Below, one piece after another: positions 1 to 64,000 of a stretch of 64,000 bases of DNA. The notes under the pieces are model-generated. The model did not search any database. It was not told where the DNA came from and was given only the letters and a program-made list of their open reading frames with translations. The DNA comes from Roseomonas sp. HF4 (lineage in GTDB: Bacteria; Pseudomonadota; Alphaproteobacteria; Acetobacterales; Acetobacteraceae). Numbering within the stretch: position 1 is the stretch's first letter; each line of letters opens with the position of its first letter. A program made the position numbers and the translations under genes. Location of the stretch: the NCBI RefSeq assembly GCF_005222755.1, contig NZ_STGD01000005.1, positions 1 through 64,000 of the forward strand, written 5' to 3'.

Positions 1-2
1 CC

Positions 3-77
3 CGCGCCTACCACCACATCCCCGAAGCCGTCTGCGCCATCCGCGACTACTGGCGACATCACGCCGCAGCATCCTGA
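3..77 (+). CDS. C-terminal tail of an unidentified protein (possibly a transposase), partial
   Basis: The window opens inside a reading frame that ends at a TGA at 75-77. Only 24 residues are visible, ending in RDYWRHHAAAS. They are rich in His and aromatic residues and run toward the broken ABC-exporter operon on the other strand. The position, right where the exporter ATPase gene should continue, suggests an inserted element, so a transposase is a reasonable guess. The tail is too short to assign a family. Confidence 0.4.
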   Translation, partial: RAYHHIPEAVCAIRDYWRHHAAAS

Positions 78-104
78 ACCCAATTCACCGCGGCCGTGGG
101 GCCC

Positions 105-141
105 AGACGACGCTTACGAGGCGCAGCACGTCCGGCTCCAT
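105..141 (-). pseudogene. 5' stub of the ABC exporter ATPase gene
   Basis: Fourteen bases after the permease stop, the minus strand has an ATG at 141 followed by codons for MEPDVLRLVSV. This resembles the opening beta strand of ABC ATPases that export with FtsX-like permeases. After about 11 codons the frame loses any such resemblance and stops near 85-90, with no Walker A motif. The simplest reading is that the ATPase gene was cut here by the DNA that carries the partial gene at 3-77. The exact break point is inferred. Confidence 0.4.
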
Positions 142-154
142 CGGCGCGGGAGCG

Positions 155-1381
155 TCAGCCACGGATCGCCACGACGGGGTCGAGCCGCGCCGCGCGCAAT
201 GCGGGCGCCATCGCCGCGAGCACGCCGGTCGATGCCGCGACGACCGCTGCGATGACGAACAGCTGTGGCTGGATCATCAACGGAAACAGCGGGCTTCCAT
301 CGGCCTGGCGGACCGAGGCATGCCAGGCCACCAGCGCGCCGACGCCTGTCGCGGACCCGATCAGCGATCCCAGCAGCCCGAGCACGCCCCCCTGTATCAG
401 GAAGACCCGCAGGATCTGCCCGCGCCGCGCGCCCATCGCGCGCAGGATGCCGATCTCGCGCGAGCGCTGCACGACAGAGACCACGAGAACGCTCGCGATG
501 CCGAGTGCCACGGACAGGCCGACCGACAGACGGATCACCGTGTTCGAGGTCTGCTGCGCGTTAACCGCCGTGAAGAATTGCAGATTGGTCCTGATCCAGC
601 TGTCGGCACGGATGCCTGTCATGCCATGCGCCAGCCGCGCGAGGATTTCCGCCGCATAGGGATCATGCAGCGTGACCTGCAGGCTCGTCACGCCACCGGT
701 AAGGCCAAGCAGGCTCTGCGCAGTCCGCAGGGCGACAAACGTGCTGCGCTCGTTCACGCCACGGTTGCCGAGATCGAAGAGACCCGTCACCGTCAGGGTC
801 GCGTCGCGACCCGTGGCCGTCGTCACCCGCAGCTTGTCGCCGACACCCACACCGAGCTCGACCGCGAGGTCGGTGCCGATGACGATGTCCTCGCTGGTCA
901 GTCGGGGCTGTCCCGCCACGATGCTGTCCGGCAGCTTGACGATGCGGAAGTAGCCTTCCGGCTCGACGCCGGTGAGCGTGATGGAACGGCTGGCTTCGCC
1001 GCGCACGGCAAGCGCGCCGCCGGCGGCGACGGGCGTTGCCACGGCGATTTCCGGCATGTCCCGCATCTGCCGCAACACGGTCTGCCACTGGTCGATGGAG
1101 CGGATCCGCTGCGACGGCCGCTGAACAATGGCATCCTGGACCACACCTTCCGCGGCGCGCAGCGGACGCGCGACCTCGTCCGGCGGGAGCAGGACGAGAT
1201 GGGCCTGGGCGCTCAGGACACGGTTGAGGAAATTTGCCTGGATTCCCGTGAGCAGCGCCGACATGAACACGATCACGGCGACGCCCATGGAAACGCCGGC
1301 GAGGATGAAGATCGTCTGCATCCAGCCATCGCGCAGGAAACGGATGGCGGCGATCCATTCGAAGGGCAGCCACGTTCTCAT
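155..1381 (-). CDS. ABC exporter permease, FtsX/MacB-DevC type
   Basis: Inner-membrane subunit of 408 residues. One transmembrane helix lies at about 22-44, then a long periplasmic domain to about 280, then three helices near 285-308, 329-355 and 375-398. This is the layout of FtsX-like permeases of MacB, LolC/E and DevC type. The last cytoplasmic stretch (LRAARLDPVVAIRG) is the typical family ending. The gene overlaps the upstream adaptor gene by 4 nt (ATGA), so the two are cotranslated. The cognate ATPase expected next is missing or truncated, so the complex may be non-functional unless an ATPase is supplied from elsewhere. The exported substrate cannot be told. Confidence 0.88.
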   Translation of the reverse strand: MRTWLPFEWIAAIRFLRDGWMQTIFILAGVSMGVAVIVFMSALLTGIQANFLNRVLSAQAHLVLLPPDEVARPLRAAEGVVQDAIVQRPSQRIRSIDQWQTVLRQMRDMPEIAVATPVAAGGALAVRGEASRSITLTGVEPEGYFRIVKLPDSIVAGQPRLTSEDIVIGTDLAVELGVGVGDKLRVTTATGRDATLTVTGLFDLGNRGVNERSTFVALRTAQSLLGLTGGVTSLQVTLHDPYAAEILARLAHGMTGIRADSWIRTNLQFFTAVNAQQTSNTVIRLSVGLSVALGIASVLVVSVVQRSREIGILRAMGARRGQILRVFLIQGGVLGLLGSLIGSATGVGALVAWHASVRQADGSPLFPLMIQPQLFVIAAVVAASTGVLAAMAPALRAARLDPVVAIRG

Positions 1382-2745
1382 CGCGCCGCCATGGGCCGCA
1401 CCCGGCCGCCATCGACGATCGCCACGCTGGACGGCACGACCAGGTCGCCTTCGCGCAGCCCGTCCAGGATCTCGACCCGCTGCGGACCGCGCAGGCCGAT
1501 CGTGACGGCGCGGCGTCGTGCCCGTCCATCCTCGATGCGCAGCACCCAGGGTGCCGCGCCCGCCGCGTCGTGCACGGCCGAGATCGGCAGGACCAGTGCA
1601 TCCGCCCGTTCCGCCACGGAGATGTCCACCGACACGGTCATGTCCTGGCGCAGATAGTCTGGCGGGGCGAGCACGCGCAGCTTTACCTCGACCGCGGCGC
1701 GATCGGGATCGACGGACGGGTTGATATAGGCGAGTTCCGCGGCGAAGCGCCGGTCGGGATAGGCGTCAGCCGAGGCGACCGCCCCCTGGCCGACGGCGAT
1801 GAGGCCGAGATTCTTCTCGTCGATCTGCAGCACGATCTCGACCTGCCCGACCGGTGACAACACCATGAGAACCTGGTTCGGCTGCACGACCCCGCCACGT
1901 TCCACGTTGCGGGCGATGAGCGTGCCGGCTTCCAGCGCGCGGATCTGCGTGTAGCCGAGCCGCGAGAGCGCCACGAGCAGACTCGCGCGCGCCTGGCGCA
2001 GCGCGGCCTCGGCGGCGACGTAATCGGTCCCGCCAGGGACGTTGCCGGCGACCTGCGCCTGTGCGGCGCGCACCTGCGCCTGCGCGATGTTGAGGGTGCG
2101 ACGTGCGTTGTCGAGCTGTGCCTGCGTCTCGAAGCCACCCGAGCGCAGGCTCTCCGCCCGTGCATATTGCTGCTGCGCGTTGAGCAGGTTCGACTGGGCC
2201 TGGCTCAGATTCTCCCGGGCCACGGGCAGCGTCACCTCGACGATCTGGCGCAGGCGGGCCGCGGCCTGGGCCATCGCCGCTTCTGCCTGTTCGACACTTG
2301 CCCGCAGTTCGCTGTCCTCGAGCGTAATGAGAACCTGGCCCGCGGCGACCGCCTGGCCCTCCCCGACAGGAATGGAGGCGACGGTGCCGGTGATCTGACT
2401 GCCGATGTTCACGCGGTGTGGCGTCGCGATCCGGCCGCTTGCCACGACGCTCTGCACCAGCGCGCCGCGGACCACGGGTTGCGCCGTGACGATCGGCCCG
2501 AGCAACCAGGGGATTGCGAGGTAGAGGCACACGCCCAGCAGCGTCAGGACGCCAAGGATGCGCCAGCGCCAGCGCCGGAGCAGCACACCGACGACCCTCA
2601 CGACGCGAAGGGGCGTCACCACGATCGCCAAAGGCGGGGCATCCACCCGGTCGCCTGTCGTGGGCGGTGCCGGCACCGCTGCCCGAGGGAGCGGGGCGCC
2701 ATCATGCTCCGAAGCCGGAGGACGCGGCGCTGAGTCGGTCGGCAT
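1378..2745 (-). CDS. HlyD-family periplasmic adaptor (membrane fusion protein)
   Basis: 455 residues. A cytoplasmic proline-rich N-terminus of about 60 residues precedes one membrane anchor at about 61-82. A lipoyl/barrel-sandwich segment follows at about 95-145, then an Ala/Gln-rich helical hairpin at about 135-235, then beta-barrel and membrane-proximal domains. In DevB/MacA-like systems this subunit links the permease to an outer-membrane channel. An AGGA ribosome site lies 6 nt before the ATG. It is the first gene of the exporter operon and overlaps the permease start. Confidence 0.9.
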   Translation of the reverse strand: MPTDSAPRPPASEHDGAPLPRAAVPAPPTTGDRVDAPPLAIVVTPLRVVRVVGVLLRRWRWRILGVLTLLGVCLYLAIPWLLGPIVTAQPVVRGALVQSVVASGRIATPHRVNIGSQITGTVASIPVGEGQAVAAGQVLITLEDSELRASVEQAEAAMAQAAARLRQIVEVTLPVARENLSQAQSNLLNAQQQYARAESLRSGGFETQAQLDNARRTLNIAQAQVRAAQAQVAGNVPGGTDYVAAEAALRQARASLLVALSRLGYTQIRALEAGTLIARNVERGGVVQPNQVLMVLSPVGQVEIVLQIDEKNLGLIAVGQGAVASADAYPDRRFAAELAYINPSVDPDRAAVEVKLRVLAPPDYLRQDMTVSVDISVAERADALVLPISAVHDAAGAAPWVLRIEDGRARRRAVTIGLRGPQRVEILDGLREGDLVVPSSVAIVDGGRVRPMAAR

Positions 2746-3200
2746 CTTGGGTCCTCATCTTACTGTTCGGCCATGTTGCCAAGGAGGTGCGGGCGCATGG
2801 GCGCCGGCGGCTGCACATCGCCTCGCCCGATGGTCGGGATCCGAACACCATCGTGGCAATGCACACATTCGCACCGGCCTTGCGGTCACCGCCAGGGAAA
2901 GAACATCTCGATGGAGGGAAACCACCCATGCCCCCGCGCGTTCGAAGCCGGCAGCAGCGACACATGGAGCGGGGCAAAAGAATGAGGGCGATCGCCAAGC
3001 CGACCGGGGTATCCGTATCCGGATCGGAGGGTCCTGCTCTCGAACCTGATGACCGCGTGGGCGTCCGCAGCGCGCTTCCCTTCCGACTGGAGCGTCTCGG
3101 TGAATCTCAGCCGAGCAGATCCGAAGCCCGAGCCGAACCGGCGCCGCGTGCTGGTGGGACGGCGGCGTCGCGGCGTGCGGATGCAATCTCCGACGCCGGG
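2746..3200. other. Intergenic region, no gene seen
   Basis: About 455 bases between the divergently transcribed adaptor gene and the broken XRE gene. Frames here are open only because the DNA is GC-rich and none resembles a known protein. It must contain the exporter promoter on the minus strand, but I see no convincing -35/-10 pair. Confidence 0.4.
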
Positions 3201-3424
3201 AACAGGCGCGCCCTGAACGCCGTCGATACCCATGTCGGCGCGCGCGTACGACTGCGACGCTGTCTTCGGGCATGAGTCAGACGACGCTGGCCAAGACAGT
3301 CGGGGTAACGCTCCAGCAGATCCAGAAGTGCGAGCGGGGCCTCAACGGGATCTCCGCGAGACGACTGCACGATCTCGGAGGCGCGCTCGATGCCTCGATC
3401 TCGCACTTCTTCGACGGCATGCCG
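3201..3424 (+). pseudogene. XRE-family helix-turn-helix regulator, frameshifted and truncated
   Basis: Two frames together rebuild the N-terminal half of a common alphaproteobacterial XRE regulator. NAVDTHVGARVRLRR is in one frame (to about 3258), and GMSQTTLAKTVGVTLQQIQK through HFFDGMP is in the next (from about 3269). The break falls near 3265-3271, where one missing G would restore continuity at the LRxLLGMSQ segment typical of the family. No start codon is evident upstream, and after FFDGMP the sequence runs into a transposase remnant on the other strand. Non-functional. Confidence 0.75.
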
Positions 3425-3559
3425 GCGAGCATCGGCGAGACCGTGGCGGCGCCGCTTGGAAACGGGCTTGCCGGAGGCCTGAACGGCCCGGAGCTCGACA
3501 GGTTGCTGTACCGGACCCGGTTCCCTGGACACGCGGGAGCATTTTGCACCGCGCTTCTG

Positions 3560-3924
3560 GTTCGTGTCGACCCGCGCGGCGCGGGCGTCGAGCGGGCTGC
3601 GGAAACCGTTCTTTTCGATCCACCACTCGGCGTTGTAGCGGCCCACGAACTCGCGGACGGCATCGCGGACCTCGTCGGTCGTCTCGAAGACGCGACCATG
3701 GACGATCTGCTCCTTCAAGGTCCGGAACAGCCGCTCGATAACGCCATTCGTCTCGGGTTCTCCGACGACGGCGTAGCTCGGCGAGATGCCCCAGAACCTG
3801 ACCTGCTGCTGGAAGTGCTCGGCCATGAAGTTGCTGCCGTGGTCGTGGCGCAGTGCGAGGCCGGTTCGCGGGAGAGGAGTTCCACACTCTCGCCGAGCAG
3901 CAGGCGCAGGACGACCTCGCGCGA
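3560..3924 (-). mobile_element. Internally deleted IS remnant with transposase N- and C-terminal pieces
   Basis: On the minus strand, 3921-3862 encodes REVVLRLLLGESVELLSREP, resembling the N-terminal helix region of transposases whose rve/DDE core ends in the second piece. That piece, about 3871-3563 in another frame, reads RHDHGSNF, then GEPETNGVIERLFRTLKEQ, then YNAEWWIEKNGFRSPLDAR. It is the tail of an integrase-core domain and includes the final catalytic Glu region. Everything between, including the first catalytic Asp, is gone. No terminal repeats were recognised. Confidence 0.75.
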
Positions 3925-4574
3925 TGAGCGGAGCCCGCACCTCCTCGCGCGGCGAACGGCTAGCGGATGGCTGCATCCATCTGCTTGGGCTGTCCGCCGC
4001 GTTTTTCGCGAGCGTGGTGCTCATGCTGGCCGCGCTACGGTCGAGCGGCGAGCTCGTCGTTGCCGCGGCCGGAATCTACGGCATGGGGCTGCTTGCTGCG
4101 CCGGCCTGCTCGGCGCTGTACAGCTTCGCCGCGGAGCGCCGGTGGCGTGCGCGACTGAGGCGCTTCGACCACGCCGCCATCTTCGTGATGATCGCCGGGA
4201 CCTATACGCCCGTCGTCACACTCTCGAACCCAACCGCTTGGGGCTGGAGCGTGCTCGCAGCGGTCTGGATGGGCGCCATCGTGGGGGCGGCGACAAAGCT
4301 GCTGGCACCGGACCGCCTCGACCGGTCGTCGGTGCTCGCCTACCTCGCCTTGGGCTGGGCGGGTCTCGCGACCATGGGACCGTTGCTCAGCGCCCTGCGG
4401 CCGATCGAGGCCGCGCTGCTCGCGGCCGGCGGATCGCTCTACATTCTCGGCGTCGTGGTGCATCTCTCGACCCGCCTCCGCTACAACAAGGCGCTTTGGC
4501 ATGCTTTCGTGCTGGTCGCCGCCGGATGCCATTTCGTCGCGATCTACCGGCTCGTGGCTACGCTGCCACGATAG
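3924..4574 (+). CDS. Hemolysin III / PAQR-family membrane protein
   Basis: 216 residues, seven predicted membrane segments. Conserved family features are RGERLADGCIHLLG at the N-terminus, FDHAAIFVMIAGTYTP in the middle (the His-Asp pair) and the C-terminal HAFVLVAAGCHF with the HxxxxxxxxH-type pair. The ATG at 3924 is chosen because family proteins start just before the SRGERLADG segment; longer frames upstream run through the IS remnant. The start codon abuts that remnant, so the native promoter may have been replaced. Role in bacteria is unclear; members are linked to membrane homeostasis. Confidence 0.85.
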   Translation: MSGARTSSRGERLADGCIHLLGLSAAFFASVVLMLAALRSSGELVVAAAGIYGMGLLAAPACSALYSFAAERRWRARLRRFDHAAIFVMIAGTYTPVVTLSNPTAWGWSVLAAVWMGAIVGAATKLLAPDRLDRSSVLAYLALGWAGLATMGPLLSALRPIEAALLAAGGSLYILGVVVHLSTRLRYNKALWHAFVLVAAGCHFVAIYRLVATLPR

Positions 4575-4590
4575 GGGAAGAAAGTCCCCT
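4573..4590 (+). terminator. Small hairpin after the hemolysin-III gene
   Basis: AGGGGA and TCCCCT form a 6-bp stem with a 6-nt loop, starting at the stop codon. There is no U-run, so it is a weak terminator candidate. Confidence 0.3.
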
Positions 4591-4671
4591 CCAGGCGCAG
4601 CGGAACGATTGCCCAATGACAGCGTTGGTCCGACAGCCCTCGTTCCAGCGTAGAGGCGAGGAGCCGTATAC

Positions 4672-5652
4672 ATGACGCGGCAAGGACCATCGCGGATCAC
4701 GCCCCTGCTCATCGAGCGGATCTGGGGCCGCGGCGACCTGGGCGTGGGCCTGTGGCGCGGTGCCTTCGACGTCGCGGATGACGGACGGCTGATCGGCGAG
4801 GCATGGCTCAGCGACGTGCAGTGCAGCGTCGAGGGTGGCGGAACGCTCGGCGCGCTGGTCGCGGACGGAAGTCGCGGCAAGGCCGGTCCCCCTTTGCTCG
4901 CCAAGCTGCTGTTCACCGCGGCCCCGCTCTCGGTGCAGGTGCATCCCACCGATGAAGCGGCCCGCATCGCGGGCTCATCCGCATCCGGCAAGGACGAGGC
5001 CTGGCATATCCTGGAGGCGACGGCGGACGCGCGCGTCTGGATCGGGTTGCGCCAACCGGTCACCCGCGGCGCCCTGCGTGCGGCCGCCGAGGATGGCACG
5101 GTCCTCTCGCTGCTGCGGCCGCACGCGGCGCGGCCTGGCGAGACGATCCTGGTGCCGGCGGGGACGGTCCACGCGATCGGTGCTGGCATCGTGCTGCTCG
5201 AGGTGCAGGATCCCGTCGACATCACGTACCGGCTCTACGACCATGGGCGGCCACGCGAACTGCAACTCGACGCGGCCCTGGACGTGGCCGATCTGGGTCG
5301 GTCCCGCGGCGTTGTCGTCGGCGCCGCCGGCGCCGGCATCGCGCGTCGGACCGTGGCGACGGCGCGGCGGTTCGTCCTCGAGATCTGCGACGCGGCCGCA
5401 GGCTTCACGCTGGCACCTGACGGCGCGCCCGAACACATCTTGGTCGCGCTCGCGGGCGGCGCCACGCTCGATGGCCGCGCGCTTCCCCCCGGTGCGGCCG
5501 CCTTCATCCCTGCGACGGGTCGGCCCGCACGCATGGACGGCGCGCCGGGTGCCACCGTCGCGCTCCTGCACGCAGGGCCTGGCCCGAGCCGATGCCTCGT
5601 CGTCGATCGCGGTGTCAGTCCATTGCGGCGAGCAGGTCAGCCACCGGCATGA
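4672..5652 (+). CDS. manA: Mannose-6-phosphate isomerase, class I
   Basis: 326 residues, the short class I form. It interconverts fructose-6-phosphate and mannose-6-phosphate in the cytoplasm. Expected zinc ligands are visible: Q89 and H91 in SVQVHPTDEA, E109 in KDEAWHIL, and H167 in VPAGTVHAIGAG. A GAGGAG site lies about 10 nt before the ATG. The end overlaps the end of the convergent GH130 gene by 38 nt. Its neighbours act on mannose-type sugars, so it probably feeds or drains GDP-mannose metabolism. Confidence 0.92.
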   Translation: MTRQGPSRITPLLIERIWGRGDLGVGLWRGAFDVADDGRLIGEAWLSDVQCSVEGGGTLGALVADGSRGKAGPPLLAKLLFTAAPLSVQVHPTDEAARIAGSSASGKDEAWHILEATADARVWIGLRQPVTRGALRAAAEDGTVLSLLRPHAARPGETILVPAGTVHAIGAGIVLLEVQDPVDITYRLYDHGRPRELQLDAALDVADLGRSRGVVVGAAGAGIARRTVATARRFVLEICDAAAGFTLAPDGAPEHILVALAGGATLDGRALPPGAAAFIPATGRPARMDGAPGATVALLHAGPGPSRCLVVDRGVSPLRRAGQPPA

Positions 5653-6910
5653 CCGCGAAGCGCGTGGAGCTGTCCGACGCCGCGTAGGGCATGACCAGGC
5701 GTCCGCCATGCACGAGCGAGCCGCAGGAATAGACGACGTTGGGGACATAGCCGTCCCGCTCGGCGCCGGCCGCCACGAGCAGCGGCCCGCGCAGCCGCGC
5801 GAGCATACGGCCAGGGTCGCGCAGATCCAGCAGCGCGGCGCCGATGCAGTAGCGCCGCATCGGGCCGACGCCATGCATCAAGACGAGCCAGCCTTCCGGC
5901 AGCTCGACAGGGGCGCCGCAATTGCCGATCTGCACGAACTCCCAGGGCGCGGCAGCCGCAAGGACCTCACGCCCGCCGTTCCATACCTGGAGGTCGTCGG
6001 ACAGCACGAGGCTCAGTGTCTCCCCATCCGAACGCGCCAGCATCGCGTAGCGGCCGCCGACGCGGCGCGGAAACAAGGCCATGCCCTTGTTGTGAACCGC
6101 GTCGCCGCGCAGCGGCATGAAGGAGAAGCGCCGGAAATCATCGGTGCGGAGCATCTCCGGGGCGATCTCGCGCCCTGAATACGCCGTATAGGTGGCGAAG
6201 TAGCAGGCGCTGCCGTCATCCTCGACGAACCGTACGAAGCGCGCATCCTCGATGCCGTTGCGCTGGGTCTGGGTGATCGGGAAGATCACGCGCTCGCCCA
6301 ACGCCACGCTAGGCGGGAAGGTGATGTCGAAGGAGTCGGCGAGCCGTGCCGCGGTCGTACGCCGCGGCGTCGTGGCGAACAGGTCCGGCGGATCGATGCG
6401 GATCTCGCCGGCGCCGTTCATCACGCCGCAGCGGAAGCAGATCGAGCTGATATGGCCCTCGCCGGTTGCCCGGAGACTGAGGACAAAGCGCAGCTCGTCG
6501 GGCGCGAGGCCCGACTGGTCCGGGTGCTGCACGATCGACGGGTTGAACAGGGCCGCCGACTGGAAGCTGTACTCGTTGCTGAAATAGGCGCCGATCAGCA
6601 GCCGTCGCGCCTGGAAGACGTCATGCTCGAGGCCAAGCAGGTCGCGGATATGCGTGTAGCGCTCCTCGAGGATCGCCGGGAGGTCCGCGTGGCGCGCGCC
6701 GAAGTCCCGCAGGGTCGTCTGCAGTACCGCCTCGACCGCCGGCGCATCCATCGCGAGGATCCGCTCGACCAGGCGCGTGGCACGCTCCAGGTCGGAACGG
6801 TGAAGATCCCGCGGATCGAGAGCGGCAAGGAACGGTCGGACGATGACCCGCGCCGGGTCCGGCTCCAGGACGATCGGCAGCCTTGCGAGGCCGGGATGTC
6901 CCGCGCTCAC
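5615..6910 (-). CDS. Glycoside hydrolase family 130 protein (mannoside phosphorylase-like)
   Basis: 431 residues from a GTG at 6910 that overlaps the stop of the upstream glycosyltransferase as GTGA. A longer start would run far into that gene. Five-bladed propeller proteins of GH130 often phosphorolyse beta-mannosides, giving mannose-1-phosphate. Family-like segments are FNPSIVQHPD, GIEDARFVRF, HNKGMALFPRRV and GYVPNVVYSCG. Paired with a GT4 enzyme and next to manA, it plausibly takes part in making or recycling a mannose-containing oligosaccharide. The substrate is inferred only. Confidence 0.85.
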   Translation of the reverse strand: MSAGHPGLARLPIVLEPDPARVIVRPFLAALDPRDLHRSDLERATRLVERILAMDAPAVEAVLQTTLRDFGARHADLPAILEERYTHIRDLLGLEHDVFQARRLLIGAYFSNEYSFQSAALFNPSIVQHPDQSGLAPDELRFVLSLRATGEGHISSICFRCGVMNGAGEIRIDPPDLFATTPRRTTAARLADSFDITFPPSVALGERVIFPITQTQRNGIEDARFVRFVEDDGSACYFATYTAYSGREIAPEMLRTDDFRRFSFMPLRGDAVHNKGMALFPRRVGGRYAMLARSDGETLSLVLSDDLQVWNGGREVLAAAAPWEFVQIGNCGAPVELPEGWLVLMHGVGPMRRYCIGAALLDLRDPGRMLARLRGPLLVAAGAERDGYVPNVVYSCGSLVHGGRLVMPYAASDSSTRFAVMPVADLLAAMD

Positions 6911-9240
6911 TGGGCGGCCTGCACGATGCCGGTGTCGCGGCGCCGCCATTCGTCAGCAACCGCGGCACGGAGTTCGGTCGTGGCCATGAGAAAGGCGAGC
7001 GTCGATTCCGCGCCCTGGTTCTGGTTCACCCGGTCGCACAGCAAGCCGTCGTGGCACGCGCCGGATCGCGCGTCGTGCATTGGCTGCCCGAGGTCGTTGT
7101 CGCCCAGGAACCAGGCGTAGGCACGCCGGGCCTCCTCCAGCCAGTCTTCGTCGTCCGTGGCCCGCCATGCCGTCAGGCACGCCCCGACCGTGGCGGCCGC
7201 CTCCACCGGCTGCTGGTCATGCAGGGCGCGTTCGCCCCCCCGCCGCCAGAAACCCGCCGAGCCAATGGGCCGGAAGTGCCCGGCCTCCGCGCGCTGGTTC
7301 CGGCAAAGCCAGGCGAGCGCCTCGATCCCCGACGCCAACCACTCCGCCCTCCCGGCCTGGTGGCCAGCCGCGATGAGCGCCTGCGGCAGGCGCCCATTGT
7401 CATAGGCCACGACATCCTCGAACCAGGTCCAGCCAGGCCGCCGGTTGCCGCGCAGATGGTCATGGAGCCGTTCCGCGAGCTTGGTGCGCAGCCGCTCCAG
7501 CCGCAGGTCACCGGGCCGGACCGCCAGCGCTTCGACCACGCCGAGCAATGCAAATGCCCATGCACGCAGGGAGTCGAACCGGAGCGCCGGCGGCGCCGCA
7601 TGTTCGAGCAGACCATGTGCCCACCCCCGTTGCGACTGGTCTTCCCCGCGGGCCATGACCGTGCCGAGGGCCCAGACCGCGCGGCCATGGCTGTCCTGCG
7701 AGCCGACGGCCTCAAGCCACCGGCGGTCATAGGCCATGAAGTTGCGGAAGCGCCCAGTGTCGGCATCCCAGGCATGCTGGACGAAGGCGGATGTCGTGGC
7801 GAGGAAGTTCGCCGGCATTGCCGAGGCAGCGGGGTCGCCTTCGGCCGTCAGGATCGTGCCGAGGATGAGCGCCCGGGTATTGTCGTCGAGGCAATACCCA
7901 TGCGTCCGGTCCACGATCGCGCGCGTCGCGTGCTGCGCAATTCCCGTCGAATCCATGAGTCGGGCAAGGTGGGTCAGCCGCACCGGCGGCGCGATGAGGG
8001 CGGGCGTACCGCCGGCCTCCGCGATCCTGGGCGGGATCGAGGGCGCCGCGCGCGGGGACAGCCGGCGCTGCCTGGTCGCCTCCAGCCGCGCCGCGGCGAA
8101 GACGTCGCGATAGAGTGCGCCGATCCTCGACCACCGCATGCCGTGGCCCAGCGCATAGGCGGCTTCACGCATCGCGCGCAGCCGCGCCGGGTCCGCAAGG
8201 AGGCCGACGACAGCCGAAGCGATCGCCGCCGGATCGGCGAAGGGCACCAGTGCGCCGCGTCCTTCCGCCAGAAGTTCCGCGGCATGCCAGTACGGTGTCG
8301 AGACCACTGCCTTTCCCATTCCGAAGCTGTAGGCGAGCGTGCCGGAAACGCTCTGCGCCTCGTTCAGGTACGGGGTGAGATAGATATCGGCCGCGGCGAT
8401 GGCGCGGGTCAGCGTCGGCAGGTCCACGAAGCGATCAAGGAAGCGCACATGGTCCGCGACGCCGAGTTGTGCCGCCAACCGCTTCAGGGAATCGCGGTGG
8501 GCCTCGCCTTCCCGACGCAGGATGTTGGGATGGGTGGCGCCGAGGACGAGGTAGAGCGCGTCGGGCCGCTGCGCGACGATCGCGGGCATCGCGCGGATCG
8601 CCTGCTCGACTCCCTTGCCGGGTGAAAGCAGGCCGAAGGTGAGCAGCACCGTTCGCCCGACGGCGTCGAACTCGGCCTTGTGCGCCATGGGAGGATCCTC
8701 GGCAGGAGGATCGGGAATGCCGTGCGGGATGACAGCGATCTGCTCCGCGGGCACGCCGTGGACCTCGCGCAGAATACGCTGCGCCCGCTCGGTCATCACC
8801 ACCAGCCGGCTTGCGCAGCGGATGAGTTCCTGCAGGACGCGGAACTGGCCGGGCGTCGGATGGTCCAGCACGGTGTGCAGCGTCGCGACCACCGGCATGG
8901 TCGCGCGCCTGACAAGGGCAAGCAGTCGGTCCCCATCGGGACCACCATAGATGCCGTACTCGTGCTGAACACAGAGGATGTCGGCATTGACGTCGCCGAG
9001 GAACTCGGCCGCACGGCCGTAGGCCTGGGGAACGTCTTCAGGGATGTCGAGCCAGACTTCCGGCGGATAGTCGTAGTCGGCGCCGGGATCGGTCATCGCC
9101 AGGACGAAGCATTCGGCATCCGGCACTGCGCCCGCGACGGCGCTGCGAAGGTCGCCGGTGAAGGTGGCGAGGCCGCACATGCGCGGCGCATGGTTTCCAA
9201 GGAAGGCTATCCGGTGAAGTGGAGGCGCTCGGGACGTCAT
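6907..9240 (-). CDS. Large GT4-family glycosyltransferase with C-terminal helical domain
   Basis: 777 residues. The ATG at 9240 is preceded by AGGAG at 10 nt; the frame stays open for another 138 codons upstream without family resemblance. Residues 1-380 are a GT-B fold: FLGNHAPRMCGLATFTGDL at the N-terminus, LLSPGKGVEQAI at the nucleotide-binding start, and EAQSVSGTLAYSFGMGKAV near the donor site. Residues about 400-777 form an alpha-helical toroid-like domain (GYCLDDNTRALI, WTWFEDVVAYDN). The architecture recurs beside GH130 genes in alphaproteobacteria. It is probably the first gene of a two-gene operon. Confidence 0.85.
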   Translation of the reverse strand: MTSRAPPLHRIAFLGNHAPRMCGLATFTGDLRSAVAGAVPDAECFVLAMTDPGADYDYPPEVWLDIPEDVPQAYGRAAEFLGDVNADILCVQHEYGIYGGPDGDRLLALVRRATMPVVATLHTVLDHPTPGQFRVLQELIRCASRLVVMTERAQRILREVHGVPAEQIAVIPHGIPDPPAEDPPMAHKAEFDAVGRTVLLTFGLLSPGKGVEQAIRAMPAIVAQRPDALYLVLGATHPNILRREGEAHRDSLKRLAAQLGVADHVRFLDRFVDLPTLTRAIAAADIYLTPYLNEAQSVSGTLAYSFGMGKAVVSTPYWHAAELLAEGRGALVPFADPAAIASAVVGLLADPARLRAMREAAYALGHGMRWSRIGALYRDVFAAARLEATRQRRLSPRAAPSIPPRIAEAGGTPALIAPPVRLTHLARLMDSTGIAQHATRAIVDRTHGYCLDDNTRALILGTILTAEGDPAASAMPANFLATTSAFVQHAWDADTGRFRNFMAYDRRWLEAVGSQDSHGRAVWALGTVMARGEDQSQRGWAHGLLEHAAPPALRFDSLRAWAFALLGVVEALAVRPGDLRLERLRTKLAERLHDHLRGNRRPGWTWFEDVVAYDNGRLPQALIAAGHQAGRAEWLASGIEALAWLCRNQRAEAGHFRPIGSAGFWRRGGERALHDQQPVEAAATVGACLTAWRATDDEDWLEEARRAYAWFLGDNDLGQPMHDARSGACHDGLLCDRVNQNQGAESTLAFLMATTELRAAVADEWRRRDTGIVQAAQ

Positions 9241-9890
9241 CGTGATGGAACTCCTGCCGCATTTTCTGCATGAGCGCCGAAGCGCGCGGTGTCTTGCACG
9301 CGAAGCCCGCTTCCGACACGGGGCGGTCCGTGGCGGCGCGATCGCAGTATCCTGGCGCACGCCCGGACACGCGCCGCGCATGGGCACATGCCCGTGCCGC
9401 ACGACGCCAAGGCACACGTTCGATAGCGGGCATGGGCGGGAAGGTCTCCCGCACGACGCCAGGACCACACCACACGATCGGTCTTCCATCGCGCCGACAG
9501 CGTCCGCGCTACCTATGGACGTCGGAAGGCCCGTCGAGAGGAGGATCGGCGTCGCGACGACGTCCAGTAACGCGCGCTTCGCGCGGAAAGTTGCATCTGG
9601 TTCGCTGCTCGCGCTGAAAAGGCGTTGGCGCGTGTCGCGCGCCTCCATCCGCATCAGGCAGATGGTGAGTTGCGCGCCATGCCAAAAGCGCCCTGCGCCG
9701 CAGCCGCGTCGGCCCCGGGCGCTTGCCGCGACCGGCTTGCTGTGGCGGAACGACGTGCAGGCAGGATGATCGCTCCACTTAGGCGGCCGAAGGATCTACC
9801 CCCTGCCGCACCAGGCTGCCGAGGCCGCGAATGCGGCCCGCCGGCAGTCCGGCGAAGCCAGGCGACTGGATCTCCGCATCCGAGAATTAG
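9241..9890. other. Intergenic region, no gene seen
   Basis: About 650 bases between the glycosyltransferase start and the transglutaminase end. Several frames are open on both strands but have arginine-rich, low-complexity translations and no start sites with ribosome-binding sequences. The promoter of the minus-strand GT/GH130 operon should lie here, but none is obvious. Confidence 0.4.
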
Positions 9891-9913
9891 GGCCGAAGGT
9901 GAAGCCTTCGGCC
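9891..9913 (-). terminator. Hairpin downstream of the first transglutaminase gene
   Basis: A perfect 9-bp stem (GGCCGAAGG with CCTTCGGCC) and a 5-nt loop lie 9 nt past the minus-strand stop. The following bases are CTAATTC, not a clear U-run, so termination is likely but not certain. Confidence 0.45.
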
Positions 9914-9921
9914 GCCAGACA

Positions 9922-10731
9922 TTACGGCGTCACTTCGTCCGTGAAGACGCTGAATCCCACCAGCGTGCAGGGCCCGAAGGTCGTCGCGATCGCGACGTCG
10001 GTTGCATCGCGGCCGCGCGCAAGCAGGATTCGCCCAATGCGCGGGACGTTGTTGCGCGCATCGAAGGTGTGCCAGCGGTCATCGAGAAAGACCTCGAACC
10101 ACGCGGCGAAATCCATCGGCCCATAGGGCGGCGGCATGCCGATGTCGCCCAGATAGCCCGTGCAGTAGCGCGCCGGGATGTTGACGCAGCGGCACAGCGT
10201 GATCGCGAGATGCGCGTAGTCGCGGCACACGCCTCGGCGCTCCATGAAGGCTTCCGAGGCGGTTCGCGTCGCGCGCGCATGCTCGTAGCCGAAGGCGATG
10301 CGGTCATGCACGTAGTCGCAGATCGCCTGCACCCTGTCCCAACCGGTCGGCCCCTGGCCGAACAGCGACCAGGCTATGTCCGACAACCGATCGGTATCGC
10401 AATAGCGGCTGCCGAGGAGATAGATCAGCATCTCGTCCGGCAGTTCCTCGACGGAACGCTGCCACGCCGCCCGGATGACGGGATCGGGCATGCCGGAATC
10501 CTCGACGAGTATGCGCGTCGCGATCGTCAGCCGACCGGCGGGGGCCACGATTCGCGTGCAGACATTGCCGAAGCCGTCGCTGTAACTCCTGGCAGCGACC
10601 GGCGGATCGAAGGCCAGCTCATGCGGCCCGATCAGGTCTGGCACGCGAGAGGGATGTGGCGTGACCACCAATAGCATCGGCGTGGGCTGCGGGCAGTCAT
10701 AGACGATCTGGCAGCCGGCGCTGATGCGCAT
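9922..10731 (-). CDS. Transglutaminase-like protein, catalytic His replaced
   Basis: 269 residues, with an AGGAG site 8 nt before the ATG. The core has the nucleophile Cys at C169 (RRGVCRDYAHL) and an Asp at D224 (WHTFDARNN). At the place where transglutaminase-fold proteases carry His (usually HAW.EV), this protein reads MDFAAWFEVF, so Ala209/210 stand there. A nearby H221 might substitute. It lies downstream of a second, complete transglutaminase gene with 96 nt between, probably in one operon. Such pairs are often linked to cytoplasmic amide or isopeptide hydrolysis; the substrate is unknown. Confidence 0.85.
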   Translation of the reverse strand: MRISAGCQIVYDCPQPTPMLLVVTPHPSRVPDLIGPHELAFDPPVAARSYSDGFGNVCTRIVAPAGRLTIATRILVEDSGMPDPVIRAAWQRSVEELPDEMLIYLLGSRYCDTDRLSDIAWSLFGQGPTGWDRVQAICDYVHDRIAFGYEHARATRTASEAFMERRGVCRDYAHLAITLCRCVNIPARYCTGYLGDIGMPPPYGPMDFAAWFEVFLDDRWHTFDARNNVPRIGRILLARGRDATDVAIATTFGPCTLVGFSVFTDEVTP

Positions 10732-10827
10732 GGAAAGCTCCTGCAGAACGAGAGGCCGGCGCGGACGGGCGGGCCGTCAGCGTGGCAACGCGGCGTTGGG
10801 CCCGGTAGCCCGGGGCCCGGCGCGGAC

Positions 10828-11706
10828 TCATGCACGCGGCCGGACGTCCGTGACGGTGACGTCGACCGTCATGCCGAGATGGTCAGACGGAAAGCCTGTC
10901 CAGGTCCCGTGCAGCGGCACGACCTGGCGATGATCGCGGGCGATGGCGACCCTGACCAGGTCGCGATTGCCGATGATGCCGTTGGTCGGATCGAGCTCGA
11001 CCCAGCCCGCGCCCGGCACATAGACGCGCAGCCACGCATGCGTTGCGCCACCTCCAACCCGGCCGCTGGGCTCCGGCGCATACAGATACCCCGAGACGAA
11101 GCGCGCCGCGAGGCCGAGCGCGCGCAATGCCTCGATCATGAAGACCGCGAAGTCCCGGCAGGTGCCGCTGCCGAGGCGCAGGGTCGTGAGTGGGTCCTGC
11201 ACGCCGCGCTCGGCGCGGGCGACATACACGAAGTGGCGACGAACGCCGTGGGTGAGGTCGGCGAGCAGGTCGCGCGTTCCGGTCGGCCCGTCACGCCAGA
11301 GAAACTGGCGCGCCCAGCGTTCCACGGCATGCTCGGGGTCCGGATACTGCCTCTCGATGGAGCGGGCGAGATCCGCCATGTCCTCTACATCGTAGGAGAA
11401 GGGATAGGTCTCGGCGTCGCGTGCGATCGGATAGTCGAGCGCGTTCACCGGCGAATGATCGATCCAAACGCTGCTGGCGAAGCGCAGTTCGCTGGCACGG
11501 GTCGAGAAATGCGCGATGCCGACGCTGTTGCCGAAGACGTCATGCAGCCAGCGGATCGCCGAGGGTTCCGGCGTGATCTCGAGCGTTGCCTCGATCAGCC
11601 GCTGGTCATGCCCCTCCCGCGGACGGAACATCATCCGGTGCTCGCCGAAGGCGACAGGCTGCCGGTACCTGTATGTCGTCACATGCTGGATACCGAGGAT
11701 CGGCAC
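10828..11706 (-). CDS. Transglutaminase-like protein with N-terminal bacterial transglutaminase domain
   Basis: 292 residues from a GTG at 11706. This start is preferred because AGGAGG lies 10 nt upstream and the family begins with a strand like ILGIQHVTTYRYRQPVAF; an ATG 28 codons earlier has neither. The N-terminal beta domain covers about 1-90. The papain-like core shows a full triad: C183 (GSGTCRDFA), H223 (GATHAWLRVY) and D239 (WVELDPTNG). First gene of the transglutaminase pair. Confidence 0.87.
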   Translation of the reverse strand: MPILGIQHVTTYRYRQPVAFGEHRMMFRPREGHDQRLIEATLEITPEPSAIRWLHDVFGNSVGIAHFSTRASELRFASSVWIDHSPVNALDYPIARDAETYPFSYDVEDMADLARSIERQYPDPEHAVERWARQFLWRDGPTGTRDLLADLTHGVRRHFVYVARAERGVQDPLTTLRLGSGTCRDFAVFMIEALRALGLAARFVSGYLYAPEPSGRVGGGATHAWLRVYVPGAGWVELDPTNGIIGNRDLVRVAIARDHRQVVPLHGTWTGFPSDHLGMTVDVTVTDVRPRA

Positions 11707-12213
11707 GGCGCATCCCCTCCTGGGCTGATCATGGCCGCGCATCGACGGCGCGGAGCGGCTTTGGATGGGCGGTCGAAAGACGTTGGCCACGTGATGCGGC
11801 GGGGGTGGCCGCCACGACCCGAACGACCCGGCGCTTTGCGGAGATGGGCCGTGGCCGAGGCGGCCACAACCCTTCGAGCGCCTCGCCCTTCAATCCATGC
11901 CGCCTGTCCGGTCTTATCTGGGCGCGATCCGTACGACCACGAACGTCAGCCCTGGGCGATTTTCGCTGTCCCGGACCGAGAGGGCTCCCTTCAGGTGCTC
12001 CGGCTTCCCGAATTCGCCTCCAGCACGCGGCGCAGCTTCCCTCCTGCGACGACACTGGCCGCATCGATGATTGCGGCTTCGAACGTGACCGCCGGTGGCG
12101 GTCGGCACACCGTCCGCGCTTCCGCCATGCATCGGATATCTCCCTCGGCCACGCGCCATGTCCTGGCGAGCGTCGGCAAGTTGCACCGCATTGTGCTCCT
12201 TGCCGGCGCGGCT
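11707..12213. other. Intergenic region, no gene seen
   Basis: About 500 bases between the transglutaminase start and the end of the OmpA-family gene, both on the minus strand. A short minus-strand frame near 11914-12186 is open but has no ribosome site and no family resemblance. The promoter for the transglutaminase pair is expected here. Confidence 0.4.
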
Positions 12214-13341
12214 TCAGCGCAGCACGATTTCCACGCGGCGGTTCTGCGGCTCGCGGGTGTTGTCCGAGGTCGGGACGAGCAACTGGCCCTCACCAACACC
12301 GCGCGCCGTGATTTCGTTTCGCGGCACGCCGAGGCGCACGAGCTCGGCGGCGACCGCATTCGCGCGGCGTTCCGACAGGCCCTGGTTGTACTGCGGCGAA
12401 CCCGACGTGTCGGTATGGCCCGTCACCTCGAGGCGCGTCACCTGCTGCCGGGTGCGCGCCTGCGCCGCCTCGGCGATGATCTGGCGCGTGCGCGCCGTCA
12501 GATCCGCACGATTCCAGTCGAAGAAGACGAGGAAGGTACGCGCTGGAGCGGGAGCGACGGCGGCGACGGCGCTCGGCGCGGGCGCCGCGTGTCCGAAGTT
12601 GTAGCGGACGCCGAGCAGGATCGAATGATTGAAGGCATCGACCTCGACATTCGTCCGGCGCGTGACCCCCGCTGCATTGGTCGCGGTCGCGGAGAATTCC
12701 GGCGACAGCATGCCGAAGAAGCGGTACTCGGCGGTGAGGGCGAGGCCAGGAACAGAGGTGATCGGGATGCCGAGGCCGACGATCGCCTGGTAGGCGAAGC
12801 GTCCGTCGGAATCATCGATGCGGAACTGCGGGACCGTCGTCCCCGCGGTTGTGCGCCCGCGAAGCGAGACGTTGTCATATTCATGGATCGCGTAGCCCGC
12901 GCCGAGGCCGAGATAAGGCTGCACGGTCCAGCGCGAGGTGGCGCCGAAGTCGTACAAGGCGTTGGCCATGATGCCGTAGGTTCGCGCAGTGCCGCCCGAG
13001 GTGCCGGTGAATCCCGTCGCGCTCACCTGATCGGCGTCGTTCTGCCGGTAGTTGCCCTCGAGCTCGAGGCGCAGGCCGTTGCCGAAGCCGTAGCCGACCG
13101 AGATCAGCCCCACGAAGCCGAGGTTGAACGAGGCGTTGAAGCCTCCGCTCGGCGTCAGACCGAGATTGTTCGGATTGACGTTGGTGCTGTCGATGAAGCT
13201 CTGCAGATTGCCGCCGTCGGAATCGGTGAGCCAGTTCACGCCGGCGCCGCCGGCCACGTATAGGCCGCTGACCGGCTGCGCGATGGCGGCAGCCGGCATC
13301 GCCATCACGGTTGCGAGGAGTAAGGCCTTCTTTGAGTTCAT
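12214..13341 (-). CDS. OmpA-family outer-membrane protein (barrel plus peptidoglycan-binding domain)
   Basis: 375 residues from the ATG at 13341, which begins a signal peptide (MNSKKALLLATVMAMPAAA, cleavage around 21). Longer frames upstream lack a signal. Residues about 22-235 form an 8-strand barrel with alternating aromatic residues and an OprF/OmpW-like glycine pattern. A proline-alanine linker leads to an OmpA_C domain at about 262-375 with LEVTGHTDTSGSPQYNQGLS and ERRANAVAAEL, which binds diaminopimelate of peptidoglycan. It probably anchors the outer membrane to the wall and may form a small pore. Confidence 0.92.
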   Translation of the reverse strand: MNSKKALLLATVMAMPAAAIAQPVSGLYVAGGAGVNWLTDSDGGNLQSFIDSTNVNPNNLGLTPSGGFNASFNLGFVGLISVGYGFGNGLRLELEGNYRQNDADQVSATGFTGTSGGTARTYGIMANALYDFGATSRWTVQPYLGLGAGYAIHEYDNVSLRGRTTAGTTVPQFRIDDSDGRFAYQAIVGLGIPITSVPGLALTAEYRFFGMLSPEFSATATNAAGVTRRTNVEVDAFNHSILLGVRYNFGHAAPAPSAVAAVAPAPARTFLVFFDWNRADLTARTRQIIAEAAQARTRQQVTRLEVTGHTDTSGSPQYNQGLSERRANAVAAELVRLGVPRNEITARGVGEGQLLVPTSDNTREPQNRRVEIVLR

Positions 13342-13695
13342 GGCTGGCGTCCTGCTGCCGGGATCGCGGCCCATCGCCGCATCCAGGGAACTTCCGAAGA
13401 GCGCCAGCGTTGCATCCGGATGAACGTGCAGGAATCCTCTTCGTGGGGCGTGTGGCTTCTGCGCAACGGCCGCAACGCTGGGAGCGAACCGCCCTGGAAG
13501 AGGGCCGGCGACGGGTCCCGATACCGAGCCGGGGAGACCGGCGGTCACGCCGGCAGCGTCGGAGGGTAGTCGGGCATCGCTGCCCTACCGGCTCACCGAT
13601 GGCGGGCTCAACTCCGCTCGGGACAGCCGAAACTGGCCGTGCCTTGAACCTGTCGGCGCCAGCGCGTCGCGCACCACAGGAGGCCGCCCCTCGGC
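13342..13695. other. Intergenic region, no gene seen
   Basis: About 350 bases upstream of the OmpA-family gene. I see no gene; the promoter for the minus-strand OmpA gene should be here. Confidence 0.35.
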
Positions 13696-13826
13696 CTAGC
13701 GCAGCCAGGACCGGATCAAGCGATCCGGCACGCCCAGCTCCGCCGCCACCTATGAGACCGAGCGGCCGCCGCCTCGTACTTGAGCGCCTCCGGGAAGCTC
13801 CGGCGCCGTTTCACGCCCTCCGACAT
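13696..13826 (-). pseudogene. Remnant of an IS orfA (helix-turn-helix transposase subunit)
   Basis: The minus strand has a near-perfect ribosome site (GGAGGTGA) followed by an ATG at 13826 and codons for MSEGVKRRRSFPEALKYEAA. After a frame change it continues as VAAELGVPDRLIRSWLR and stops at 13696. Together these look like the HTH N-terminus of an IS3-type OrfA with an internal deletion or frameshift. No OrfB is nearby and no inverted repeats were found, so this is a dead fragment. Confidence 0.6.
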
Positions 13827-13998
13827 CCTCACCTCCAGGCCCTTCAGCCTATCTGAGGCGTCCACGCATGTGGGGCAGGCCCACCGTCGGGCGCGCTCTG
13901 GGCGGACGCAACGGCGATGCCGGGCAGCCCCGCACGGTGGGACGAATTCATTCTCAGTGAAGGTCGCCGTGTTCCTCGCGAGCGGGTCGTGCCAAGCG

Positions 13999-14970
13999 CT
14001 ACTGGGGCTGAAAGTTCGCGATCCTCAGCAGTTCCTGCGACCGCGCGAAGTCACGCTCCATGAACTGCGCCAGCTCGGCACCGGCCTGGAACATCGGCTC
14101 GATCCCCAGGCTCCCGACCCTTTCGCGGACATCGGCCTCGAACATCGCGGTTGCCAGTTCCGCGTTGATGCGCGCGGTGATCTCCGCGGGCAGGCCGCGC
14201 GGCCCCCACAGCGCCCACCAGGATTCCAGGTCGATGCTCGGCATGCCGCCTTCCGCGGTCGTCGGAATGTTTGGCGCCGCCGCGCTGCGCTGCGCGGAGG
14301 TGATGGCCACACCCTTCACCCGACCGGCTCGCACCGGCGGCAGCGTTGCGAGCATCGGGTCGAAGATCAGCGCGATGCTCCCGCCCATCATGTCCGCCAG
14401 CGCCGGCGAAGTACCCCGATAGGACGCGGCGGTCACATCCACGCCGACCTGGCGGATGAACTCCACCGTCGCCAGGTGCCCGGCCGAGCCCAGCGACGAC
14501 ACGCCGAAGGACCAGTCGCGCGGGTTGGCGCGCACGGCGGCCGCGACCTCCTGTAGCGTCGTCTGCGGCCGCTGGAGGTTCATGATCAGCAGCAGCGGGC
14601 CCTGGCCGACGCGCGCGACCGGCTGCAGGTCGACCATCGGGTCATAGCCGGGGCTGCGCATGACCAGCCGCGCCAGGATCTGGATGCTGGCGGAGAAGCA
14701 GAAGGTGTAGCCATCGGGCGGGGACTGCGCGACGGCGATGCCGCCGATCGCGCCGTTGCCGCCGGTGCGGTTCTCGACGATCACCGGCTGGCCGAGCCGT
14801 TCCTGCAGCTTCTGCGCCGTGACGCGCGCCATGGCGTCCACCGACCCGCCGGGGCTGAACGGGACGACCAGGCGGATCTGGCGGCTCGGCCAGGTGCCCT
14901 GCGCCTGCAGCCGGGGCGCTGCCAGAACCAGCCCTGCGCCGGTCGCGGCGAAGAGGGAGCGACGCTTCAT
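13999..14970 (-). CDS. Bug-family tripartite tricarboxylate transporter substrate-binding protein
   Basis: 323 residues with a GGAGG site 8 nt before the ATG. The signal sequence (RRSLFAATGAGLVLAAP) is Tat-like or Sec. Family hallmarks are WPSRQIRLVVPFSPGGSVDA near the mature N-terminus and ENRTGGNGAIGGIAVAQSPPDGYT. Bug proteins bind small carboxylates in the periplasm for TctAB permeases, though most copies in these bacteria are orphans, as here. It is divergent from the amidohydrolase gene, so they may share regulation or substrate. Confidence 0.92.
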   Translation of the reverse strand: MKRRSLFAATGAGLVLAAPRLQAQGTWPSRQIRLVVPFSPGGSVDAMARVTAQKLQERLGQPVIVENRTGGNGAIGGIAVAQSPPDGYTFCFSASIQILARLVMRSPGYDPMVDLQPVARVGQGPLLLIMNLQRPQTTLQEVAAAVRANPRDWSFGVSSLGSAGHLATVEFIRQVGVDVTAASYRGTSPALADMMGGSIALIFDPMLATLPPVRAGRVKGVAITSAQRSAAAPNIPTTAEGGMPSIDLESWWALWGPRGLPAEITARINAELATAMFEADVRERVGSLGIEPMFQAGAELAQFMERDFARSQELLRIANFQPQ

Positions 14971-15107
14971 TGTTCCAGCCTCCGTGTCGGACGGGCGCCA
15001 TCCTGGCGAAGTGGCTGACAGGGGCGCAACAATTCCGTCCGCGGCGCGCTTGACCCTTTGGTGTCCCGGCTGGACCGTGGCGCGGCGCAGTGCCCCGGAG
15101 CCGCCTC

Positions 15108-16802
15108 ATGGATGCCATCCCCGCCGACCTGATCCTGACGGGCGGCAAGGTGCTGACGATGGACGACCGCTTCTCGGTGGCCGAGGCGGTCGCGGTGCGG
15201 GACGGCCGCGTCCTCGCGGTCGGCGACGCCGCGGCCGTCGCGCGGCATCGCGGGCCCGGCACGCAGGAGATCGCGCTCGCCAGCCGCACCATGATGCCGG
15301 GGTTGATCGACGGGCACGCCCATATGGACCGTGCGGGGCTGCGCCAGGTGCTGCCGAGCCTCGCGGGCTGCCGGTCCATCGCGGATGTGCAGGCGCGCAT
15401 TGCGGAACTCGCGCAGGGCAGGCAGCCGGGCGAATGGATCGTCACCATGCCGCTCGGCGAGCCGCCCTTCTATCGCGACCCGGAGAAGGGCCTGGTCGAG
15501 GGGCGCTGGCCGACGCGGCATGACCTCGACGAAGCGGCGCCGCACAACCCGGTCTACATCAAGCCGATCTGGGGCTATTGGCGGCACACGCTGCCGCTGG
15601 TGTCGGTCGGGAATTCCCGCGCGCTTGCCTTGGCCGGGATCGGCCCGGACACGGTGCCACCTGCGCCGAGCATCGAGATCGAGACGGATGCCTCGGGCGC
15701 GCCGACCGGCATCTTCCGCGAACAGACCTTCATGCCGCTGGTCGAGTTGTCACTGCTCCGCGCCGCGCCTGGCTTCACGGTGGCGGAACGCGCGGCGAGC
15801 CTGCCGGCCGCGGCTGCCGCCTACCATGCCTTCGGCACCACCAGCATCTACGAGGGCCATGGCGTCGCCGCGGAACTGCTGCGCGCCTATCGCCAGGTGC
15901 ACGAGGCGGGCCGGCTGACGATGCGGGCGAACCTGGTCTTCTGTCCGGACTGGCGCGGTGTCGAGGACACGGACCTGGACCGTCTGGTCGAGGGCTGGGC
16001 GCATTGGCTAGCCGGCCGCGGGCTCGGCGATGACATGCTGCGCGTGGGCGGGCTCATCACCGAGATCGGCCGCAACCCGGAAAATGCGATCCGCGCCGCG
16101 GCGCCGACCACCGGCTGGGCCGGCTTCAACTACGACATGGGTCTGCCGCGGGAGCGCGCGAAGGCGCTCCTGGTTGCCTGCGCGCGGCAGGGCATCCGCG
16201 TCACCGGAATCTGGCCCAACATGCTGGAGCTGTTCGCCGAGGTGGATCGAATCGCGCCGATCCGCGGCCTGCGCTGGGTGCTCGGCCACATCTCGGTGCT
16301 GACGCGGGATCAGGTTCAGCTGATCCGAGACCTCGGCCTCGTGGTGACCACGCACACGAACCGCTACATCGCGAAGGAAGGCCATTTGATGCAGGCCCGG
16401 CACGGCTTGGCCGATGAGGATTCGATCGTGCCCCTCCGCTGGCTGCGCGAGGCCGGCGTGCCGGTCTCACTGGCCACCGACAACGTGCCGATCTCGCTGT
16501 GGCAGCCGGTCATGCAGGCGGTGACGCGCATGAGCACGGCGGAGCGCCGCCCCATCGCCCCCGGCCAGGCGCTGAGCCGGGAGGAGGCGCTGCGCGCGGT
16601 GACGAACCACGGTGCCTTCCTGACCATGGAGGAGGACCGGAAGGGCTCGATCGAGCCAGGCAAGTTCGCGGATTTCGCGGTGCTGAGCGCCGACCCGCTG
16701 ACGGTACCGGATGCGGCGTTCGGGGATATCGCGGCGGAGCTGACGATTGTCGGGGGCCGCGTCGTGCACCAGCGGAGCGCGGCGGTCACGGGAGGCGCGT
16801 GA
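15108..16802 (+). CDS. Amidohydrolase-3 family metal-dependent hydrolase (YtcJ-like)
   Basis: 564 residues from the ATG at 15108, with GGAG 7 nt upstream. An N-terminal composite beta domain (ADLILTGGKVLTMDD) precedes the TIM barrel. Metal ligands include the HxH of GLIDGHAHMD near residue 67, a His pair region at TTHTNRYIAKEGH, and the Asp of LATDNVP. The C-terminus (GSIEPGKFADFAVLS) is the usual return of the beta domain. The substrate may be an amide or imide found outside the cell, judging from the divergent Bug protein; this is inference. Its last 17 nt overlap the convergent cupin gene. Confidence 0.88.
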   Translation: MDAIPADLILTGGKVLTMDDRFSVAEAVAVRDGRVLAVGDAAAVARHRGPGTQEIALASRTMMPGLIDGHAHMDRAGLRQVLPSLAGCRSIADVQARIAELAQGRQPGEWIVTMPLGEPPFYRDPEKGLVEGRWPTRHDLDEAAPHNPVYIKPIWGYWRHTLPLVSVGNSRALALAGIGPDTVPPAPSIEIETDASGAPTGIFREQTFMPLVELSLLRAAPGFTVAERAASLPAAAAAYHAFGTTSIYEGHGVAAELLRAYRQVHEAGRLTMRANLVFCPDWRGVEDTDLDRLVEGWAHWLAGRGLGDDMLRVGGLITEIGRNPENAIRAAAPTTGWAGFNYDMGLPRERAKALLVACARQGIRVTGIWPNMLELFAEVDRIAPIRGLRWVLGHISVLTRDQVQLIRDLGLVVTTHTNRYIAKEGHLMQARHGLADEDSIVPLRWLREAGVPVSLATDNVPISLWQPVMQAVTRMSTAERRPIAPGQALSREEALRAVTNHGAFLTMEEDRKGSIEPGKFADFAVLSADPLTVPDAAFGDIAAELTIVGGRVVHQRSAAVTGGA

Positions 16803-17430
16803 GCTCGTCGAGGAACAGGCGGTAGGTGACGTTGCGCGGCGCTGCCGCATCCTCGGGTGTCCAGGCGAGGAAGCTCGACCTGCCCTGCATGTCGGTATCC
16901 ATCACCAGGGCGCGGATGAAGGCCGTCTCGGGCACGAGGCCGCGGGCGGTGACGGGCTCCTGCCCGGTTTCGAACCACGCCTCGCCGGGGTGCCGGCGCT
17001 CGACGCGATCACCGATCCGCAGAAGCAGGCGGCCAGCAAGCAGGCGGCGGATCCCCTGGCCGTAGTGGCCGTGCGCGGGCGTGTCGGCGTTCGGGATGAA
17101 ATCCACGCGGTCGAGGCGCAGCACGAAAGGCAGGGACGGATCGCGCGCCAGCGGGCGGGCGAGCAGCAGACGAGCGCGATCCTCCGGCGGCACGGTCCAG
17201 TCGGGCGGACGGCGCGCCACCTCAAACCGCCAGAGCGTGCCGTGCCCGGTGACCTCGATGGCTGCGTCAGAGAACAGGGTCGCATCAGGCGACAGGGACC
17301 GATCGCCGATCCTGGCCTCTCCGTCGTGCAGGTAGAGCGCGCGTGGCCCCGGCGGCAGGCACATCGGCTTTGCAGGATCGAGCACGTCCTCAAGGAGCAG
17401 CATCTGCATCTGGTGGGTGTCACCCGTCAT
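16786..17430 (-). CDS. Cupin-fold protein of unknown function
   Basis: 214 residues, with GAGGAGGGA about 10 nt before the ATG. The sequence around 115-170 (NADTPAHGHYGQGIRRLLAG, then GEAWFETGQEP) looks like a cupin barrel with a His-rich metal site near HGHYGQG. No signal peptide or membrane segment. It is convergent with the amidohydrolase gene and probably monocistronic. I do not recognise a specific function. Confidence 0.7.
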   Translation of the reverse strand: MTGDTHQMQMLLLEDVLDPAKPMCLPPGPRALYLHDGEARIGDRSLSPDATLFSDAAIEVTGHGTLWRFEVARRPPDWTVPPEDRARLLLARPLARDPSLPFVLRLDRVDFIPNADTPAHGHYGQGIRRLLAGRLLLRIGDRVERRHPGEAWFETGQEPVTARGLVPETAFIRALVMDTDMQGRSSFLAWTPEDAAAPRNVTYRLFLDELTRLP

Positions 17431-17472
17431 GAACGGTGGTCCCTCCTCGGCAAGGCCCGATGCTGCGGGGCG

Positions 17473-17943
17473 TCACCCATTGTGACGCGGAAAGCGCTGC
17501 TTCAGCGTCTCGACCGTATGGCGCCACTTCGGCGTGGTCGACGGCACCACTGTGTTCTGGTTTCCTCATCGAGGGGCTGGCCGAAGCGCTGCCGGAAATC
17601 CTCGGCCAGGCTCTTGCCCGGCGCGAAGCGGCCGTAGATGGCAGCGATGTCATCGGGCTGCAGGGCGTCCACCCAGGCCGCGTAGTCGAGGGCCTGGGCT
17701 ACGACCTCGCGCGGCGTGCGATCCCGTTTGATCTCGATCAGCACGAGCGCGCCGTCGGGCGCGATGGCCAGCAGGTCGATCCGCCCGCCATGGCCCGTCT
17801 GCGCGGATCAGCAGGGCAGTGGCTTCGGCACGGTTGGCGGCTTCGATCTCGGAGCTCGTCAGCTTGTGCACGGCCGAGGTCGCCGAGACGCCAGTCGCGC
17901 TAGTTTCGATGGGCTCTGAAGGAATCGGGCTGCCGGCTGTCAC
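17473..17943 (-). pseudogene. Broken PD-(D/E)xK endonuclease-like gene, third member of the MNT/HEPN cluster
   Basis: A GTG at 17943 overlaps the HEPN stop as GTGA and starts VTAGSPIPSEPIETSATG, continuing to SSEIEAANRAEATALLIR. The frame then fails. From about 17792 another frame gives GHGGRIDLLAIAPDGALVL, IEIKRDRTPREVVAQALDYA and GRFAPGKSLAEDFRQRFGQ. These match the nuclease core of NucS/DUF91-like proteins, including the D...E-x-K pattern (RIDLL, IEIK). It breaks again near 17552, and the last piece (TPKWRHTVETLKQRF) is in a third frame. At least two lesions make it dead. It may be a chimera of two genes. Confidence 0.65.
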
Positions 17944-18266
17944 GGCACGCCCTCGATCAGCGCGCGAAGCACGAACAACAGCGAGACGACTTCCCTTTCC
18001 ATCCTCACTTCGTCCATCGCGGGCAGCCCCGTCATCTCCCGCCAGGGCAGGTCCGGCAGCGCCGCGCAGCTGTCGCGGGAGACACGGCCCGCCGCCTCTC
18101 CCAGCACTTCCAGCGCGCGGATCACGGCGGCCTGGTGCAGGCGGCTCGCAAGGAAGGCGGCCTCGTCCAGCCCTGCCACGAAGCTCTGCGCATCCCGCGC
18201 GGCCAGCAGCATGTCCCACAGCACCGCGAGTTCGCGCTCGGGCAGCGACGGCGGCTCAGGCGGCAT
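17940..18266 (-). CDS. HEPN (HepT/DUF86-like) toxin protein lacking its catalytic motif
   Basis: 108 residues, overlapping the nucleotidyltransferase gene by 11 nt. The helical HEPN body is clear (ARDAQSFVAGLDEAAFLAS, HQAAVIRALEVLGEAAGRVS, LPWREMTGL). In HepT-like RNases PWREM.GxR is followed by an RNxxxH-type active site. Here PWREMTGL runs straight into PAMDEVRMEREVV with no Arg-Asn-His motif in any frame, as if about a dozen residues were lost. It is therefore probably inactive as an RNase. The pair would be a type VII or II toxin-antitoxin module in intact form. Confidence 0.75.
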   Translation of the reverse strand: MPPEPPSLPERELAVLWDMLLAARDAQSFVAGLDEAAFLASRLHQAAVIRALEVLGEAAGRVSRDSCAALPDLPWREMTGLPAMDEVRMEREVVSLLFVLRALIEGVP

Positions 18267-18588
18267 AGAGCGGGCGGGCTTCGTTCAGGATGCGGCGGCG
18301 GCGGATCGGGTTGCGGCTGGCCTCGATCGCTTCGCGCTCCAGCAGGTCCACGCGGCGGCCGAACAGCGCCTCCAGCGCCTCCCGCAGTTCGGCGAAGCCC
18401 GCGAGGTCATCGCGCGCTGCCGGCGTCAGCGTCACCAGGAAGTCGAGGTCGCTGCGCGCCGGCGCGAAGTCGGTGCCGCGCGCGGCGGAGCCGAACAGCT
18501 CCAGCCGCGCCACGCCGAAGCGGCGGCACAGCGCGGCCAGCGCCTCCCGCTTGGCGTCCAGCTCGGCGATCATGGGCGTGGCGTCCAT
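18256..18588 (-). CDS. MNT-type nucleotidyltransferase (antitoxin of MNT/HEPN module)
   Basis: 110 residues from the ATG at 18588. The minimal nucleotidyltransferase signature is intact: G33-S34 in LFGSAARGTDF and the D47-x-D49 pair in ARSDLDFLV. MntA-type antitoxins AMPylate HEPN toxins to neutralise them. A frame upstream of 18588 belongs to the remains of a methylase gene, which supports this start. It is first in a cluster with the HEPN gene and the broken nuclease. Confidence 0.85.
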   Translation of the reverse strand: MDATPMIAELDAKREALAALCRRFGVARLELFGSAARGTDFAPARSDLDFLVTLTPAARDDLAGFAELREALEALFGRRVDLLEREAIEASRNPIRRRRILNEARPLYAA

Positions 18589-18608
18589 GGCGGACAGGAT
18601 AGCATGGG

Positions 18609-18785
18609 TCAGCGGGCAAGCGCCTCGGCCAGGATGGCCTTCAGCTGGTCCCGCAGGCGGGCAGTCTCGGCCTCGGGCGGCGTCGAGCTTGGCCAGCAGC
18701 ACCTCCGGGTCGCCATGGGCCACCGCGGCCGTGTTCGGGTTCTTGATGTCGAGGTTGACGACAACCCGCCTCTGCTACCATGGCT
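18609..18785 (-). pseudogene. C-terminal remnant of a type I restriction-modification methylase (HsdM)
   Basis: The minus strand encodes RRVVVNLDIKNPNTAAVAHG followed by DPEVLLAKLDAA, then after a frameshift EAETARLRDQLKAILAEALAR and a stop at 18609. This is the familiar end of HsdM N6-adenine methylases (NLDIKNP, HGDPE, coiled tail). The SAM-binding and NPPF catalytic parts are absent, and no hsdS or hsdR is seen nearby. It abuts the MNT gene start, so a whole R-M locus was probably deleted here. Confidence 0.7.
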
Positions 18786-18849
18786 AACCTCGGCTGCTCG
18801 GGGTTCCTTCCCCCAGCACGCCCCCCGGGCTGCCCCTTGGTCTCGTTTG

Positions 18850-19030
18850 TCGAGGATCCACGGGCGGCCCGGACCGCCTCAAGGCGCCCGTCATCCCCGA
18901 TCCCCAGGTATTAGGCCACCTGGCCGTCCGGCTGCTGCCGAACGACCACCCGCATCGGGATCCTCCCGTCCGGAGTCTCGATATTCGCGCCGAGGTGGTG
19001 CTCCAGGACAGGAATGTCCGCTCGCCTCTG
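18850..19030 (-). pseudogene. Fragment of an unrecognised gene interrupted by a stop
   Basis: Minus-strand frame ADIPVLEHHLGANIETPDGR, IPMRVVVRQQPDGQVA, a TAA at 18911-18913, then YLGIGDDGRLEAVRAA. The amphipathic, non-repetitive composition looks protein-like, unlike the usual GC-rich noise, and both sides of the stop look continuous. I do not recognise a family. It lies among decayed defence-type genes. Confidence 0.35.
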
Positions 19031-19130
19031 CCGCGCCGGCTCACCGCGCCTTCAACGCGGCCTCCTGATTGACGCGCGCTCCCATCCAGATCGTCGCGCT
19101 ACACTAGGAGGAGCGACGCCCGCCTGTGGG

Positions 19131-19211
19131 TGTTGCCGGTCGACCAGACTGGCAACATGACTGGCAACACCGGAAGGGCTAAAAAAACCTCGCTTGTTGC
19201 CAGTGTTGCCA
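19131..19211. repeat. Cluster of TGGCAACA octamers in direct and inverted orientation beside the integrase gene
   Basis: TGGCAACA occurs at 19150-19157 and 19162-19169, its complement TGTTGCCA at 19195-19202 and 19204-19211, and a 7/8 copy (TGTTGCCG) at 19131-19138. The two pairs have 12-nt and 9-nt periods and face each other across a 25-nt centre containing a run of seven A. They lie 33-113 nt beyond the end of the integrase gene. They could be integrase or excisionase arm sites, or a large hairpin ending the integrase transcript. Confidence 0.6.
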
Positions 19212-19243
19212 ATTACTCAGAGGGTAATCCTCCCCCGCTTCGC

Positions 19244-20617
19244 TCATCGCCGCGCCTGACGCTTCGCCCGCCGTTCTGCGAGCGCATCTGCTGGGACGAC
19301 CGCGGGATCCCCTCGGCCGGCCGAGGCCAGTGTCCCCACTCGGGCGCCCCAGGCGTCGAGGGCAGCGCGCTTCTCGGTCGCCCACCCGTGACGCTGATAC
19401 ACGCCGACGATCCCCGCCCGGCTGCCGCTTACGTGGTTGAGGATCGCCTCCGTGACCTCGAGGCGAATGCCGAGGCGCTGCAGGCCAGTGGCAACCGTCC
19501 GCCGGAGGTCATGAAGCGTCCACGACACTTAGGGGCGCCCCGCCTCCTTAGCTGCCTTCGCCATCGCCTTGTCGAGCCGCACCTTCACGCGACCGAAGCC
19601 GCTGGGCGCAGTGCCTCGTGCGCCGCGGAAGACCAGACCGGCACCCCTCTCTTTGGCCCGGAAGCGCGGCTGCGCCTGCAGCACATCGAGCATCTGCGCG
19701 GAGAGCGGAACCGTGTGTGCGTGCCGGTTCTTCACCCGAGCCGCAGGCAGCGACCAGGTCGCGCTGTCGATGTCGATCTCGGTCCACATCATCCCGGCGA
19801 CCTCGCTGCGCCTCTGGCCAGTCAGGAGGAGGGTGCGCACGAGCCCGCCCCAGGGCGCGTCGAGCGCGCCCGCGGCGGTCCAAAGCGCACCAACTTCGGC
19901 GTCCGTCAGGACGCGCTCGCGGGCCGCCTCCGCCGCCGGCCGCTCGGTATCCTTCCATGGGTTCTCGGCAAGAGAGCCTCGCTTCAGCGCCCAGGACCAG
20001 CAGGCTGAGGCGACGGCACGAAGGCGGTTGGCCGCGACCGGCCCCTGCTTCGACTTCACCTCGTCGAGGATGCCGACCGCCGCCGTCCGATCGAGGTCGG
20101 CGGCCGGAGCGGCGCACCACGTCCCGAAGGCGCGGCGCATGTCGCGCGGTGCTCGCGCCCGATAGGAAGCCGACCGCTCGGACAGGCGAAGCTCGGTCCA
20201 ATGGGCAATCAGCCTTTCGACTGTGAAGGCGCCGGCGGCTTCGGCTGCGCTCGCCTCCGCCTTCGCGCGCGCCTCGGCGGCCCGCTGCTCGGCAAGGCGC
20301 TGACGCCGCTCGGCGACGGGGTCGCGGTGATCGCGAACGGCGCCCCTGAGCGTCTCGGCGCTCTTGCGCGCCTTGGCGGTGGTGATCTCGCCCCAGGTCC
20401 CGATCACCGCACGGCGACCGATCCCCCCGACGCGGTATTGGAGGAGGAACGTCTTGCCGCCCGTGCGGGTGACCCGCACGGCGAAGCCGCGGAGGTCGGC
20501 GTCGAACAGGAGGACGTCCTTCCGGCCGGGTGGGCAGATCGCCGCCTCGACGACTGCATCCGAGAGCCTGAGGCGTGAGGGTCGCTCGGCCGGCTTGCGG
20601 ACTCTTTGCGGACTCAT
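19244..20617 (-). pseudogene. int: Tyrosine integrase (P4-type) split by an in-frame stop
   Basis: The reading frame covers about 457 codons with a single TAA at 19529-19531, so it is a nonsense mutation rather than a frameshift. The N-terminal DUF4102-like domain is at about 10-100 (DADLRGFAVRVTRTGGKTF), the SAM-like core-binding domain at about 130-230. The catalytic domain has the first Arg in LLLTGQRRSEVAGMMW. After the stop come HDLRRTVATG (His-x-x-Arg) and LNHVSGSRAGIVGVYQRH (His and nucleophile Tyr). All catalytic residues are present but split, so the product is probably inactive without readthrough. It lies beside a tRNA-Phe 3' half, the expected target type. Confidence 0.88.
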
Positions 20618-20740
20618 TTCTCCGTCGCCTTCTGACGGTTCGTGGCGTACGAAGTCGCAGGGTCGGCGAAGAAGGTCAACAGATTCCGGAACCGTTGTCG
20701 GCTCGCGGACTCATCGTGGCGGCACGTGTCGGGCACGGCT

Positions 20741-20791
20741 CTGCGACTGAAATTCGCAGTGTCGGTGGTTCGATTCCGCCCCTGGGCACCA
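20741..20791 (+). repeat. attR-like site: 3' half of a tRNA-Phe gene
   Basis: From 20742 the sequence has an anticodon stem (TGCGA/TCGCA) with loop CTGAAAT, anticodon GAA at 20749-20751. A variable loop, a T arm (GGTGG-TTCGATT-CCGCC), the 3' acceptor strand CCTGGGC, discriminator A and CCA at 20789-20791 follow. The 5' acceptor strand GCCCAGG and a D arm are absent upstream. So this is a 3' half, as left at one end of elements that integrate in a tRNA anticodon region. The intact tRNA-Phe gene should lie at the other end, to the left, and is not seen in the window. Confidence 0.8.
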
Positions 20792-20867
20792 TCCTCCCTT
20801 CCGGCCATGCCGTGCCTGTCGTAGCGTCGCGGCAGGACTTCACGCGCGCAACGAAGGGAGACGGCCT

Positions 20868-21778
<911 letters not shown>

Positions 21779-21782
<4 letters not shown>

Positions 21783-23101
21783 CCGGCGAGGTCGCCGCAA
21801 TCACCATGGCGAACCGCCCCTCCGTCACCGCGGCGGCCATGAAGGATGCCGCCATCACGGCGCTGGTCGCGGCCGGCCTGTTCATCCCGATCGTCGGGCT
21901 GCGCACCGATGTCGGCGCCGATGGCGCGCTGATGATCCGGCAACGCTGGGCGGATGTCGCGATCCTGGTGCTGATCGCCTTCTTCGGCCGGCTCGGCCTG
22001 GTCACTTGGCGCGGCCTGCGCGGAGAGGCGAAGCCGCGCACCGCCGCGCGGACCGAGGTGCTGCGCCGCGCCGGCACCTTCGTGGCGCCCCTGCTGCTCG
22101 GCGCCGCCGTCGTGCTTCCCTTCATCCCCGGGACGGGGCGCTACGAGCTCGACCTCGGCATCCTGGTGCTGACCTACGTGATGCTCGGCTGGGGGCTCAA
22201 CATCGTGGTCGGGCTCGCGGGGCTGCTCGACCTCGGCTACGTCGCCTTCTACGCGGTCGGCGCCTATTCCTACGCGCTACTCGCCACGACCTTCGGCCTG
22301 TCCTTCTGGGTGTGCCTGCCGCTCGCCGGCATCCTCGCGGCCTTCTGGGGCATCCTGCTCGGCTTCCCGGTGCTGCGCCTGCGCGGCGACTACCTCGCGA
22401 TCGTGACGCTCGCCTTCGGCGAGATCATCCGTGTCGTGCTGATCAACTGGGTCAGCCTCACCGGCGGACCGAACGGCATCACCGGGATCCCCCGCCCCTC
22501 CTTCTTCGGCCTGCCTTTCAGCATGTCGGGCGAGCCCGACACCTTCGCCGGCTTCTTCGGCATCGAGCCCTCCCCGGTCCACCGCGTCATCTTCCTGTAC
22601 TACCTCATCCTCATCCTCGCGCTGCTGACCAACTGGGTCAGCATCCGGATGCGCCGGCAGCCGCTGGGCCGCGCCTGGGAAGCGTTGCGGGAGGATGAGA
22701 TCGCCTGCCGCGCGCTCGGCATCAACGTCACCAACACGAAGCTCACGGCCTTCGCCATGGGCGCGATGTTCGGCGGCTTCGCCGGCGCCTTCTTCGCCAC
22801 GCGCCAGGGCTTCATCAGCCCGGAATCCTTCACCTTCATCGAGAGCGCCATCATCCTCGCGATCGTCGTGCTGGGCGGCATGGGCAGCCAGATCGGCATC
22901 GCCATCGCGGCGCTGGTGATGATCGGCGGCTTCGAGCTGTTCCGCGACCTCGACGAATACCGCATGCTGGTCTTCGGCGGCGCGATGGTGCTGATCATGG
23001 TGGTGCGCCCGCGCGGCCTGGTCGGCAGCCGCACGCCCACCGTGGCGCTTGGCGCACGGCGCGCGATCGGCGCCGAGCATGTCGGCGAAGGGCGCGGTTG
23101 A
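21779..23101 (+). CDS. livM: Branched-chain amino acid ABC transporter permease LivM
   Basis: 440 residues; the ATG overlaps the livH stop (ATGA). An N-terminal region of about 100 residues with two to three extra helices precedes the permease core, as is usual for LivM. Motifs include LNIVVGLAGLLDLGYVAFYA and RLRGDYLAIVTLAFGEIIR. Partner of LivH in the membrane. Confidence 0.93.
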
Positions 23102-23105
23102 ACCG

Positions 23106-23900
23106 ATGGCGACGCCGATCCTCGAGGCCGAGGGGCTGACGATGCGCTTCGGCGGCCTGACCGCCGTCGACGCCGTCTCCTTCACCGCCCTGCAGCGCGA
23201 CATCACCGCCATCATCGGCCCGAACGGCGCCGGCAAGACGACGATGTTCAACTGCATCACCGGCTTCTACCGGCCGACCGGGGGCGCGCTGCGCCTCATG
23301 CGCGACGGCGCGCCGGTGGACCTCCAGCGCCTGCCCGGCCACCGCATCGCGCGCGCGGGCGTCGCGCGCACCTTCCAGAACATCCGCCTGTTCCCCGGCA
23401 TGACGGCACTCGAGAACCTGCTCGTCGCGCAGCACAACACCCTGATGGCGGCGACCGGCTTCGGCATCGGCGGCCTGATCGGCTTGCCCGGCTACCGGCG
23501 CGCCGAACGCCTGGCCATCGAGAAGGCGACGCATTGGCTGGAAGCCACCGGCCTGATCGAGCGCGCCGACGACCCGGCCGGCGCGCTGCCGTATGGCCAG
23601 CAGCGGCGGCTCGAGATCGCGCGCGCCATGTGCACCGACCCCGTCCTGCTCTGCCTCGACGAGCCCGCCGCCGGCCTGAATCCCCGCGAATCCGACGAAC
23701 TCGGCGTGCTGCTCCGCGCCATCCGCGACGGCGGCTGCTCCATCCTGCTGATCGAGCACGACATGGGCGTGGTGATGGGCATCTCCGACCGCATCGTCGT
23801 ACTCGACCACGGCAAGAAGATCGCCGACGGCACGCCGGCCGCCATTCGCGCCGATACCCGCGTCATCGCCGCCTATCTCGGCGAGGGGGACGAGGCATGA
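23106..23900 (+). CDS. livG: Branched-chain amino acid ABC transporter ATPase LivG
   Basis: 264 residues. Walker A GPNGAGKTTMFN, Q-loop ARTFQNIRLF, a signature of LPYGQQRRLEIARA (YGQQR in place of SGGQ, normal for LivG) and Walker B PVLLCLDEPAAGLNP are all intact. The ATG at 23106 lies 4 nt after the livM stop. It pairs with LivF to drive import. Confidence 0.93.
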   Translation: MATPILEAEGLTMRFGGLTAVDAVSFTALQRDITAIIGPNGAGKTTMFNCITGFYRPTGGALRLMRDGAPVDLQRLPGHRIARAGVARTFQNIRLFPGMTALENLLVAQHNTLMAATGFGIGGLIGLPGYRRAERLAIEKATHWLEATGLIERADDPAGALPYGQQRRLEIARAMCTDPVLLCLDEPAAGLNPRESDELGVLLRAIRDGGCSILLIEHDMGVVMGISDRIVVLDHGKKIADGTPAAIRADTRVIAAYLGEGDEA

Positions 23901-24616
23901 GCGCGCCCATGCTCGCCGTGGACGCCGTCTCCACCTCCTACGGCGCCGTGCAGGCGCTGCGCGACGTGTCGATCGAGGTCGCGCAGGGCGAGATCGTGAC
24001 GCTGGTCGGCGCCAACGGCGCGGGCAAGTCCACGCTGCTGATGACGATCTGCGGCGACCCCCGCGCGCGCGCCGGGCGCATCGCCTTCGAGGGCCGCGAC
24101 GTCACGCAGCTGCCGACGCATGAGATCATGCGCATGGGCCTCGCGCAGGTGCCGGAGGGAAGGCGCGTCTTCCCGCGCATGTCGGTCATGGAGAACCTGC
24201 TGATGGGCGCGCAGGTCGCCGGCCACGATCCGCCACCGCTGCTGGACCAGGTCTTCGCGCTGTTCCCGCGCCTGCGCGAACGCCAGGCCCAGCGCGGCGG
24301 TACCCTGTCGGGCGGGGAGCAGCAGATGCTCGCGATCGGCCGTGCATTGATGTCGAAGCCGCGGCTGCTGCTGCTGGACGAGCCATCCCTCGGCCTCGCG
24401 CCGCTGATCGTGCGGCAGATCTTCTCGGCCATCCGCGACCTGAACGAAAAGGAAGGGCTGACCGTCCTGCTGGTCGAGCAGAACGCGAACCAGGCGCTCC
24501 GCCTCGCCCATCGCGGCTACGTGCTGGTGAACGGGCGCATCACGCTGGCCGGCAGCGGGCGGGAGTTGCTGGCGATGCCCGAGGTCCGCGACGCCTATCT
24601 CGGCGGCGGGCATTAG
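23897..24616 (+). CDS. livF: Branched-chain amino acid ABC transporter ATPase LivF
   Basis: 239 residues; the ATG overlaps the livG stop by 4 nt. Walker A GANGAGKSTLLM, signature GTLSGGEQQMLAIGRALM, Walker B LLLLDEPSLGLAP, and the LivF-typical EQNANQAL switch region. Last gene of the operon. There is no binding-protein gene attached; the nearest candidate is livK at 32322. Confidence 0.93.
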   Translation: MSAPMLAVDAVSTSYGAVQALRDVSIEVAQGEIVTLVGANGAGKSTLLMTICGDPRARAGRIAFEGRDVTQLPTHEIMRMGLAQVPEGRRVFPRMSVMENLLMGAQVAGHDPPPLLDQVFALFPRLRERQAQRGGTLSGGEQQMLAIGRALMSKPRLLLLDEPSLGLAPLIVRQIFSAIRDLNEKEGLTVLLVEQNANQALRLAHRGYVLVNGRITLAGSGRELLAMPEVRDAYLGGGH

Positions 24617-24792
24617 CTTGGCTTCAGGCGCCGGCGCGCACCTGGCTGTGCCTGGCTTGCCCGCCCCGCACCGGAGCGCCGGCAATCAAGGCCCGCCCGG
24701 GCACGGTCGCGCCTTGCGCTCCCGGTCCGATGCCCGGCCTCGGACCGCAGGGGGCTCCTTCGGCTATCGGGATCCCGTGCTATAGCGCGCCG

Positions 24793-26436
24793 ATGCTGCG
24801 GCTGAGCGACCTCAAACTCCCCCTCGACCATCCGCCCGAGGCGCTGGAACATGCCGTGTGCGCGCGGCTCGGCCTGCCGGGCGCCGAACTGCGTTCCCTC
24901 CGCGTCGCGCGCCGCGCCTGGGATGCGCGTCGGCGCTCCGACATCCACCTGGTCTATTCCGTCGACATCGAGGTGGCGGACGAGGCCGCGCTGCTCCGCC
25001 GCGCCGCGCGGGACCCGGCGCTGGCACGCACGCTGGCGCCCACGCCGGACCTCGCCTATCGCCACGTCGCCCGCGCGCCAGGACCGGGATGGCGCCGCCC
25101 GGTCGTGATCGGCACCGGCCCCTGCGGCATCTTCGCCGCCCTGATCCTGGCCGAGATGGGTTTCCGCCCGATCATCCTCGACCGCGGCAAGGTGGTGCGC
25201 GAACGCACCAAGGACACCTGGGCGCTCTGGCGCCGGCACGTGCTGACGCCTGAATCGAACGTGCAGTTCGGCGAAGGCGGCGCCGGCACCTTCTCCGACG
25301 GCAAGCTCTATTCCGGCATCAAGGCGCCCGAGGCGGTGTCGCGGAAGGTCCTGACCGAATTCGTCGCGGCCGGCGCGCCCGAGGAGATCCTGTTCGTCGC
25401 CAAACCGCATATCGGCACCTTCCGCCTGGTGACGATGGTGGAAAGCCTGCGCGCGAAGATCGAGGCGCTGGGCGGCGAATACCGCTTCCGCACGAAGGTG
25501 ACGGATGTCGTGGTCGAGACCGGCCGCGACGGCACGCGCCGCATCCAGGCCGTCGTGACCGAGGCCGGCGAGACGATCGAGACCGGCCACGTCGTGCTCG
25601 CCATTGGCCATTCGGCGCGCGACACCTTCCAGGTGCTGCATGACCGCGGCGTCTTCGTGGAAGCCAAGCCCTTTTCGATCGGTGTGCGGATCGAGCACCC
25701 GCAATCCATCATCGACCGCGCCCGCTTCGGCGACTTCGCCAGGCACCCGATCCTGGGCGCCGCCGACTACAAGCTGGTGCATCACTGCGCGAACGGGCGG
25801 TCCGTCTATTCCTTCTGCATGTGCCCCGGCGGCACCGTCGTCGCCGCCACCAGCGAGGAAGGCCGCGTGGTCACCAACGGCATGAGCCAGTATTCGCGCG
25901 CCGAGCGGAACGCCAATGCCGGCATCGTCGTCGGCATCACGCCGGAACAGGACTATCCCGGCCATCCGCTCGCCGGCATCGCCTTCCAGCGGCATTGGGA
26001 GGAACGCGCCTTCGTGGCCGGCGGCGCCGACTACAGCGCGCCGGCTCAGCTGGTGGGGGATTTCCTGGCCGGCCGGCCCTCCACGCATCTCGGCGCCGTG
26101 CAGCCGTCCTACAAGCCGGGCGTCACACCAACCGACCTCGCGCTCTGCCTGCCGGACTTCGCGGTCGCCGCGATCCGCGAGGCGCTGCCCGCCTTCGGCC
26201 GCCGGATCCGCGGCTTCGACATGGCGGACGCGGTGATGACCGGCGTCGAGACGCGCACCTCCTCCCCCATCCGCATCCGCCGCGGCGCGGACCTGCATTC
26301 GGTCAACACGCGCGGCCTGTTCCCGGCGGGCGAGGGTGCAGGCTACGCGGGCGGCATCTACTCGGCCGCGGTGGACGGCATCCGCGTGGCCGAGGCGGTC
26401 GGCCGCGACATGGCAGGGCTGGCGGCCGCCGCGTGA
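24793..26436 (+). CDS. FAD-dependent oxidoreductase (COG2509 type)
   Basis: 547 residues from the ATG at 24793. An N-terminal RNA-binding-like domain of about 95 residues precedes the dinucleotide-binding motif GTGPCGIFAALILAEMG at 107-123. Other conserved stretches are NVQFGEGGAGTFSDGKL and the C-terminal FPAGEGAGYAGGIYSAAVDG. The family is widespread, with unknown substrate; it is predicted cytoplasmic. The stop overlaps the start of a second flavoprotein gene, so the two are cotranslated. Confidence 0.88.
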   Translation: MLRLSDLKLPLDHPPEALEHAVCARLGLPGAELRSLRVARRAWDARRRSDIHLVYSVDIEVADEAALLRRAARDPALARTLAPTPDLAYRHVARAPGPGWRRPVVIGTGPCGIFAALILAEMGFRPIILDRGKVVRERTKDTWALWRRHVLTPESNVQFGEGGAGTFSDGKLYSGIKAPEAVSRKVLTEFVAAGAPEEILFVAKPHIGTFRLVTMVESLRAKIEALGGEYRFRTKVTDVVVETGRDGTRRIQAVVTEAGETIETGHVVLAIGHSARDTFQVLHDRGVFVEAKPFSIGVRIEHPQSIIDRARFGDFARHPILGAADYKLVHHCANGRSVYSFCMCPGGTVVAATSEEGRVVTNGMSQYSRAERNANAGIVVGITPEQDYPGHPLAGIAFQRHWEERAFVAGGADYSAPAQLVGDFLAGRPSTHLGAVQPSYKPGVTPTDLALCLPDFAVAAIREALPAFGRRIRGFDMADAVMTGVETRTSSPIRIRRGADLHSVNTRGLFPAGEGAGYAGGIYSAAVDGIRVAEAVGRDMAGLAAAA

Positions 26437-27608
26437 GGCACTTCGACGTCATCGTCCTCGGCGCCGGCGCGGCGGGCCTCTTCGCCGCCATGCGCGCGGG
26501 GCAGCGCGGTCGGCGCGTCCTGCTGCTCGACCACGCGGACGAGCCCGGCAAGAAGATCCTGATCTCCGGCGGCGGGCGCTGCAACTTCACGAACACCGGC
26601 TGCGTGCCCGCGCGCTTCCTGTCGGCCAACCCGCATTTCGCGCGCTCGGCACTCGCGCGCTACACGCAGCACGACTTCATCGCGCTGGTGGCGAAGCACC
26701 GCATCGCCTTCCACGAGAAGACGCTCGGCCAGCTGTTCTGCGACGGATCGGCCCGGCAGATCGTGGCGATGCTGCGGGCGGAATGCGATGCCGCGGGCGT
26801 CGACCTCCGCCTGGGCCACCGCATCACCGACATCGCGCGCGCCGACCGCTTCACCGTCGCGACCGACCACGGCGCCTTCACGGCCGAGAGCCTGGTCCTC
26901 GCCACCGGCGGCCTGTCCATCCCGAAGATGGGCGCGACCGGCTTCGCGCACGACGTCTCGCGCCGCTTCGGCCTGCCGCTGGTCGCCCCCCGGCCGGGCC
27001 TCGTGCCCTTCACCTTCGCGGGCGCGGCGCTCGACCTGATGCGCCCGCTCGCCGGCGTGGCGCTGCCCGCCGTCGCGCGCTGCGGGCGCGCAGCCTTCGA
27101 GGAGGCGCTGCTGTTCACCCATCGCGGCCTCTCCGGCCCCGCGATCCTGCAGGCGTCGTCCTACTGGCGGGAGGGGGAGGCGCTGACGCTCGACCTCGCC
27201 CCCGGGCGCGACGCGACGGCAGCCCTGCTCGCCGCCAAGCGCGCGCGGCCGAAGGCGGAGGCGCGCACCATCCTGGCCGACCTGCTGCCGCAGCGGCTGG
27301 CGCAGGCGATGGCCGGGCTGCACCTGCCGCCGCGCATCATCGGTGAGATCGGGGACGCGCCGCTCAAGGCGCTGGGCGGCCTGCTCAAGGCCTGGCGGCT
27401 CGAGCCCGCGGGGACCGAGGGCTACGCCAAGGCCGAGGTCACGCTGGGCGGCGTCGACACTGCGGCGCTGTCGCAGCAGACCATGGCGGCGAAGGAGGTC
27501 CCCGGCCTTTTCGTGATCGGGGAGGCGGTGGACGTGACCGGCTGGCTCGGCGGCTACAATTTCCAGTGGGCCTGGTCGAGCGGCTGGGTCGCCGGCGAGG
27601 CAGCCTAG
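26433..27608 (+). CDS. HI0933/YhiN-family flavoprotein
   Basis: 391 residues from a GTG overlapping the previous stop (GTGA). The FAD motif is VIVLGAGAAGLFAAMRAG at the N-terminus. The family-defining GKKILISGGGRCNFTN follows, and the C-terminal GEAVDVTGWLGGYNFQWAWS closes the FAD site. Members may act on membrane-related or modified substrates, but their reaction is not settled. The operon with another FAD oxidoreductase suggests linked chemistry. Confidence 0.9.
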   Translation: MRHFDVIVLGAGAAGLFAAMRAGQRGRRVLLLDHADEPGKKILISGGGRCNFTNTGCVPARFLSANPHFARSALARYTQHDFIALVAKHRIAFHEKTLGQLFCDGSARQIVAMLRAECDAAGVDLRLGHRITDIARADRFTVATDHGAFTAESLVLATGGLSIPKMGATGFAHDVSRRFGLPLVAPRPGLVPFTFAGAALDLMRPLAGVALPAVARCGRAAFEEALLFTHRGLSGPAILQASSYWREGEALTLDLAPGRDATAALLAAKRARPKAEARTILADLLPQRLAQAMAGLHLPPRIIGEIGDAPLKALGGLLKAWRLEPAGTEGYAKAEVTLGGVDTAALSQQTMAAKEVPGLFVIGEAVDVTGWLGGYNFQWAWSSGWVAGEAA

Positions 27609-27640
27609 ATTCCGCCGCCTTCGCGCCCCATCCTCCGACG

Positions 27641-28036
27641 ATGCGCGCGTTCCTCCTCCTCGCTGCCCTCGGCCTTGGCGCCTGCGCCACCACAGCCGGC
27701 TTCGACGCCCGGATGCAGGCGCTGGTCGGCCTGCCGGAAGGGGACCTGGTGCAGACCCTGGGCGTGCCGGAAGCCGACTTCACGACGCCGGAGGGTCGCC
27801 GCTTCCTGCAATACGAACGCCTCGGCCGCCGCGCGCCGGAGACCCCGGCGGTCATCGGCTTCGGCGTCGGCGGCTTCGGCTGGCGGGGCGGCTACGGCAG
27901 CGGCGTCGGCATCGGGACGTCGTTTCCCGTCTACAGCGCGCCGCCGGACTGCCGCGTGACCTTCGAGGTCCGGCAGGGCCGCGTCGCGGGCTTCTCGCGG
28001 GCTGGCACGGGCTGCCTCGCCGTGCCGCCGGACTGA
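27641..28036 (+). CDS. Small predicted lipoprotein
   Basis: 131 residues. Signal peptide with lipobox LGAC (Cys15) means lipid attachment and outer-membrane or periplasmic location. The mature part has a GxPExDLVQTLGVPE segment resembling SmpA/OmlA-like hinge proteins, then a glycine-rich loop (GFGVGGFGWRGGYGSG) and two cysteines that could form a disulfide. Function unknown. The end is only 3 nt from the end of the convergent caspase gene. Confidence 0.75.
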   Translation: MRAFLLLAALGLGACATTAGFDARMQALVGLPEGDLVQTLGVPEADFTTPEGRRFLQYERLGRRAPETPAVIGFGVGGFGWRGGYGSGVGIGTSFPVYSAPPDCRVTFEVRQGRVAGFSRAGTGCLAVPPD

Positions 28037-28039
28037 CCG

Positions 28040-31000
28040 CTACCGCGCAACGGCGGCGATCGGGAAGGACCGCAATTCCCGCTGCGCGGCGCGGAACACG
28101 GCGTTCTGCTGGTGTCCCTTCTCGCGCGCCAGTTGCGGCACGCGGCGCATGACCCATTCGCCGAGCGCCAGCGCCGTCACGCGCCCCTCGGCATCGGCCG
28201 CCGCGCGTCCGCGCAGGCCCTCCATCAGCGCATAGGCGAAGACGCCGTTGCGGTCGTCGTAGGAATCGAGCGCCTCCTGCACGCTCGACGAGGCCGCCAG
28301 CAGGAACCGGCCCGTGTCGTTGCCGATCGCGGCGAGCTGGTCGATGTCGATCTGCCCGGCGTAGCAGGTGTCGATCATGATGAAGGCGTCGCGCGCGCGG
28401 ATGCGTGCCAGCGCCGCGACCAGCGTCGCGTCGTCGATGCCCTGCTGGCGCAGTGCCGCCATGCTGCTCGTGTCCCGCACGTCGGACGGCAGGAACAGGA
28501 AGCGGTTGCCGGGCTGCGCCACGATGCCGTGGCCGGCGATGTACAGGATGAAGGTGTCCGCCGGCGCGGTATCGCGCGCGGCGGCCGCCAGAGCGTCCAG
28601 CACGCCGCGGCGCGTCGCCCGGCCATCGGGCAGCATCCGCACGTCGACGTCGCGGAACAGCCCGGCGCCGGCCGCCCGCAGGGCATCGCCGACCGAACGC
28701 GCGTCGGGCGCCGCGAAGCGAAGGTCGAGGTCCGACAGCGCGTAGTCGTTGACGCCCACCGCCAGGACCACCAGGCGGCCGAGGCCGGGCGCCACCTCCG
28801 GTTCCCCGGGACGGCGCAACGTCAGCGTCGGGCCTTCGGAGAACAGCACGCCGTCGCTGCCATAGAGCCGCGTCGCGATCCGGTTGGAGCCGCCATCGAG
28901 GGGAACCTCGACGCTGGTGTCGCCCGCCGAGGGTTCGGCGCGGGCCGCGATCCGGTCGTTCACGAGGACATCGAGCGGCCCGAAGCCCAGCCCCCGGTCG
29001 GTCGCGGTGAAGCCCATGCGGAGCGCGCGCGCCCCTTCGGGCAGCGCGCGCGCGTCCCACCCGATGGGCTGGCATTCCTCCCCCACCACGGCGCAGAGGG
29101 TGCCGCCGGCCAGCAGCGGCAACCGGCCGATCCGGCTGCGCACTTCCCCGAGCTGCGCGAGTCGTTCCTGCGCGGGGGCGAAATCCCCCGCGATCCGCCC
29201 GCGCACGGCCCGTGGCGCATAGAGCGCGCGATAGGCCTGCTGGAACGACGCCCATTCCGGCGTCTGGTTGCGTCCGGCATTGAGGTGGACGCCCACCAGT
29301 TCCTGCCCGCCATTGGCGCCGTGGTCGAACAGCCCCTCCGGCGTCCAGAGCACCCAGCGCAGCGTTTCGGCGTGGACGAACAGCGCGGCGATCTCGCGCA
29401 GCGCCCCCGCCTCGAAGCGGTACCAACGGATGGTGCCGTCGCCGAGCGCCGCGACCCCCATCTCGCCGGCCACGGACACGCCCCAGACGGCGCCCGGCGT
29501 CGGCACGGAATCGATCAGCCGGCCGCGCGCGTCATACATCCGGAGGTGGTTGTCGGTGCCCAGCAGGAAGCCATCCTCGTTCACCAGGATCGCAAGGCTG
29601 CGGGCGAATTCGCCCTCGCCCATCTGCAGCGGCTGGTTGCCGAGGCGCGGCCTGTTCGAATTGCGCCAGTCGAGCACGCGCAGCCGCGGTGTCTCGGTGC
29701 GCGCGACGCTGAAGCCCGCCTCTCCGCGCCAGGCGGCCAGGCTGCCGGTCAGCGGGTCGAAGACCAGCGGCGCGCCCCCCGCGCGAAGCGAGAACAGCGG
29801 CTGCGTGCCGTCGGCCGAAAGCGCCAGCGTCACGCCCGTGTTGCGGAAGTCGCCACCCGGCGAATGCGGCGCGAGGGCAAGTGTCCCGTCCGGCGCGATC
29901 AGGCCCCAGCCCGGATCGGCCGCGGCGTAGGCAAGGCCGCCCTGCGGCAGCGGCAACAGGTGCGCGATCGCATCTCGCGCCGCGGCGATGTCGGTCGAGG
30001 GGCCGAGGCCGAAATCGGCCCACCGCCGGATCAGGAATTCCCGCGGCGAATCCGCCGGCGTCGCCGGTGCGGCGGCGGGCGCTGCCGGCTGCTGCTCCCG
30101 CACCGCCAGCCCGCGCGAGCCGGCGGAGGTCGTGCTGCCGGCATCGCCACGCGCGCCCCCGCCCGGGCGGGGCGGGGCGGCGGGCCGCGTGCCGGGCGCC
30201 GGTGCCGCGACGGCGCGTTGCGGCCGCGCATAGCCCGCGGCGTGGAGCTGCACGCCGCCGCGCGCATCATGCGCCCAGGTGACGGCCGGCAGGCCCTCCC
30301 CCGCCAGGCCCGAGACATCGGGCGCGAAGACGGCGCGCAGGTCGGCCGCCGCCAGCACCTCGACGCGCAGCCGGTCCTCGAAGCCAACGGCGATCAGCGA
30401 CCCGTCGGGCGAGAAGGCAATGCCATAGGGCCGGGCGCCCTGCACAGGGGTGCGGTTCGCGATGCGCTGCCCGTCCGGTGCATAGACGCGGATGCCGCCA
30501 TCGGCGGAACTTGCCGCGAGCCGCCCCGCCGCGTCGAAGGCGACCATGCGGGCCGGGCCGGTATAGGCGCCGTCCTCGAAGACCAGGCGGCCGTTGCGCG
30601 CGTCCCACACCTTGATGCCGGCGCGCCCGCCGAGCGCCGCGGCTAGCCGCGTGCCGTCCGGGGAGAAGGCCAGGTGCTGCACGGGCGCCGCGAGCCCCGG
30701 CAGCCGCGCTTGCAGGCGCCCCGTGCGGGCATCGAACAGGTAAAGCGCGAAGCCGCCGTCCCAACTGCGCGCCGTGAAGCCCGCGGCGGCGACGCGCGCC
30801 CCGTCGGGCGTCATGGCGACGGCGTAGAGCTCCCCCTCCGGCCCCGTCCCCATCGGCGGGCGAATCACGAGGCGCTGCGACCCCTCGGGCAGGTTCCACA
30901 GCCGCAGCGTCTTGTCGTCGGACACGGTGGCGAGGACCGATCCCGTCGCATCGGTCGCGAGCCGCGCGACGGGCGCGATATGCGCCTCCGCCTCGATGCG

Positions 31001-31114
31001 GAGGAAGGGCTGCTGCGGCGGGCCGTCCGGCGCCTGCGGCCGGGCCGGCGCGCCTGGCAGGACCAGGAGCGCCGCCGCGAGCCAGAGGCCGCGGAGCAGG
31101 CGGCGCCCGCCCAT
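28040..31114 (-). CDS. Caspase-like (peptidase C14) protein with WD40-type propeller domains
   Basis: 1024 residues from the ATG at 31114, which starts a signal peptide (about 1-26). Residues about 40-330 hold WD40-like repeats (ATVSDDKTLRLWNLPEG, LAFSPDGTRLAAAL). A Pro/Ala/Gly-rich linker lies near 340-400, and a second propeller-like region at about 400-620. The C-terminal caspase fold is at about 785-1010, with the dyad H862 (YIAGHGIV) and C917 (IMIDTCYAGQ). The catalytic domain seems complete. Export to the periplasm is predicted. It is 4 nt downstream of an SH3/glycine-zipper lipoprotein gene, so both are likely one unit. Confidence 0.88.
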   Translation of the reverse strand: MGGRRLLRGLWLAAALLVLPGAPARPQAPDGPPQQPFLRIEAEAHIAPVARLATDATGSVLATVSDDKTLRLWNLPEGSQRLVIRPPMGTGPEGELYAVAMTPDGARVAAAGFTARSWDGGFALYLFDARTGRLQARLPGLAAPVQHLAFSPDGTRLAAALGGRAGIKVWDARNGRLVFEDGAYTGPARMVAFDAAGRLAASSADGGIRVYAPDGQRIANRTPVQGARPYGIAFSPDGSLIAVGFEDRLRVEVLAAADLRAVFAPDVSGLAGEGLPAVTWAHDARGGVQLHAAGYARPQRAVAAPAPGTRPAAPPRPGGGARGDAGSTTSAGSRGLAVREQQPAAPAAAPATPADSPREFLIRRWADFGLGPSTDIAAARDAIAHLLPLPQGGLAYAAADPGWGLIAPDGTLALAPHSPGGDFRNTGVTLALSADGTQPLFSLRAGGAPLVFDPLTGSLAAWRGEAGFSVARTETPRLRVLDWRNSNRPRLGNQPLQMGEGEFARSLAILVNEDGFLLGTDNHLRMYDARGRLIDSVPTPGAVWGVSVAGEMGVAALGDGTIRWYRFEAGALREIAALFVHAETLRWVLWTPEGLFDHGANGGQELVGVHLNAGRNQTPEWASFQQAYRALYAPRAVRGRIAGDFAPAQERLAQLGEVRSRIGRLPLLAGGTLCAVVGEECQPIGWDARALPEGARALRMGFTATDRGLGFGPLDVLVNDRIAARAEPSAGDTSVEVPLDGGSNRIATRLYGSDGVLFSEGPTLTLRRPGEPEVAPGLGRLVVLAVGVNDYALSDLDLRFAAPDARSVGDALRAAGAGLFRDVDVRMLPDGRATRRGVLDALAAAARDTAPADTFILYIAGHGIVAQPGNRFLFLPSDVRDTSSMAALRQQGIDDATLVAALARIRARDAFIMIDTCYAGQIDIDQLAAIGNDTGRFLLAASSSVQEALDSYDDRNGVFAYALMEGLRGRAAADAEGRVTALALGEWVMRRVPQLAREKGHQQNAVFRAAQRELRSFPIAAVAR

Positions 31115-31118
31115 CCGC

Positions 31119-32129
31119 TCAGCCGGCCAGTTCGAAGCCCTGGCCCTGGGCCAGGCGGTCGGCGTTCTGCACGCTCTCGGCGAAGTTGTCGCGGCGCGCG
31201 ATATTCGAGGCGGCGAGCTGGCGGAATTCCCCTTCCTGCCCACGGCCACCGACCTCCGCCCCCGTGCCGAGGCCGCGCACGCCGACAGCAGAGGCCGGCA
31301 CGTAGCCGCTGACGCCGGAGGAGGTGGTGACCTCGGCGAAATTGCCCTGGGCGGGGCGCACGGTCACCTGCTCGTTCGGGGCGATCTGGCCGATCGCGGG
31401 CGCACCGGCGTCGGGGCGGATCCGGATGGGTGCGGAGACGCGCGTCGTCGTCGGCTGCGGCGGCGCGCTCCGGCGCGCGGCCACCGCCTGCTTGGTGCCC
31501 GGGGCCAGCGTTTCGATCGCGGTGTCGAACTCGGCGCCGCGGGTGCCGATCTTGTCGTTGATGGCGCGCGCCAGCGCCACGTCGCGCCGCATCAGGTCGC
31601 GCTGGTAGGAGAGCTGCGCCACGGCCGCGTTGCGCGGCAGGCGCCCGGCCCGCGCGTCGCTGCGAATGCGGTTGGCCTCCATCACGCGGCAATCGACCAA
31701 CTGGTTGAAGGCGAGCTGCGTGCGGTCGAGCTGCGCGTTCTCGGTCCTGAGGTCGCCGCCCACCGCGACGACCAGGCTGGCCTGATCCTGCGCCTGTCGC
31801 TGGCGCGCCTGCAGGTAGCCGACGGTGCCGCCGACCACCGCACCGGCCAGAGCGCCGATCGCGGCGCCGATCAGGATGTCGGACCCGCGCCGGCCCGTCG
31901 CCGCCGCGATGCCGCCGCCGGCGATCGCGCCGGTCGCGCCGCCGATCGCGGCCCCGCGAAGGATGTCCTCGCCGAAGAAGTCGCCGGTCGAGTCCAGCGC
32001 GACCACCTGCGCCCGGCACACGTCGCGCCCGTCATCGACCCCGATCCGGCCGGCCTGGGTGGAGACGCAACCGGCCAGCATGGCTGCGGCGGTGATGCTG
32101 GCGACCGAACGGCGGAGGGGAGCTCGCAT
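31119..32129 (-). CDS. Lipoprotein with glycine zipper, helical region and SH3 domain
   Basis: 336 residues from the ATG at 32129. Lipobox LAGC at Cys21 predicts a lipoprotein. A glycine zipper follows at about 58-105 (GAAIGGATGAIAGGGIAAAT, then IGALAGAVVGGTVGYL), which may insert in a membrane. A coiled region lies at about 105-215. An SH3-like domain (about 230-295: IRPDAGAPAIGQIAPNEQV) comes before the C-terminus. The domain mix suggests cell-envelope sensing or peptidoglycan contact. First gene of a two-gene unit with the caspase-like protein. Confidence 0.8.
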   Translation of the reverse strand: MRAPLRRSVASITAAAMLAGCVSTQAGRIGVDDGRDVCRAQVVALDSTGDFFGEDILRGAAIGGATGAIAGGGIAAATGRRGSDILIGAAIGALAGAVVGGTVGYLQARQRQAQDQASLVVAVGGDLRTENAQLDRTQLAFNQLVDCRVMEANRIRSDARAGRLPRNAAVAQLSYQRDLMRRDVALARAINDKIGTRGAEFDTAIETLAPGTKQAVAARRSAPPQPTTTRVSAPIRIRPDAGAPAIGQIAPNEQVTVRPAQGNFAEVTTSSGVSGYVPASAVGVRGLGTGAEVGGRGQEGEFRQLAASNIARRDNFAESVQNADRLAQGQGFELAG

Positions 32130-32321
32130 CAAAAAATCTCCGGGGGCAACCTCAACGAGACACGCTAACAGCCGACGAACCGCCTTGCCAGAGGATCCGC
32201 GGCAGCCTGTGCGCAAGGTCACGCTGGGCAAGCCGCCTGCGGCTCCTTAGGTTCCTGTTCAGGGGGTCGCGCCCGCGCCGACGGGGCGGGGGCGCGGCCG
32301 GCTCAAGACAGGGAGAGACGA

Positions 32322-33440
32322 ATGTTCACCACTCGCAGGCTGGTGCTCGGCGGCGGCGTTGCCACGCTGGCCGTCGGGCGCGGCGCGCTCGCGCAGGGCT
32401 CCGGCCCCATCCGCATCGCGACCGCCGGGCCGATGACCGGCCAGTACGCGGCCTTCGGCACCCAGATGCGCGAAGGTGCAACCCAGGCGGTCACGGACAT
32501 CAACGCCGCCGGCGGCGTGCTCGGCCGGCAGCTGGCGCTCGAGGTCGGCGACGACGCCTGCGACCCGCGCCAGGCGGTCTCGGTCGCGAACCAGATGGCC
32601 GGGCGGCGGATCGCCTTCATGGCCGGGCATTTCTGCTCCGGCTCCTCGATCCCGGCGCGCGACGTCTATGCCGAGGAAGGCGTGCTGCAGATGTCGCCGG
32701 CCTCGACCAACCCGCGCTTCACCGACGAAGGCAAGTGGAACACCTTCCGCGTCTGCGGCCGCGACGACCAGCAGGGCCAGGTGGCGGGACGCTACATCCT
32801 GCAGAACATGCGCCAGCGGCGCGTGGCGATCCTCCATGACAACTCGGCCTACGGGAAGGGCCTGGCGGACGAGACGAAGAAGGCGCTGAACGCGGGCGGC
32901 ATGCAGGAGGCCATGTACGCCGCCTACACGCCGGGCGAGCGCGACTACAACGCGCTGGTGTCCCGCATGAAGGCGGCCAACATCGACGTCATCTACCTCG
33001 GCGGCTACCACACGGAAGGCGGCCTCATCATCCGCCAGGCCAAGGAACAGGGGATGAACGTCACCCTGATCGGCGGCGACGCGCTGGTGACGAACGAGTT
33101 CTGGCAGATCAGCGGCGCGGCCGGCGAGGGCACGCTGATGACCTTCTCCTCCGATCCGCGCAAGCGCCCGACGGCCGCCGAGGTGGTCGCCCGCTTCCGC
33201 GCCCGCAACGTCGATCCCGAGGGCTACGTCCTCTATACCTACGCGGCCATCCAGATCTTCGCGGAGGCCGCGAAGAAGGCGAACAGCGTGGATCCGCGGC
33301 GCCTCGCCGCCGTGCTGAAGGCCGACGGGCCGTGGCAGTCGGTGCTCGGCCCGATCTCCTTCGACCCGAAGGGCGACGTCACGGTGCCGGACTACGTCTT
33401 CTACATCTGGCGCAACGGCTCCTACGCCGAGATCTCCTGA
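32322..33440 (+). CDS. livK: Branched-chain amino acid ABC transporter substrate-binding protein
   Basis: 372 residues with a Tat-like or Sec signal (TTRRLVLGGGVATLAVGRGA) and GGGAGAG upstream. The mature protein is a type I periplasmic binding fold: IRIATAGPMTGQYAAFGTQM, INAAGGVLGRQLAL, AVLKADGPWQSVLGPISFD. It binds branched-chain or related amino acids for a LivHMGF permease; the operon at 20868-24616 lacks one, so they may work together. Immediately downstream lies a short ORF with an unusual leader, and a terminator then ends the transcript. Confidence 0.92.
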   Translation: MFTTRRLVLGGGVATLAVGRGALAQGSGPIRIATAGPMTGQYAAFGTQMREGATQAVTDINAAGGVLGRQLALEVGDDACDPRQAVSVANQMAGRRIAFMAGHFCSGSSIPARDVYAEEGVLQMSPASTNPRFTDEGKWNTFRVCGRDDQQGQVAGRYILQNMRQRRVAILHDNSAYGKGLADETKKALNAGGMQEAMYAAYTPGERDYNALVSRMKAANIDVIYLGGYHTEGGLIIRQAKEQGMNVTLIGGDALVTNEFWQISGAAGEGTLMTFSSDPRKRPTAAEVVARFRARNVDPEGYVLYTYAAIQIFAEAAKKANSVDPRRLAAVLKADGPWQSVLGPISFDPKGDVTVPDYVFYIWRNGSYAEIS

Positions 33441-33496
33441 CGAAATCTGTTGCGGCGCGGCGCTGCGGCGGTGCAGCATCGCCACGTCAACAAACG

Positions 33497-33559
33497 AAAG
33501 GAGGTGATCCGGTGTCTCATCGCTTCATTCGGGCTGTCGCGCCCGTGGCCCGGATCACC
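33497..33559 (+). promoter_or_regulatory. Self-sequestering Shine-Dalgarno hairpin (SD and anti-SD in one RNA)
   Basis: AAAGGAGGTGATCC at 33497-33510 is a full 14-nt complement of the usual bacterial 16S rRNA 3' end, far longer than normal ribosome sites. GGTGATCCGG (33503-33512) can pair perfectly with CCGGATCACC (33550-33559). The latter contains GGATCACC, which is the anti-SD sequence itself. The stem would hide half of the SD core and the first base of the GTG start. The 3' arm lies inside the ORF (codons 13-16), so a translating ribosome would open it. Confidence 0.7.
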
Positions 33560-33571
33560 GCGGGGCGCTAG
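33512..33571 (+). CDS. 19-codon ORF behind a perfect Shine-Dalgarno sequence
   Basis: GTG at 33512, 7 nt after the GGAGG core, encodes VSHRFIRAVAPVARITAGR and ends at TAG 33569-33571. The ORF lies 71 nt after the livK stop and 51 nt before a strong terminator, so it may be the tail of the livK transcript or an independent small RNA. The peptide is basic with an amphipathic pattern. It may be a leader-type ORF where the act of translation matters more than the product. No known family recognised. Confidence 0.55.
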   Translation: MSHRFIRAVAPVARITAGR

Positions 33572-33621
33572 GCGCCGCGGGTCACCAGGGTTTCGCGGGC
33601 CGCACACCGGCCACGCGATGG

Positions 33622-33653
33622 GAAGGCCCCGGGGGGGAACCCCCGGGGCCTTC
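33622..33653 (+). terminator. Strong rho-independent-type terminator
   Basis: A perfect 14-bp GC-rich stem (GAAGGCCCCGGGGG with CCCCCGGGGCCTTC) and a GGAA loop, followed by TGCGTTCC. The U content is low, as often in GC-rich genomes. It ends the livK/short-ORF transcript. Confidence 0.8.
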
Positions 33654-33692
33654 TGCGTTCCATGACGCCATGCGCCGTGGCAGGATCCCGCC

Positions 33693-34253
33693 ATGGCCGA
33701 CACCGAGAGCCCGCATCGTCGCCTGCGCCGCTGGCAGGCCGCGGAGGCCGCGGCGGCGCGCGGCGACCTCGCGGCGTTCCGCGCGGCGCTCGGCGACCCG
33801 GAGGGCTTCCCCGCCGCCCGGCTTGGCCTCGACTTCCATGGGTGCGCGGACCGGCCGCTCGACATCGCCATCCGCTGCGCGCCGCCCGGCTTCGTCGCGG
33901 CGCTGATCCGGCTCGGCGCCGATCCGCGGGCCCCGGCCGAGGATGGTTTCCCACCCCTGTTCCAGGCGATCGACGCGCCGCGGGCCGACCGCCTGCGGGT
34001 GCTTGGCGTGCTGCTCGAAGCCGGTGCCGACCCCGAGCAGCGCGGCATGAACGACGGCACCGCGCTGCATCACGCGGTGGAGCGGCGCGACCTCGCGGCG
34101 ATCCGGCTGCTGCTCGCGCATGGCGCCGACCCCGGGGCACGCACCCGCATCGACGATTTATCGACCCCGATCGAGGATGCGGAGGCGACGGGCTTCGCCG
34201 AGGCCGCAGCCGCGATGCGCGCGGCCCCTTCCCCGCCGGGGCCGCGTCGCTAG
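33693..34253 (+). CDS. Ankyrin-repeat protein
   Basis: 186 residues. Two to four ankyrin-like units are visible: ADRPLDIAIRCAPPGFVAAL-IRLGADP, FPPLFQAIDAPRADRLRVLG-VLLEAGADP and GTALHHAVERRDLAAIRLLL-AHGADP. No signal peptide; predicted cytoplasmic protein-binding module. It stands alone between the terminator and the sulfatase gene. Partner unknown. Confidence 0.8.
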   Translation: MADTESPHRRLRRWQAAEAAAARGDLAAFRAALGDPEGFPAARLGLDFHGCADRPLDIAIRCAPPGFVAALIRLGADPRAPAEDGFPPLFQAIDAPRADRLRVLGVLLEAGADPEQRGMNDGTALHHAVERRDLAAIRLLLAHGADPGARTRIDDLSTPIEDAEATGFAEAAAAMRAAPSPPGPRR

Positions 34254-34422
34254 AGCGGCGGCTCCTGTCCGACCGGCGGCAGCGACGCCGGCTCCCGCGC
34301 CCCGACCCGGCCACCCCACGGCAGCGCCCTGGATGGCTTGCCGCGGCCGGGCGGCGGCCCGGTGCCGGTCCTGCGCAAAACGCTCTAGGCTCGCACCCCG
34401 GGGCAGGCCAGGGGACGCGCGC

Positions 34423-35985
34423 ATGACCATCCGCAACGTGCTCTATGTCATGTGCGACCAGCTGCGCTGGGACCACCTCGGCTGCAATGGCCATCCGTTC
34501 CTGAAGACACCCAACATCGATGCGCTCGCCGCGCGCGGGGTGAATTTCCGGCAGGCCTACGTGCAGTCGGGCATCTGCGGGCCGTCGCGGATGTCGGCGT
34601 ATACGGGGCGCTACGTCTCCTCCCACGGCGCAACGCACAACCGCGTGCCGCTGTCGGTGGGCGAGGTGACGCTCGGCTGGCACCTGCGCGAAAGCGGCCG
34701 CACGCTGGCATTGGCGGGGAAGACACACATGCTGCCCGATGCGCGCGGCATGAAGCGGCTGCTGCTCGACGGCCAGGACGAACTCGCGGTGCTGCTGCGG
34801 GAGGGCTGGTTCACGCTGGTCGACCGGCATGACGGCCATCATGCCGAGACCGACAGCGCCTATGCCGACTGGCTGCGCGCGCAGGGCTACGACAGCCGCG
34901 ACCCCTGGACCGACTTCGTCATCGCCGTGACCGACGAGGCCGGCGCCACGCAGAACGGCTGGAAGATGCGCCACGCCCGCCTGCCCGCCCGCGTGCGCGA
35001 GGAACACAGCGAGACCGCCTACACGACCGACCGCGCCATCGGCTTCATGGAAGCGCAGGGCGAGGCGCCCTGGGTGCTGCACCTGTCCTACGTGAAGCCG
35101 CACTGGCCCTACATCGCGCCCGCGCCGTACCACGCGCTGTATTCTGCGGATGAGTGCCTGCCCGTCGCGCGCGACCCGGCCGAGCGCGGCGCCGCCGCCC
35201 ACCCCATCCTGCGCGAATTCCAGAACGAGGAAGTCGCGCAATCCTTCCAGAACGACGCCTGCATCGCGACCGTGCGCCCGGCCTACCAGGGGCTGATCGC
35301 GCAACTCGACCATCACCTCGGCCGCGTCTGGGAGGCGCTGGAGCGCCTCGGCCGCTGGCACGACACGCTGGTGGTCTTCACCTCCGACCACGGCGACTAC
35401 CTCGGCGACCATTGGCTCGGCGAGAAGGAGCTGTTCCACGACTGCATCCAGCGCGTGCCGATGCTGGTCTTCGACCCGTCACCCGAGGCGGACGCGACGC
35501 GCGGCGCCACCGACGACCGCTTCGTGGAGGCGATCGACGTGGTGCCGACCATCCTCGACGCGCTGGCGCTCGACGCGGCGCCGCATGTGGTGGAGGGACG
35601 CTCCCTGCTGCCATTGACGCGCGGCGCGGCGCCGGCCTGGCGGGACGCGGTGTTCAGCGAGCTGGACTGGACCTTCCGTGGCGCGCGGCGGCGCCTGGGG
35701 CTGAAGACCGGCCAGCACCACGCCTGGATGGTGCGCACGGACCGCTGGAAATACGTCCATTGGACGGATGGCTTCCGGCCGATGCTGTTCGACCTCGTGG
35801 CCGATCCGCAGGAATTCCAGGACCTCGGCGCAGATCCGGCGCTGGAGGGGGTGCGGGAGGCGATGCGCGAACGCCTGCTCGGCTGGTTCACCGGCCTCCG
35901 GCGGCGCACGACGCTGACCTGGGCCGACGCCGAACTGCGCACAGACCGCCACAAGGCGGCCGGCGTCTTCTATGGGGAGTGGTAG
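34423..35985 (+). CDS. Sulfatase / phosphonate monoester hydrolase of the alkaline phosphatase superfamily
   Basis: 520 residues from the ATG at 34423. The formylglycine motif C-x-P-x-R is present as C52-G-P-S-R56. The first metal Asp is in MCDQLRWDHLG (D12), and the later metal site is FTSDHGDYLGDHWLGEKE. KPHWPY and the length fit arylsulfatase or phosphonate monoester hydrolase type enzymes. No signal peptide is apparent, so a cytoplasmic location is likely. An activating formylglycine-generating enzyme is not in the window. Ester substrate unknown. Confidence 0.88.
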   Translation: MTIRNVLYVMCDQLRWDHLGCNGHPFLKTPNIDALAARGVNFRQAYVQSGICGPSRMSAYTGRYVSSHGATHNRVPLSVGEVTLGWHLRESGRTLALAGKTHMLPDARGMKRLLLDGQDELAVLLREGWFTLVDRHDGHHAETDSAYADWLRAQGYDSRDPWTDFVIAVTDEAGATQNGWKMRHARLPARVREEHSETAYTTDRAIGFMEAQGEAPWVLHLSYVKPHWPYIAPAPYHALYSADECLPVARDPAERGAAAHPILREFQNEEVAQSFQNDACIATVRPAYQGLIAQLDHHLGRVWEALERLGRWHDTLVVFTSDHGDYLGDHWLGEKELFHDCIQRVPMLVFDPSPEADATRGATDDRFVEAIDVVPTILDALALDAAPHVVEGRSLLPLTRGAAPAWRDAVFSELDWTFRGARRRLGLKTGQHHAWMVRTDRWKYVHWTDGFRPMLFDLVADPQEFQDLGADPALEGVREAMRERLLGWFTGLRRRTTLTWADAELRTDRHKAAGVFYGEW

Positions 35986-35992
35986 CGCGCGG

Positions 35993-36163
35993 TCAGCGCG
36001 CGATGAAGTCGTCGGGCCCGGCCTCGGTCGTCTCGGGCAGGTCTGCGGCGAGGTCCTGCACCACCGCCGCGACCCAATCCGCCGCCGTGGTGCCGAGGGC
36101 GGCGGCGCGGCGCGCGATCTCCTGAGCCACGTCGTCGGGCAGGGACACCGTCACCTCGGTCAT
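35993..36163 (-). CDS. Ribbon-helix-helix (CopG/Arc-type) DNA-binding protein
   Basis: 56 residues, starting at an ATG preceded by AGGAG at 9 nt. The N-terminal strand MTEVTVSLPDDVAQEIARRA and helices TTAADWVAAVVQDLAADL form a typical RHH antitoxin or small repressor. The tail is acidic (ETTEAGPDDF). The expected downstream toxin gene is absent: the minus strand beyond the stop is antisense to the sulfatase gene. It could be an orphan antitoxin or a small autoregulator. Confidence 0.75.
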   Translation of the reverse strand: MTEVTVSLPDDVAQEIARRAAALGTTAADWVAAVVQDLAADLPETTEAGPDDFIAR

Positions 36164-36267
36164 GCGCACGCTCCTGGTCCTGTTGTCGCGGCAGGAGTCT
36201 AGGCCAGGAAGCCTTTACGCCGCCTTTGCGGCTTCGGCATGGGAGGGATGCGCGCGCACCCGCCGCC

Positions 36268-36762
36268 TCATCCCACCCCGATGCTGTGGTAGTCGCGGCT
36301 GAACCAGATCAGCCCGCGCGAGGCCGCGCCCTGGCGCACCGCCTCCACCTCGGCGAACAGCACGCTGTGCGTGCCGCGCTCCACCACCTCGACGATCCGG
36401 CAGTCGAAGGACACGGTGCAGCCGTCGAGTGCCGGCGCGCCCGTCGACAGCATTCCCCAACTGGCATGCGAGAAGCGCTCCGCGATGTCCGCCTCTGCGC
36501 TGCGGCCGGCGAAGCGGGCCGAGAGCTCTTCCTGCCCAGGCGCCAGGCTGTTCACGCAGAGCACGCCATTGTCCTTGAACAGCCTGTTCTGCGGGCTGCC
36601 GCGGTTGAGGCAGACCAGCAGCGTCGGCGGATCGTCCGTGACCGAGCAGACGGCGCTGACCGTCAGCCCGCCCAGCCCGGCAGGCCCGTCCGTCGTCACG
36701 ATGTTCACCGCCGCGCCGAGGCGGGACATGGCATCGCGGAATTCCTGGCGCGTCACGGTCAT
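36268..36762 (-). CDS. Flavin reductase-like protein (HpaC type)
   Basis: 164 residues from the ATG at 36762 (AGGA 9 nt upstream). The FMN-binding split barrel is evident: EFRDAMSRLGAAVNIVTTDG, GLTVSAVCSVTDDPPTLLVC, GVLCVNSLAPGQEEL and the C-terminal LIWFSRDYHSIG. HpaC-like reductases supply reduced flavin to two-component monooxygenases; no oxygenase partner lies nearby. Confidence 0.87.
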   Translation of the reverse strand: MTVTRQEFRDAMSRLGAAVNIVTTDGPAGLGGLTVSAVCSVTDDPPTLLVCLNRGSPQNRLFKDNGVLCVNSLAPGQEELSARFAGRSAEADIAERFSHASWGMLSTGAPALDGCTVSFDCRIVEVVERGTHSVLFAEVEAVRQGAASRGLIWFSRDYHSIGVG

Positions 36763-36821
36763 CGGGGCAGTCCTGGAAAGCGGGCACGAAGGCGCGCCGG
36801 AGGTGGAAGACAGGCGCGCGA

Positions 36822-37496
36822 TCAGGACCGGCGCGGGCATGAAGTGAAGCGGATGTCCTCGATCCGCGCGAGCAGCCGCGAACCGGTGTCGTCGACATCC
36901 GAGGTGACGGCGATCTTCTCGACCGGCGGCGCGATGCCGCCGAAGGTCTCGCGCCAGAGGGCGCCGAGGTCAACGTGTTCCTCGTGCCACACGCCGCGCG
37001 GCGCGGTCGCCGGGCGCAGGACGAAGACACGGCCGAGGCCGGCCATGTAGGGGCTCTCGAAACCGCGCGGCTCATCCCCCGTGCCGCCCCAGACGAACAG
37101 CAGCGCGGCGCGCGGCAGGTGGCGCCCGCCAGCGCTGGCCTGGGCCAGGCGGTGCTGCGTGCGCTGCCAGGCGCTGGCCTGCGGCGGCCAGCCGGCGAAG
37201 CCGATGCTCACGGACAGCGCCCGGTCGTCCCCACCGCGACGGTCGAGGCGGGTGGGCGGCGGGCCTTCGTCGACGCGCCAGCGCCAGCTGAGGCATTCCG
37301 CCGGACGGCGCTCCCAGCGCCACAGGAAGCCACCCTGCCCCTGTCCGCTGACCGAGATGCCGCCCTGCGGCGATACCTCGAACCGCGGCACGGCGATGCC
37401 GCTCCAGCCGCCGGCCTCCCAGCCGGACGCCGCATCGCCCAGGCCCGGGGCCAGGGCGACGGAAGCGGCCACGGCGAGGGCGGCTGACCAGCGCAT
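36822..37496 (-). CDS. DUF3047 family secreted protein
   Basis: 224 residues with a signal peptide (MRWSAALAVAASVALAPGLG). The pattern RPAECLSWRWRVDEGPP, GDDRALSVSIGFAG and LPRAALLFVWGGTGDEPRG matches DUF3047, a periplasmic beta-sandwich family. Function is not established. Same strand as the flavin reductase gene with a 59-nt gap, so a loose operon is possible. Confidence 0.8.
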   Translation of the reverse strand: MRWSAALAVAASVALAPGLGDAASGWEAGGWSGIAVPRFEVSPQGGISVSGQGQGGFLWRWERRPAECLSWRWRVDEGPPPTRLDRRGGDDRALSVSIGFAGWPPQASAWQRTQHRLAQASAGGRHLPRAALLFVWGGTGDEPRGFESPYMAGLGRVFVLRPATAPRGVWHEEHVDLGALWRETFGGIAPPVEKIAVTSDVDDTGSRLLARIEDIRFTSCPRRS

Positions 37497-37546
37497 GCCC
37501 CAAGATTTGTTGCCCGCGGGGCCGCGGACAAGGGGCCGCGCGCCGG

Positions 37547-37981
37547 TCAGCGCTTGACGACGCCGCCCTGCCCGCCGCCGAACTGGCCGCCGCCGAGGCT
37601 GCCGCCGCCCAGGTTGCCGCCGCCGAGGTTGCCCTGCGGCGCGACGCCGCCGTTCCGATAGGCGTTGGTCACGGCGTCCACGAGCCGGCCGCTGTCGTTT
37701 GCCTGGTCCGACACCCAGGCGAAGACGACGGCGATGCCGCGGCCGGAAATGCAGCGGATCGTCAGCGCCTCCTCCCCCCGCCAGGCGAACACGGTCTGCC
37801 GGTCGCGCGAGATGTTGGCGCGGAAGCCGAGGTTCTGCGCGGCACGGGTGCCGATCTCCAGGCATTCCTCCTGGTCGCTGCGCGGCAATTCCGCCCAGGC
37901 GGTCGAAACCGACGCGGCGATGGCCGGCGCGGCCGCCAGCATGAGGGATGCGGCGATCGCGGGGAGCATCTTCTGGGACAC
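37547..37981 (-). CDS. Small secreted protein with glycine-rich C-terminal repeats
   Basis: 144 residues from a GTG at 37981 placed 5 nt after AGGAGG; an ATG four codons later is possible. Signal peptide (PAIAASLMLAAAPAIAAS), then a domain of about 85 residues with two cysteines (EECLEIG, IRCISG). The C-terminal tail has five near-tandem GGGxxGGG units. I do not recognise the family. It lies 50 nt upstream of the DUF3047 gene on the same strand and may be cotranscribed. Confidence 0.7.
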   Translation of the reverse strand: MSQKMLPAIAASLMLAAAPAIAASVSTAWAELPRSDQEECLEIGTRAAQNLGFRANISRDRQTVFAWRGEEALTIRCISGRGIAVVFAWVSDQANDSGRLVDAVTNAYRNGGVAPQGNLGGGNLGGGSLGGGQFGGGQGGVVKR

Positions 37982-38074
37982 GGGAGCCTCCTGCCGGGTC
38001 AATTCGGACGGCTGTCGATGTGGCACCGAACCATGAAGGATGTCACCCGGCTTCGCCATGAAGCGCATCACGCA

Positions 38075-38647
38075 TCACCCGCCGTCCCGGTTTGGCGTCG
38101 TGCCACCGCCCGCGGGGCGCCCGATGCGATAGAGCAGGTGCCGCCGCATCGGATGGCCCTCCGGCAGCCGCGGGTGGTCGAAAGCGCCATCCGGCCGCAT
38201 GCCGAGCCGCTCCATCAGATGCCAGGACGCCACGTTGCCCGGCACGGTGAAGGCGACGATCTCCGGCAGCCTGAGCACGCCGAACCCGAAGTCGAGCGCG
38301 ATCCGCGCGGCGGCCTCGGCATGGCCCCGGCGGCGGAAGGGGGCCGCGATCCGCCAGCCGATTTCGACCGCCGGGGTGAAGTGCGCCTGCCAGGGAATGG
38401 TCATCAGCCCGACCACGCCGACGAAGGGTGCGCCGCCGCGCTCCTCCACCACCCAGAAACCCCAGCCGTGCAGTTCGAAATGCGTCTGCATCCGCTCGGC
38501 CCAGGCGTCGCTCTCGGCCCTCGACATCACATCGGGGAAATGGCGCATGCTTTCGGCATCGCCGTTGATCGCAAACAGGGGCGCGAGGTCGGTGTCCCGC
38601 CATGGACGGAGGGTCAGGCGGTCGCCGTGCAACGTGACCGTTTTCAT
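38075..38647 (-). CDS. GNAT-family N-acetyltransferase (RimJ/RimL type)
   Basis: 190 residues. Start strand TLHGDRLTLRPWRDTDLAPL and the acetyl-CoA loop APFRRRGHAEAAARIAL are typical of RimJ/RimL-like enzymes that acetylate protein N-termini or small amines. Target unknown. The gene is divergent from the CoA-transferase genes, with a 10-bp hairpin between. Confidence 0.88.
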   Translation of the reverse strand: MKTVTLHGDRLTLRPWRDTDLAPLFAINGDAESMRHFPDVMSRAESDAWAERMQTHFELHGWGFWVVEERGGAPFVGVVGLMTIPWQAHFTPAVEIGWRIAAPFRRRGHAEAAARIALDFGFGVLRLPEIVAFTVPGNVASWHLMERLGMRPDGAFDHPRLPEGHPMRRHLLYRIGRPAGGGTTPNRDGG

Positions 38648-38714
38648 TGTCGCGTGCAGCTTATCCGTGCTGTCCCCCCACGCGAGTGACCTGAATCACA
38701 GGCGGGCGGGACGG

Positions 38715-38739
38715 CCCCGGCCGCCGCATGCGGCCGGGG
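38715..38739. promoter_or_regulatory. Palindromic hairpin between divergent genes
   Basis: CCCCGGCCGC and GCGGCCGGGG form a perfect 10-bp stem around a CGCAT loop, 69 nt before the CoA-transferase start. Being between two divergent genes it is not a terminator of either, and may be an operator or a leader hairpin of the plus-strand message. Confidence 0.4.
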
Positions 38740-38807
38740 TTGCGTCGCACACCCTGGCCCGCCGCCGCGCCGGCGCGTAGAAACCCGGGGCACGGAGGAC
38801 CAGCCCG

Positions 38808-39638
38808 ATGATGTTCGAGAGCCCGGACGCCCTGGCCGCCCAGATCCCCGACGGGGCGCTGGTCGCGATGCCGCCCGACAATTCCCTCCCCTCGGTCGCG
38901 CTGGCCAAGGCGCTGATCCGCAAGGGCGCGCGGGGGCTCCGGCTGCTCGGCGTGCCGGTCAGCGGCTTCGCGACCGACATCCTGATCGGCGCGGGCTGCG
39001 TGGCCGAGGTCGAGACCTCCGCCGTCTCGCTCGGCGAGGCGGGCTTCGCGCCGCGTTTCGGGGCGGCGCTGAAGGAAGGCCGCATCACGGTGCGCGACGC
39101 GACCTGCCCGGCCATCCACACCATGCTCCAGGCCGCCGAGAAGGGCGTACCCTTCATGCCGCTGCGCGGCCTGATCGGGAGCGACATCCTGGCCCATCGG
39201 CCGGACTGGAAGGTGGTGCCGAATCCGTTCGCGGCCGACGGCAAGGACCCGATCGTGCTGCTGCCGGCGAAGCAGCCGGACTTCGCGGTGTTCCACGCCG
39301 CGATGGCGGACAGCGAGGGCAATGTCTGGCTCGGCCGCCGGCGCGAATGCGCGACCATCGCGCACGCTTCCAGGGCCGCGCTGGTGACCGTCGAGCGGGT
39401 GGTCGAGGGCAATTTCCTCGAGGACGAGCGGATGGCCGCGGGCGCCATCGGCGCGACCTACGTCACGGGCTTCGCGATCGCCGAGCGCGGCGCGCGGCCC
39501 TCGGCGCTGCTCGACGAATACGGCTTCGACGCGGCCTACGTGGCCGACTACGCCCGCGCGGCGAAGACCGAGGCAGGCTTCCGCGCCTGGCTCGACCGCG
39601 AGGTCTTCTCCACCCCCGCCAAGGTCGCCGCGGAATGA
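38808..39638 (+). CDS. CoA-transferase family I, subunit A
   Basis: 276 residues. The N-terminal part GALVAMPPDNSLPSVALAKA and the segments AGFAPRFGAALKEGRI and FAVFHAAMADSEGNVWLGRR match alpha subunits of the glutaconate/3-oxoacid CoA-transferase family. The gene overlaps the beta subunit by 4 nt (ATGA). It may instead belong to the IpdA-like hydrolase branch, which keeps the fold but opens rings. Substrate unknown. Confidence 0.82.
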   Translation: MMFESPDALAAQIPDGALVAMPPDNSLPSVALAKALIRKGARGLRLLGVPVSGFATDILIGAGCVAEVETSAVSLGEAGFAPRFGAALKEGRITVRDATCPAIHTMLQAAEKGVPFMPLRGLIGSDILAHRPDWKVVPNPFAADGKDPIVLLPAKQPDFAVFHAAMADSEGNVWLGRRRECATIAHASRAALVTVERVVEGNFLEDERMAAGAIGATYVTGFAIAERGARPSALLDEYGFDAAYVADYARAAKTEAGFRAWLDREVFSTPAKVAAE

Positions 39639-40381
39639 TCGCCCCCGAGGAACGGATCGCCGCGGCACTGGCGCGGCTCATCCTCGACCCGGCCGCGCCG
39701 CCGGCGCGGCACATCGCGGTCGGCGCCGCCTCCCCCATGCCGGCGGCGGCCTGCTGGCTCGTGAAGCTGATGGGCCACCCGGTCCGGCTGTCCCTGCTGC
39801 ACAAGCGGAGCGGCAACCCCTTCACGGAAGGCACGCGGGAGCTCTTCGACCTCACCGGCCAGGGGCGGATCGACCTGTTCTTCCTGGGCGGCGGGCAGAT
39901 CGACGGCCAGGCCAACCTGAACCTGGTCGGCACCGGGGACTGGCCCGGGATGGGCGTGCGCTTCCCCGGCAGCTTCGGCAGCGCCTTCATGTACTTCATG
40001 ACGCCGCGCACCATCCTGTTCCGGGAGGAACATTCGCCCCGCGTGCTGGTCGACCGCGTGGACAACATCAGCGCGCCCGGCGTCTCGCCGCCGGGCGTCT
40101 TCCGCCGTGGCACGGCGCAGGCGCTGGTCACGGGTAAATGCGTGTTCCGCTTCCACCCGGACCGCGCGCGCTTCTCGCTGCAGAGCCTGCACCCCGGCGA
40201 GACGGTCGAGGGCGTGCGCGCCGCAACCGGCTTCGCCTTCGACGCGGCGGACGAGGTGCCGGCGACACCCGATCCGACCGAGGCGGAACTCGCCCTGCTG
40301 CGCGGGCGTGTCTGCGACGAGATGGCCGAGACCTACCCCGAGTTCTGCGCCCGCGTCTGGGGGCGTGCCCAGGCGGCATGA
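39635..40381 (+). CDS. CoA-transferase family I, subunit B
   Basis: 248 residues. It fits beta subunits of the glutaconate CoA-transferase/IpdB group: FFLGGGQIDGQANLNLVGTG, FPGSFGSAFMYFM, REEHSPRVLVDRVDN. The Glu in the EEHSP segment is at the place where family I enzymes hold the catalytic Glu in a G(S)ENG-like motif, but the canonical motif is not seen, so activity type is uncertain. It forms a heteromer with subunit A. Confidence 0.82.
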   Translation: MIAPEERIAAALARLILDPAAPPARHIAVGAASPMPAAACWLVKLMGHPVRLSLLHKRSGNPFTEGTRELFDLTGQGRIDLFFLGGGQIDGQANLNLVGTGDWPGMGVRFPGSFGSAFMYFMTPRTILFREEHSPRVLVDRVDNISAPGVSPPGVFRRGTAQALVTGKCVFRFHPDRARFSLQSLHPGETVEGVRAATGFAFDAADEVPATPDPTEAELALLRGRVCDEMAETYPEFCARVWGRAQAA

Positions 40382-40767
40382 GCGGGTCGCTCGCGGATCC
40401 GGAACTTTCGGCGCTGATCCTCTGGTTCGTGCTGCCGGCCGCGCTGCTGGCGGGCGGCGCCTGCCTGGCCTTCTGGTGGGCGCGGCGCGCCTGGGTGGTG
40501 GTGGAGGCCGTCATCCGCTCCGTCCCCGACGGCGGCGTGGGCGCCACCGAGGTCGCCTGGCGGAACGAGGCGGGCGAGGTGCGGGTCGCGCAGGTCTTCC
40601 TGCCATCCCCCAAGGGGCCGCGGGCGGTTGGCACGCTGGTCGCGCTCTCCCACCCCCCGGGCCAGCCCGAGGCGCTGCAGCCCGGCACGCCCGGCCCGCT
40701 GCTGGCCGGGGCCGTGGCGGCGGGGCTCGTCGCCATGCTCTGCATCTCGGTGCTGCTGGGCGTCTGA
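40378..40767 (+). CDS. Small membrane protein with two helices
   Basis: 129 residues; the ATG overlaps the subunit-B stop by 4 nt. Helices lie at about 13-36 (LILWFVLPAALLAGGACLAF) and about 108-128 (LLAGAVAAGLVAMLCISVLL). A roughly 70-residue soluble domain with charged strands (TEVAWRNEAGEVRVAQVFL) sits between. Family not recognised. Its place in the CoA-transferase operon may be incidental. Confidence 0.65.
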   Translation: MSGSLADPELSALILWFVLPAALLAGGACLAFWWARRAWVVVEAVIRSVPDGGVGATEVAWRNEAGEVRVAQVFLPSPKGPRAVGTLVALSHPPGQPEALQPGTPGPLLAGAVAAGLVAMLCISVLLGV

Positions 40768-40787
40768 CCGCGCGCCATACGGTTCGA

Positions 40788-40853
40788 CAAACGCGCGGCC
40801 CTGACGCATCTTCCGGCCCGCAAACGCGCGGCCCCGATACGTCTTCCGGGCCG
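40788..40853. repeat. Two tandem 33-bp imperfect repeats
   Basis: Copy 1 (40788-40820) and copy 2 (40821-40853) share 27 of 33 bases. Both begin CAAACGCGCGGCCC and contain TCTTCCGG. They fill the gap before the CaiB-type gene and could carry a repeated regulator-binding site. Confidence 0.6.
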
Positions 40854-40877
40854 CATCCTTACCGGGAGGGTCCGGCC

Positions 40878-42110
40878 ATGGACGACAACGCGGCAATCGA
40901 GACGGGTGCGAGGCTCTCCCCCGGTGCGCTGGCGGGCCTGCGGGTGGTCGACCTCACGCGCGTGCTGGGCGGCCCCTACTGCACCATGGTGCTGTCCGAC
41001 CACGGCGCCGAGGTCATCAAGCTCGAGCCCCCGCAGGGCGACGAGGTGCGGGACTGGGGCCCGCCCTTCAACGCCGATGGCGACGCCTCCTATTTCGTGG
41101 GCGTCAACCGCAACAAGCGGAGCGTGGGCCTCGACCTGTCCAAGCCCGCCGGGCGGGAGGTGCTGATGCGCCTGCTCGACGGCGCCGACGTGCTGATCGA
41201 GAACTTCAAGCCGGGCAGCATGGAGAAATGGGGCCTGGGCTACGAGGCGGTGCTGTCGCAGCGCTTCCCGCGCCTGATCCATTGCCGCGTCTCGGGCTTC
41301 GGGGGCGAGGGGCCGCTCGGCGGCTTCCCCGGCTACGACGCCGTGCTGCAGGCGATGGTGGGCCTCATGTCCATCAACGGGACCGAGGATTCCGGCCCGA
41401 CGCGCCTCGGCAACCCGATCGTGGACATCGCGACGGGCCTGTTCAGCACCATCGCCATCCTGATGGCGCTGCATGAACGCGAGAAATCGGGCCGCGGCCA
41501 GTACTGCGACATGACGCTGCACGATTGCGGCATGGCGCTGCTGCACCCGCACGCCGCCAACTACTTCCTGTCCGGCAAGCGGCCGAAGGCCACGGGCAAC
41601 CCGCACCCGAACCTGGCGCCCTATTCGAAGTTCACCACGCGCACCTGCGAGATCTTCGTCGCCGCCGGCAACGACCCCGCCTTCCGCAAGTTCTGCGACT
41701 TCCTCGGCATCCCCGAGGTCGCGAAGGACCCGCGCTTCGCCACGAACGGGGAGCGCGTGGTCAACAAGGCCGCGCTGGGCGAGGTGCTGAACGCGCGCTT
41801 CGCCGATGAGGACGGGCACGAGCTGACCCGGCGCATGCTGGCGGCTGGGCTTCCCGCCGGCCCCGTGCTGCACGTGGACGAGGCGATGGCCGCGGCGCAC
41901 ACGGCGCATCGCAACATGGTGGCCGAGATCGGCGACTTCCGCGCGGTGAACACGCCGATCAAGCTGAGCCGCACACCGGGCGGCGCCCGCACCGCGCCGC
42001 CGCGCTTCAACCAGCACGGGCGCGACGTGCTCGCCGCGCGCGGCTTCACCGAGGCCGAGATCGCGGCGCTGGAGAATGATGGCGTGATCGTGGGGGCGCG
42101 GAAGAAATAG
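40878..42110 (+). CDS. CaiB/BaiF family CoA-transferase
   Basis: 410 residues, the normal length of family III CoA-transferases. Start LRVVDLTRVLGGPYCTMVLS, then FKPGSMEKWGLGY, GFGGEGPLGGFPGYD and IVDIATGLFS. The Asp in the last motif is the residue that carries the CoA-acyl intermediate in formyl-CoA transferase. A GGAGGG site lies 8 nt upstream. A convergent hairpin follows the stop. Confidence 0.92.
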   Translation: MDDNAAIETGARLSPGALAGLRVVDLTRVLGGPYCTMVLSDHGAEVIKLEPPQGDEVRDWGPPFNADGDASYFVGVNRNKRSVGLDLSKPAGREVLMRLLDGADVLIENFKPGSMEKWGLGYEAVLSQRFPRLIHCRVSGFGGEGPLGGFPGYDAVLQAMVGLMSINGTEDSGPTRLGNPIVDIATGLFSTIAILMALHEREKSGRGQYCDMTLHDCGMALLHPHAANYFLSGKRPKATGNPHPNLAPYSKFTTRTCEIFVAAGNDPAFRKFCDFLGIPEVAKDPRFATNGERVVNKAALGEVLNARFADEDGHELTRRMLAAGLPAGPVLHVDEAMAAAHTAHRNMVAEIGDFRAVNTPIKLSRTPGGARTAPPRFNQHGRDVLAARGFTEAEIAALENDGVIVGARKK

Positions 42111-42122
42111 GCGGACGGGACG

Positions 42123-42140
42123 GGGGGGCGTTTTCCCCCC
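42123..42140. terminator. Bidirectional terminator candidate between convergent genes
   Basis: Six G pair with six C across a CGTTTT loop, 12 nt after the CaiB-type stop and 38 nt before the convergent catalase-like stop. It can serve both strands. Confidence 0.45.
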
Positions 42141-42177
42141 GCCCCCTCCACACGCAGGACGCAGGCGGCGACGCGCC

Positions 42178-43188
42178 CTACGGCGTGCGCCGGGACAGCG
42201 AGACCGCATAGGCCGCCGCACGCGCCTGCAGCACCGGGTCGTCGCTCATCTCGATGCCCGGCGCCTGGTCCAGGATCATGAAGCTGATCGGGTCACACGG
42301 CCCGCCGGGCCCGGCTTCCACCGAGGTCACCACCAGCCGTCCCACAACCGTGCGCGGCCGGTCCTCCGGCCAGGCGACAGTCGGGTTCAGCAGGTCGTCC
42401 CCCTGCCCAGGGAATTGCAGCACCATGTCGAATTCGACCGGCCCGGCGGCGATACGGCCGCGCAGTTCGTCCGCCAGGAAGTTCGGCCCCATCGACTGCA
42501 TCTGCTCGGCGGTCAGGCGCGCGACGCCGGCGCGCGGCTCGAAGACCCAGCGCGCCGGACGCACCTGACCATCCTGGCCGCGGAAGAGGAAGGTGTTGAC
42601 GCCCCAGTAGGGCGTGGTGGCGAAGCTCGCCGGCGGGTTGTTGGCGGCGAGGAAGCGGCCCTGGTTGGCTACCGAGGGGTTGGCCGCGACGAAGGCGGCA
42701 TAGGCGGCGGCACGTTCGGGGTTCGGCCGGCCGGTCGCGGGGTCGTTGGCGCGCGAGAGCAGACCGTCCACCAGCGCCTGCGGTGTCGGCGCGCCGAAGA
42801 CCGGCGCGGAGATGTTCGCCATCTCGAACAGCTCGCCCGCGGGCGATTCGAAGCGGATCGACAGGCCCCGCGTGCCGCGCGCGGTGTCCGACGCATTGGG
42901 ATTGGCGCCGGCCACGCCGAAGCGGATCACCGCGCTGTTGCGCTGGCCGCTGAACACCGGCGCGACCGACAGCCTGGTGCCCTCGGGCGTGGCCGTAAAA
43001 TGGCCCGCGGCGCAGGTGCCCTTGGGGTGGCTGGGCCGATGGGTGCGCACGGGGCCGAGCACGGCCTCGAAGGCGTTGACGATGGTCTCGGGGTCCGGTT
43101 GCGCCGAGGCCGGCGTGGCGGCCGCAAGCGCACCCGCGAGGACGGCCGCTGCAACATGAAGGCGGGACAGGCGGATCGGGCTGGTCAT
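42178..43188 (-). CDS. Catalase-related secreted peroxidase (SrpA-like)
   Basis: 336 residues, shorter than full catalases and similar to SrpA/catalase-like minicatalases. Signal peptide (VAAAVLAGALAAATPASA). Catalase-fold signatures are HPKGTCAAGHFTATPEG, RFGVAGANPNASDTARGTRG-LSIRF and NTFLFRGQDGQVRPARWVF. A periplasmic haem protein that degrades peroxide is expected. The distal His is expected in RPSHPKG, which is present. Confidence 0.87.
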   Translation of the reverse strand: MTSPIRLSRLHVAAAVLAGALAAATPASAQPDPETIVNAFEAVLGPVRTHRPSHPKGTCAAGHFTATPEGTRLSVAPVFSGQRNSAVIRFGVAGANPNASDTARGTRGLSIRFESPAGELFEMANISAPVFGAPTPQALVDGLLSRANDPATGRPNPERAAAYAAFVAANPSVANQGRFLAANNPPASFATTPYWGVNTFLFRGQDGQVRPARWVFEPRAGVARLTAEQMQSMGPNFLADELRGRIAAGPVEFDMVLQFPGQGDDLLNPTVAWPEDRPRTVVGRLVVTSVEAGPGGPCDPISFMILDQAPGIEMSDDPVLQARAAAYAVSLSRRTP

Positions 43189-43351
43189 TGTCGTGGTCGC
43201 TCCCTGGTGCTGGACACGCGCGTCCGAACGTCACGTGTGCCGCGGCGCGGCGTTTGCCAGCCCGGATTTCGCCGATGGCCCCGCCGGGGTTACGCGGCGC
43301 GCCCGCCCGGGCGCGCGGTGGGCATGCGGGGCCCGGACATGGCTGACGAGC

Positions 43352-43792
43352 TCACAGTGCCAGCTTCATCCCCTCATGGCTCGCGACGAAGCCGAGCGAT
43401 TCGTAGAAGCGGTGCGCCTCCGGCCGCGCCTTGTCGGTCGTCAGCTGCACCAGGCCGCAGCCGCGCGCGCGGCACGCCTCGATGGCCCATTCGAACATCC
43501 GGCGGCCAAGACCCGTCCCGCGATGGCCCGAGGCGATGCGCACGCTCTCGATCTGCCCGCGCCACATCCCCTTGCGCGACAGGCCGGGGATGAAAGTGAG
43601 CTGCAGGCAGCCGACGACGCGCCCGATCTCCTCCGCCACCGCGAGCAGCTGGTTGGGGTCGGCCTCGATCGCGGCGAAGGCCGCTTCATAGGCGGGGTCG
43701 CCCGGCACCTCGCGCCCCGCGCCCAGCATGTCGTCGGCCAGCAGGGCCACGATCGCCGGCAAGTCGGCTTCCGTCGCGCGCCGCAGGATCAC
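43352..43792 (-). CDS. GNAT-family N-acetyltransferase
   Basis: 146 residues from a GTG that overlaps the stop of the upstream synthase gene (GTGA). The acetyl-CoA loop IASGHRGTGLGRRMFEWAIE and C-terminal LTTDKARPEAHRFYESLGF are standard. Last gene of the five-gene minus-strand operon. Substrate unknown. Confidence 0.9.
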   Translation of the reverse strand: MILRRATEADLPAIVALLADDMLGAGREVPGDPAYEAAFAAIEADPNQLLAVAEEIGRVVGCLQLTFIPGLSRKGMWRGQIESVRIASGHRGTGLGRRMFEWAIEACRARGCGLVQLTTDKARPEAHRFYESLGFVASHEGMKLAL

Positions 43793-45090
43793 CCGTAGAG
43801 GTCCGCCCGCGTCAGTGGCAGGCCCGACGCGCCCCTCGCGCGCTTGGTCGCCAGCGTCTGGAAGATGCCGACCGTGCCGCGCTCGAAGGCCAGCGCGCAG
43901 CCGGCCATGTAGGTGATCCAGATGTCGGTCTTGGCGGCGCCCACTTCCTGCACGGCGGCGTCGCGGTTCGCGAACAGCCGCTCGGTCCAGGCGCGGCAGG
44001 TGCGGGCGTAGTGCTCGCGCAGCGCCTCGACGTCGTGGATCTCGAAGCCGTTGCGCTCCAGCGCATCGTGCTCGGCGCCGAGGTGGTCGAGTTCGCCGCC
44101 GGGGAAGATGTAGCGGGTCAGAGCCTCGAACTCAGGACGCTTCTTGCGGAACGTCTTCTCGTCGCGCTTCATCGGCCGCGCGATGGCGTGGTGCAGGTAG
44201 GCCCCGCGCGGGCGCAGCAATTCGCGGATGCGCGCGAAGTAGCCCTCCCGGTTGTCGAGGCCGACCGCCTCGTACATGCCCACACTCGCCACCTTGTCGA
44301 ATGGCTCGGCCTTCAGCGTGCGGAAATCCGTCAGCTCGATCGTGACGCGGTCCTGGAGGCCGAGGCGCTTCACCTTCTCGACCGCGTAGGCGTATTGCTC
44401 CTCGGCCAGCGTCACGCCATGCGCCTTCACGCCGTAGTTCCGCGCCGCATGGCAGACCAGCCCGCCCCAGCCGCAGCCGATGTCGAGGAAGCGTTCCCCC
44501 GGCTGCAGCCGCAGCTTCCGGCAGACGTGGTCGAGCTTGGCGACCTGCGCTTCCGCGAGCGTCGCCTCGGGCGTCGGGTAGTAGGCGCAGGTGTAGACCA
44601 TCTCGGGGCAGAGAAAGAGCGCGTAGAAGGCGTTCGACAGGTCGTAGTGGAAATGCATCAACGCCTTGTCGTCGCGCCCCTCGCCGTATTTCGCGGCGTC
44701 GCCGGGGCCGGAGAAGGCGTGCGAGCCCTGCGACTTGCCCGCCCCGAAGGCGAAGGGCAGCAACCCGCGCGCCAGCGCCAACTTGTCGAGTCGCTTCAGC
44801 AGGCCACGGCGGCCATGCTCAGCGCGCTCGGCGAGATCGAGCAGCGTGCCACCCTCGATCGCGACATCCCCGGCGGCCATCGCCTCGATCAGCGTGGTCA
44901 GGCGCGGGCGCCGCACCAGGCGCGTGAGCGCCGCCGGGTCGCGGATCGCGACCGCCACATCGCCGCGCGGCGCGGGCCCGAGCGGCACCTCGGACCCGTC
45001 CCAGAGGCGGAGCATGAGATCCGCCTTCAGATGCTCCGCGACATGCGCGGCCAGGCGGCGGACGCGGTCGGCACCCTTGTCCGCCGCCAT
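43789..45090 (-). CDS. cfa: Cyclopropane-fatty-acyl-phospholipid synthase family methyltransferase
   Basis: 433 residues, ATG at 45090. The N-terminal half contains HYDLSNAFYALFL at 148-160, then the SAM motif FLDIGCGWGG at 201-210, and the acyl-substrate region YAYAVEKVKRLGLQD. It transfers a methylene from S-adenosylmethionine to unsaturated lipid chains, or acts as a related lipid methyltransferase. It starts 5 nt after the importer binding-protein stop, so it is translationally tied to that ABC operon, an uncommon setting. Confidence 0.88.
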   Translation of the reverse strand: MAADKGADRVRRLAAHVAEHLKADLMLRLWDGSEVPLGPAPRGDVAVAIRDPAALTRLVRRPRLTTLIEAMAAGDVAIEGGTLLDLAERAEHGRRGLLKRLDKLALARGLLPFAFGAGKSQGSHAFSGPGDAAKYGEGRDDKALMHFHYDLSNAFYALFLCPEMVYTCAYYPTPEATLAEAQVAKLDHVCRKLRLQPGERFLDIGCGWGGLVCHAARNYGVKAHGVTLAEEQYAYAVEKVKRLGLQDRVTIELTDFRTLKAEPFDKVASVGMYEAVGLDNREGYFARIRELLRPRGAYLHHAIARPMKRDEKTFRKKRPEFEALTRYIFPGGELDHLGAEHDALERNGFEIHDVEALREHYARTCRAWTERLFANRDAAVQEVGAAKTDIWITYMAGCALAFERGTVGIFQTLATKRARGASGLPLTRADLYG

Positions 45091-45095
45091 GCGCG

Positions 45096-46055
45096 TCAGA
45101 TCCGCACGCGGTCCGGCGCGACCCAGCGCAGCGGATCGGCCCAGATCACGTCCGACGTCGTCACCGGCCGGTCCAGCCGGTTCATGCCGCGCAGCTGGTC
45201 GATCGCGAGCTGGATGTTCGCCACGCTGTCGGCGGTCAGGTTCATCCGGTAGGCGACCTTGGTCATCAGCTCCGCGATGAAGGCGCGGTCCTGGCGCAGG
45301 AAGCGCGCCACCTGTGCCGCCGCTTGGTCCTTGTTGGTCTCGATGAATTCCTGCGCCTGGATCAGGGCGCGCATCAGGCGCTCGGTCGTGGCACGGTTCT
45401 CAGTCGCCCAGGCCTTGTTCATGTAGACGAAGTTGCGGACGATCTGGATGCTCTCGTTGTTGATCAGGATGTGGGTGTTCGGAATGGCGCGCTGCGCGCG
45501 GGTCGGCCAGGGCTCCCACACCGCGAAGGCGTCGATGTTGCCGCGTTCGAGGGCGGCGACCATCTCCGGCGCCTCGACGTTCACGATGGTGTAGTCGGCG
45601 GGGTTCAGGTTGAGCTTGGCCACGACCGACAGCCAGAAGGTCTCGCTGCCGGTGCCGCGCGCAACGCCGACGCGCTTGCCCTTGAGTTCGTCCATGGTGC
45701 GGATGTTGCGGCCGAGCACGCTGATCCAGCGCAGCAGCGCCGTGCCCTCGGCCACCGCGACCACGTTGGGGTCGCGCACATTGGCAGACACCCCGGCCTG
45801 CTCCGCGCCATAGGCGGAATTGACCTGGTTTCCGATCAGGAATGCGATCATGGCCGAGCCGGACGGCCCGGTGTTGACCGTCACGTCGAGGCCGTTGCGC
45901 TCGAAGAAGCCGCCTTCCTTGGCGACGTAGAAGGGCGCGAAGGACGGGTCGACGCCGGTCGCGATGGTCACGCGCGTGGGCGACTGCCCGGCGGCGGGCA
46001 GGACATAGGCGCCGGCGGCCGCGGCCGGCAGCGCGAGGATGGAACGACGGTTCAT
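45096..46055 (-). CDS. ABC transporter substrate-binding protein, SsuA/TauA/NrtA-like
   Basis: 319 residues from the ATG at 46055 with a signal peptide (SILALPAAAAGAYVLPAA). Type II periplasmic binding fold: ATGVDPSFAPFYVAKEGGFF, NTGPSGSAMIAFLIGNQV, ELKGKRVGVARGTGSETFW. Family members bind aliphatic sulfonates, taurine, nitrate or thiamine-precursor ligands; the exact one cannot be read. Works with the permease and ATPase genes just upstream. Confidence 0.9.
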   Translation of the reverse strand: MNRRSILALPAAAAGAYVLPAAGQSPTRVTIATGVDPSFAPFYVAKEGGFFERNGLDVTVNTGPSGSAMIAFLIGNQVNSAYGAEQAGVSANVRDPNVVAVAEGTALLRWISVLGRNIRTMDELKGKRVGVARGTGSETFWLSVVAKLNLNPADYTIVNVEAPEMVAALERGNIDAFAVWEPWPTRAQRAIPNTHILINNESIQIVRNFVYMNKAWATENRATTERLMRALIQAQEFIETNKDQAAAQVARFLRQDRAFIAELMTKVAYRMNLTADSVANIQLAIDQLRGMNRLDRPVTTSDVIWADPLRWVAPDRVRI

Positions 46056-46104
46056 CTTGCTTCTCCCTGTTGGGTCGGAGGGTGGCTCCACGCCACCTGC
46101 GTGG

Positions 46105-46872
46105 TCAGACAGTCGCGTTGAAGCGTCCGGCGAAGGTACGGATCAGGAAGCGGAAGGCGCGGTCGGTCATGAAGCCGAGCAGCCCGAGTGCCACCAGGGC
46201 CACGAAGATGTCCTCGATCTGCATGAACAGCCGCGCATCCCACAGAAGCTTGCCGAGCCCGTCGTTCGAGGCGACGAGCTCGGCCGCCACGATGGTGACG
46301 AAGGCGTTGGACATGGCAAGCCGCATGCCGGTCAGGATGTAGGGCACCGTCGCCGGCAGCGCGACGAGGCCGAAGACCTGCAGGCGCGTGGCGCCCAGGC
46401 ACCGCGCCGCGCGGATCTTGTCCCGCCCCACGGCGCCCACGCCCGCCGCCGTGCTGATGATGACGACGAAGACCGTGGTGTAGGCGATGAGGAAGACCTT
46501 GCTCTCCTCCCCGATGCCGAACCAGATCACGGCGACGGTGATCATCGCGACGGCGGGAATGAAGCGGAAGAACTCGGTCCAGGGTTCCAGCAGCCAGCGC
46601 ACCGGGCGGAAGGACCCGATGGCGAGGCCGACCGGGATGCCGATCGCGCTGCCCAGCAGGAAGCCCTGCAGGATGCGCCGCATCGATGCGACGATCTGCT
46701 CCTGCAGGATGTTGTCCTCGATCAGCACCACCGCCCGCTCGAAGACCGGCCAGGGCGGCGGGAACAGGATCGACTTCACGAGCACCGTCGCCGCCAGGTG
46801 CCAGATCAGGAACAGCAGCGCGAAGCCCGCGACATAGCCCGCGGCGGTGGCGAGGCGGCTGTCAGTGCGCAC
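46105..46872 (-). CDS. ABC transporter permease, SsuC/TauC-like
   Basis: 255 residues from a GTG overlapping the ATPase gene by 11 nt. Six helices. The EAA-type loop DKIRAARCLGATRLQVFGLV is clear, and FIPAVAMITVAVIWFGIG is typical of nitrate/taurine-class permeases. Confidence 0.9.
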   Translation of the reverse strand: MRTDSRLATAAGYVAGFALLFLIWHLAATVLVKSILFPPPWPVFERAVVLIEDNILQEQIVASMRRILQGFLLGSAIGIPVGLAIGSFRPVRWLLEPWTEFFRFIPAVAMITVAVIWFGIGEESKVFLIAYTTVFVVIISTAAGVGAVGRDKIRAARCLGATRLQVFGLVALPATVPYILTGMRLAMSNAFVTIVAAELVASNDGLGKLLWDARLFMQIEDIFVALVALGLLGFMTDRAFRFLIRTFAGRFNATV

Positions 46873-47629
46873 CGTGGATCTCGTCGTGAATGAGGGCGTG
46901 GACCTCCCGGAACGCCGCCATAAAGGCGTCCGAGGTGCGCTCGCGCGGGAAGGGCAGGTCGACCGGGATGATGGCCTTCAGCGTGCCGCCCGGGCCGCGC
47001 TTCATGACGCCGACGCGCGTCGCCAGCGCCACCGCTTCCTCGATGTCGTGCGTGATGAACAGCACGGTCTTCCTGGTCTCGGCCCAGATGCGCGACAGCT
47101 CACCCTGCAGCACCGCGCGCGTCATGGCATCGAGCGCGCCGAAAGGCTCGTCCATCAGCAGCATGCGCGGGTCGTTGGCCAGCGCGCGGGCGATCTGGAT
47201 GCGCTGCTTCATGCCGCCCGAAAGTTCCGACGGGTGCTTCGCCCCCTGCCCGGTCAGGCCGACCATCTTCAGGTAGTGCTCGGCCTTGGCACGACGTTCC
47301 GCCCGGCCCATGCCGCGCAGGCGCAGCCCGAAGGCGATGTTGTCGAGCGCGGTCAGCCAGTCATAGAGACTGTCATGGCCCTGGAAGACGACGCCGCGAT
47401 CGGCGCCCGGCCGCTCCACCGGCACCCCGTCGAGCAGGATGCGCCCGGCGGTCGGCCGCTCGAAGCCGGCGACCATGTTCAGCACCGTGGTCTTGCCGCA
47501 GCCCGAGGTGCCCAGCAGGCAGAAGAACTCGCCGTCCGCCAAGTCGAGCGTGAAGTCGCGCACGGCCTCCCACGCGCCTGTCCGGCCGCTGTAGGTCTTC
47601 CCAACGCCGTCGAGCGTCACCAAAGCCAC
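46862..47629 (-). CDS. ABC transporter ATPase, SsuB/TauB-like
   Basis: 255 residues, GTG start. Walker A LLGTSGCGKTTVL, Q-loop VFQGHDSLYDWLTALDNIAF, signature SELSGGMKQRIQIARAL, Walker B MLLMDEPFGALD. First gene of the minus-strand operon that continues through the permease, binding protein, synthase and acetyltransferase. Divergent from the SDR gene. Confidence 0.9.
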   Translation of the reverse strand: MALVTLDGVGKTYSGRTGAWEAVRDFTLDLADGEFFCLLGTSGCGKTTVLNMVAGFERPTAGRILLDGVPVERPGADRGVVFQGHDSLYDWLTALDNIAFGLRLRGMGRAERRAKAEHYLKMVGLTGQGAKHPSELSGGMKQRIQIARALANDPRMLLMDEPFGALDAMTRAVLQGELSRIWAETRKTVLFITHDIEEAVALATRVGVMKRGPGGTLKAIIPVDLPFPRERTSDAFMAAFREVHALIHDEIHGAH

Positions 47630-47757
47630 GTCAAGCCCCGTCGATCCGCATGGATTTCATTAGGGCTGGTACGCCCGGCCGGCAACCCGGCTTCACGCGC
47701 TGGGGGGGCGGGGCTAGAACCTCGGGCGGCTGGAAACCACACAGGAGGGAACGCCGG

Positions 47758-48672
47758 ATGCCGAACATGCTCGAGGGCAAGGTCGCGATCGTGACGGGGG
47801 CCGGCAACGGCATCGGGCGCGAGATCGCCATCATGATGGCGCAGCAGGGCGCCAAGGTGATCATCAACGACGTCGGCGCCTCGGTCTCGGGCGAGGGCCA
47901 GGACGCGACGCCGGCGCAGCAGACCAAGGCGATCATCGCGCAGAACGGCGGCAGCGCCGAGATCTCGGCCGAGAGCGTCGCCACCTGGGCCAGCGCGCAG
48001 AAGATCGTGCAGTCCGCGCTCGACCATTTCGGCCGCATCGACATCGTGGTGAACAACGCCGGCATCCTGCGCGACCAGATCTTCCACCGCATGACGCCCG
48101 AGGAATGGGACAGCGTCATTGCGGTCCACCTGTCCGGGTCGTTCTACGTCTCCCGCGCGGCGGCCACGCATTTCCGCCAGCAGCAGTCCGGCGCCTTCGT
48201 GCACATGTCGTCCACCTCCGGGCTCATCGGCAATTTCGGCCAGGCGAACTACTCGGCGGCCAAGATCGGCATCGTCGGGCTGTCGAAGTCGATCGCGCTC
48301 GACATGGCGCGGTTCAACGTACGGTCCAACTGCATCGCGCCCTTCGCCTGGTCGCGCATGACCGGCACCATCCCGGCGGAAACTCCCGAGCAGAAGCGCC
48401 GCGTCGAGCGCATCATGCAGATGACGCCCGACAAGAACGCACCGCTCGCGGTCTTCCTGGCGTCGGACGCGGCGAAGGACGTGACGGGGCAGATCTTCTC
48501 GCCCCGCATGAACGAGCTGTTCGTCTACAGCCAGATCCGCCCGATCAAGTCGGTGCATCGCGAGAATGGCTGGACGCCGGAGGCGATCGCGGAATACGCG
48601 CTGCCCTCGCTCGCGCAGGGCTTCTCGAAGCTCGAGCGGTCCGGCGACGTCTTCTGCTGGGACCCGATCTGA
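47758..48672 (+). CDS. Short-chain dehydrogenase/reductase
   Basis: 304 residues. Cofactor loop VTGAGNGIGREIA (TGxxxGIG), NNAGIL, and the catalytic Ser in HMSSTSGLIG with YSAAK (Tyr-x-x-x-Lys). The long form with an extra tail of about 50 residues (RPIKSVHRENGWTPEAIAEY) resembles the hydroxyacyl-CoA dehydrogenase-like SDRs of fatty-acid metabolism. GGAGGGA upstream. Followed by genes for CoA ligation, so a role in an acyl-CoA pathway is plausible. Confidence 0.9.
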   Translation: MPNMLEGKVAIVTGAGNGIGREIAIMMAQQGAKVIINDVGASVSGEGQDATPAQQTKAIIAQNGGSAEISAESVATWASAQKIVQSALDHFGRIDIVVNNAGILRDQIFHRMTPEEWDSVIAVHLSGSFYVSRAAATHFRQQQSGAFVHMSSTSGLIGNFGQANYSAAKIGIVGLSKSIALDMARFNVRSNCIAPFAWSRMTGTIPAETPEQKRRVERIMQMTPDKNAPLAVFLASDAAKDVTGQIFSPRMNELFVYSQIRPIKSVHRENGWTPEAIAEYALPSLAQGFSKLERSGDVFCWDPI

Positions 48673-49130
48673 CGGCCGCGCCACGGCGGGCGCTGGCCCT
48701 GGCGTTCTGCGCCCTGGCCGCGCCCGCCCTCGGCCAGGTCTCCCGGGCGGCGCTGGACGCCGCGCAGCGGCTGCCGCCGACGCGCGCGCTCGAGGCACCG
48801 CTGCGCGCCGCGCCCTGCGCATTCGCGCCGGTCGCGCAGCACCTCGACCGGCTGCCCTCGAACCTGCCATGGGCTCGGCCCGACGCGGCCGTGCTTTTCT
48901 CGGAGCTGCCAGGCCTCGCACCCGGCAGCCGCGCCGTGGTGCTGCGTCCGACGCGCGAACTCCTGGCCCGCGCCGCGACGCGGGCGCGCATCGCCGAGGG
49001 CGACATCACGCTGCACGACCTCGACCTCGCGCCGCTGCCGGCCGATGCGCCGGCGCCGGCCTTCCTCGCCATCCATGTCGCGCCTCCCGCCATGCTGCCC
49101 GAAGGCTGCGTCGCGCAGGGGCAGCGCTGA
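48669..49130 (+). CDS. Small secreted protein, CTG start likely
   Basis: About 153 residues. The frame overlaps the SDR stop; its only plausible start within reach is CTG at 48669, overlapping as CTGA. The following residues TAAPRRALALAFCALAAPAL and GQ form a good signal peptide. The mature part has conserved-looking ELPGLAPGSRAVVLRPTREL and two cysteines. No ATG, GTG or TTG in frame lies near. Family not recognised; start is uncertain. Confidence 0.55.
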   Translation: MTAAPRRALALAFCALAAPALGQVSRAALDAAQRLPPTRALEAPLRAAPCAFAPVAQHLDRLPSNLPWARPDAAVLFSELPGLAPGSRAVVLRPTRELLARAATRARIAEGDITLHDLDLAPLPADAPAPAFLAIHVAPPAMLPEGCVAQGQR

Positions 49131-49143
49131 ACCGGACCCCACC

Positions 49144-51195
49144 ATGACCGACCTCGCGCCCGCCCTGCTGAACCCCCGCCACATCGCGCTGGTGGGCGCC
49201 TCGGCCGACCCCGCGCGCCTGACGGCCCGCGCGCAGGTCTATCTCCGCAAGCACGGCTTCGACGGCGACCTCTATCCGGTGAACCCGCGCGCGGAGACGG
49301 TGCTCGGCGAGCGATCCTACCCGACCATCGCCGACATCCCGGGGCCGGTGGACCTCGCCTACCTGCTGCTCGGCACCGAACATGTCGAGGGCGTCATCGC
49401 CGATGTCGCGGCCAAGGGCATCCCGGTCGCGGCGATCCTGGCGGACGGCTTCGCGGAAGCCGGGCCGGAGGGCCAGGCACGCCAGGCGCGGCTGCTGGCC
49501 ACGGCGCGCGCCGCCGGCGTGCGCATCCTCGGGCCCAATTCCATGGGGCTGATCAACCTGAACGCCCGCACCGCCTGCTCGGTGAACGCGGCGCTGGAAG
49601 CCGAGAGCCTGCCCGCCGGGCGCCTCGCGCTCGTCTCGCAGTCGGGCTCGATGCTCGGCGCCATCATGGCGCGCGGCGCCGCGCGCGGCCTCGGCTTCTC
49701 GCACCTGATCAGCACCGGCAACGAGGCCGACCTGACCGCGAGCGAGATCGCCGGCCTGCTGGTCGACGACCCAGAGGTCGACGCCATCCTGCTGTTCCTG
49801 GAGGCGATCCGCCGCGCCGACCTGCTGGCCGCGGCCGCGCGCCGCGCCCATGCGGCGGGCAAGCCGATCATCGCCTTCAAGCTCGGGCGTTCGTCCTTCG
49901 GCGCGGAGCTGGCGAACAGCCACACCGGCGCGCTGGCGGGCTCGGATGCCGCCGCCGACGCCTTCTTCCGCGCCAACGGCATCGCGCGCGTGACGATGAT
50001 CGAGGCGCTGCTCGAAGCCCCCGCGCTGTTCGTCGGACGCAGGCCGCTGGCCGCGCCGAAGCGCGCCGTCTCGGTCATGACAACCACGGGCGGCGGCGGC
50101 GCCATGGCGGTCGATGCGCTCGGCGTCGCCGGCATCGAGACGCGCGCGCCGGATGCGACGGCGGTCGAGGGCCTGAAGGCCGCCGGCCTGCCGCATCACG
50201 GGCGGATGATCGACGTGACGCTGGCCGGCACGCGGGCGGACAAGGTGCAGGCCGCGCTCGCGGCGCTCGCGGCGGACCCGGATACCGACCTGGCGCTGTC
50301 CGTGATCGGCTCCTCGGCCCAGTTCCGGCCGCATGACGCGGTTGCGGGCATCCTGGCCGCGGCGAAGGCGGGCCATGCGAAGCCGATCGCGGCCTTCCTG
50401 GTGCCGCAGGCGGATGTCTCGCTGCGGATGCTGGGGGAGGCCGGCGTCGCCGCCTTCCGCACGCCGGAATCCTGCGCCGACGCCATCCGCGCCTTCCTCG
50501 ACTGGCGCGCGCCGCGGTCGCCGTCCTCCGCGCCGTCCATCAGCTTCCCGCTGCCCGCGCGACCGGATGAGGGCGATGCGCGGCAGCTCATGGCCATGCT
50601 CGGAATCGACACGGGCTATTCCGTCATGCGCACGCCGCAGGACGCGCCGGACGGGCTGAACTTCCCCGTGGCGCTCAAGGTCCTCTCGCCCGACCTCGCC
50701 CACAAGACGGAGGTCGGCGGCGTCGCGCTGAACATCCCGGATGCGGGGGCGCTGCAGGCCGAGGCCCAGGCCATGCTGTCCCGCGTGCGCGAACGCGCGC
50801 CCGACGCGCGGATCACGGGCTTCCTGGTGCAGCCCATGGTGCGCGGCCTGGCCGAGGCGATCATCGGCTTCCGCCGCGACCCCGAGGCCGGGCCGGTCGT
50901 GCTGGTCGGCGCCGGCGGCGTGCTGGCCGAACTGCACCGCGACACCGCGCTGCGCTGCGCCCCGGTGACCGAGGCGGAGGCGCGCGAGATGATCGCCGAG
51001 GTGAAGGGCCTGCGCCCGGTCTCGGGCTGGCGGTCCCTGCCGCGCGGCGACCTCGAGGCGCTGGCGCGCGCCGTCGTCGCCGTCTCCCGCCTGGCCGCCC
51101 TGCCCGAGGTGGCGGAGGCGGAGATCAACCCGCTCATCATCCTCGGCGAGGGCCGGGGCGTCGCCGTCGCCGATGCCTGGGTGGTCCGCGGCTGA
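49144..51195 (+). CDS. Acetate/acyl-CoA ligase, NDP-forming (two-domain fused)
   Basis: 683 residues. The CoA-binding domain is at about 5-140 (NPRHIALVGASADPARLTAR), the succinyl-CoA-ligase-like domain at about 145-440 with the phospho-His in SHTGALAGSD, and the ATP-grasp domain at about 470-683 (FPVALKVLSPDLAHKTEVGG, VVLVGAGGVLAEL). It forms acyl-CoA from an acid, NTP and CoA. Lies 13 nt downstream of the previous gene. No GNAT domain, unlike Pat enzymes. Confidence 0.9.
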   Translation: MTDLAPALLNPRHIALVGASADPARLTARAQVYLRKHGFDGDLYPVNPRAETVLGERSYPTIADIPGPVDLAYLLLGTEHVEGVIADVAAKGIPVAAILADGFAEAGPEGQARQARLLATARAAGVRILGPNSMGLINLNARTACSVNAALEAESLPAGRLALVSQSGSMLGAIMARGAARGLGFSHLISTGNEADLTASEIAGLLVDDPEVDAILLFLEAIRRADLLAAAARRAHAAGKPIIAFKLGRSSFGAELANSHTGALAGSDAAADAFFRANGIARVTMIEALLEAPALFVGRRPLAAPKRAVSVMTTTGGGGAMAVDALGVAGIETRAPDATAVEGLKAAGLPHHGRMIDVTLAGTRADKVQAALAALAADPDTDLALSVIGSSAQFRPHDAVAGILAAAKAGHAKPIAAFLVPQADVSLRMLGEAGVAAFRTPESCADAIRAFLDWRAPRSPSSAPSISFPLPARPDEGDARQLMAMLGIDTGYSVMRTPQDAPDGLNFPVALKVLSPDLAHKTEVGGVALNIPDAGALQAEAQAMLSRVRERAPDARITGFLVQPMVRGLAEAIIGFRRDPEAGPVVLVGAGGVLAELHRDTALRCAPVTEAEAREMIAEVKGLRPVSGWRSLPRGDLEALARAVVAVSRLAALPEVAEAEINPLIILGEGRGVAVADAWVVRG

Positions 51196-51217
51196 GGTTC
51201 CGTGCCACCCTGGCGCC

Positions 51218-52030
51218 ATGACCCCCGCCGACCTGATCCGCGCGCGCTACGGCGCCCTGCCCTTCGACCCGCCGGCGGAGATCCCGCCGGCCCTTGCGAC
51301 CCTGCTGGACCGTCGCGTCACGCGCCGATACCGGCCGGACGACGTGCCGGGCCCGCTGCTCGACACCGTGCTGGCCGCCGCGCAATCCGCGCCGTCCAAG
51401 TCCGACCTGCAGCAGTATTCCATCATCGTCACGCGCGACGCGGCGAAGATCGGCAAGGTCGCCGACTGGATCGGCACCATGCCCTGGATCAAGGACGCCC
51501 CCGTGCTGCTGCTGTTCTGCGGCGACATGCGGCGCGGCCAGCAGGCCTGCGCGCAGCATGGCCGCGCGCATGCCAACAACAACATGGACACCTTCCTCAA
51601 CACCGCGGTCGATGCGGCGCTGGCCATGGGCATGGCGATCGCGGCGGCCGATGCGGCCGGCCTCGGCACCTGCCCGATCTCCTATGTCCGCAGCCACATC
51701 GAGAAGGTCGGGCCGCTTTTCCGCCTGCCAGAGGGCGTCTATCCCGTGGCCGGCCTGAGCCTCGGATGGCCCGAGGCGCGCAACGAGACGACGCCGCGCC
51801 TGCCGCCGTCGGTCGTCGTGCACCGCGAAACCTACGACGATGCGGGGCTGGGGGAGGCGCTCGACGTGTATGACGCGCTCCGCCCGCGCCAGAAGCCACG
51901 CTACCCCGAGGTGCATGGGCCGTCCTCGGCGGGCTGCACCTGGTCCGAGAATGCCGCGCGGCAGCTTTCGGTGCCGGAGCGCTTCGGCTTCCGTGCCTGG
52001 CTGCGCCTCCGGGGCTTCCTTCTTGACTGA
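51218..52030 (+). CDS. Nitroreductase-family oxidoreductase
   Basis: 270 residues. FMN site residues are visible in LLDRRVTRRYRPDDVPGPLL and APSKSDLQQYSIIV, and LGTCPISYVRSH. It reduces nitro or quinone-like compounds with NAD(P)H. Its end overlaps the NUDIX gene by 8 nt, so it belongs to the same operon as the synthetase. Confidence 0.88.
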   Translation: MTPADLIRARYGALPFDPPAEIPPALATLLDRRVTRRYRPDDVPGPLLDTVLAAAQSAPSKSDLQQYSIIVTRDAAKIGKVADWIGTMPWIKDAPVLLLFCGDMRRGQQACAQHGRAHANNNMDTFLNTAVDAALAMGMAIAAADAAGLGTCPISYVRSHIEKVGPLFRLPEGVYPVAGLSLGWPEARNETTPRLPPSVVVHRETYDDAGLGEALDVYDALRPRQKPRYPEVHGPSSAGCTWSENAARQLSVPERFGFRAWLRLRGFLLD

Positions 52031-52694
52031 TCCGACCGCCGACAATCCCGGCGGCGCGGACGCCGAAGGCCACGCGCGGCGCATCGTGCGCCCGCGCGAC
52101 GCGGCGAGCCTGATCCTGTGGCGCATCGGGCCTGCCGGGCCGGAACTGCTGATGGGCCGGCGCCACGCCCGCCACCGCTTCATGCCCGACGTGATGGTCT
52201 TTCCCGGCGGCCGCGTCGACCCGGACGACCATCGCCTGTCGGCGGTCAGCGAACTTCAGCCGGGAACGCGGCGGATGCTGGAACGGCGTGCGACGCCGGG
52301 CCGCGCCCGCGCGCTCGGCATCGCCGCCGCGCGCGAATTGTTCGAGGAGACCGGCCTCGTGCTCGGCGAGCGACGGGGCGACGGCGTCGCCGCCGACCTC
52401 GGCGCGCTGCACTACATCTGTCGCGCGGTGACGCCAGGCGGCCGGCCGATCCGCTTCAACGCCCGCTTCCTCGCCGCCCCGGCCGCTGCGGTGCAGGGCG
52501 ACATCGCGGGCTCGGGTGAACTGGAGGACCTCGACTGGTACACGCCGGACCGTGCGCACCGGCACCATGTCGCGGACATCACCGGGAAGGTGATGGTGGA
52601 ATTCCTCGATTGGCTCGACATGTCGCCGCCCACGCGGTCGTCACGCGCGCTGGTCGTCTTCCGCGGCATGGACAACCGGCATCAGGAACGCTGA
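52023..52694 (+). CDS. NUDIX hydrolase (NUDT19/CoA-type)
   Basis: About 223 residues from a TTG at 52023 (no ATG or GTG suits; start uncertain). The NUDIX box AAARELFEETGLVLGE follows PDVMVFPGGRVDPDDH. The layout is like NUDT19/RP2 homologs that cleave CoA or related dinucleotides. Placed with acyl-CoA enzymes, a housekeeping role on CoA species is a fair guess. Its end overlaps a convergent small gene. Confidence 0.82.
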   Translation: MTDPTADNPGGADAEGHARRIVRPRDAASLILWRIGPAGPELLMGRRHARHRFMPDVMVFPGGRVDPDDHRLSAVSELQPGTRRMLERRATPGRARALGIAAARELFEETGLVLGERRGDGVAADLGALHYICRAVTPGGRPIRFNARFLAAPAAAVQGDIAGSGELEDLDWYTPDRAHRHHVADITGKVMVEFLDWLDMSPPTRSSRALVVFRGMDNRHQER

Positions 52695-52888
52695 TCGGTC
52701 CGTGGGCGGCGACGTGGCTCGAGCGTGAGAACGCCGCCCAGCAAGAGCGCGCCGCTGCAGATCGCGAGGAACGCCGCGGCGGCCAGCGGAATCCGCCCGG
52801 GCGCCGTCGCGTCGCCCAGCAGAAGCAGGATGAGCAGCAGCGTCGAGACTGTTCCGGCCCCGATCATGGCCAGCGGCAGGATAGGCAT
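52682..52888 (-). CDS. Small two-helix membrane protein
   Basis: 68 residues; GGAG about 9 nt before the ATG. Two hydrophobic helices: about 5-26 (PLAMIGAGTVSTLLLILLLL) and 36-56 (PLAAAAFLAICSGALLLGGV), then a basic tail. Convergent with, and overlapping by 13 nt, the NUDIX gene. Family not recognised. Confidence 0.6.
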   Translation of the reverse strand: MPILPLAMIGAGTVSTLLLILLLLGDATAPGRIPLAAAAFLAICSGALLLGGVLTLEPRRRPRTDQRS

Positions 52889-53037
52889 GGCGTCGCTCCG
52901 TTCAATCGGAGTTAGACCTGCCTGCGACGGCGGCAGCGGGACCGTGGCGCGGCAAGTTTGTGGCAGCCCTCCGCATGGACAGCATGGCGGCCATCTGGAA
53001 ATGTTGATCCGCAAGTCCTGAACAGGAGGTTTCCGTC

Positions 53038-53877
53038 ATGCGCAGGCTCATCGCCGCCGCCCTCATCTCCGCCGCCCTCGCCGGGCCGGCGCTCGCACAG
53101 ACCCAGCCACCGCTGCGCTGCGCGGTGGACGGCACCTTCGCCCCGCACGCCTTCCCGTCGCTCCAGGGCGGCGTGCAGGGCTTCCAGATCGACCTCTTCC
53201 GCGAAGTCGCGCGCCGCATGGGGCGGGAGATCGTGATCGACAGCGCGTCCTTCTCGGGCCTCATTCCCGCGCTGAACGCCGGGCGCTACGATTTCCTCTG
53301 CGCGCCGACGACGGTCACGCGCGAACGCGCCGAGGCGCTGCTCTTCACCGAGGGCTACATCTGGACCGAGCTGCAGTTCGGCATCCGCCGCGGCAGCCCG
53401 CCGATCAATTCGGAGGAGGATCTTCGCGGCCGAACCATCAGCGTGAACAAGGGCACGCCCTATGAACGCTGGGTGACCGCGAATGCCGAACGCCTGAACC
53501 TCACGCTGCTCGCCTTCGACACGCAGCCCGACGCCGTGCAGGCCGTGCTGCAGGGGCGCGCGCAGGCGAACCTCTCGGGCAACACGGTCGTCCGCTACTC
53601 GGCGTCGCGCACGCCGCAGTTCGTCGCATCCTGGGTGTTGCCGGGTACGCGGCTGCACTGGGGCGCGCCGTTCCGCCGCGATTCCGGCGCGCTGCGCAAC
53701 CAGGTCGAGGACGTGCTGACCTGCATGAAGCGCGACGGCACCGTGGCCCGCCTGTCCGAGCGCTGGTTCGGCGATGTCCCCGGCCCCGACCAGGCCGAGC
53801 GCATCGAGTTCCCCGGCTACGGCCCGCCCGACATGCCGGGCTGGGACGCGACGCCGCAGAACCCGCAATGCGGCTGA
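53038..53877 (+). CDS. Polar amino acid ABC transporter substrate-binding protein
   Basis: 279 residues with a signal peptide (1-21, ending AGPALA). SBP_bac_3 fold: [55 protein letters not shown]. Binds a polar or charged amino acid or related ligand in the periplasm. AGGAGG lies upstream of the ATG. First gene of a four-gene importer operon. Confidence 0.92.
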
Positions 53878-53908
53878 TGGCCGCAGCGTCGATCACGGTG
53901 CGGGGCGC

Positions 53909-54652
53909 ATGAGCCCCGCACCGATCGTGGATGCCCGCGCCATCCACAAGCACTTCGGGCATCTGCATGTGCTGAAGGGCGTGGACCTGCAGGTGGCCGA
54001 GAAGGAACTCGTGTTCCTGATCGGCCCCTCGGGCTCAGGCAAGTCCACGCTGTTGCGTTGCCTCAACCGGCTGGAGGACCCGTCCTCCGGCTCGGTCGTG
54101 GTCGACGGCATCGACATGCTCGACAAGCGGACGGACATCAACAAGGCGCGCCAGCGCATCGGCATGGTGTTCCAGTCCTTCAACCTCTATCCGCACATGA
54201 CGGCGCTCGGGAACGTCGCGCTCGCGCTCCGCAAGGTGCAGGGGCTCGGACGCGCGGAGGCCGAGGCCAAGGGGCGCGCCGCCCTCGACCGCGTGCACCT
54301 CGCCGAGAAGGCGGAGACCTACCCGCTGCAGCTCTCGGGCGGGCAGCAGCAGCGCGTGGCCATCGCGCGCGCCATCGCGCTCGAGCCCCGCGTCATGCTG
54401 TTCGACGAGCCGACCAGCGCGCTCGATCCGGAACTCGTGGGCGGCGTGCTCGCCGTGATGCGCGAATTGCGGGAAGACGGCATGACCATGGTCGTGGTCA
54501 GCCACGAGATGGGCTTCGCAAAGGCCGCGGCGGACCGCGTGGTGTTCATGTCGGACGGCATGATCATCGAGACCGGCGCGCCGGCCGAGATCTTCGCCAA
54601 CCCCCGGGAAGAACGCACGCGCGCCTTCATCAGCCAGATCGAACGGCATTGA
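53909..54652 (+). CDS. Polar amino acid ABC transporter ATPase
   Basis: 247 residues from the ATG at 53909. Walker [18 protein letters not shown]-loop [14 protein letters not shown], signature [18 protein letters not shown], Walker [15 protein letters not shown]-loop VVSHEMGFA. GlnQ/HisP class. Confidence 0.94.
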
Positions 54653-54655
54653 GCC

Positions 54656-55336
54656 ATGACGGGCTGGGAGCGCTTCACCGACAGCTTCTTCAACGCGCGC
54701 GTCATGGAGCAGTACCTGCCCAAGATCATCGAGGGCTTCGGCCTGACGGTGATCCTCGCGCTGCTCATCATCGTCGCGGGGCTGGCGGCGGGGCTGCTGC
54801 TGGCGCTGCTGCGCGCCTTCGCGATCCGGCCGCTCAACTGGCTGATCATCTTCACGGTCGACCTGTTCCGCGCGCTGCCGCCGCTCGTGATCATCGTGCT
54901 GCTGTTCTTCGGCCTGCCCTCGGCGGGGATGGAACTGTCCGGCTTCGCCTCCACCTGGCTCGCGCTGGCGCTCGTGCTGATGGCCTTCTCGGAGGAGATC
55001 TTCTGGGCCGGCATCACCTCGGTGCCGAAAGGGCAGTGGGAGGCGGCGCGCTCCACCGGCCTCGGCTTCGTGGCGACGCTGCGGGACGTCGTGCTGCCAC
55101 AGGCGTTGCGCCTCACCATACCGCCGCTGACCAACCGCACCATCGCCATCACCAAGGGCACGGCGCTCGCGTCCGTCGTCGCGGTGCAGGACATCCTCGG
55201 TGCCGCGCACGGCGCGGTGTCGCATTCCTACAACCCGTCGCCGCTGACCATGGGCGCGATCGCGTACCTCATCCTGTTCTTCCCCGTCGTCGTGCTCGGC
55301 CGCTGGATCGAGACGCGCTTCGCCTGGAAAAGGTAG
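54656..55336 (+). CDS. Polar amino acid ABC transporter permease 1
   Basis: 226 residues, HisM/GlnP class with five helices. FRALPPLVIIVLLFFGLP and the coupling loop EAARSTGLGFVATLRDVVLP are diagnostic. Starts 3 nt after the ATPase stop. Confidence 0.92.
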   Translation: MTGWERFTDSFFNARVMEQYLPKIIEGFGLTVILALLIIVAGLAAGLLLALLRAFAIRPLNWLIIFTVDLFRALPPLVIIVLLFFGLPSAGMELSGFASTWLALALVLMAFSEEIFWAGITSVPKGQWEAARSTGLGFVATLRDVVLPQALRLTIPPLTNRTIAITKGTALASVVAVQDILGAAHGAVSHSYNPSPLTMGAIAYLILFFPVVVLGRWIETRFAWKR

Positions 55337-55343
55337 GCGCCGG

Positions 55344-56018
55344 ATGGAAGACTTCCTCCTCGCCTTCCTGAACTGGCAGATCGTCCAGGAAGCCTGGCCG
55401 ATCCTCTGGGACGGGCTGAAATCCACCCTGGCGCTGTCGGCGATGGTGGTGCCGCTCGGCATCGCGGGCGGCATCATCCTGGCCGTGCTCTCGACGCTGC
55501 CCTCCCCCTGGGTGCGCTGGCCGCTGCGCGTCTGGGTGGACACCTTCCGCGCGCTGCCCCCGCTCGTGCTGCTGATCTTCCTGTTCGCGGGGTTGCCCTT
55601 CGCCGGGGTCGACATCGGCGCATGGGGGGCGGTCGCGGTCGGCTTCTTCCTCAACACCGGCGCCTATTACGGGGAGATCCTGCGCGCCGGCATCGAGAGC
55701 GTGCCGCGCGGGCAGATCGAGGCCGCGCGCAGCACGGGCCTCACCTCCGGCCAGACCATGCGCCATGTCGTGCTGCCGCAGGCCGTGCGGAACGTGCTGC
55801 CGGACCTCATCTCGAACACGCTCGAGGTGGTGAAGCTCACCTCCATCGCCTCCGTCGTGGCGCTGCCCGAATTGCTGTTCCAGGCGCGCCAGGCGCAATC
55901 CGTGACCTACAACGCGACGCCGATCGTGGCCGCTGCCGTGGTCTACTTCATCCTGCTGTGGCCCGTCGTGCGGCTGCTGTCGCGGCTCGAGAACCGGCAG
56001 CTCGCGTCGCGGCGATAA
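55344..56018 (+). CDS. Polar amino acid ABC transporter permease 2
   Basis: 224 residues, second HisQ/GlnP-type permease that pairs with the preceding one. TFRALPPLVLLIFLFAGLP, then EAARSTGLTSGQTMRHVVLP. Seven bases after the first permease. A 13-bp hairpin begins 2 nt after the stop. Confidence 0.92.
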   Translation: MEDFLLAFLNWQIVQEAWPILWDGLKSTLALSAMVVPLGIAGGIILAVLSTLPSPWVRWPLRVWVDTFRALPPLVLLIFLFAGLPFAGVDIGAWGAVAVGFFLNTGAYYGEILRAGIESVPRGQIEAARSTGLTSGQTMRHVVLPQAVRNVLPDLISNTLEVVKLTSIASVVALPELLFQARQAQSVTYNATPIVAAAVVYFILLWPVVRLLSRLENRQLASRR

Positions 56019-56020
56019 GA

Positions 56021-56116
56021 CTGGGGGGAGAAGCGAACTTCTCCCCCCAGCCCTCCCCAACCTTTTTTGAATCCAAAGAAGGTTGGGGGTCCGGGGGAAG
56101 TTCCCTTCCCCCGGAC
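56021..56116. terminator. Three back-to-back hairpins between convergent genes
   Basis: Hairpin 1 (56021-56050): a perfect 13-bp stem with a CGAA loop. Hairpin 2 (56055-56088): a 14-bp stem (one G-T pair) containing T-rich and A-rich sides around a GAATCC loop. Hairpin 3 (56089-56116): a perfect 12-bp stem with a TTCC loop. They occupy almost the whole gap between the permease operon and the creatininase gene, and can end transcription in both directions. Confidence 0.75.
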
Positions 56117-56121
56117 TTCCT

Positions 56122-56883
56122 TCACGTCCAGAGCCGCGCATCCCCCAACTCGGCCGCGATCCGCTCCGCCGCCGCCGCCAGCAGCGCCTCCCCTTTCGCC
56201 GCCGATGCCGCGCGCGCATCGCCGATCACGCCGGACGGCGTCATCTCCTTGAAGGACCGCCGGCGGATCATCGCCGCCGGCTGTCCTTCGGGCCGGGTCG
56301 AATGGGGCCCGTGCGCCTCCTCGAGCCGCTCGGCGCGCACGGCCTCGGGCATCAGCGCCATCATCATGGACGTCTCGGCCTCGCAGGCGTGCAGCACGTT
56401 CGACTGCCGCTCGAGGATGGGCGCGAAGGCATCGCCTGCCAGATGCCAGTAGGTGCCGGCCGCGACCTTGATGCCGAATTCGACCTGGCATTCGCCGCCG
56501 ACCACGGCGACCGCCTCGGCATTCCCGCCATGGCCGTTCAGCAGCATCGCCCGCTTGAACCCCGCCCGCGCGGCAGACCGCACGACGCCCTTCAGCACGG
56601 CCGAGAAGGCCGCGAAATCCAGTGTCACCGTGCCACCGAAGGCCACGTGGTGCTCGGCGAGGCCGGTCCAGACACAGGGCGTCACCACCACCGGCCGCCC
56701 GGCCTCGGCCATGCGCCGCGCCACGCGCTGCGCCACGCCGGTCGCGCAGACGATGTCGACGCCGGTCGCGAGGTGCGGCCCGTGCTGCTCGAGCGAGGCG
56801 ACCGGCACGATCACCAGCGCGTCCGCCGCCGCGCGCGCGTTCAATTCGGCGAAGGTCAGCTTCATCCATTCGATCTCGGTCAT
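56122..56883 (-). CDS. Creatininase-family amidohydrolase
   Basis: 253 residues. Metal ligands of the family are visible: E32 and H34 in ASLEQHGPHLATGVD with D43, and the HGG of LLNGHGGNAEAV. Members hydrolyse creatinine or related cyclic amides, or act on peptides as MftE. The genomic context (next to a photolyase gene) does not settle the substrate. Confidence 0.9.
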   Translation of the reverse strand: MTEIEWMKLTFAELNARAAADALVIVPVASLEQHGPHLATGVDIVCATGVAQRVARRMAEAGRPVVVTPCVWTGLAEHHVAFGGTVTLDFAAFSAVLKGVVRSAARAGFKRAMLLNGHGGNAEAVAVVGGECQVEFGIKVAAGTYWHLAGDAFAPILERQSNVLHACEAETSMMMALMPEAVRAERLEEAHGPHSTRPEGQPAAMIRRRSFKEMTPSGVIGDARAASAAKGEALLAAAAERIAAELGDARLWT

Positions 56884-56934
56884 CGCATCCTTCCTCCCCG
56901 GGGCCGCAGCGCCCGCAGGATGGGGCGCGCGCCG

Positions 56935-58467
56935 TCAGCCGTCGAGACTGTCCAGGAAGCGCGCCGCCTCCTGCCGCATCGCCGCGACCTTGCGCGCATC
57001 CATCTTCGCCAGGGTGCGCAGCGGCATCGCCATGCGCGGGTTGCCCGCGAAGCGCGCCGCATGCCGCGCGATGAAGTCCCAGTAGAGGAAGTTGAACGGG
57101 CAGGCACGCGGGCCCACCGCCTGCTTCGGGTCGTGCGCGCAGCCGCCGCAATAGTCCGACATGCGGTTGATGTAGGCGCCCGACGCCGCATAGGGCTTGG
57201 ACGCCATCACCCCGCCATCGGCATGGATCGCCATGCCATGGGTGTTGGGCAGTTCCACCCATTCGAAGGCATCGGCATAGACCGCCAGGTACCAGGCATT
57301 GATCTCGGCCGGGGCGATGCCGGCCAGCAGCGCGAAATTGCCCGTCACCATCAGCCGCTGGATGTGGTGCGCGTAGGCGAGGTCGCGCGTCTGCGCCACC
57401 GCCTGTTCGATGCAGCGCATCGTGGTCGGCCCGCCCCAGTAGAAGCCCGGCAGCGGCCGCGTGGCGTCGAGCGCATTGCCCTCCGCATAGCCCGGCATCA
57501 GATGCCAGTAGATGCCGCGCACGTATTCCCGCCAGCCGAGGATCTGGCGGATGAAGCCCTCGACCGCGTTGAGCGGCGCGCGCCCCGCGCGCCAGGCCTC
57601 CTCGGCGGCGCGACAGGCCTCCATCGGGTCGAGCAGCCCGATGTTGAGGCTGGTCGAGACCAGGGCGTGGAACATGGTTGGCTGGCCGGCGGCCATGGCA
57701 TCCTGGTAGTCGCCGAACAGCGCCAGCCTGTCGCGAAGGAAGGCGTCGAGCGCGGCACGTGCATCCTGCGCCGTGACAGGCCAGGCGAAGCCCTCGACAT
57801 CGCCGAAATGCGCGCCGAAACGCTCCGCCACCAGCGCCATCACCTCGCGCGTCATGGCGTCGGGCGCGAAGCGGACCGGGGGCGGCGGCACGAGACCCTT
57901 GGGCAGCGCTGCGCGGTTCTCGGAATCGTAGTTCCACTTGCCGCCGGCGGGCTCGTCGCCCGCCATCAGCAGCCCGGTCTCGCGCCGCATCTCGCGGTAG
58001 AAGAACTCCATGCGGTATTGCTTCCGGCCCTGCGCCCAGGCGCGGAAGCGCGGCAGCGAACAGAGGAAGCGGCCATCCTCGCGGATCTCGACCGGCAGGC
58101 CAGCGGCGGCTTCCCAGCCCTGCATGTCCTGCAGCACGCGCCATTCGCCGGGATGGGTCGCGACGATGCGCGCCGGGCGGTGCCGCGCGACCGCGCGCAG
58201 CACCTCGCCGCGGAAGGACTGTGTGTTGTCCGGGTCGTCGAGGCGCACGTGGTCGACCTTGACGCCGCGCGCCGCGAGCGCCCGCGCGAAATGCCGCATG
58301 GCCGAGAGCACCAGCACGATCTTCTGTGGATGATGCGGAACGTAGGTGCATTCCCCCTGCACCTCCATCAGCAGCACCACGTCGCGGGCGGGATCGAGCC
58401 CCTCCAGCGCCGCCAGATTGCGCGAGAGCTGGTCGCCCAGCACGACCCGCAGGACGCCGTCGCTCAT
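56935..58467 (-). CDS. phrB: Iron-sulfur (6-4) photolyase/cryptochrome (FeS-BCP class)
   Basis: 510 residues from the ATG at 58467. N-terminal Rossmann-type antenna domain (VLRVVLGDQLSRNLAALEGL), C-terminal FAD domain (GFIRQILGWREYVRGIYWHL, ALDATRPLPGFYWG). Cysteines at 352, 440, 443 and 456 (SDYCGGCAHDPK, GPRACPFN) have the same 88, 3 and 13 spacing as the [4Fe-4S] ligands of Agrobacterium PhrB. It repairs (6-4) photoproducts in DNA using light. Overlaps the downstream-strand DUF6134 gene by 4 nt. Confidence 0.93.
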   Translation of the reverse strand: MSDGVLRVVLGDQLSRNLAALEGLDPARDVVLLMEVQGECTYVPHHPQKIVLVLSAMRHFARALAARGVKVDHVRLDDPDNTQSFRGEVLRAVARHRPARIVATHPGEWRVLQDMQGWEAAAGLPVEIREDGRFLCSLPRFRAWAQGRKQYRMEFFYREMRRETGLLMAGDEPAGGKWNYDSENRAALPKGLVPPPPVRFAPDAMTREVMALVAERFGAHFGDVEGFAWPVTAQDARAALDAFLRDRLALFGDYQDAMAAGQPTMFHALVSTSLNIGLLDPMEACRAAEEAWRAGRAPLNAVEGFIRQILGWREYVRGIYWHLMPGYAEGNALDATRPLPGFYWGGPTTMRCIEQAVAQTRDLAYAHHIQRLMVTGNFALLAGIAPAEINAWYLAVYADAFEWVELPNTHGMAIHADGGVMASKPYAASGAYINRMSDYCGGCAHDPKQAVGPRACPFNFLYWDFIARHAARFAGNPRMAMPLRTLAKMDARKVAAMRQEAARFLDSLDG

Positions 58468-59177
58468 GCCGGCTCGTATTCGATGTCGGTGCCGTCCTCG
58501 CCGCGTGCCGAAAAGCCGACCCAGCGCCCGGCCCCGTCGAAGCCGACGGTCGCCGTCACGTCGCCGCTGCACGCGAATTCAGGGCCGCCGGCCGGCCCGC
58601 GCCGCGTCCGCCAGGCAAGGGCCAGCGCGCGCCCGGTCGTCGTCCCGAACAGCGGCAGGCGCCCGCCGAGCCGCCCCATCTCCCACCACGACAGCGGCGC
58701 CGCATCGGCCGGCAGGCGCTGCGGGCCCTCGGTTCCGTCCAGCAGCACCGCGCCCGCAACCGCCTCCCCGCGCACCTCGACGATGCGGCCGTTGCGGTTC
58801 AGGCGCGAGGTCACGCGGCGGAACCGCCCGCCCACGGTCACCTCTTCGTACACATGCTCGTATCGGTAGACGACGATACCCATGAAGGCGGGCCGGATCA
58901 GCAGTTCCGATGTCGCGACCCGTTCCGCCCCCCGTGACGCGAAGCGGACCCGGTGGGTGCCGACGACATCGCCCCGCCGCCGCACGCGGAAGGCGATGTC
59001 GCCCTCCGCCGCGGCGGCGCCCGCGGGCAGCAGTGCAACCGGCAGCAGCAGAGCGTGCCGCCGGCGCAGGAGCGGCAGCCTTCCGCCCGGGCGCACCGGC
59101 CGCGGGCCTGGCGCGCACGGGGCTTCCGGCACCCGTCGGCGCGGCGCGGGGTCATGCGTTGCGATCGCCTCGGCCAT
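58464..59177 (-). CDS. DUF6134-like secreted protein
   Basis: 237 residues from the ATG at 59177 (AAGGA close upstream). The start has a long basic stretch before a hydrophobic segment (HALLLPVALLPAGAAAAE), so the true start may be internal. The mature domain (GDIAFRVRRRGDVVGTHRVR, SRLNRNGRIVEVRGEAVAG) resembles DUF6134 beta-barrel proteins. Its stop overlaps the photolyase start, so they form one transcript. Confidence 0.7.
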   Translation of the reverse strand: MAEAIATHDPAPRRRVPEAPCAPGPRPVRPGGRLPLLRRRHALLLPVALLPAGAAAAEGDIAFRVRRRGDVVGTHRVRFASRGAERVATSELLIRPAFMGIVVYRYEHVYEEVTVGGRFRRVTSRLNRNGRIVEVRGEAVAGAVLLDGTEGPQRLPADAAPLSWWEMGRLGGRLPLFGTTTGRALALAWRTRRGPAGGPEFACSGDVTATVGFDGAGRWVGFSARGEDGTDIEYEPA

Positions 59178-59392
59178 CCATTCCTTCCCGGTCAACGACA
59201 CGGCCGGCGCGGCGGCCGCGCGGGACTGCCGCGCGATCGCCACGCGGCCCCGACGGCGCCGCCTGCCTATGGTTGGGGATGCCGGCCTGCGCCGCAACCA
59301 TGCCGAGGAACAGCGCAGCCGTTCCGGCCGCCTCACGATGGCACCGCCCCGCCCGCGACAGGCGCCGCGGGGCGTGGCAGGATGCCGCCGCG

Positions 59393-59926
59393 ATGCGCCA
59401 GCTTCTCCTCCTCCGGCACGCGAAATCCTCCTGGGACGATCCCTCCCTGCCCGACCACGCGCGGCCGCTGAACGCGCGCGGCCGGCGCGCAGCCGTCGCG
59501 ATGGCTGCGGCGATGCGCGACCTCGGCCTGGAGCCGGACGTGGTCCTGGTCTCCTCCGCCCGGCGGACGCTCCAGACGCTCGAGGCGATCTCCCCCTTTG
59601 CCGAAAGCCCGCTGGTCGAGCCGATGGACGACCTCTATTTGGCCCCCTGGCCGCGGCTGCTCGACGCGCTGCGCCGGGCGCCGGAGACGGCGCGCAGCGT
59701 CATGGTGATCGGCCACAACCCGGGACTGCACGACCTCGCGCTCGCGCTCGTCGGTGCCGCCGGCATGGCGATCGGCTCGGCTTCCGCCCGGCGGATGGCC
59801 GAGGGGTTCCCGACCTGCGCGCTGGCGGAATTCGTCGTGGCGACCCCGTGGCAGGCGCTGGGAGAGGGCGGCGGCCGCCTGGTGCGGTTCCTGGTGCCCG
59901 CCGACCTGCCGGAAATGGCGCTGTGA
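59393..59926 (+). CDS. sixA: SixA-type phosphohistidine phosphatase
   Basis: 177 residues from the ATG at 59393. The catalytic RHG-like motif is LLLRHAKSSWDD with nucleophile H9. Conserved SSARRTLQTLEAI and GHNPGLHDLA supply the phosphate pocket. It removes phosphate from His in signalling proteins. Overlaps the CHAD gene by 4 nt (GTGA). Confidence 0.9.
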   Translation: MRQLLLLRHAKSSWDDPSLPDHARPLNARGRRAAVAMAAAMRDLGLEPDVVLVSSARRTLQTLEAISPFAESPLVEPMDDLYLAPWPRLLDALRRAPETARSVMVIGHNPGLHDLALALVGAAGMAIGSASARRMAEGFPTCALAEFVVATPWQALGEGGGRLVRFLVPADLPEMAL

Positions 59927-61497
59927 CCTCCGCCGGCCGCGCGACACGCCCGCGCGGCCCCGAGGCCGACGCGCCGCCCGAAGCCGCGGCGCCGCCCGCG
60001 ACGCCGGCCGTGGTCGATGCCACGACGCTCGACTTCACCCTGCCGCCAGAAGCTGCGTCCCGGCTCGGCCGACTGCCCTTCGTGCAGGCCCATCGCGCCG
60101 GCAAGGCGCGCAGCGCAGCGGCCGAGATCGTCTGGCACGACACCGCGGACGGCGCCGTCGCCGCGGCGGGCCTGGCAGTCGAGGCGCCCCGCCGCGGCCC
60201 GAGGCGCCTGCTGCGGGTGGTGCCGGCACCCTGGGCGCCCTGGCACCCCGGCCAGCCGCCCGAGACGCTGCGCCTCCTGGGCGCCACCGACCTTCCGGCG
60301 GAGGCGGGGGATGGCCCGCTCGTGGCCGTCGCCGCCTTCACGGGCCGTCGGCACGCCTTCCGGCTGACGGACGAGGACGGCACGGTCGAGGCCGTCCTGC
60401 TGTCCGGACGGCTGCGCGCGGTCGCGGCCGAGCGCCCCGCGGCGCGGCTTTCGCTCACCGGCCCGCCGGCGGCGCTGCTCCGGGTTGCCGCGGGCCTCGC
60501 CGCCGCGCTGCCGCTTCTCCCGCCGCTCTGCGCACTCGCCGAGGAAGGGCGCGCGCTCGCGAGCGGCGGCGATCCGCGGCCGCACCGGCTCGGCCCGCCC
60601 GACACCTCGCGCGCCGGCACGGCCGAGGATGCCTTCCTGCGCGCCACCGGCCACCTGCTCGAGGTGCTGCGCCAGCAGACGGCCCGCATCCGGCCCGATG
60701 GCGGGCCCGAGGCCGTGCACCAGTCGCGCGTCGCGCTGCGCCGGCTGCGCTCGCTGTTCCGGGTGTTCCGCAGCGCCACCGATTGCGCGGCGCTGCGCGG
60801 CCTCGACGCCCGCTTCCGGGAGGTTCTGGCCGTGCTCGGCCCCGCACGGGACTGGGACGTATTCCTGGGCGGCATCGGCCGGCAGGTCGCGGACGCCTTC
60901 CCGGCGGAGAAGCGCGTCGCCGCCCTGCTCCGCGCCGCCGCGGCGCGCCGGGACGCGGCCTACCGGGCGGTGCTCGCGATGCTGGACGCGCCGGCCTGGC
61001 GCCTGCTGCTGCTGGACGCGCTCGGCATGCAACTCGCCCGCCCCTGGCGGGACGACGCACCGGAGGAGGTGCGCCGGGCGCTGGATGCCCCGGCCCCGGA
61101 GTTCGGTCGCGCCATCCTCGAGCGCCGCTGGCATCGTCTGCGCCGCGCGGGGGAGGATTTCGAGCAACTGGACGCGGAGGCGCTGCACGAGCTCCGCCTC
61201 GACGGCAAGCGCCTGCGCTACGCCGCCGAGGTGTTCGCCCCGGTCTTCGGGGCCAAGGCGGGCAAGCGCTTCCTCCGGCGCGTCGCGGCGCTCCAGGACG
61301 GGCTCGGCATCGCGAACGACGCGGCGGTGGCGCGCGGGCTGGCGCGGAGCCTGGCCGCCCCGGGCCAGGCCGGGCGCGTCTGGGCGGTCGGCGTGGTGGA
61401 GGGCTGGTGCGAGGCGCGCGTTGCCACGCATCGCGGCGACGCATTCGAGGCCTGGAGGCGGCTCGGCGGCAAGGATCGTTTCTGGACAGGTGCCTAG
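59923..61497 (+). CDS. CYTH-CHAD domain protein
   Basis: 524 residues from a GTG. The N-terminal half (about 30-240) is a degenerate CYTH-like domain (DATTLDFTLPPEAASRLGRL). The C-terminal half (about 250-520) is a CHAD helical domain: PEAVHQSRVALRRLRSLFRV, ARDWDVFLGGI, LHELRLDGKRLRYAAEVF. CHAD binds polyphosphate. Together with SixA, a role in phosphate-linked signalling is plausible. The CYTH EXEXK motif is not obvious, so triphosphatase activity is doubtful. Confidence 0.85.
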   Translation: MTSAGRATRPRGPEADAPPEAAAPPATPAVVDATTLDFTLPPEAASRLGRLPFVQAHRAGKARSAAAEIVWHDTADGAVAAAGLAVEAPRRGPRRLLRVVPAPWAPWHPGQPPETLRLLGATDLPAEAGDGPLVAVAAFTGRRHAFRLTDEDGTVEAVLLSGRLRAVAAERPAARLSLTGPPAALLRVAAGLAAALPLLPPLCALAEEGRALASGGDPRPHRLGPPDTSRAGTAEDAFLRATGHLLEVLRQQTARIRPDGGPEAVHQSRVALRRLRSLFRVFRSATDCAALRGLDARFREVLAVLGPARDWDVFLGGIGRQVADAFPAEKRVAALLRAAAARRDAAYRAVLAMLDAPAWRLLLLDALGMQLARPWRDDAPEEVRRALDAPAPEFGRAILERRWHRLRRAGEDFEQLDAEALHELRLDGKRLRYAAEVFAPVFGAKAGKRFLRRVAALQDGLGIANDAAVARGLARSLAAPGQAGRVWAVGVVEGWCEARVATHRGDAFEAWRRLGGKDRFWTGA

Positions 61498-61599
61498 GGC
61501 GAATTCCTGCGATGGCTTCATGCGGCTGCGCCCGCGAATCTTGCGTTTTCGCACGCCTCCCCGGTTGCCTCGCGCGGCGGCTCGGTCTAGCCATCCCAC

Positions 61600-62157
61600 G
61601 TGCTTGAACGACGGCGCATCTTCAAGGGCCGCAGGTCCCGCCAACGTCTGTCCCGCGCCGCCCTCGTGCTGATGGCGGCGGTGGCGGCGCCATTCGTCGT
61701 GGCGGTCGTGCTGCCCTCCAACCTTCTCGGCTCGGCGCCATCCGATCGCCAGTGGCACGCGCCCGGCGCGACCGTGCGGATCGTGGACGGCGAGACCATG
61801 GGCCTCGGCGACCGCATCGTGCGGCTCGCGGGGCTGTCGGCCCCTGCACGGGGCGATGCCTGCCGCAGTGGCAGCGGCCAGGGCTTCGACTGCGGCACCG
61901 CCGCGACCGCGGCACTGACCCGTCTTGTCGGCGGGCGCGACGTCACCTGCCGCATCGTGGGCCAGGACGGCTTCGGCCGCGGCCTCGGCGACTGCGACGC
62001 GGCCGGCGCGGCGCTCAACAAGGCGTTGGTCGGCCAGGGCTTCGCGCTCGCGACGAACGACGCGCTGCGCGGCGAGGAAGCCGCCGCGCGCCAGGCCTCA
62101 CGCGGCCTCTGGGCGCATGGCGTCGGTGCGCCGCCGGGCTGGCGCGTGCGGGACTGA
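61600..62157 (+). CDS. Thermonuclease-like (SNase-fold) protein with altered active site
   Basis: 185 residues from a GTG at 61600; no strong ribosome site. A membrane segment (about 20-40) anchors it. The SNase-like barrel follows: TVRIVDGETMGLGDRIVRLA. In SNase the catalytic residues of the next loop read DAPE; here they are S80-A-P-A83 (LSAPARGD), so Asp40 and Glu43 equivalents are missing. Probably a pseudoenzyme that binds but does not cut. Confidence 0.75.
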   Translation: MLERRRIFKGRRSRQRLSRAALVLMAAVAAPFVVAVVLPSNLLGSAPSDRQWHAPGATVRIVDGETMGLGDRIVRLAGLSAPARGDACRSGSGQGFDCGTAATAALTRLVGGRDVTCRIVGQDGFGRGLGDCDAAGAALNKALVGQGFALATNDALRGEEAAARQASRGLWAHGVGAPPGWRVRD

Positions 62158-62185
62158 AACCGGGCCCCTGCGCCACGGGGCGCGT

Positions 62186-62214
62186 TTGCCAAGCGGCTCC
62201 CGCGGCCGTTATCT
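62186..62214 (+). promoter_or_regulatory. Candidate sigma70 promoter of citrate synthase
   Basis: TTGCCA (62186-62191) and TTATCT (62209-62214) are 17 nt apart, 68 nt before the gltA ATG. Both match four to five of six consensus bases. Confidence 0.5.
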
Positions 62215-62281
62215 TGCACTGCACCAAAACGGCGGGGGCAGCATTCCGGCGCCCGCCCGAAGAACCTGAGGAAGTTCCCGC

Positions 62282-63589
62282 ATGAGCAGCAAGTCCAACG
62301 GCTCCATCACCGTCACGTTGGAGGGCACGAACAAGAGCACCACCCTCCCGCTGCTCGGCGGCACGCTCGGCCCGCAGGTCGCCGACATCCGCAAGCTCTA
62401 TGGCGACCTCGGCATCTTCACCTACGACCCCGGCTACGGCGCGACGGCGTCGTGCGAGAGCACCATCACCTACATCGACGGCGACGAGGGCGTGCTGCTC
62501 TATCGCGGCTACCCGATCGAGCAGCTGGCGGAGAACTCGAACTTCCTCGAGGTCGCGCACCTGCTGCTGTTCGGCGATCTGCCGAATGCGAAGCAGCACG
62601 CCGAGTTCCACAAGGGCGTCACCTACCACACCATGCTGCACGAGCAGCTGCGCCGCTTCTTCGACGGCTTCCGTCGGGATGCCCACCCGATGGCGATCAT
62701 GTGCGGCGTGGTCGGCGCGCTCGCGGCCTTCTACCACGACAACCTCGACATCAACGACCCGAAGGCGCGCGAGATCGCGGCCTACCGGCTGATCGCCAAG
62801 GTGCCGACGATCGCGGCCTGGGCCTACAAGTACTCGATCGGCCAGCCCTTCATGTATCCACGCAACGACCTCGGCTATGCCGAGAACTTCCTGTACATGC
62901 TGAACGCAGTGCCGGCCGAGGAATACAAGAACAACCCGATCCTATCGCGCGCGATGGACCGGATCCTGATCCTGCATGCGGACCACGAGCAGAACGCCTC
63001 GACCTCCACCGTGCGGCTCGCGGGCTCGACGGGCGCCAACCCCTTCGCCTGCATCGCGGCCGGCATCGCCGCCCTTTGGGGCCCCGCGCATGGCGGCGCC
63101 AACGAGGCGGTGCTGAAGATGCTGGCCGAGATCGGCAGCCCGGAGAACATCCCGGCCTTCATCAGCGAGGTGAAGGACAAGAACTCCCACACCAAGCTCA
63201 TGGGCTTCGGCCACCGGGTCTACAAGAACTTCGACCCGCGCGCGAAGATCATGAAGGAGACCTGCCACGAGGTCCTGGCCGAGCTTGGCATCAAGAACGA
63301 GCCGCTGCTCGACATGGCGATGGAGATGGAGCGGATCGCGCTGTCGGACGACTATTTCGTCAGCCGCAAGCTGTACCCGAACGTCGATTTCTATTCGGGC
63401 ATCATCCTGAAGGCGATGGGCATTCCCACGCACATGTTCACCGTGCTGTTCGCGGTGGCGCGCACCGTCGGCTGGGTGAGCCAGTGGAAGGAACTGATCG
63501 AGGACCCGTCGCAGCGCATCGGCCGCCCGCGGCAAATCTACACCGGCGCCGGGCCGCGCGACTTCGTCCCGATGGCCAGGCGCGGCTGA
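62282..63589 (+). CDS. gltA: Citrate synthase
   Basis: 435 residues, the type II form found in alphaproteobacteria. It condenses acetyl-CoA with oxaloacetate in the TCA cycle. Active-site segments: [44 protein letters not shown], with the catalytic His and Asp in place. AGGAAG precedes the ATG. Confidence 0.96.
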
Positions 63590-63615
63590 CACGGCCGATC
63601 GGCCGCGGCATCCGG

Positions 63616-63641
63616 AAGGGGGGGCGCTCACGCCCCCCTTT
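63616..63641. terminator. Bidirectional terminator after citrate synthase
   Basis: AAGGGGGGGCG pairs with CGCCCCCCTT (one bulged G), followed by TTGC. It sits 26 nt after the gltA stop and overlaps the end of the convergent gene. Confidence 0.6.
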
Positions 63642-64000
63642 GCATGTCGAGCGCCCGGCGCAGCGCCGCCATCAGTGCCGTGCGCGCGGCGGCGTCCGGC
63701 GCGCGCTCGATCGCGTCCTCGATCGACAGCAGCAAGGCGGCCCGTGCATTGTGCCAGTCCGGCCGGCCGGCCTCGGCCGGTTCTGAGCGGCGCCGGCGCA
63801 CCTCCCGCTTCGCCGGCGGCTGCCCGGCCGCCAGGGAAAAGGCGTCGTCGAGGATGGGCTGCAGGACCTGCGCCGCGCGGGCGACGCCCTCGGCCGCGAG
63901 GCGCGTGGCCAACGCCTGCATCGCGGGCGGCTCCCCATGCACCAGGAAGACCCCGCCCGCGACCGGGCCGCGCGCCTTCAACCAGGCAACGAGCTCCGGT
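63628..64000 (-). CDS. C-terminus of a metallo-beta-lactamase/beta-CASP-type protein, partial
   Basis: The frame enters from beyond the window and ends at 63628; about 124 residues are visible. The segment ARGPVAGGVFLVHGEPPAMQ is the RMMBL-type strand (HGE) at the end of MBL-fold RNA-processing or related hydrolases. The tail (SEPAEAGRPDWHNARAALLL) is a helical extension. The catalytic HxHxDH motif is outside the window. Confidence 0.75.
   Translation of the reverse strand, partial: PELVAWLKARGPVAGGVFLVHGEPPAMQALATRLAAEGVARAAQVLQPILDDAFSLAAGQPPAKREVRRRRSEPAEAGRPDWHNARAALLLSIEDAIERAPDAAARTALMAALRRALDMQRGA

Follow-up and report, generated by a model that had tools for sequence, protein, structure and literature searches.

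A putative translated RNA related to Rfam CC2171, with a maximal Shine-Dalgarno sequence, in Roseomonas sp. HF4 and other Alphaproteobacteria

We analysed a 64,000-nt stretch of Roseomonas sp. HF4 (contig NZ_STGD01000005.1, positions 1 to 64,000; hereafter the window), in which a short element lies on the + strand downstream of a gene for a periplasmic binding protein (Peripla_BP_6, E=2.5e-55), consistent with the position behind livK given in an earlier note on this DNA; the next genes after the element encode an ankyrin-repeat protein and a sulfatase. Elsewhere in the window, 28043-31249 (- strand) encodes a protein of 1069 aa that combines WD40 repeats with a caspase domain (Peptidase_C14, E=2.6e-8). 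As the earlier note stated, the element contains a Shine-Dalgarno (SD) of full 16S length: the 14-nt AAAGGAGGTGATCC occupies 33497-33510, and with G33496 added, direct reading of the sequence gives a complement of 15 nt to GGAUCACCUCCUUUC, the 16S tail as generally established and not as read from this genome. Taken as GAAAGGAGGTGATCC plus GG (33496..33512), this maximal SD, recognized from sequence, genome counts and duplex energies, can pair with the 16S 3' end over as many as 17 bp, one of them G-U. The start codon GTG (33512-33514) lies 1 nt past AAAGGAGGTGATCC and opens the 19-codon ORF MSHRFIRAVAPVARITAGR (33512..33571, TAG stop at 33569-33571), so that this part of the earlier description also holds at the window; the ORF is supported by sequence reading and a frame test, and dN/dS among relatives detects no purifying selection on its peptide.

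The remaining parts of the element, all on the + strand, surround this core. A putative sigma70-type promoter (33450..33479; -35 TTGCGG at 33450-33455, -10 CAGCAT at 33474-33479) has its TTG at -62 relative to the start codon and would place the transcription start at about 33486. It is followed by an A/C-rich 5' leader, CAACAAAC (33488..33495), which is conserved in position profiles and at which the consensus of Rfam family RF01867 begins. Two helices recur across the related loci. In H1, supported by folding and alignment, the 3' part of the SD together with the first base of the start codon (GGTGATCCGG, 33503..33512) pairs over 10 bp with an anti-SD arm inside the ORF (CCGGATCACC, 33550..33559). 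In P1, supported by folding and covariation, codons 2-4 (TCTCATCGC, 33515..33523; the RF01867 consensus pairs the same region) face GCGATGGGA (33615..33623), which adjoins the terminator. A second anti-SD-like segment, GCGGGTCACC (33577..33586), lies 3' of the stop codon; in a duplex scan of L196, a copy of the window locus, it is the segment that pairs best with the SD. The element closes with an intrinsic terminator seen in sequence and folding, a GC-rich stem-loop at 33623..33652 with a weak T tail (33651-33659), whose stem begins 51 nt past the ORF, as the earlier note had it; the RF01867 match ends at 33651.

The predicted duplex between the SD region (33480-33520) and 16S reaches -32.3 kcal/mol over 17 bp, or -29.7 kcal/mol when the 20 nt before the start codon are used; among 258 mechanically listed ORFs of at least 100 aa in the window, the best duplex is -17.3 and the median -6.5. 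By arithmetic with equal base use, chance would produce a given 14-mer about 5e-4 times in 64 kb. In Caulobacter, an SD is reported on only 24.6% of CDSs in the consulted part of a ribosome profiling study (PMC4117421). When GGCTGGATCACCTCCTTT followed by a non-T base was searched, 1 of 13 genomes matched, and GGATCACCTCCTTT was found in nine of 11 genomes, always only as the antisense of the element; because these matches are so few or antisense-only, rRNA genes seem to be absent or masked in the genome assemblies.

We then looked at how widely the element is spread. The genome itself has one exact copy of the 13-mer. A pattern with both arms matches 12 of 99 genomes including the window's own, ten of them with the element and two (L002, L003) by chance. 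Allowing up to three mismatches, the SD-plus-start pattern matches 176 of 397 family genomes (a few of the listed matches are plainly chance) and has no match in the other 221. The 14-mer alone, with one base set so that normal 16S is excluded, occurs at 90 sites in 88 of 389 Alphaproteobacteria genomes (the unbiased set), and the reversed pattern at three. A start codon (ATG, GTG or TTG) stands at exactly 1 nt in 81 of the 90 sites, at 0 nt in two and at 2 nt in one, and is missing from six; three of the nine sites without the 1-nt spacing, all among the six startless ones, are 16S variants. Considering the 83 sites with spacing 1 or 0, the G that lengthens the SD to 15 nt is found in 78, and the first base of the start codon is A in 42, G in 36, T in five and C in none. 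A scan of named genomes for AAAGGAGGTGATCCNGTGTC gave at least 118 stretches; among the 80 matches listed, two are gammaproteobacterial and unrelated-looking (L092, L120), a few are placed to phylum only, and the rest are from Alphaproteobacteria, including Rhodobacteraceae, Hyphomicrobiales, Caulobacterales, Acetobacteraceae, Sphingomonadales and others, some placements following genus names that we take to indicate the lineage.

For the comparative sets, a further 80 family loci were taken from the listed SD-plus-start matches, leaving out contig-edge, poor and some other matches. The window copies L001 and L185 and the chance matches L002 and L003 were removed, as were nine loci without a usable element by regular expression: L015 (poor match), L135 (56-aa ORF; the only locus skipped for ORF length), L170, L180, L181, L184, L186, L187 and L190. 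L327 is cut off by a contig end. The counts given here include sequences that are related to one another. In IMG/VR the pattern is found on six viral contigs (L370-L375): L370, L371 and L373 have peptides of the Bradyrhizobium type, L372 resembles L117 (Methylobacterium), the L375 peptide is identical to that of L083 (Brevundimonas), and L374 is a longer, unrelated ORF. The contig edge is close to the element in L371 (at 37) and L375 (98 nt from the end). This suggests that the viral copies are probable host flanks, either prophage flanks or a nearby integration site. The earlier note had proposed to check relatives for conservation of the SD, ORF and arms with covariation; the SD, start, ORF and hairpin are kept far beyond close strains, and by sequence comparison the putative RNA gene is present in many Alphaproteobacteria.

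At the gathering threshold, Rfam gave no match in the window. A search by E-value threshold aligned 33488-33651 end to end with RF01867 (CC2171; model positions 1-159) at 69.5 bits (E=1.1e-14), which misses the family's membership cut-off of 75. On this alignment, the window locus is a sub-threshold homologue of RF01867, and not a filed member. Related loci lie on both sides of the cut-off: L075 (Falsiroseomonas stagni) scores 75.5 and six of 13 related loci score above 75, while the distant lineages L068, L260, L197, L049 and L208 score 30.5-41.7 bits. Across the class, 94 of 387 genomes match at E<=0.001, 14 of them above the cut-off; among 14 named control genomes, only Caulobacter vibrioides matches. 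The leader, SD and start consensus of the family, CAACAAUCGAAAGGAGGUGAUCCAGUGUCUCAU, is matched nearly completely in the window alignment, and its long-range helix (CAUuGuC with GaCaAUG) is present as CAUCGC paired with GCGAUG, together with the 3' terminator hairpin. The earlier note knew of no named system with this exact layout; as a locus the element is not new, being homologous to RF01867. As for published work, the excerpted Rfam 15 table of R-scape-improved families credits CC2171/RF01867 with one additional covarying pair, and the family also appears in the excerpted sRNA prediction table of Mesorhizobium huakuii. In the texts retrieved for CC2171/RF01867 (supplements lay outside the search), translation or function of the RNA is not described, and searches by SD and start-context strings returned only unrelated-looking papers among the matches listed; claims of novelty are limited to this literature.

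Evidence on the ORF comes from a frame test on 148 loci, made non-redundant by keeping identity over codons 6-20 below 70%; they are related and hence not independent events. Codons 2-13 contain a stop in none of the 148 loci in the start-codon frame, vs 63 and 42 in the other two frames (0 of 59 vs 28 and 27 in the unbiased subset), and ORFs of 18-40 codons are found in 140 loci in the start frame vs 38 and 50 off-frame. In all 115 loci with a detected terminator the stop precedes it, with a median gap of 43 nt; reading in the other frames runs past it in 28 and 38 loci. We weighed the filing of RF01867 as it stands, i.e. a purely non-coding base-pairing sRNA whose start codon and ORF are incidental. 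Rfam lists the family as an sRNA and the helices are conserved, and most Caulobacter ncRNA regions are called untranslated in the consulted part of PMC4117421; but the start at fixed spacing in 81 of 90 sites and the strong frame effect argue against it, and an alignment of 69 MSH-type sequences (A1) shows no long conserved segment outside the leader, SD, start, arms and terminator. We consider the purely non-coding explanation very improbable. The ORF instead looks real: it appears to be translated, with constrained length and position and with a peptide sequence under no detectable constraint. The same part of PMC4117421 reports ribosome profiling in which two earlier predicted Caulobacter ncRNAs are translated. 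CC2171 may be one of these two, and translation would then be partly known already; it may instead be among the ncRNAs called untranslated, which would weigh against the reading as a translated RNA. In Sinorhizobium, 33% of 54 new sORFs found by Ribo-seq are on annotated sRNAs, according to the consulted part of PMC10117765.

If the ORF is translated, one account would be a small-protein gene, with the peptide as product and the maximal SD serving very strong translation. The constrained start codon, frame and ORF length fit such a gene. The peptides themselves look unrelated between lineages (MSHC..TW, MSSE..EQP, MSRKVLERGVGT, KRCHLAGIAR), and dN/dS, computed on equal-length pairs differing by 2-35%, is 1.32 in Acetobacteraceae (305 pairs; off-frame controls 0.83 and 0.68), 0.86 in the Rhodobacterales type (507 pairs; 0.63 and 0.78) and 0.86 in the other MSH type (55 pairs; 1.07 and 0.88, only slightly higher). 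Purifying selection on the peptide is thus not detectable by dN/dS in these three sets: in the first two the ratio is not below the off-frame controls, and in the third it is slightly below. In Acetobacteraceae ORFs the third codon positions vary less than the first and second, and the TW and EQP motifs coincide with the anti-SD arms. Since a structured RNA lowers dS and since Trp recurs, some constraint on the peptide is possible. An in-frame Trp is found in 141 of 201 MSH-type peptides (ORFs of at least 45 codons left out); it usually lies within the anti-SD arm CTGGATC, and the codon that follows is more variable than the Trp codon. This Trp is the best remaining evidence for a peptide role. 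The same SD also heads ORFs of 55-58 aa with signal-peptide-like starts in L197, L200, L226, L280, L281 and L135, and in L197, L200, L280 and L281 the first codons still match the pre-terminator segment over 6 bp. With the 55-58 aa ORFs (those of L197, L200, L226, L280 and L281) and the Trp counted in its favor, and the drift of the peptides against it, we regard the small-protein explanation as unlikely, but deserving real weight. What the comparison suggests is that the act of being translated, and not the peptide made, is what matters.

Across 309 loci, a TTG peak is seen upstream of the start codon at -66 to -64; promoter scores are 5.25 vs 4.27 in mononucleotide shuffles, and 46% vs 5% reach at least 5.5. 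Neighboring genes are common within orders and not between them, and the next gene is often antiparallel. Immediately upstream, 24 of 39 Acetobacteraceae loci encode a periplasmic binding protein. In the Rhodobacterales type, the upstream protein (34 of 37 loci) is one that we take to be queuosine-precursor-transporter-like, and 24 downstream GGQ-motif proteins in the 37 loci are presumably ArfB-like; in five Bosea or Methylobacterium loci the downstream protein is presumably RNase R-like. We note that in this Rhodobacterales type (e.g. L045, L049, L144) the element sits between the transporter-like gene and, mostly, the arfB-like ribosome-rescue gene; a link between the element and ribosome rescue is possible. 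A small ORF followed by a terminator, together with these 24 ArfB-like proteins, could be taken as a leader or attenuator of the downstream gene. The downstream genes, however, vary between orders and are often antiparallel, those in the window encode an ankyrin-repeat protein and a sulfatase, and with the stop before the terminator a terminating ribosome would rarely reach the terminator. We rejected the leader on this indirect test (stop 5' of the terminator in 115 of 115 loci, no downstream gene common across orders) and consider it the most improbable of the explanations. The promoter signal and the varied neighbors both speak against a leader or cis control, and the sequence data are best explained by a transcription unit of its own, about 165 nt long.

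Helix P1 was evaluated on A1, which consists of 68 sequences hand-picked for spread out of 147 de-duplicated loci (terminator present in 211 of 214) plus the window; formal testing of P1 used a set without Rhodobacterales. In the relatives, codons 2-5 pair with the stretch adjoining the terminator. On A1, 90.2% of P1 cells are paired (23-69% in slid controls), and 33 cells are double-changed vs 12.0 +/- 2.8 in shuffles, none of 500 being as high, although two of five covariation measures give weak results, with 96 and 21 of 500 shuffles as high. An alignment-free test finds runs of at least 6 bp in 39 of 80 unbiased loci vs a mean of 20.4% (maximum 30.8%) with swapped arms. Of 119 loci from Acetobacteraceae, 80 have an exact complement to codons 3-4 downstream, and non-cognate complements are present in 56 of 833 trials. 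P1 has just 3 bp in L217, L218, L250 and L260, and the terminator is undetected in seven of 255 loci. By comparison of sequences, P1 is shown to be a conserved, covarying helix. In L308, L311, L313 and L315, which are related Acetobacteraceae loci, CATGG with CCATG replaces CATTG with CAATG, a separate compensatory change.

Helix H1 is paired in 86.9% of cells across A1 (P1 and H1 together, 88.6%). Its 5' arm has little freedom to vary, being bound to match 16S; covariation of H1 depends mainly on one free position, which is A-U in 45 sequences, G-C in 11 and unpaired in 13 of the 69 (sequences, not independent events). The earlier note had suggested that the internal arm mimics 16S and might bind the SDs of other messages. 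At this free position the arm follows the RNA's own SD, so the suggestion is not borne out; as a main reading, 16S mimicry trapping other SDs was rejected, since the arm mostly tracks the RNA's own -1 base and departs from the 16S sequence. Typical anti-SD arms are CTGGATC, GGAGCAACCTC and GGGATCGCC. Of 80 loci, 64 have the best partner of the SD within the ORF and 16, the window among them, have it 3' of the ORF; compared with dinucleotide shuffles, downstream anti-SD partners average -15.1 vs -12.6, with p<=0.05 in 21 of 80 loci and p>=0.5 in nine. After the stop, 36 of 37 Rhodobacterales-type loci have a CCTCC-like stretch; the expression used is broad and matches 192 of 740 shuffles as well. 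An anti-SD arm within the ORF means that a translating ribosome would melt H1, as the earlier note supposed; this agrees with the family at large, but in the window the best partner (33577-33586) is past the ORF, though an in-ORF arm is also present.

Folding of successive RNA lengths predicts that the two helices form at different stages. For nascent RNA 33486-33560, the predicted probability of H1 is about 1; it falls to 0.12 with the end at 33575 and to 0 at 33600, where the SD is in other pairs. P1 is predicted at 0.76-0.99 for 33486-33624 and at 0.22-0.68 for the full-length RNA (33486-33653), in which H1 has 0.06-0.07 and the SD is mostly unpaired save for a weak 3-bp pairing within itself. 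The hairpin between SD and anti-SD described in the earlier note is thus found as 10 bp, kept across A1 and predicted in full in the nascent RNA, but it is scarcely predicted at full length, and P1 had been missed. The predicted energies are nearly equal (-98.1 kcal/mol with P1, -97.0 with H1 forced). In a longer-ended fold (33441-33670) the minimum lacks P1, so the choice of RNA ends matters. Since H1 and P1 cross, they probably compete, and they are mutually exclusive in the fold model; they might also coexist as a pseudoknot, which this model cannot score.

Pairing between the first codons and the 3' end raises a further explanation, a type I toxin-like mRNA whose toxic peptide is silenced by a 5'-3' fold-back until the RNA is processed. 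In hok-type mRNAs a small ORF is silenced by pairing of the 5' and 3' ends, and such an mRNA would have what is seen here: a short ORF, a strong SD and pairing of start-proximal codons with the 3' end next to the terminator. By eye, no obvious hydrophobic peptide is common to the lineages, there is mostly one site per genome (90 sites, 88 genomes), and a search of 72,556 plasmid records with the window element itself, in place of its diverged relatives, gives no match at E<=1e-5. We consider the toxin-like explanation quite improbable.

The reading that we prefer, and hold to be evenly balanced between right and wrong, is that of a free-standing, translated and bistable RNA, homologous to RF01867, whose fold would depend on ribosome loading. 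Its SD, start codon, reading frame, anti-SD arm, P1, terminator and promoter-like signal are established by comparison of sequences. During synthesis, H1 would mask the SD first. When the 3' end is complete, P1 could replace H1, leaving the SD largely free and the codons just past the start clamped, and a 30S subunit could then bind the SD but would have to open P1 to initiate. An elongating ribosome crossing the anti-SD arm would keep H1 open for the next one, so that H1 and P1 would be exchanged with transcription and ribosome loading, and whether the RNA is loaded and open or instead closed would be decided by ribosome supply. The drifting peptide, the varied neighbors and an ORF that stops short of the terminator make it likely that the output is in trans and not through the peptide or a downstream gene; most likely it acts via the RNA or the ribosomes held, which is our guess as to the final step. 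A broader proposal, which we find doubtful, is that of a class-wide ribosome-sensing RNA: its conserved partner would be the 30S subunit through the 15-17 bp duplex with 16S, loading opposed by the P1 clamp and the anti-SD arm would report or buffer free ribosomes, and the ORF would be kept only as a fixed-length ribosome track, its peptide being of no account. The preferred reading matters in several respects. Many members of the class appear to translate an RNA whose family Rfam files as a Caulobacter sRNA, with near-maximal SD pairing. Should the length of the ORF be what counts, and its sequence not, bacteria would offer here an example in which the act of translation is itself conserved. 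The data also suggest that TW, EQP and similar peptide motifs can arise as by-products of anti-SD arms, a warning for small-protein annotation.

Compared with known systems, the element shares with RF01867 the 5' leader, SD, start region, helix between start-proximal and pre-terminator segments, and terminator, the family consensus containing the SD, GUG and UCUCAU; it differs in that Rfam types the family as sRNA, the ORF and the in-ORF anti-SD arm being apparently outside its description. With hok and similar type I toxin mRNAs it has in common a small ORF and 5'-3' end pairing, but no toxin-like peptide family is seen here and the paired 5' arm lies within the first codons. SgrS and Spot 42 are dual-function sRNAs whose peptide is considered functional; they are sRNAs that are also translated, as this element appears to be, whereas here the peptide drifts. 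Measured as a dual-function sRNA, the element has an ORF that looks real in the frame test and a peptide without purifying selection detectable by dN/dS. Also close is rnTrpL/peTrpL of Sinorhizobium meliloti, in the consulted part of PMC10117765 a dual-function sRNA with a translated 14-aa ORF and likewise a small alphaproteobacterial RNA; its sORF is leaderless and lies in the trp attenuator, whereas the element described here has no common downstream gene and its ORF is preceded by a leader and a maximal SD.
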